DNA from: JBFLYE01 sp040756715 [NCBI: bacterium]
GTDB taxonomy: Bacteria > UBA9089 > UBA9088
Length of the DNA stretch: 14,151 bases
Assembly (NCBI GenBank): GCA_040756715.1
Contig: JBFLYE010000161.1
Coordinates: 801-14,951 of the forward strand
Direction of reading: 5' to 3'
In this document: positions 1 to 14,151 of the stretch, piece after piece
How positions within the stretch are numbered: the stretch's first letter is position 1
Layout: every line of letters begins with the position of its first letter
Made by a program: the position numbers and the translations under genes
The notes under the pieces: model-generated
Database searches by the model: none
The model's input: the letters and a program-made list of their open reading frames with translations, nothing else
What the model was told of the DNA's origin: nothing

Positions 1-28
1 TCAAAATTCAACATTCAAAATTCATAAT
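1..28. repeat. Heptamer-register repeat, four units
   Basis: Read on the plus strand from base 1, the sequence divides into TCAAAAT, TCAACAT, TCAAAAT and TCATAAT, a 7-bp period with unit TCAAAAT. It lies downstream of the GIDE gene and may continue beyond the window edge. The same 7-bp period recurs in four other spacers of this window. The period is seen directly; what generates it is unknown. Confidence 0.6.
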
Positions 29-90
29 TTTATAAAGTTTTCCTTAAGATTATCTAAACACATACATTTTGTAAAGCGTTATGGAATTAA

Positions 91-114
91 CTATAAATAA
101 ATAAACATACCCAT
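91..114 (-). other. Strong Shine-Dalgarno with a 7-codon ORF
   Basis: On the minus strand the sequence AAAGGAGGG (127-119) is the best ribosome-binding site in the window. It is followed after four bases by ATG at 114-112. The reading frame is only MGMFIYL and then TAG (93-91). It may be a leader peptide for a gene left of the window, the decayed start of a lost gene, or chance. The rest of 29-164 shows no coding frame, and its left edge passes into heptamer repeats. No function can be assigned. Confidence 0.3.
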
Positions 115-164
115 TTTTCCCTCCTTTAATCCTTACGAAAAATTTCCCACCGAATTGCAAATTT

Positions 165-968
165 CTATGGTAGACATGACTTTGCTAACAGCGATATACC
201 CATCGTGATGAGTAAGCAAAAACCCATAATAAAAATCAAAGCAATATTTTCTATTCCCAGCTCTTTCCTTACCTCTTTCTCGCTTTTATCTGAAATAACA
301 AATGTTTTTTCTGTATCACCTTTTGCAATAACAATATCATCTTCAGGTTTTTGGGGTTGTTTAAGTTCTTCTTCGAATAATCCTTGCTCTATTTGCTCGC
401 GCGCTTTATCCCATTCTTCAATACTTATCTGGCCATTTTTATCGACATCAAACTGTTTAAGTTTCTCTTTGTCTTTTTTTAAGCTACGGAGTCTTTCCCG
501 AAGCTTCTTTTTACGGTCTAAAACAGCATCTTTAAATTTTCTTACTGTGCCTAAAACATATACCTGTTCATCCGGTTGAATATACCACTCTGTGTAGCGT
601 ATTTCTCCACCACCCGTTGCATCGACATGTTGGTAATCAACCGGTAAGATTGCTTCCGCATCTAATGGGTCAACCAGTATCTTACCCGTATCGTCTTCAA
701 TATAGAAATAATTCGTAGATTTTTCTTCCTTTACAACTTCCCAATAACTTCTTCCCTCGGAATCTTCTTGTTCTTTTTCTATTGTAAACCTATAGTATAC
801 GCAATCAGTATAAGTTAACGGACTTTTTAAGGGGAATCTTTGTTTTGCTTTACCGGTAAGTTCAGCAAAACCCATTGCCACAGAACGAATTTTTGAAGTT
901 GGTATGTTTTCTACTAATCTCTTCTTGCGGAATTGCACAAAGCTGTTTAGAAAAAGATAAAAAAACAA
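165..968 (-). CDS. GIDE-domain membrane protein with EF-hand, N-terminus lost to a frameshift
   Basis: Resembles bacterial proteins carrying the GIDE domain of mitochondrial E3 ligase MUL1; they have no RING finger and their bacterial role is unknown. The stretch RKKRLVENIPTSKIRSVAMG (14-33) is the typical GIDE entry motif. It is followed by the beta-rich domain, ending with TFVISDKSEKE (222-232), and a C-terminal membrane helix at about 242-262. Between the strand VYVLGTVRK (136-144) and the last strands lies a basic helical stretch, then a canonical EF-hand loop with D174, D176, N178, Q180, S182 and E185, a probable calcium site. The frame opens at a TTG directly preceded by TAG, with no Shine-Dalgarno. 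The expected N-terminal membrane segment is found in another frame (862-1122), so the intact protein was probably about 318 residues. It follows efp on the same strand. The family call is fairly secure; whether the gene is functional is uncertain. Confidence 0.75.
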   Translation of the reverse strand: MFFYLFLNSFVQFRKKRLVENIPTSKIRSVAMGFAELTGKAKQRFPLKSPLTYTDCVYYRFTIEKEQEDSEGRSYWEVVKEEKSTNYFYIEDDTGKILVDPLDAEAILPVDYQHVDATGGGEIRYTEWYIQPDEQVYVLGTVRKFKDAVLDRKKKLRERLRSLKKDKEKLKQFDVDKNGQISIEEWDKAREQIEQGLFEEELKQPQKPEDDIVIAKGDTEKTFVISDKSEKEVRKELGIENIALIFIMGFCLLITMGISLLAKSCLP

Positions 969-1122
969 CTAAAATCACTAGTATTTCAGGAGCATATCCA
1001 AATATTTTTGCCTCTTCGAAAGAAACTTTGCCTGAAGCGCAGGCAATAAGAATTGCAAGAACTGTGACTACGAATACCAGAATAACCAAAATTTTTCGTT
1101 TAAATAATTTCTCGTTTTTCAA
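862..1122 (-). CDS. Out-of-frame N-terminal part of the GIDE protein
   Basis: This 86-codon frame begins with TTG, 25 bp after the efp stop. It encodes a basic N-terminus, a hydrophobic stretch (about 11-27) ending in a lipobox-like LIAC with Cys28, a short linker, and a second hydrophobic run PEILVILVV (45-53). The run would continue directly into FYLFLNSFVQFRKKRLVEN of the neighbouring frame if one base of the 7-A run (plus strand 959-965) were removed. After that point the frame (LSFSKQLCAIPQ...) has no recognisable character. I read it as the signal or membrane N-terminus of the GIDE gene, separated by a frameshift in the genome or in the assembly. No Shine-Dalgarno is visible before the TTG, so the exact start is unsure. 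Confidence 0.5.
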   Translation of the reverse strand: MKNEKLFKRKILVILVFVVTVLAILIACASGKVSFEEAKIFGYAPEILVILVVFLSFSKQLCAIPQEEISRKHTNFKNSFCGNGFC

Positions 1123-1147
1123 GGATTTTATTCAGAATACTAAACGA

Positions 1148-1714
1148 TTATGATTTTTTTACCCTATCCACATATTTCCCCGATGCTGTATCAACGATTA
1201 TAACATCTCCCTCCTTTATGAATTGGGGGACAAGAATTTCCATATTGTTCTCCAGGGTTGCACTCTTAAATGGAGCACCAGATGAGCCCTCATGGATAGC
1301 AGAGGCTGTGCTTTCTACCTTAAGTGTAATTGTCTTTGGAAAATCAATGTTTACAGGCTTTCCATCATAGAATTCAACCATAATCTCTGTATTCTCCTTA
1401 AGATATTGGCTAATGCCTCCCACCACAGAAGATGGGAGAGCAAATTGCTCATATGTCTCTTTGTTCATAAAATAATAATTTAAGCCATCGTTATAGATGT
1501 ATTCCATAGGATACTTATCTAATGTTACATCCTCGATCAGGTCATTTCCATGGAAGGTTGCCTGGGTTATGGATTGATTCTCAATATTTTGAATCTTTAG
1601 ATGGACAATCCTTCCTGCCTTTGCCGCACCTCCAAATTCAAGATTCAAGACCCTATAGAGCTTTCCATCTACCATTACAACCCTTCCCTCCCTTGCCTCT
1701 TCTGCCTTAATCAT
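1148..1714 (-). CDS. efp: Translation elongation factor P
   Basis: EF-P binds between the ribosomal P and E sites and relieves stalling at proline-rich stretches. The 188-residue length is normal. An N-terminal KOW-like domain (1-62) is followed by two OB domains (about 66-125 and 128-187). Landmarks are YIYNDGLNYYFMN (72-84), the conserved YNDGxxxxFM region, and the C-terminal signature GDVIIVDTASGKYVDRV (169-185). The tip of the domain I loop aligns Lys32 with the modified Lys34 of E. coli, but the usual PGKG is replaced by AAKA, so the modification route, if any, is unclear. The ATG has a good Shine-Dalgarno (GGTGAAAGG). It overlaps the TGA of the upstream GH57 gene as ATGA, which implies translational coupling at the end of the carbohydrate operon. 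Confidence 0.95.
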   Translation of the reverse strand: MIKAEEAREGRVVMVDGKLYRVLNLEFGGAAKAGRIVHLKIQNIENQSITQATFHGNDLIEDVTLDKYPMEYIYNDGLNYYFMNKETYEQFALPSSVVGGISQYLKENTEIMVEFYDGKPVNIDFPKTITLKVESTASAIHEGSSGAPFKSATLENNMEILVPQFIKEGDVIIVDTASGKYVDRVKKS

Positions 1715-3612
1715 CCTTTCACCTCTATTTTATAATTTACATCAAAAGATGTATTTTTTTCAAGTAAAATTGTTGCCATTATGATAAGGCCTTGTTGGAT
1801 TACATCAAAACATCTTTCTGATTGGGAAACCGTGTATAGAGGTATCTTCCAGAATATAACATCTTTATTGCTTTTTATAATTATATTATCCATTTCTATC
1901 CTTTTCCCCCTTATTTCTTCCTCTTTATCATCAATAATAGAAAAACAAAATTCAACGCCAAACAACCCAGAAATCCCCTTTGTTTTGTATTTAAATTCAA
2001 GGGAATCCTTGTGTAAAATAATTTCCTTAGAGATTGAAATATTTTCATCGCAATATGAAAGCAAAACATTAGAATCCTTGATTTGATAGCGATAAGGCTT
2101 TTCATAGGGCTTAAAGAGCCAGGCAATAGAGCCTTCTTTTACATTCTTTAACCCTGTATCGGGAGAAAATATATGGTCTTGTAAAGAATTGTGGGTATAT
2201 TGGTCATAGAAGAGAAAGGAAGAAGCAGAGGATAGGTCTTTCTTTACCTCGTGAATGCTTGGCGTTTTAGACTCCTCCTCAATTGGGCATTCCTTAAGAA
2301 AGCTGTGATATGCCTCTTTTCTCCTTGAAATTATATCTGTTATATTTTTACCCCCTGTATCTATTTCAGAGATAATTCCACCCTTATAGGGCTCGATAAT
2401 AAGGCTAAAGGGCGATTTTTTTATATAAATTTCATTCTTTAGGTCATTGTTAATGTCTTTTTCTATAACAACATCTTTAACAAAACCCTCCGCCTTAATA
2501 AGGTTTGAATAAAGGCTATTTCTTAAATGAGGAAGGTAAAGCCCGCCAAACACACCATGCCAATATCCACAATTGCATTGTGCCTTATAGAGAAATTTCC
2601 TTGCCTCTCTATTTTCTCCAATAATATTTGAGGTAAAAACCATCCTCTTATGCAAATGGTCTGCCTCAGGGTATTTTATAAAGAAATTCCTAAAATATCC
2701 CCCTTTTAAGAATTCCCTTGCTTTATCATAGAACCCTATCCTTTTTGCCTCCTCAATTACATTATGAAACCTCTCGCAAGATAATGTCAAAAGGCACCAT
2801 TCGGTCATCTCCTCATAAGAGGCACAGGGGATATAGACCTTCCCAGAGGAAGGGAATTTTTCAAGGTATTCGCTAAATCTCTCTGTCTTAAGCCAGTTTT
2901 TATTCTCCTCCAATAATTGGAAAAATGCTTCAAGCCATCCATCTATATATACCCATTTATGTGTCCCAGGCCAAAGGCCAAATTTCTCTCCATCATCACC
3001 CATTGTCAAGCAAGCATCAGGAGGCTTTATCTTTAGATAATCTATGATCTCTTCTGGTCTTCTAAATGGAATAAAATAGCGTAGGTTTTTATCAATAGGA
3101 AATATTCCTAGGGTATTTCCCTGCTCTTCGGTTAAAAAATAGCCAGAAAGGCTATCTATGGGAATCCCTGACCAGAGAAAATGGGTATCATCTATGGTTG
3201 TATATTTTAAAAAAGGAACAAGCTTTGGAATAGAAGGCTCCCAAATCCTCTCGGAAAGCCAAAAACCTTTTGGCTCTATATCAAAATGGGCTTTTAAAAA
3301 ATCATCCATCATCTCAATCTGAGCCTTTGCATCGGCTTCGGGGATTATGGGAAGAATTGGCTCATAAAATCCACCCGATAAAATTTCTACCCTTCCTTCG
3401 CTTATAAGGTTTTTTATTCTTTGTAAGAAATCTGGGTGATTTTCTAAAAGCCATTCAAGGAGGCATCCGCTATAATGGAGATTTATTTTTATCTCTGGAT
3501 GCTTCTCAAATACATCCAGAAATGGCTTGTATGCCTTTTGATATGCATCCTCAAATACATAGGAAAAATTCCCAACCGGCTGATGGGAATGGAGACAGAG
3601 GAGAAGATTCAT
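1711..3612 (-). CDS. GH57 4-alpha-glucanotransferase / alpha-amylase
   Basis: A GH57 enzyme of the Thermococcus litoralis 4-alpha-glucanotransferase type, expected to cut and transfer alpha-1,4-glucan chains in the cytoplasm (no signal peptide). The 633-residue length is close to the roughly 660 of that family. Conserved regions in order: HSHQP (8-12); SGGFYEPILPIIP (79-91); FWLSERIWEPS (117-127), with Glu121 the predicted nucleophile; GDDGEKFGLWPGTH (205-218), with Asp206/Asp207 holding the predicted acid/base. CNCGYWHGVFGGLYLPHLR (347-365) is typical of the DUF1925-like helical region. About residues 385-630 form the C-terminal beta domain (DUF1926-like). The start MNLLLCLHSHQPVGNF matches the family N-terminus, but no Shine-Dalgarno exists: heptamer repeats run up to the ATG. 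It follows another GH57 gene and overlaps efp by ATGA. The exact substrate cannot be fixed from sequence. Confidence 0.9.
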   Translation of the reverse strand: MNLLLCLHSHQPVGNFSYVFEDAYQKAYKPFLDVFEKHPEIKINLHYSGCLLEWLLENHPDFLQRIKNLISEGRVEILSGGFYEPILPIIPEADAKAQIEMMDDFLKAHFDIEPKGFWLSERIWEPSIPKLVPFLKYTTIDDTHFLWSGIPIDSLSGYFLTEEQGNTLGIFPIDKNLRYFIPFRRPEEIIDYLKIKPPDACLTMGDDGEKFGLWPGTHKWVYIDGWLEAFFQLLEENKNWLKTERFSEYLEKFPSSGKVYIPCASYEEMTEWCLLTLSCERFHNVIEEAKRIGFYDKAREFLKGGYFRNFFIKYPEADHLHKRMVFTSNIIGENREARKFLYKAQCNCGYWHGVFGGLYLPHLRNSLYSNLIKAEGFVKDVVIEKDINNDLKNEIYIKKSPFSLIIEPYKGGIISEIDTGGKNITDIISRRKEAYHSFLKECPIEEESKTPSIHEVKKDLSSASSFLFYDQYTHNSLQDHIFSPDTGLKNVKEGSIAWLFKPYEKPYRYQIKDSNVLLSYCDENISISKEIILHKDSLEFKYKTKGISGLFGVEFCFSIIDDKEEEIRGKRIEMDNIIIKSNKDVIFWKIPLYTVSQSERCFDVIQQGLIIMATILLEKNTSFDVNYKIEVKG

Positions 3613-3660
3613 TGGAATGCGGAATTTAGAATGCGGAATGCGGAATGTGAATTGCGAATT
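3612..3660. repeat. Heptamer array, GCGGAAT type
   Basis: On the plus strand, seven consecutive units are TTGGAAT, GCGGAAT, TTAGAAT, GCGGAAT, GCGGAAT, GTGAATT and GCGAATT. The first unit begins on the last base of the GH57 start codon, so the array replaces any ribosome-binding site. The register continues without interruption through TTGTAAC (3661-3667) into the CCCTGAC array. Confidence 0.85.
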
Positions 3661-3667
3661 TTGTAAC

Positions 3668-3695
3668 CCCTGACCCCTGACTCCTGACTCCTGAC
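3668..3695. repeat. Heptamer array, (C/T)CCTGAC, four perfect units
   Basis: The plus strand reads CCCTGAC twice and then TCCTGAC twice, the clearest tandem repeat in the window. On the coding (minus) strand the unit reads GTCAGGA or GTCAGGG. It is in the same 7-bp phase as the adjoining GCGGAAT array, so the whole 88-bp spacer between the two GH57 genes is heptameric. It starts six bases from the stop codon of the upstream GH57 gene. Confidence 0.9.
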
Positions 3696-3700
3696 TCTCA

Positions 3701-5779
3701 TTAACATGACCATTTCATTGCTTCATATTCAGGGGTGGGAACAAACATTGATATATAACCGGATTTTGGCCAATTTTCAATAACCATCCCGCTTCTTTCC
3801 AATGATACTGTGAACCTTACCTCCTCCTTTTGACCTACAGAGATAATCTCAAAAGGAATAGCTAGCTCTAATATTTTAGAAAATGCTATATTCTCTAAAT
3901 CTTCCTTTTTTATCAAGCTTCCCTCAGATGCAATCTCAAATAGCTCTCCCTTTCCATTTTTTGAAACTATTACCTTATACCTTGCCTTTGTCTCTATATT
4001 TATTACCAAAAACTCATTCTCTAAAAAATGATTGAGCACATCAATAGCAATATAAAGGGTTTTAAGGTCATAGCCATACATTATCTTCTTTATCCTATTC
4101 TCTGAATAATGCATTGTTCCGCCAGAAAAGCTTATCTCATAGCTGCCTGCACATAGCCACTCATAATAGCTGGTTATCCTTCCATCTATTATAGGAGAGA
4201 TAGAATGAATAGGAAAGGTTAGGGGCTTTATAAATTTTGGCTTTGTTATTGCCTCATCAAGATAGAAGGGAGGTGTTTTTCCCATGATTTTATAGACATT
4301 CTTAAGGTGTGTTCTAAAGATAAGGTCAAAGATATCATCCTGTGAACACTCAAAATCATCGCCATACCACCAGAACCAATCAGAGCCTTCTGCAATATAT
4401 ATCTCCTCCCATGCACTTTTGTTATTTGGCATATTTCTTATAAGCTCATCCCTTGTATTTTTAAGATAATCCCAAGCCTTATCCTTTTCTATCTTTCCCC
4501 TCCAAATTCTAAAGGAATGGTCAATCCAGCTGCCTGGGTATATATTGGTAAGTTTTGTAGATTCTTTTGCTATATTTGCGAATTCAGAGAATGTTATTGT
4601 CTTTAGATCAGAAAGGCTTGACAATTCCTCATATATTCCAGAAAGGAATGCCTCTCCACCATCCTTATAGTATTCCCAAGGGTTTTCACCATCAAGGATT
4701 ATGCTTACTATATGCTCACCAGGGATAGCAGAGACATAATCCCTTATTCTCTTGAGATGACTGATAAAATCAGAAATAGCATTCTCTGGCTTATTCTGTG
4801 AATAGACAAAGGATATTAAATTTGAAAGGTTTTTGTCCCTGAAGAATACCTTTACCCCCTCTAGCTCATACATCTTGTATATTGAATGCCTACCTAGGTT
4901 TGGAATTGTATTAAAAAGAATCTCCTCATCGGTTGCACACCAGGAAATTTCAGATTGCGAAAGAAGGGGGAATATCTCATCCGAAACACCACCCTCGGGT
5001 GGCCACATACCCCTGGGAGGCTTTCCAAACATTTCAGAATAAAGGCTTATAGCATTTTCGAGCTGAGCTTTTGCATCCTCTTTCAAATCAAACCCTCCCC
5101 TCTTTCCATCCATAAGTAAAGGTAGGATTGGGTGATAGAATGGGCTGGTTGAAATTTCAATTTGACCTTTATCCTGAAGATTTTTGTATTTTAGAATTAT
5201 TGATGCAGCTATTTCCCTTTGTTTTTTAAGGAGTGTTTGCTTTTCATTCTCTGTAAAATCTTCGCCTTTTATAAAAAGGTTATTTATAAATTCATCCTCC
5301 CTTGCCTTAAATCCAAACCAGCTTAGGTTATAAAAAACCTGGAGGTCTCTTATATCCCTCTCGGAAAATTCATTTATTCTCTTTTTAATCTCATTTATTG
5401 ATACATTTTTTCCCCTCTTCTGCAATAATTGCTTGAACCTTGGATATGGAAAAACCATTGTCTCCCAATTGCATAAGAAAAAGTTTGAAAGGAGGTATAT
5501 TTTATCATCGTCGGTTAAAGAATTAGCAGGTTTTTTGCTTATTTCATAATGGTAATCAGCTACATCATTCTTTGCAATATCCCTAATTTGGGACAAAAGG
5601 GATGGTGTAAGGTTAAAGGTTGCCTTAATATTTGGAAATTTCTCAAGGATAGATGCCATATCATAATAGCCCTTTGTTGAATGAAGCCTTACCCAGGGAA
5701 GGGTATATGAATTTGTAAGGCTATCCTTATAGAATGGCTGATGGAGGTGCCATAGAAATGAGAGATACAATGTTTTCAT
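3701..5779 (-). CDS. GH57 family alpha-amylase/amylopullulanase-like glycosidase (COG1449 type)
   Basis: A second GH57 enzyme of the COG1449 group (alpha-amylase, pullulanase or related alpha-glucan hydrolase), probably cytoplasmic. Numbered from the chosen ATG (692 residues): LWHLHQP (9-15); TSPFYHPILPL (211-221); MWPPEGGVSDE (258-268), with Glu262 the likely nucleophile; ILDGENPWEYY (361-371), with Asp363 the likely acid/base. The stretch AEGSDWFWWYGDDFECS (463-479) and FRTHLKNVY (488-496) mark the helical part typical of this group. From about residue 525 a beta-rich C-terminal module begins (IDGRITSYYEWLCAG), similar to a carbohydrate-binding or DOMON-like fold. I use the ATG at 5779 because its A-T-G-A overlaps the galT stop and gives the family N-terminus MKTLYLSFLWHLHQP. 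An in-frame ATG at 5854 would add 25 residues out of the galT 3' end without family character. Exact substrate unknown. Confidence 0.88.
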   Translation of the reverse strand: MKTLYLSFLWHLHQPFYKDSLTNSYTLPWVRLHSTKGYYDMASILEKFPNIKATFNLTPSLLSQIRDIAKNDVADYHYEISKKPANSLTDDDKIYLLSNFFLCNWETMVFPYPRFKQLLQKRGKNVSINEIKKRINEFSERDIRDLQVFYNLSWFGFKAREDEFINNLFIKGEDFTENEKQTLLKKQREIAASIILKYKNLQDKGQIEISTSPFYHPILPLLMDGKRGGFDLKEDAKAQLENAISLYSEMFGKPPRGMWPPEGGVSDEIFPLLSQSEISWCATDEEILFNTIPNLGRHSIYKMYELEGVKVFFRDKNLSNLISFVYSQNKPENAISDFISHLKRIRDYVSAIPGEHIVSIILDGENPWEYYKDGGEAFLSGIYEELSSLSDLKTITFSEFANIAKESTKLTNIYPGSWIDHSFRIWRGKIEKDKAWDYLKNTRDELIRNMPNNKSAWEEIYIAEGSDWFWWYGDDFECSQDDIFDLIFRTHLKNVYKIMGKTPPFYLDEAITKPKFIKPLTFPIHSISPIIDGRITSYYEWLCAGSYEISFSGGTMHYSENRIKKIMYGYDLKTLYIAIDVLNHFLENEFLVINIETKARYKVIVSKNGKGELFEIASEGSLIKKEDLENIAFSKILELAIPFEIISVGQKEEVRFTVSLERSGMVIENWPKSGYISMFVPTPEYEAMKWSC

Positions 5780-6801
5780 GGTAAATCTGCTTCCCTTAAT
5801 GCCTTTGCTGCCTCCTCTGGCGGCGTTGGGTTTATATAAAACCCGCTTCCCCATTCAAACCCGGCAACCCTAGTAAGCTTTGGCATTATCTCAATATGCC
5901 AGTGAAAATCCTCATTCAATGTCTGCCAATAACCCCTTCTGGCAAACCTGTTGGGTGCGGTATGGATAATATAGTTATATTGAGGGTCATTAAGGCAGGT
6001 AGCAAGCTTCTTAAAGACTATAGAAAAAATCTCTGCCAATAAATTATTGTTCTTTTTTACAGCCTCAGAATGGAAGTCTATATCGTGGTGCTTGGGAAGG
6101 ATGCATATCTCAAAGGGAAACCTTGAGGCATATGGACAGAATGCAACAAATCCATCGTTCTCAGAGACTATTCTTTTCTCAAGGAAAAGTTCTTCCTCCA
6201 TAATATCGCAGAAGAGACACCTCTCTTTTGCTTTAAAATAGGCTTCTGCACCTTGCAATTCTCCCTTTACAGTCCTTGGCGTAACAGGCGTTGCAATAAG
6301 CTGGGTATGTGGATGAAATAGAGATGCACCTGCCTCTATGCCCTTATTCTTAAAGACAAGGACATACCTCATATTAAGGTCTTTATGTAAATCTTCAATT
6401 CTGTGCTGAAGAGTAAAAATAACATTCTTTATCTCATCAAGGGATTGATCCTTAATATGCTTATGGTGATCCGGCGTTTCTATAATAACCTCATGGGCAC
6501 CATACCCTATCATTATATCATATACACCCCTTCCCTTTTTTGCCAATTTTTCATCGATGCCCAAAGCTGGGAATTTATTGGGAACAACCCTTATATCCCA
6601 TCCTCTTTCATCTGGTTTTGAGCCGGGTTTTCTTATGCTATAAATCTCCTTTGGTGTCATCCATTCATTTCCAGGGCAAAATGGGCAACTACCAACATCT
6701 GTTTTTTCTGGAGGCTTTTCAAATGCGCCAGGTCTTTTCCCCCTTTCCGAGGCAATAATAACCCACCTTCCCAATATCGGATCCTTCCTTAATTCACTCA
6801 T
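5776..6801 (-). CDS. galT: Galactose-1-phosphate uridylyltransferase-family nucleotidyltransferase
   Basis: HIT-superfamily GalT, which exchanges UMP between UDP-glucose and galactose-1-phosphate. In operons with glucan enzymes related proteins may act on other sugar-1-phosphates. The 341-residue length is normal. MSELRKDPILGRWVIIA is the classical N-terminus. C39/C42 (CPFC) and H113 or H115 are probable zinc ligands, and a second CxxC is at C195/C198. The active-site motif HPHTQ lies at 163-167, with His165 the expected uridylylated histidine. NEDFHWHIEIMP (296-307) provides the C-terminal HxH of the family. A TATAAT hexamer (6813-6808) stands only six bases before the ATG, but I find no matching -35. 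AAGGG touches the ATG, too close for a usual Shine-Dalgarno. It appears to be the first gene of a galT-GH57-GH57-efp unit, coupled to the next gene by ATGA. Confidence 0.9.
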   Translation of the reverse strand: MSELRKDPILGRWVIIASERGKRPGAFEKPPEKTDVGSCPFCPGNEWMTPKEIYSIRKPGSKPDERGWDIRVVPNKFPALGIDEKLAKKGRGVYDIMIGYGAHEVIIETPDHHKHIKDQSLDEIKNVIFTLQHRIEDLHKDLNMRYVLVFKNKGIEAGASLFHPHTQLIATPVTPRTVKGELQGAEAYFKAKERCLFCDIMEEELFLEKRIVSENDGFVAFCPYASRFPFEICILPKHHDIDFHSEAVKKNNNLLAEIFSIVFKKLATCLNDPQYNYIIHTAPNRFARRGYWQTLNEDFHWHIEIMPKLTRVAGFEWGSGFYINPTPPEEAAKALREADLP

Positions 6802-6844
6802 CCCTTAATTATATATCGTCATTTTTTAAAAAAATCTTTACCTT

Positions 6845-6865
6845 AAATTTTGACTTTTGATTTTT
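6845..6865. repeat. Heptamer-register repeat at the 3' end of the second pilT
   Basis: The plus strand reads AAATTTT, GACTTTT, GATTTTT and continues into the TTA that is the stop codon (TAA on the minus strand) of the second pilT gene. Three units in a 7-bp register; low complexity makes it weaker than the array at 3612-3695. Confidence 0.5.
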
Positions 6866-7937
6866 ATTTTGCTTCCCCTTCTCCTGTTATTACAGAAAGA
6901 AGCTCGGCAACATCTGTGGCTTTGCTTATAGCCTCCTCTGGGCTAATCAGACCTTCTTTTGAGAGGTCAATAAGGGATTGATTCAAAGAGACCATTCCCT
7001 GCCTCCTTCCCACCTGTAAAAATGAGGGAATTTGATATGTTCTGCCCTCCCTGATTAAATTTCTTACCGCAGGAACAGCGATCAAAATCTCAAATGCGGC
7101 AATTCTTCCTTTGCCATCAGCCCTTTTCAAAAGAACCTGGGAGACAATACCCTGAAGGTTTGCGGCTAATTGAATACGCACCTGTTGTTGCTGATGGGGA
7201 GGGAAAACATCTATTATTCTATCTATTGTCTGGGTTGCATCTGGTGTATGAAGGGTTGCCAAAACAAGGTGTCCTGTCTCTGCCGCGGTAATGGCTGTTT
7301 GAATTGTCTCTAAGTCCCTCATTTCACCAATAAGAATTATATCAGGGTCTTGACGAAACATATGCTTTAAGGCATCTTTAAAGCTTAATGTATCAGAACC
7401 AACCTGCCTCTGATTTATAACAGCCTTTTTAGATGAATGGACAAATTCAATGGGATCCTCAACCGTAACAATATGTGAGGTGCTATTTTCATTTATAAAA
7501 TCTATTAAAGCTGCCAGGGTGGTTGACTTTCCAGATGAGGCAGGGCCTGTTACCAGAATCATCCCCCTTGGTCTTGTGCATAGGCTCTTTACCACAGAAG
7601 GGATTTTTAGCTCATCCATGGTTGGGATTTTATATGGAATTGCCCTGAACACAGAAGCCACGCTCCTTTGCTGATAGAATATATGCATCCTAAACCTTGA
7701 GAGGTTCTTTATGTCCATACAGAGATCAAGAGAGAGGTCCTTCTTGAACCTCTCCTTCTGGGCATCTGTAAGCAATGCCAAAGATAGGCTCTCTGCCTCC
7801 TCCTGGGTAAAGGGCCTTATTTCTTTTAAAGATATAAGATCTCCGGCTATCCTAAGAAGGGGCGAGGAATGTGCCTTGATATGGAGGTCAGAAGCCTCCT
7901 TCTTCAGCATCAACTCCAAAAGCTTCTCAATAATCAA
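6864..7937 (-). CDS. PilT-family type IV pilus twitching motility ATPase, second copy
   Basis: A secretion-superfamily hexameric ATPase that powers pilus retraction at the inner-membrane base of the type IV pilus. Numbered from the TTG start (357 residues): SDLHIKA (16-22) of the N-terminal PAS-like domain; FRAIP (97-101); Walker A GPASSGKST (131-139), with Ser where most PilT proteins have the middle Gly; Walker B/Asp region DPDIILIGEMRD (197-208); His box GHLVLATLHT (222-231). AVRNLIREG (290-298) closely matches the AIRNLIRE retraction motif of PilT. An ATG at 7976 would add 13 residues (MQISNLQF...) that are simply translated heptamer repeat. The TTG at 7937 has AGGAG (7952-7948) ten bases upstream and restores the family N-terminus, so I prefer it. 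It follows another pilT, as pilU follows pilT in pseudomonads, but its role relative to the first copy is open. Confidence 0.88.
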   Translation of the reverse strand: MIIEKLLELMLKKEASDLHIKAHSSPLLRIAGDLISLKEIRPFTQEEAESLSLALLTDAQKERFKKDLSLDLCMDIKNLSRFRMHIFYQQRSVASVFRAIPYKIPTMDELKIPSVVKSLCTRPRGMILVTGPASSGKSTTLAALIDFINENSTSHIVTVEDPIEFVHSSKKAVINQRQVGSDTLSFKDALKHMFRQDPDIILIGEMRDLETIQTAITAAETGHLVLATLHTPDATQTIDRIIDVFPPHQQQQVRIQLAANLQGIVSQVLLKRADGKGRIAAFEILIAVPAVRNLIREGRTYQIPSFLQVGRRQGMVSLNQSLIDLSKEGLISPEEAISKATDVAELLSVITGEGEAK

Positions 7938-7952
7938 AGTCGCTTCGCTCCT

Positions 7953-8001
7953 AAATTGTAAATTTGAAATTTGCAATTTACCATTTGCAACTTACAATTC
8001 A
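7953..8001. repeat. Heptamer array between the two pilT genes
   Basis: The plus strand reads AAATTGT, AAATTTG, AAATTTG, CAATTTA, CCATTTG, CAACTTA, CAATTCA: seven degenerate units in one register. The last unit contains the stop codon of the first pilT (TGA, 8001-7999). The array ends one base before the AGGAG used by the second pilT. Confidence 0.7.
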
Positions 8002-9075
8002 TAACGCTATTCCCATCCTTAATGCCCTTTGTTCAAAATCTGCTGGGTTTGATGTCTTTTGTATTGCCTCAGAATAAGAAACAATACCCCTTCTTGTTAG
8101 ATTTAAAAGGCTCTGGTCAAGGGTTTGCATTCCAAATTTTGCACCTGCCTGGATAATAGAATATATCTGCTCTGATTTGCCTGTCCTTATAAGGCTTCTT
8201 ACACCTGTATTTGCCACCATAAGCTCTGTAGCAACAATCCTTCCCTTTCCATCTGCCTTAATAAGAAGCGTCTGGGAAAGAACGCCCTGAATGGTCATGG
8301 CAAGCTGTGCCCTTACCTGTGCCTGCTGATCAGGCGGATATACATCTATTATTCTATTTATGGTTGAAACAGCATCGGTTGTATGGAGGGTTGTTAAAAC
8401 GAGGTGCCCCATCTCTGCAGCTGTTACAGCGGCAGAGATTGTTTCCAGGTCTCTTAGCTCACCAACCAGGATGATGTCAGGATCCTCCCTTATCACAGCC
8501 TTTAGGGCATCGGCAAAGCTCTTTGTATCTACACCAAGCTCCCTCTGGCTTATGCTGGCAAGATTATCCTTATAAACAAATTCTATTGGATCTTCAATGG
8601 TAATAATATTCCCCCTCCTTTTTGAGTTTATATAATTTACCATTGCTGCCAGGGTGGTTGACTTTCCAGAGCCGGTTGGACCTGTAACCAAAAATATTCC
8701 CCTCTGCTTAATGGCTATGTCCTTTAATGTTAAAGGAAGCTCAAGCTCTTCAATGGTTGGAATATTTAATGGAATTGCCCTGATCGCCGCACCCACAAAA
8801 CCCCTCTGCCAGAAAAGGTTCATCCGAAACCTTGTTTCAAAACCCTCTGGCGTATAGGCAATATCAAGCTCCATTGTTTCTTCAAAGATTCTTTTTCTCT
8901 CATCGTTTAATATCTCGTATAGGATATTTTTTGTATCATTAGCGGTAAGCTTTTGGGTATTGGGCTTTGTTAGCCTTCCATTTATCCGAAATATTGGCGG
9001 CTCTTCTGCCTTTATATGAAGGTCAGAACCCTTTCTTTCAAGAAGCTCTTTTAATAATCCATCTATTTTTGCCAT
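7999..9075 (-). CDS. pilT: PilT-family type IV pilus twitching motility ATPase, first copy
   Basis: Predicted pilus-retraction ATPase, 358 residues, a usual length for PilT. It shows SDLHIKA (17-23); the arm motif AIRAIP (97-102); a perfect Walker A GPTGSGKST (132-140); Walker B/Asp region DPDIILVGELRD (198-209), with Glu206 the expected catalytic acid; and His box GHLVLTTLHTTDA (223-235). The C-terminal motif corresponding to AIRNLIRE is GVRSLIRTG (291-299), more diverged than in the next gene. The ATG start gives MAKIDGLLKELLERKGSDLH, a normal PilT N-terminus. No Shine-Dalgarno is present; instead a TTGACA-17-TATATT promoter ends eight bases before the ATG, so the transcript is probably leaderless. 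pilB, pilC and pilin genes are not in the window, so the rest of the pilus system must be elsewhere. Confidence 0.93.
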   Translation of the reverse strand: MAKIDGLLKELLERKGSDLHIKAEEPPIFRINGRLTKPNTQKLTANDTKNILYEILNDERKRIFEETMELDIAYTPEGFETRFRMNLFWQRGFVGAAIRAIPLNIPTIEELELPLTLKDIAIKQRGIFLVTGPTGSGKSTTLAAMVNYINSKRRGNIITIEDPIEFVYKDNLASISQRELGVDTKSFADALKAVIREDPDIILVGELRDLETISAAVTAAEMGHLVLTTLHTTDAVSTINRIIDVYPPDQQAQVRAQLAMTIQGVLSQTLLIKADGKGRIVATELMVANTGVRSLIRTGKSEQIYSIIQAGAKFGMQTLDQSLLNLTRRGIVSYSEAIQKTSNPADFEQRALRMGIAL

Positions 9076-9083
9076 TTAATTTA

Positions 9084-9112
9084 AATATATCAAGATTTTA
9101 AGAATTTGTCAA
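9084..9112 (-). promoter_or_regulatory. Sigma70-type promoter of pilT, probably leaderless
   Basis: On the minus strand TTGACA (9112-9107) is a perfect -35, followed by a 17-bp spacer and TATATT (9089-9084), a 5/6 match to TATAAT. The -35 lies inside the last codons of the upstream nucleotidyltransferase gene, and the -10 directly follows its TGA. Eight bases separate the -10 from the pilT ATG, so transcription should begin at or within a base or two of the A of ATG. Confidence 0.7.
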
Positions 9113-11243
9113 GGAATTTTACCTCATCATCTTTGGTCTTTATCTTCCCATCCAATTTAAGATAAAAGAGTTCCCTTAATATCTTTTTATATATAGGACC
9201 AGGCTTAATTCCCCTCTTTTTTAGGTAATCACCGGTAAGATAAAGGGAGGTCTTTCTAAGCACAATAAGGAATAAAAATACCCTTTTTTTTATAATAATG
9301 CTCCTTGTCTTTGACATTATAAAGACCAAGCCCTCAAGGGGCATCTTGTTTAACCTCTCATAAATTGCGCTATTTTTAAGGCTTTTATTCTTTAAGAACA
9401 AAAGAATTTCTTTGTCCTCCTTTATCCTTAAAACATCCCTTCTTATTTTAGAAGAAAACCTTAATCTAAAAAGAAATTTTTCTGCCTCCTCTTTTGTAAG
9501 AGAATCCACAAGGACAAGGAGATGAAGCAGGGATATGTCTATTTCATCCTCAAGGATTGATGCCTGAAGCAAAGCCTCCCTGGCCCTTAAAAATCCATTT
9601 TTATTTACCCTCAAACCTTGATGAATAAAATTTAAGCCACCTAATTTAGAAAGACGCAAAAAAGCCTTCTGGGGTCTTTCGTCAGACAAGATAAGCCAAA
9701 GCTCATTTCTTATCCTAGGTTTGCTTATCTGTGATAAACAGCCATTCTTTATCGCCTCAAATGCTTCCTTTTCTGTTTCTCTATCCATCTTAAATCCCAA
9801 GCGCGATTCAAACCTTACCGCCCTCAAAATCCTTGTTGGATCATCAATAAAGCTTTTTTTATGGAGAATTTTTATTCTTTTATTCTTAATGTCATCACAA
9901 CCTCCATAAACATCTATCAGGTTTCCCTTTCCCCTTTTGTTTAAAAAAATCCCTAAGGTATTCATGGTAAAATCCCGGCGTTTTAAATCTTTTTTTAAGG
10001 ATGCCTCCTTTACAAGGGGAAGGGCCCCTGGATGCCTATAGACCTCAGAGCGAGATGTAGCAATATCTATCTTTATTCCGTTTTTTAAAATTTGTGCTGT
10101 TTTGAACTTAGGGTGAAAAATACAATCCAAAGAAAGCCTCTCGCTTAATTTTTTTGCAAACAATATTCCATCTCCCACAATCAAAATATCAAGGCTTTTT
10201 GAGACTTTTCCCATAATCAGGTCCCTTACAAACCCGCCAATAATATAGCAAGAAACCTTCATTTCATCTGCCAATTTAGATGCCTCATCTATAAAATCAC
10301 GAAGGAAAGAAGGAACCTTTGCCTCTATGAGAAACAAAAGGTTTCTTTTATTCCTCCTTATCCTTGAAATAAGCATCCTTTTTAGCTCTAAAATAGACCT
10401 CTCTTTTATGGTTGCCGAACCTGCCTCAGGATGACCACCTCCCCCAAAATCAGAAAGAATCGCTCCCACATCTATATCTTTTATTCTTGACCTTGCAATA
10501 ATATGGATATGCTCTTCTTTTTTAATCAGGATAAACAAACAAGAAAATCCTTCTATATCCATCATTCTATGGGCAAGGATAGCCAAATCGCCAATATATT
10601 TATCTATTTTTAAAAAGGAAAATGCAATATCAATATTGTTTATCTTATAAACCCTTGTGGATGCAAGTAGTTTTGAAAGAAGGATAATTTCATCCTTGCT
10701 GGGAGCTGTGTTTAGATACGATGAAACAAAAGAAAGGTCTGCACCCTTCTTAAGAAGCCATAAAACAGAGGATATGTCCTCTTTTCTTGTGGTTGGAAAT
10801 GTTAAAGAGCCTGTATCTTCATATATCCCAAGGCAAAACAAGGATGCCTCCTCTTTTGTGATCTCTATCCTTTTTTTTCTTAAAATTTCTAAAAGTATGG
10901 TAATGGTTGCTCCATATTCCTTTGTTATTACCCTGTTTCCTGATATATCATCTGGCTGGTTTGGGTGATGATCATAGATATAAATAGGAATATCCTTAAC
11001 TTGTGAAAATTTCCCAATCCTTCTTTTCTCCCTTGTATCAACAAGGATAAGCCTTTTTATATCCTTTAAGCTTATCTGTTTTGATTTTAAAATCCCCTGG
11101 GGATTTTGAAAAAGAAAGTTTTTTACTACAGCTTCACAAGAACCAGATAAAACCTTCTTTGCAGATGGATAAAGCTTGGCTGCGGCAACAATAGAGGCAA
11201 TGGCATCAAAATCTGCATTTGTATGGGTGGTGATAACATCCAT
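9090..11243 (-). CDS. DHH/DHHA1 phosphoesterase fused to CCA-type tRNA nucleotidyltransferase
   Basis: Residue numbers here count from the upstream GTG at 11255 (721 residues). The N-terminal DHH phosphoesterase has NADFDAIAS (13-21), Asp73, DHH (95-97) and EDTGS (146-150). DHHA1 motif GGGGHPEAGSATI is at 271-283. The class II nucleotidyltransferase head follows with GGFVRDLIMG (340-349), KIDIATSRSEVYRHPGALP (395-413), KRRDFTMN (425-432), LIDVYGG (446-452) and DDPTRILRAVRF (471-482), which select nucleotides or shape the active site. It should repair or build the CCA end of tRNAs. Two oddities: the metal-binding DxD is SLD (Ser354), and the CBS pair usually placed between the two halves is absent, making it shorter than the 850-900 residues typical of such fusions. 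I prefer the ATG at 11243 (MDVITTHTNADFD matches family starts); the GTG at 11255 has GAGGAA 13 bases upstream and remains possible. Domain calls are firm, activity is uncertain. Confidence 0.88.
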   Translation of the reverse strand: MDVITTHTNADFDAIASIVAAAKLYPSAKKVLSGSCEAVVKNFLFQNPQGILKSKQISLKDIKRLILVDTREKRRIGKFSQVKDIPIYIYDHHPNQPDDISGNRVITKEYGATITILLEILRKKRIEITKEEASLFCLGIYEDTGSLTFPTTRKEDISSVLWLLKKGADLSFVSSYLNTAPSKDEIILLSKLLASTRVYKINNIDIAFSFLKIDKYIGDLAILAHRMMDIEGFSCLFILIKKEEHIHIIARSRIKDIDVGAILSDFGGGGHPEAGSATIKERSILELKRMLISRIRRNKRNLLFLIEAKVPSFLRDFIDEASKLADEMKVSCYIIGGFVRDLIMGKVSKSLDILIVGDGILFAKKLSERLSLDCIFHPKFKTAQILKNGIKIDIATSRSEVYRHPGALPLVKEASLKKDLKRRDFTMNTLGIFLNKRGKGNLIDVYGGCDDIKNKRIKILHKKSFIDDPTRILRAVRFESRLGFKMDRETEKEAFEAIKNGCLSQISKPRIRNELWLILSDERPQKAFLRLSKLGGLNFIHQGLRVNKNGFLRAREALLQASILEDEIDISLLHLLVLVDSLTKEEAEKFLFRLRFSSKIRRDVLRIKEDKEILLFLKNKSLKNSAIYERLNKMPLEGLVFIMSKTRSIIIKKRVFLFLIVLRKTSLYLTGDYLKKRGIKPGPIYKKILRELFYLKLDGKIKTKDDEVKFLDKFLKS

Positions 11244-11288
11244 AGCAGGAAGCACGAAATAATATTCGTTCCTCTAAATTATATTGTT

Positions 11289-11337
11289 TTGAATTTTTAA
11301 TTTTAGTTATTTGAATTTTTTTTATTTCGAATTTCAT
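11289..11337. repeat. AT-rich heptamer-register repeat after dnaN
   Basis: The plus strand can be split into TTGAATT, TTTAATT, TTAGTTA, TTTGAAT, TTTTTTT, ATTTCGA, ATTTCAT. The period is visible but the composition is nearly pure A+T, so this is the least secure of the heptamer spacers. The spacer 11256-11358 also holds a TATAAT hexamer just upstream of GAGGAA, with no convincing -35. Confidence 0.4.
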
Positions 11338-11358
11338 TTTTTTATTAAAGCTAAACAT

Positions 11359-12441
11359 TTATTCCCTTACCGGCATAATGATATAGATAATGTTAGGGTT
11401 ATCTTTAATTTTTATAATCCCTTTATCTATATTATTAGAAACAGCGAATATGATTTTATTATTAGAAATATTTTTTAAAACATCAAGGATATATTTTGGA
11501 TTAAATAAAATACTAAATTCATCACCTTTATAATCTATCTCTATTTCCTCTCTTACATCACCTAAACTACTTTCTGCGGTAATAAAAAGCCTATTTTTTT
11601 CTGTAATAAATTTGGAAGAATTATCTCCCTCTTGGCTGATAAGGGATATCCTTCTTAAAACAGAATGAAATATATCCCTATCTAATTCAATTTCCCTTAA
11701 AGGCTCTTTGGGAATGATTTTATTATAATCGGGAAACTTCCCCTCTAATTGCCTTGAGATAAACAATATATTTTCTGTCTCTATTCCTATTTCCTTATCA
11801 GAAATATAAACCTTTATATCCTTCTCAATACCCCTTAATACCTTTATTATCTCATAAACGGCCTTTATAGGAATTATAATACTTATACTATCTTTTATTT
11901 CTAAATTATCTGAGATAACACTTAATCTATATTTATCACTTGTTACCATTTTTATTTTATTATTCCCTAATTCTAAATATATTCCACAAAATGGGATAAG
12001 TGTTTCATCCTGTGAGGCTGAAAATATAACCATTCTTATCATCTCTAGTAAAAGATTTGGGGGAATATTAAATTCTATATCCCATTTAATCTTTGGAAAG
12101 CTTGGAAATTCCTCAGGTGGTATTCCTGTAAGATGAAATATAGAGCCCTTAGAACTTATTTTTGTTTTTAGATTATCTACCTCTATTATAATTTCATCCT
12201 CTAAATTATTTATAATCTCGGTAAGTTTTCTTCCTGGAAGGAGGATAGAACCATCTTTTTCTATATCTATTTTTTGTTTATATTTTATAGACATATTCAT
12301 ATCTGTCCCAATAGTGGTTAAATATCCATCTTTTGCTTCAAAAAAGATATTATTTAATATAGGTATAGGCGATTTGAGATTAGAAATCAAGGTTTTTTGA
12401 AATTGATCCTGTAATATCTCTTTTTTAGAAATTATTTTCAT
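11359..12441 (-). CDS. dnaN: DNA polymerase III beta sliding clamp
   Basis: The ring-shaped clamp that tethers DNA polymerase III and other partners to DNA. The 360-residue length fits three similar clamp domains (about 1-120, 128-245, 247-360). Recognisable landmarks are GTDMNMSI (45-52), LLPGRKLTEII (67-77), FSASQDETLIPFCGIYLEL (140-158), TSDKYRLSVIS (167-177) for the canonical ATDGHRLA, QLEGKFPDY (231-239), and the C-terminal MPVRE in place of the common MPMRL. The sequence is diverged and Ile/Lys-rich in line with the AT-rich genome. It lies directly after dnaA, the classical order. No Shine-Dalgarno precedes the ATG; a candidate promoter ends eight bases before it, as at pilT, so dnaN may be translated from a leaderless mRNA in addition to any dnaA read-through. 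Confidence 0.95.
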   Translation of the reverse strand: MKIISKKEILQDQFQKTLISNLKSPIPILNNIFFEAKDGYLTTIGTDMNMSIKYKQKIDIEKDGSILLPGRKLTEIINNLEDEIIIEVDNLKTKISSKGSIFHLTGIPPEEFPSFPKIKWDIEFNIPPNLLLEMIRMVIFSASQDETLIPFCGIYLELGNNKIKMVTSDKYRLSVISDNLEIKDSISIIIPIKAVYEIIKVLRGIEKDIKVYISDKEIGIETENILFISRQLEGKFPDYNKIIPKEPLREIELDRDIFHSVLRRISLISQEGDNSSKFITEKNRLFITAESSLGDVREEIEIDYKGDEFSILFNPKYILDVLKNISNNKIIFAVSNNIDKGIIKIKDNPNIIYIIMPVRE

Positions 12442-12449
12442 AAATAATA

Positions 12450-12478
12450 ATAATAATGTGAAAATCTTAATAAGTCTA
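12450..12478 (-). promoter_or_regulatory. Candidate dnaN promoter
   Basis: On the minus strand TAGACT (12478-12473, 4/6 match to TTGACA), a 17-bp spacer and TATTAT (12455-12450, 5/6 match) are followed after eight bases by the dnaN ATG. The spacing equals that of the strong pilT promoter. The surrounding ATT triplet repeat makes the exact -10 ambiguous by three bases. Confidence 0.4.
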
Positions 12479-12504
12479 CTTTTATTTTATATTTTAAATA
12501 CTTA

Positions 12505-12528
12505 TTATTAACAGCCATTTGTTAATAA
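12505..12528. repeat. Inverted pair of TTATTAACA, DnaA-box-like
   Basis: TTATTAACA (12505-12513) and its exact reverse complement TGTTAATAA (12520-12528) are separated by six bases in the dnaA-dnaN spacer. The 9-mer differs from the DnaA consensus TTATNCACA at one position. It occurs again at 13890-13898 just before dnaA, and as TTATTAACC between the two perfect DnaA boxes. It may be an autoregulatory or origin DnaA site; as a hairpin it has a stem almost without G-C. Confidence 0.45.
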
Positions 12529-12553
12529 AAATAATAATTTTTTTATTAAAAGG

Positions 12554-13879
12554 TTATTCAGATATGCTTGTTGATAAATTATCTATGGTTATTTTTAGGT
12601 CTTTATTATATTGAAGTCTTTTTTCTATTTTATTACAAGCATAAAGGACGGTTGTATGGTCTTTTCCTCCAAATTCCCTTCCAATTTCGGGAAGGGAGAA
12701 ATTTGTTAATTTTTTACAAAGATACATCGCAATATGCCTGGGAAGAATATTTGATGAGCTTCTATTTTTTGCTTTTATATCTTCAATTTTTATATTAAAG
12801 TATTTGGCTACTTTTTTTTGTATAGTGGATATAGAAATATTTAAATCATCCTTTTTAGAGACCATATCCTTTAATATTTCTTCAATAATCTTAAGGGTAA
12901 TTTTTTTTCCCTCTAATATATAGCGGGCAATTACCCTAATCATTACACCCTCTAATTCCCTAATATTGGTTTTTATTTTACCTGCTATAAAATGAAGGAT
13001 ATCCTCATCTATTTTTATATTTTCATTCTCTGTTATCCTTTTTAAAATTGCTATTCTTGTCTCCAGATCTGGTGGTTGAATGTCTGTCATTAAGCCACTT
13101 TCAAACCTTGATCTCAACCTTTCCTCAATAGTTGGAATATCCTTTGGTGGCCTATCAGAGGTTAAAACCATCTGCCTTCCCGATTCATAAAGGGTATTAA
13201 ATGTATGGAAGAATTCATCCTGTGTTTGCTCTTTTCCTTGTAAAAATTGAATATCATCAATTAAGAGGGTATTTATATTTCTATACTTTTCTTTGAATTT
13301 TAAAGGCTGATTAAATTGTATAGAATCAATAAACTCATTTGTAAATTGCTCGGTTGATACATAAATTATCTTTAAGGAAGGATTTTTTGAGAATATATGG
13401 CTTCCGATTGCCTGCATAAGATGGGTTTTTCCCAAACCAACACCACCATAGATAAACAAAGGATTATAGGCATGGCCTGGCTTTTCAGCAACCGCCCAGG
13501 ATGCTGCATGGGCAAACCTATTATTCTCTCCAATCACAAAGGATTTAAATGTATATTTTGGATTTAGGGTTAGGGGAAATGGTGGGGTAAGCTTGCTTTT
13601 TATGTTATCTATTTTTTTAATAAATGTATCCTTAATAGATTTATCAACCACATAATCAAGGGAAATAGGGTTATTTATAAGCCCTGAAAGGGTTTTTTCT
13701 AAAGCGTTTTTATAGCACCCCTCAAGCTGATCCTTAAAATATTTATTGGGAATGGCGATTTTAAATTTATTGTCAACTATTGTCAGGGGTTTTATTGGTT
13801 TAAGCCAAAGCTCAAACTTTTCCTCGGGAATATCTTTTTTAAGGATGTTTAATGCCTCTTCCCAAAACTCTTTTTCCAT
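12554..13879 (-). CDS. dnaA: Chromosomal replication initiator protein DnaA
   Basis: AAA+ initiator that binds DnaA boxes and opens the origin. Residue numbers count from the upstream TTG at 13888. Domain I (4-80) begins MEKEFWEEALNILKKDI. A short linker is followed by Walker A GGVGLGKTH (148-156), Walker B LLIDDIQFL (208-216), sensor 1 LTSDRPP (242-248), the box VII arginine region RLRSRFESGL (257-266) with the arginine finger, and sensor 2 Arg310 in NIRELEG. DNA-binding domain IV (about 345-444) carries NRSSSNILPRHIAMYL (375-390) and the signature GGKDHTTVLYAC (407-418), where Tyr416 stands for the usual His. I use ATG 13879 (441 residues) because MEKEFWEEAL is the normal domain I start; TTG 13888 is the alternative. 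It is adjacent to the origin boxes and followed by dnaN. Confidence 0.96.
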   Translation of the reverse strand: MEKEFWEEALNILKKDIPEEKFELWLKPIKPLTIVDNKFKIAIPNKYFKDQLEGCYKNALEKTLSGLINNPISLDYVVDKSIKDTFIKKIDNIKSKLTPPFPLTLNPKYTFKSFVIGENNRFAHAASWAVAEKPGHAYNPLFIYGGVGLGKTHLMQAIGSHIFSKNPSLKIIYVSTEQFTNEFIDSIQFNQPLKFKEKYRNINTLLIDDIQFLQGKEQTQDEFFHTFNTLYESGRQMVLTSDRPPKDIPTIEERLRSRFESGLMTDIQPPDLETRIAILKRITENENIKIDEDILHFIAGKIKTNIRELEGVMIRVIARYILEGKKITLKIIEEILKDMVSKKDDLNISISTIQKKVAKYFNIKIEDIKAKNRSSSNILPRHIAMYLCKKLTNFSLPEIGREFGGKDHTTVLYACNKIEKRLQYNKDLKITIDNLSTSISE

Positions 13880-13938
13880 TTTTAACAAGTTATTAACAGG
13901 TTTTTATATTCTCTTTAAAATAAAGAACTTGTTTTTTT

Positions 13939-13966
13939 ATCTTAAGAATATTTCCTTGTTTTTCAA
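13939..13966 (-). promoter_or_regulatory. Candidate dnaA promoter
   Basis: On the minus strand TTGAAA (13966-13961) is followed after 16 bp by TAAGAT (13944-13939), upstream of dnaA and directly downstream of the two DnaA boxes. The placement would allow DnaA autoregulation. Part of the -35 lies in a small inverted repeat (CCTTG/CAAGG, 13954-13968). The matches are moderate and other A+T-rich hexamers nearby could serve. Confidence 0.3.
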
Positions 13967-13975
13967 GGCCCCTTT

Positions 13976-13984
13976 TTATCCACA
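13976..13984 (+). promoter_or_regulatory. DnaA box TTATCCACA
   Basis: Exact match to the high-affinity E. coli-type DnaA box, located 97 bp upstream of the dnaA ATG. It forms the left arm of an inverted pair; CACAGG here and CCTGTG at 13995-14000 are complementary. Confidence 0.85.
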
Positions 13985-13996
13985 GGTTATTAACCC

Positions 13997-14005
13997 TGTG
14001 AATAA
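13997..14005 (-). promoter_or_regulatory. DnaA box TTATTCACA (reverse orientation)
   Basis: TGTGAATAA on the plus strand is a perfect TTATNCACA box on the minus strand. It faces the first box across 12 bp that include TTATTAACC. Confidence 0.83.
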
Positions 14006-14065
14006 CTCTTAAGTCATTGAAACAAAAGAAGTTATAAAGCCTTACCATCAGAAAACCTTGATTTT

Positions 14066-14109
14066 AATTGTAAAGTTTAAATTTTTATTAAATTTTAAGA
14101 TTTACAATT
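14066..14109. repeat. AT-rich inverted repeat at the origin edge
   Basis: AATTGTAAA (14066-14074) and TTTACAATT (14101-14109) are perfect inverted repeats enclosing 26 bases of almost pure A+T, with further imperfect pairing inside. The hairpin lacks G-C pairs and so is a poor terminator. It may be part of an unwinding region or a protein-binding palindrome. Confidence 0.4.
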
Positions 14110-14151
14110 TATATCTTTATATCTTATTATTCTATTTTAGTAAAGGTCAAG

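What the first reader, a model, noticed from the sequence alone, without database searches (positions are those of the whole stretch)
1..11337. A 7-bp register runs through every non-origin spacer longer than about 50 bp
Spacers at 1-28, 3612-3695, 6845-6865, 7953-8001 and 11289-11337 all divide into consecutive heptamers. Their words differ (TCAAAAT; GCGGAAT; CCTGAC with C or T first; GATTTTT; AAATTTG; TTTNAAT). Five unrelated spacers sharing the period but not the word suggests one process, such as templated heptamer addition, slippage, or a protein reading one word per 7 bp, that seeds and diversifies these arrays. Heptameric short tandemly repeated sequences are described in filamentous cyanobacteria, so the same period here may reflect a mechanism shared across phyla. 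The period is seen directly; the mechanism is inference. Low complexity weakens the arrays at 6845 and 11289.
Basis: partly seen in the sequence, partly recalled or inferred. Interest (0 to 1): 0.68.

Follow-up and report, generated by a model that had tools for sequence, protein, structure and literature searches.

The report
Seven-base repeat arrays between genes
Several gaps between genes in this uncultured bacterium hold short repeats with a strict seven-base step; some belong to small mobile elements, the seven-base step is already known from other bacteria, and the repeated word at a given gap can change between related species while the step stays.

Summary
The 7-bp register is real, but not in every spacer. 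Against 1000 shuffles it is strong in 3 of 6 non-origin spacers over 50 bp (1-28, 3613-3700, 7947-7998), marginal at 6845 and 11289, absent at 969-1147. In 40 contigs sampled by number, 38 of 54 intergenic tandem arrays have period 7; 0 in shuffles.

The five arrays do not share one origin. Window 1-95 is half of a MITE (consensus 241 bp; 100 ends in the genome). Window 11270-11357 resembles a congener element that matches a heptad-built family also found outside the phylum. The 6845 motif is nearly unchanged in a congener. Spacers 3613 and 7947 hold true heptad arrays.

Period without word holds at some orthologous sites: 3613-3700 has GAATGCG and CCTGACT here, TTTTTAG in the congener; one Nitrospira spacer has arrays in 8 of 16 loci with about five word groups. 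In the 80 named loci 18 of 19 neighbouring array pairs are inverted.

Excess of heptamers, and a slippage hypothesis, are in print. Genome-specific vocabularies (p=0.0024) suggest arrays are also copied between spacers.

The parts
1..95 (-). Right half of a MITE (call it MITE1; consensus 241 bp; ends TATAGT...ACTATA); its heptad arm is 1-28. The left half lies outside the window, beyond a 10-N gap at contig C161 ~697-800.
   Evidence: contig 696-895 matches both ends of the element; 100 5'-end matches in the genome, 1 in G001.
3614..3661 (.). Heptad array of form GAATNNN (GAATGCG, GAATTTA, GAATGTG, GAATTGC) in the spacer between two GH57 genes
   Evidence: G001 has TTTTTAG TTTTAAG TTTTTAG TTTT in the orthologous spacer.
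3666..3697 (.). Heptad array CCTGACT/CCTGACC in the same spacer, ending 3 nt from the upstream gene's stop codon
6845..6865 (.). Two-unit TTTTGA-type motif; not significant over the spacer; nearly unchanged in the congener
7939..7949 (+). GTCGCTTCGCT flank motif that also abuts AAATTTN arrays elsewhere in this genome and in G001
   Evidence: 6 matches (1 mismatch allowed) in 460 kb of G000, 3 of them followed by such an array (window copy included); 9 in 950 kb of G001, 3 of them so followed.
7951..7998 (.). AAATTTN heptad array, partly self-complementary
   Evidence: z 6.0; hairpin energy on the + strand p=0.02 against column-permuted arrays, - strand p=0.15.
11270..11357 (.). Probably a decayed copy of a dispersed heptad-built element
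   Evidence: 83% identical over 99 columns to G001 L181:3686-3784; L181:3710-3856 matches a model of the cross-phylum element at E 7.7e-7; the window copy itself does not reach E 1e-4.

Best explanation
The 7-bp register is a mixture. (1) Non-autonomous dispersed elements whose arms are heptad arrays: a TA-inserting MITE at 1-95 and, probably, an older heptad-built palindromic family at 11270-11357. (2) Ordinary bacterial heptameric tandem arrays (STRR/LSSR type) at 3614-3697 and 7951-7998. SHOWN: a strict intergenic period of 7 in this genome, in a congener and in loci of other phyla; at orthologous spacers whole-array presence or absence, one 7-bp unit difference, and different words with the same period; inverted pairing of neighbouring arrays in the named loci; vocabularies that differ between two congeners; insertion of MITE1. 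INFERRED: arrays grow and shrink in 7-nt steps by replication slippage, perhaps helped by the hairpin that two inverted arrays form; template switching within the strand keeps the two arms alike; and arrays are copied between spacers (transposition or conversion), so that a spacer's word follows its genome's vocabulary rather than a local seed.
For: Period; one four-unit pattern at period 7 in 86 of 290 genomes against 28 of 290 at period 8. Unit step: L153 against L233 differ by one 7-bp unit. Words replaced: window spacers 3613-3700 and 11256-11358 against G001; Nitrospira spacers. Inverted pairs: in the 80 named loci 18 of 19 neighbouring pairs score 5 or more of 7 Watson-Crick positions, mean 5.79 against 3.87 after re-pairing, 0 of 2000 re-pairings as high. 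Vocabulary: word similarity within genomes 0.116, between 0.045, p=0.0024 with 10 G000 and 39 G001 arrays after dropping suspected element copies (p=0.0035 with 12 and 43). MITE1: 100 ends in G000, 1 in G001; of 16 copies tested, 2 had an alignable empty site, both keeping one TA. Identity falls slightly with unit distance (0.87 at lag 7, 0.79-0.81 at lag 28).
Against: No seed for the replaced words is seen in the sister spacer (3613-3700; L129 against L257), so local slippage alone does not explain gain. Inverted pairing is not significant in this genome (4 pairs, p=0.24) and only suggestive in G001 (p=0.09 re-paired, 0.0025 against random arrays); direct similarity of neighbours is also raised in the named loci (p=0.004). 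The two arrays of spacer 3613-3700 are no more complementary than column-permuted arrays (p=0.62 and 0.85). The cross-phylum element shows no covariation. The decay of identity is inflated by selecting arrays at lag 7. No enzyme was linked: the single DDE_3 gene found has no MITE1 ends in its 3.3-kb locus. Why 7 and not 6 or 8 stays unexplained.
Confidence: 0.5

Rival explanations
1. Selected RNA or DNA hairpins: the arrays are kept because paired inverted arms fold at the 3' ends of genes and affect termination or mRNA stability; the word is free as long as the arms match.
For: Inverted pairs in the named loci; few arrays between divergent genes there, 2 of 102 against 39 of 275 tandem and 8 of 79 convergent, p=0.0004; tandem spacers with arrays fold better there (median z -2.39 against -0.75); in G001 arrays start a median 4.5 nt after the stop codon, nearer than to the next start (p=0.004).
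Against: In G000 and G001 folding is hardly better than in other spacers (median z -0.78 and -0.76 against -0.12 and -0.57) and divergent spacers are not avoided; in the named loci arrays are not nearer the stop (21 against 19 nt). No covariation in the cross-phylum element. Hairpins do not require a period of 7.
Confidence: 0.2
2. Protein-binding arrays: a nucleoid or regulatory protein reads one word per 7 bp.
For: Proposed for paired heptamer and octamer repeats of Geobacter metallireducens (IHF/HU; PMC2700814, passages). Words are mildly non-random (AATT, ACT/AGT, TCA/TGA enriched, ATA/TAT depleted).
Against: 65 distinct consensus words among the arrays of three sets and word replacement at one spacer are hard to reconcile with one reader; 7 bp is not the helical repeat.
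Confidence: 0.12
3. Templated heptamer addition by a polymerase with an internal 7-nt template.
For: Strict step, word differs between species, word common within a genome.
Against: Several words per genome and mixed words in one array; inverted pairs; no candidate enzyme was sought or found.
Confidence: 0.05
4. All arrays are remains of dispersed elements, none a locally grown tandem repeat.
For: 71 of 89 lag-7 arrays in the biased G000 sample are MITE1; other families with GTTTAGC or TCGCTTCGCT flanks.
Against: 10-12 G000 and 39-43 G001 arrays have no recognised element flank; one clean 7-bp unit difference.
Confidence: 0.1

Closest known systems
Heptameric STRR of filamentous cyanobacteria and long simple sequence repeats of bacteria
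   Same: Intergenic, period 7, degenerate units; heptamers the commonest class in most genomes, with 7-nt polymerase contact and slippage proposed (PMC4679880 introduction; PMC4692102 passages and Discussion).
   Different: Here words differ at one orthologous spacer between congeners, and many arrays are arms of MITE-like elements. Cyanobacterial words were not compared.
GGGAATC / GGGGA(C/T)T heptamer repeats of Xanthomonas and Nostoc (PMC4692102)
   Same: Intergenic heptads; 70 and 75 inverted pairs in two Xanthomonas genomes; under-represented between divergent genes; length and sequence variation between the two species (passages).
   Different: One G-rich word family per genome, able to form quadruplexes; here several, mostly AT-rich words.
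TAACTGA direct repeats of marine Beggiatoaceae (PMC4679880)
   Same: Heptamer arrays shared with Cyanobacteria and Bacteroidetes (abstract).
   Different: One fixed word, mostly just upstream of start codons.
Paired heptanucleotide multicopy elements of Geobacter metallireducens (PMC2700814)
   Same: Tandem heptamers on opposite strands in many copies (passages).
   Different: Fixed consensus per class; no replacement at orthologous spacers in the passages read.
MITEs with TA target duplication (IS630/Tc1-like; label recalled)
   Same: Inverted ends, no coding capacity, TA duplication, about 100 copies.
   Different: Heptad arms; the one G001 copy has a period-8 interior instead (period read by eye).

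Membership tests
Heptameric STRR/LSSR (3614-3697, 7951-7998) | Tandem 7-bp units beyond chance | tested here: met
   p<0.001 in both spacers.
Heptameric STRR/LSSR (3614-3697, 7951-7998) | Period 7 exceeds other periods in intergenic DNA of the genome | tested here: met
   on samples of the genome.
Heptameric STRR/LSSR (3614-3697, 7951-7998) | Copy number changes by whole units | tested here: inconclusive
   One case elsewhere in the genome (L153 against L233); not seen at the window's own arrays.
Cyanobacterial STRR | Same words as in cyanobacteria | not tested
   No named cyanobacterial genome was compared.
MITE (1-95) | Inverted ends and many near-identical copies | tested here: met
   (17 full copies in the sample).
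MITE (1-95) | Target duplication and empty site | tested here: met
   of 16 copies tested 2 aligned across the joined flanks in G001, both keeping one TA; 8 matched one side only, 6 had no match. The window copy is not one of the two.
MITE (1-95) | Autonomous partner with the same ends | tested here: inconclusive
   one DDE_3 gene, no such ends in its locus; other transposase families were not searched.
Rfam RNA family | Match at gathering score | tested here: not met
   window and 6 loci; only a tRNA in L118.
Structured RNA (cross-phylum element) | Compensatory base changes | tested here: not met
   15 copies, 12 predicted pairs, 1 with a double change, covariation term +0.12.

The most novel reading that the evidence does not exclude
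Period-7 intergenic arrays are a class of module in their own right: paired inverted heptad arms whose word is rewritten in concert, so that both arms of a spacer and many spacers of a genome converge on that genome's vocabulary while the 7-nt step never changes. Some have been captured by MITEs, and one ~135-bp form occurs in several phyla. Some intrinsic or dedicated process would then copy arrays between spacers and hold the step at 7.
Probability: 0.25. Interest if true: 0.75.

Novelty: new variant of a known kind. Interest (0 to 1): 0.48.

Why it matters
The excess of 7-nt repeats in bacterial spacers has been reported without a settled cause. Orthologous spacers that keep the period but swap the word, arms that match within a spacer, and genome-specific vocabularies turn it into a testable question: are these arrays grown by 7-nt slippage, or copied as modules? 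It also warns that repeats in one spacer may be pieces of mobile elements rather than local microsatellites.

Tried and rejected
Reversed-word control as proof of a fixed word: rejected. In 290 genomes the reversed GAMTNNN pattern was about as common in phylum-mates as the forward one, and one array can match both, so a period-8 control was used. One shared word form GA[AC]TNNN for all window arrays: suggested, but that count was dominated by MITE1.

Complementarity of the two arrays of spacer 3613-3700: a minus-strand fold with 5-bp helices every 7 nt looked striking, but permuting the array columns gives energies as low (p=0.62), so I dropped it. A conserved RNA structure for the cross-phylum element: not supported. 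An IS630-type partner for MITE1: none found by one family search.

All heptads near stop codons: holds in G001, not in the named loci. 'All different words' in the Nitrospira spacer: corrected to about five groups among 8 after canonical words were counted.

Papers. One search found none. Searches searched short repeat strings: two papers each, of which one, on a cyanobacterium (listing only), may bear on the subject. PMC4060949 held none of my six terms.
Full report
WHAT THE WINDOW IS. The window is C161:801-14951 of G000, a 1.55-Mb genome in 218 contigs, 96% complete. Its ten main genes lie on the minus strand and include dnaA, dnaN, two PilT-like ATPases (T2SSE), GalT, two GH57 enzymes, EF-P and a DHH/poly(A)-polymerase fusion. 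The nearest held genomes are a congener, G001 (88% identity for the GH57 protein), and a family member, G002 (62%). G002 C60 has the same length (7,805 bases) as the GTDB record UBA9088.

THE OBSERVATION. Against 1000 dinucleotide shuffles, lag-7 runs are strong at 1-28, 3613-3700 and 7947-7998, marginal at 6802-6863 and 11256-11358, and absent at 969-1147. So the register is real in 3 of 6 non-origin spacers over 50 bp. In 40 contigs chosen by number, intergenic DNA has its highest autocorrelation z-score at lag 7 (10.4), and 38 of 54 TRF arrays have period 7, with none in 5 shuffled sets. The ORF caller was crude, so 'intergenic' is approximate. Coding sequence also holds lag-7 runs (30 in G000, 59 in G001), fewer per base.

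FIVE ARRAYS, SEVERAL ORIGINS. (a) 1-28 is the arm of a MITE. 46 distinct contexts of the arm core were seen in the sample. 17 full-length copies give a 241-bp consensus from the 14 without gaps, ends TATAGT...ACTATA. A 5'-end pattern with up to 2 mismatches has 100 places in G000, 1 in G001 and 1 each in two others of 21 genomes. Of 16 copies tested, 2 have an alignable empty site in G001, each keeping one TA; 8 matched on one side only and 6 not at all. (b) 11270-11357 is 83% identical to a G001 element at another place. (c) 6845-6865 is nearly unchanged in G001. (d) 3614-3697 and (e) 7951-7998 are tandem heptad arrays. The latter follows the motif GTCGCTTCGCT, which abuts such arrays in 3 of 6 places in the G000 sample and 3 of 9 in the G001 sample.

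ORTHOLOGOUS SPACERS. Of 176 internal G000 spacers in the sample, 24 could be matched in the G001 sample; 10 of the 24 have a lag-7 run of score 9 or more in either genome. Two have different words with the same period: spacer 3613-3700 (GAATGCG and CCTGACT against TTTTTAG) and spacer 11256-11358 (element copy against TTTTGAG). One has the same array with a unit changed (L114). One shares an array that differs by exactly one 7-bp unit and has a MITE in G000 only (L153). One has a conserved array plus a second array in G000 only (L129). The other five show an array or MITE remnant in one genome only (L117, two in L149, two in L156). The family member G002 shows no evident array at spacer 3613-3700 (by eye).

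OTHER PHYLA. In 80 named loci (1.25 Mb, 119 kb intergenic; Nitrospira, Nitrospinae, Deltaproteobacteria and others) there are 50 lag-7 arrays, 33 at lag 14 and at most 6 at any other lag 4-13. In 290 genomes a four-unit GAMT pattern occurs in 86 at period 7 and 28 at period 8. In G000 the counts are 131 against 0, in G001 64 against 6. The reversed pattern is also common at period 7, so the pattern's word is not special. Among 25 loci of the 80 that I took as Nitrospira-like by title (some further Nitrospirae loci were left out), 6 of 18 spacers conserved in 3 or more loci hold arrays. Spacer (4,5) has them in 8 of 16 loci and spacer (7,8) in 6 of 23. By canonical word the eight loci of spacer (4,5) fall into about five groups, with L068/L080 and L078/L087/L092 sharing words.

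INVERTED PAIRS. In the 80 loci 18 of 19 neighbouring array pairs are inverted by my score of 5 or more of 7; mean 5.79 against 3.87 on re-pairing, none of 2000 as high. Direct similarity is raised too (4.00 against 3.49, p=0.004). In G001 (19 pairs) the excess is weak, and in G000 (4 pairs, MITE1 excluded) it is not significant. Arrays avoid divergent spacers in the 80 loci (2 of 102, p=0.0004) but not in G000 or G001.

A CROSS-PHYLUM ELEMENT. A 233-bp element of this genome (L176:735-967) matches 36 of 290 genomes at E<=0.001, several outside the phylum at 74-76% identity over ~130-140 bp, best E 3e-21. E-values are per genome and the sequence is AT-rich, so weak rows may be chance. Fifteen copies align with 25 invariant columns, many spaced by 7. 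No covariation supports a conserved fold, although single copies fold with z from -0.1 to -7.3. Rfam has no match in the loci given.

VOCABULARIES. After removing MITE1 and arrays with recognised element flanks, words resemble each other more within G000 or G001 than between them: 0.116 against 0.045, p=0.0024 with 10 and 39 arrays (12 and 43 arrays, p=0.0035). G001's TTTTTAG at spacer 3613-3700 is one of its commonest words (AAAAACT class), and the G000 words recur at other G000 spacers. The one-word version of this test (AAAACT-type, 1 of 12 against 13 of 43) is not significant (p=0.16).

MECHANISM. I judge slippage in 7-nt steps plus copying of arrays between spacers the best account (0.5). 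The unit difference and decay with distance favour slippage. The lack of a visible seed in the sister spacer and the genome vocabularies favour copying. Neither step was observed directly.

WHAT IS KNOWN. Passages and the Discussion of PMC4692102, the abstract and introduction of PMC4679880 and passages of PMC2700814 already report heptamer excess, a slippage hypothesis, inverted pairs and cross-phylum sharing of one word. I saw no report of word replacement at orthologous spacers in those passages; searches did not list one by title, which is not proof of absence.

Noticed in passing
L258 (G001 C42:~11449-11620): The one G001 copy with the MITE1 ends has a different interior, an array of about 8-bp period (GAGCACCA type), as if the element body can host different arrays.
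   Followed up: partly
L116:18742-18903, L176:741-961, L179:1768-1955, G001 L236, L238, L262: Boxes bounded by GTGTTTAG...CTAAACAC with quite different interiors, several with inverted heptad or octad arrays (4 in the G000 sample, 6 in the G001 sample).
   Followed up: partly
window 9090-11255: A 721-aa protein joining DHH/DHHA1 to a poly(A)-polymerase/CCA-type domain.
   Followed up: no
window 165-968: ORF with a GIDE-like domain (named E3 ubiquitin ligase in Pfam) plus a weak EF-hand below the curated cut-off.
   Followed up: no
G000 contig ends, e.g. L130, L149, L161, L166: Many contigs of this assembly stop inside MITE1, and 10-N gaps sit inside copies, so the element probably fragments the assembly.
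   Followed up: no
window 7999-9075 and 6864-7976 against G001 L181: The second PilT gene is missing next to the first in G001; the 7947 array sits at this synteny breakpoint.
   Followed up: no
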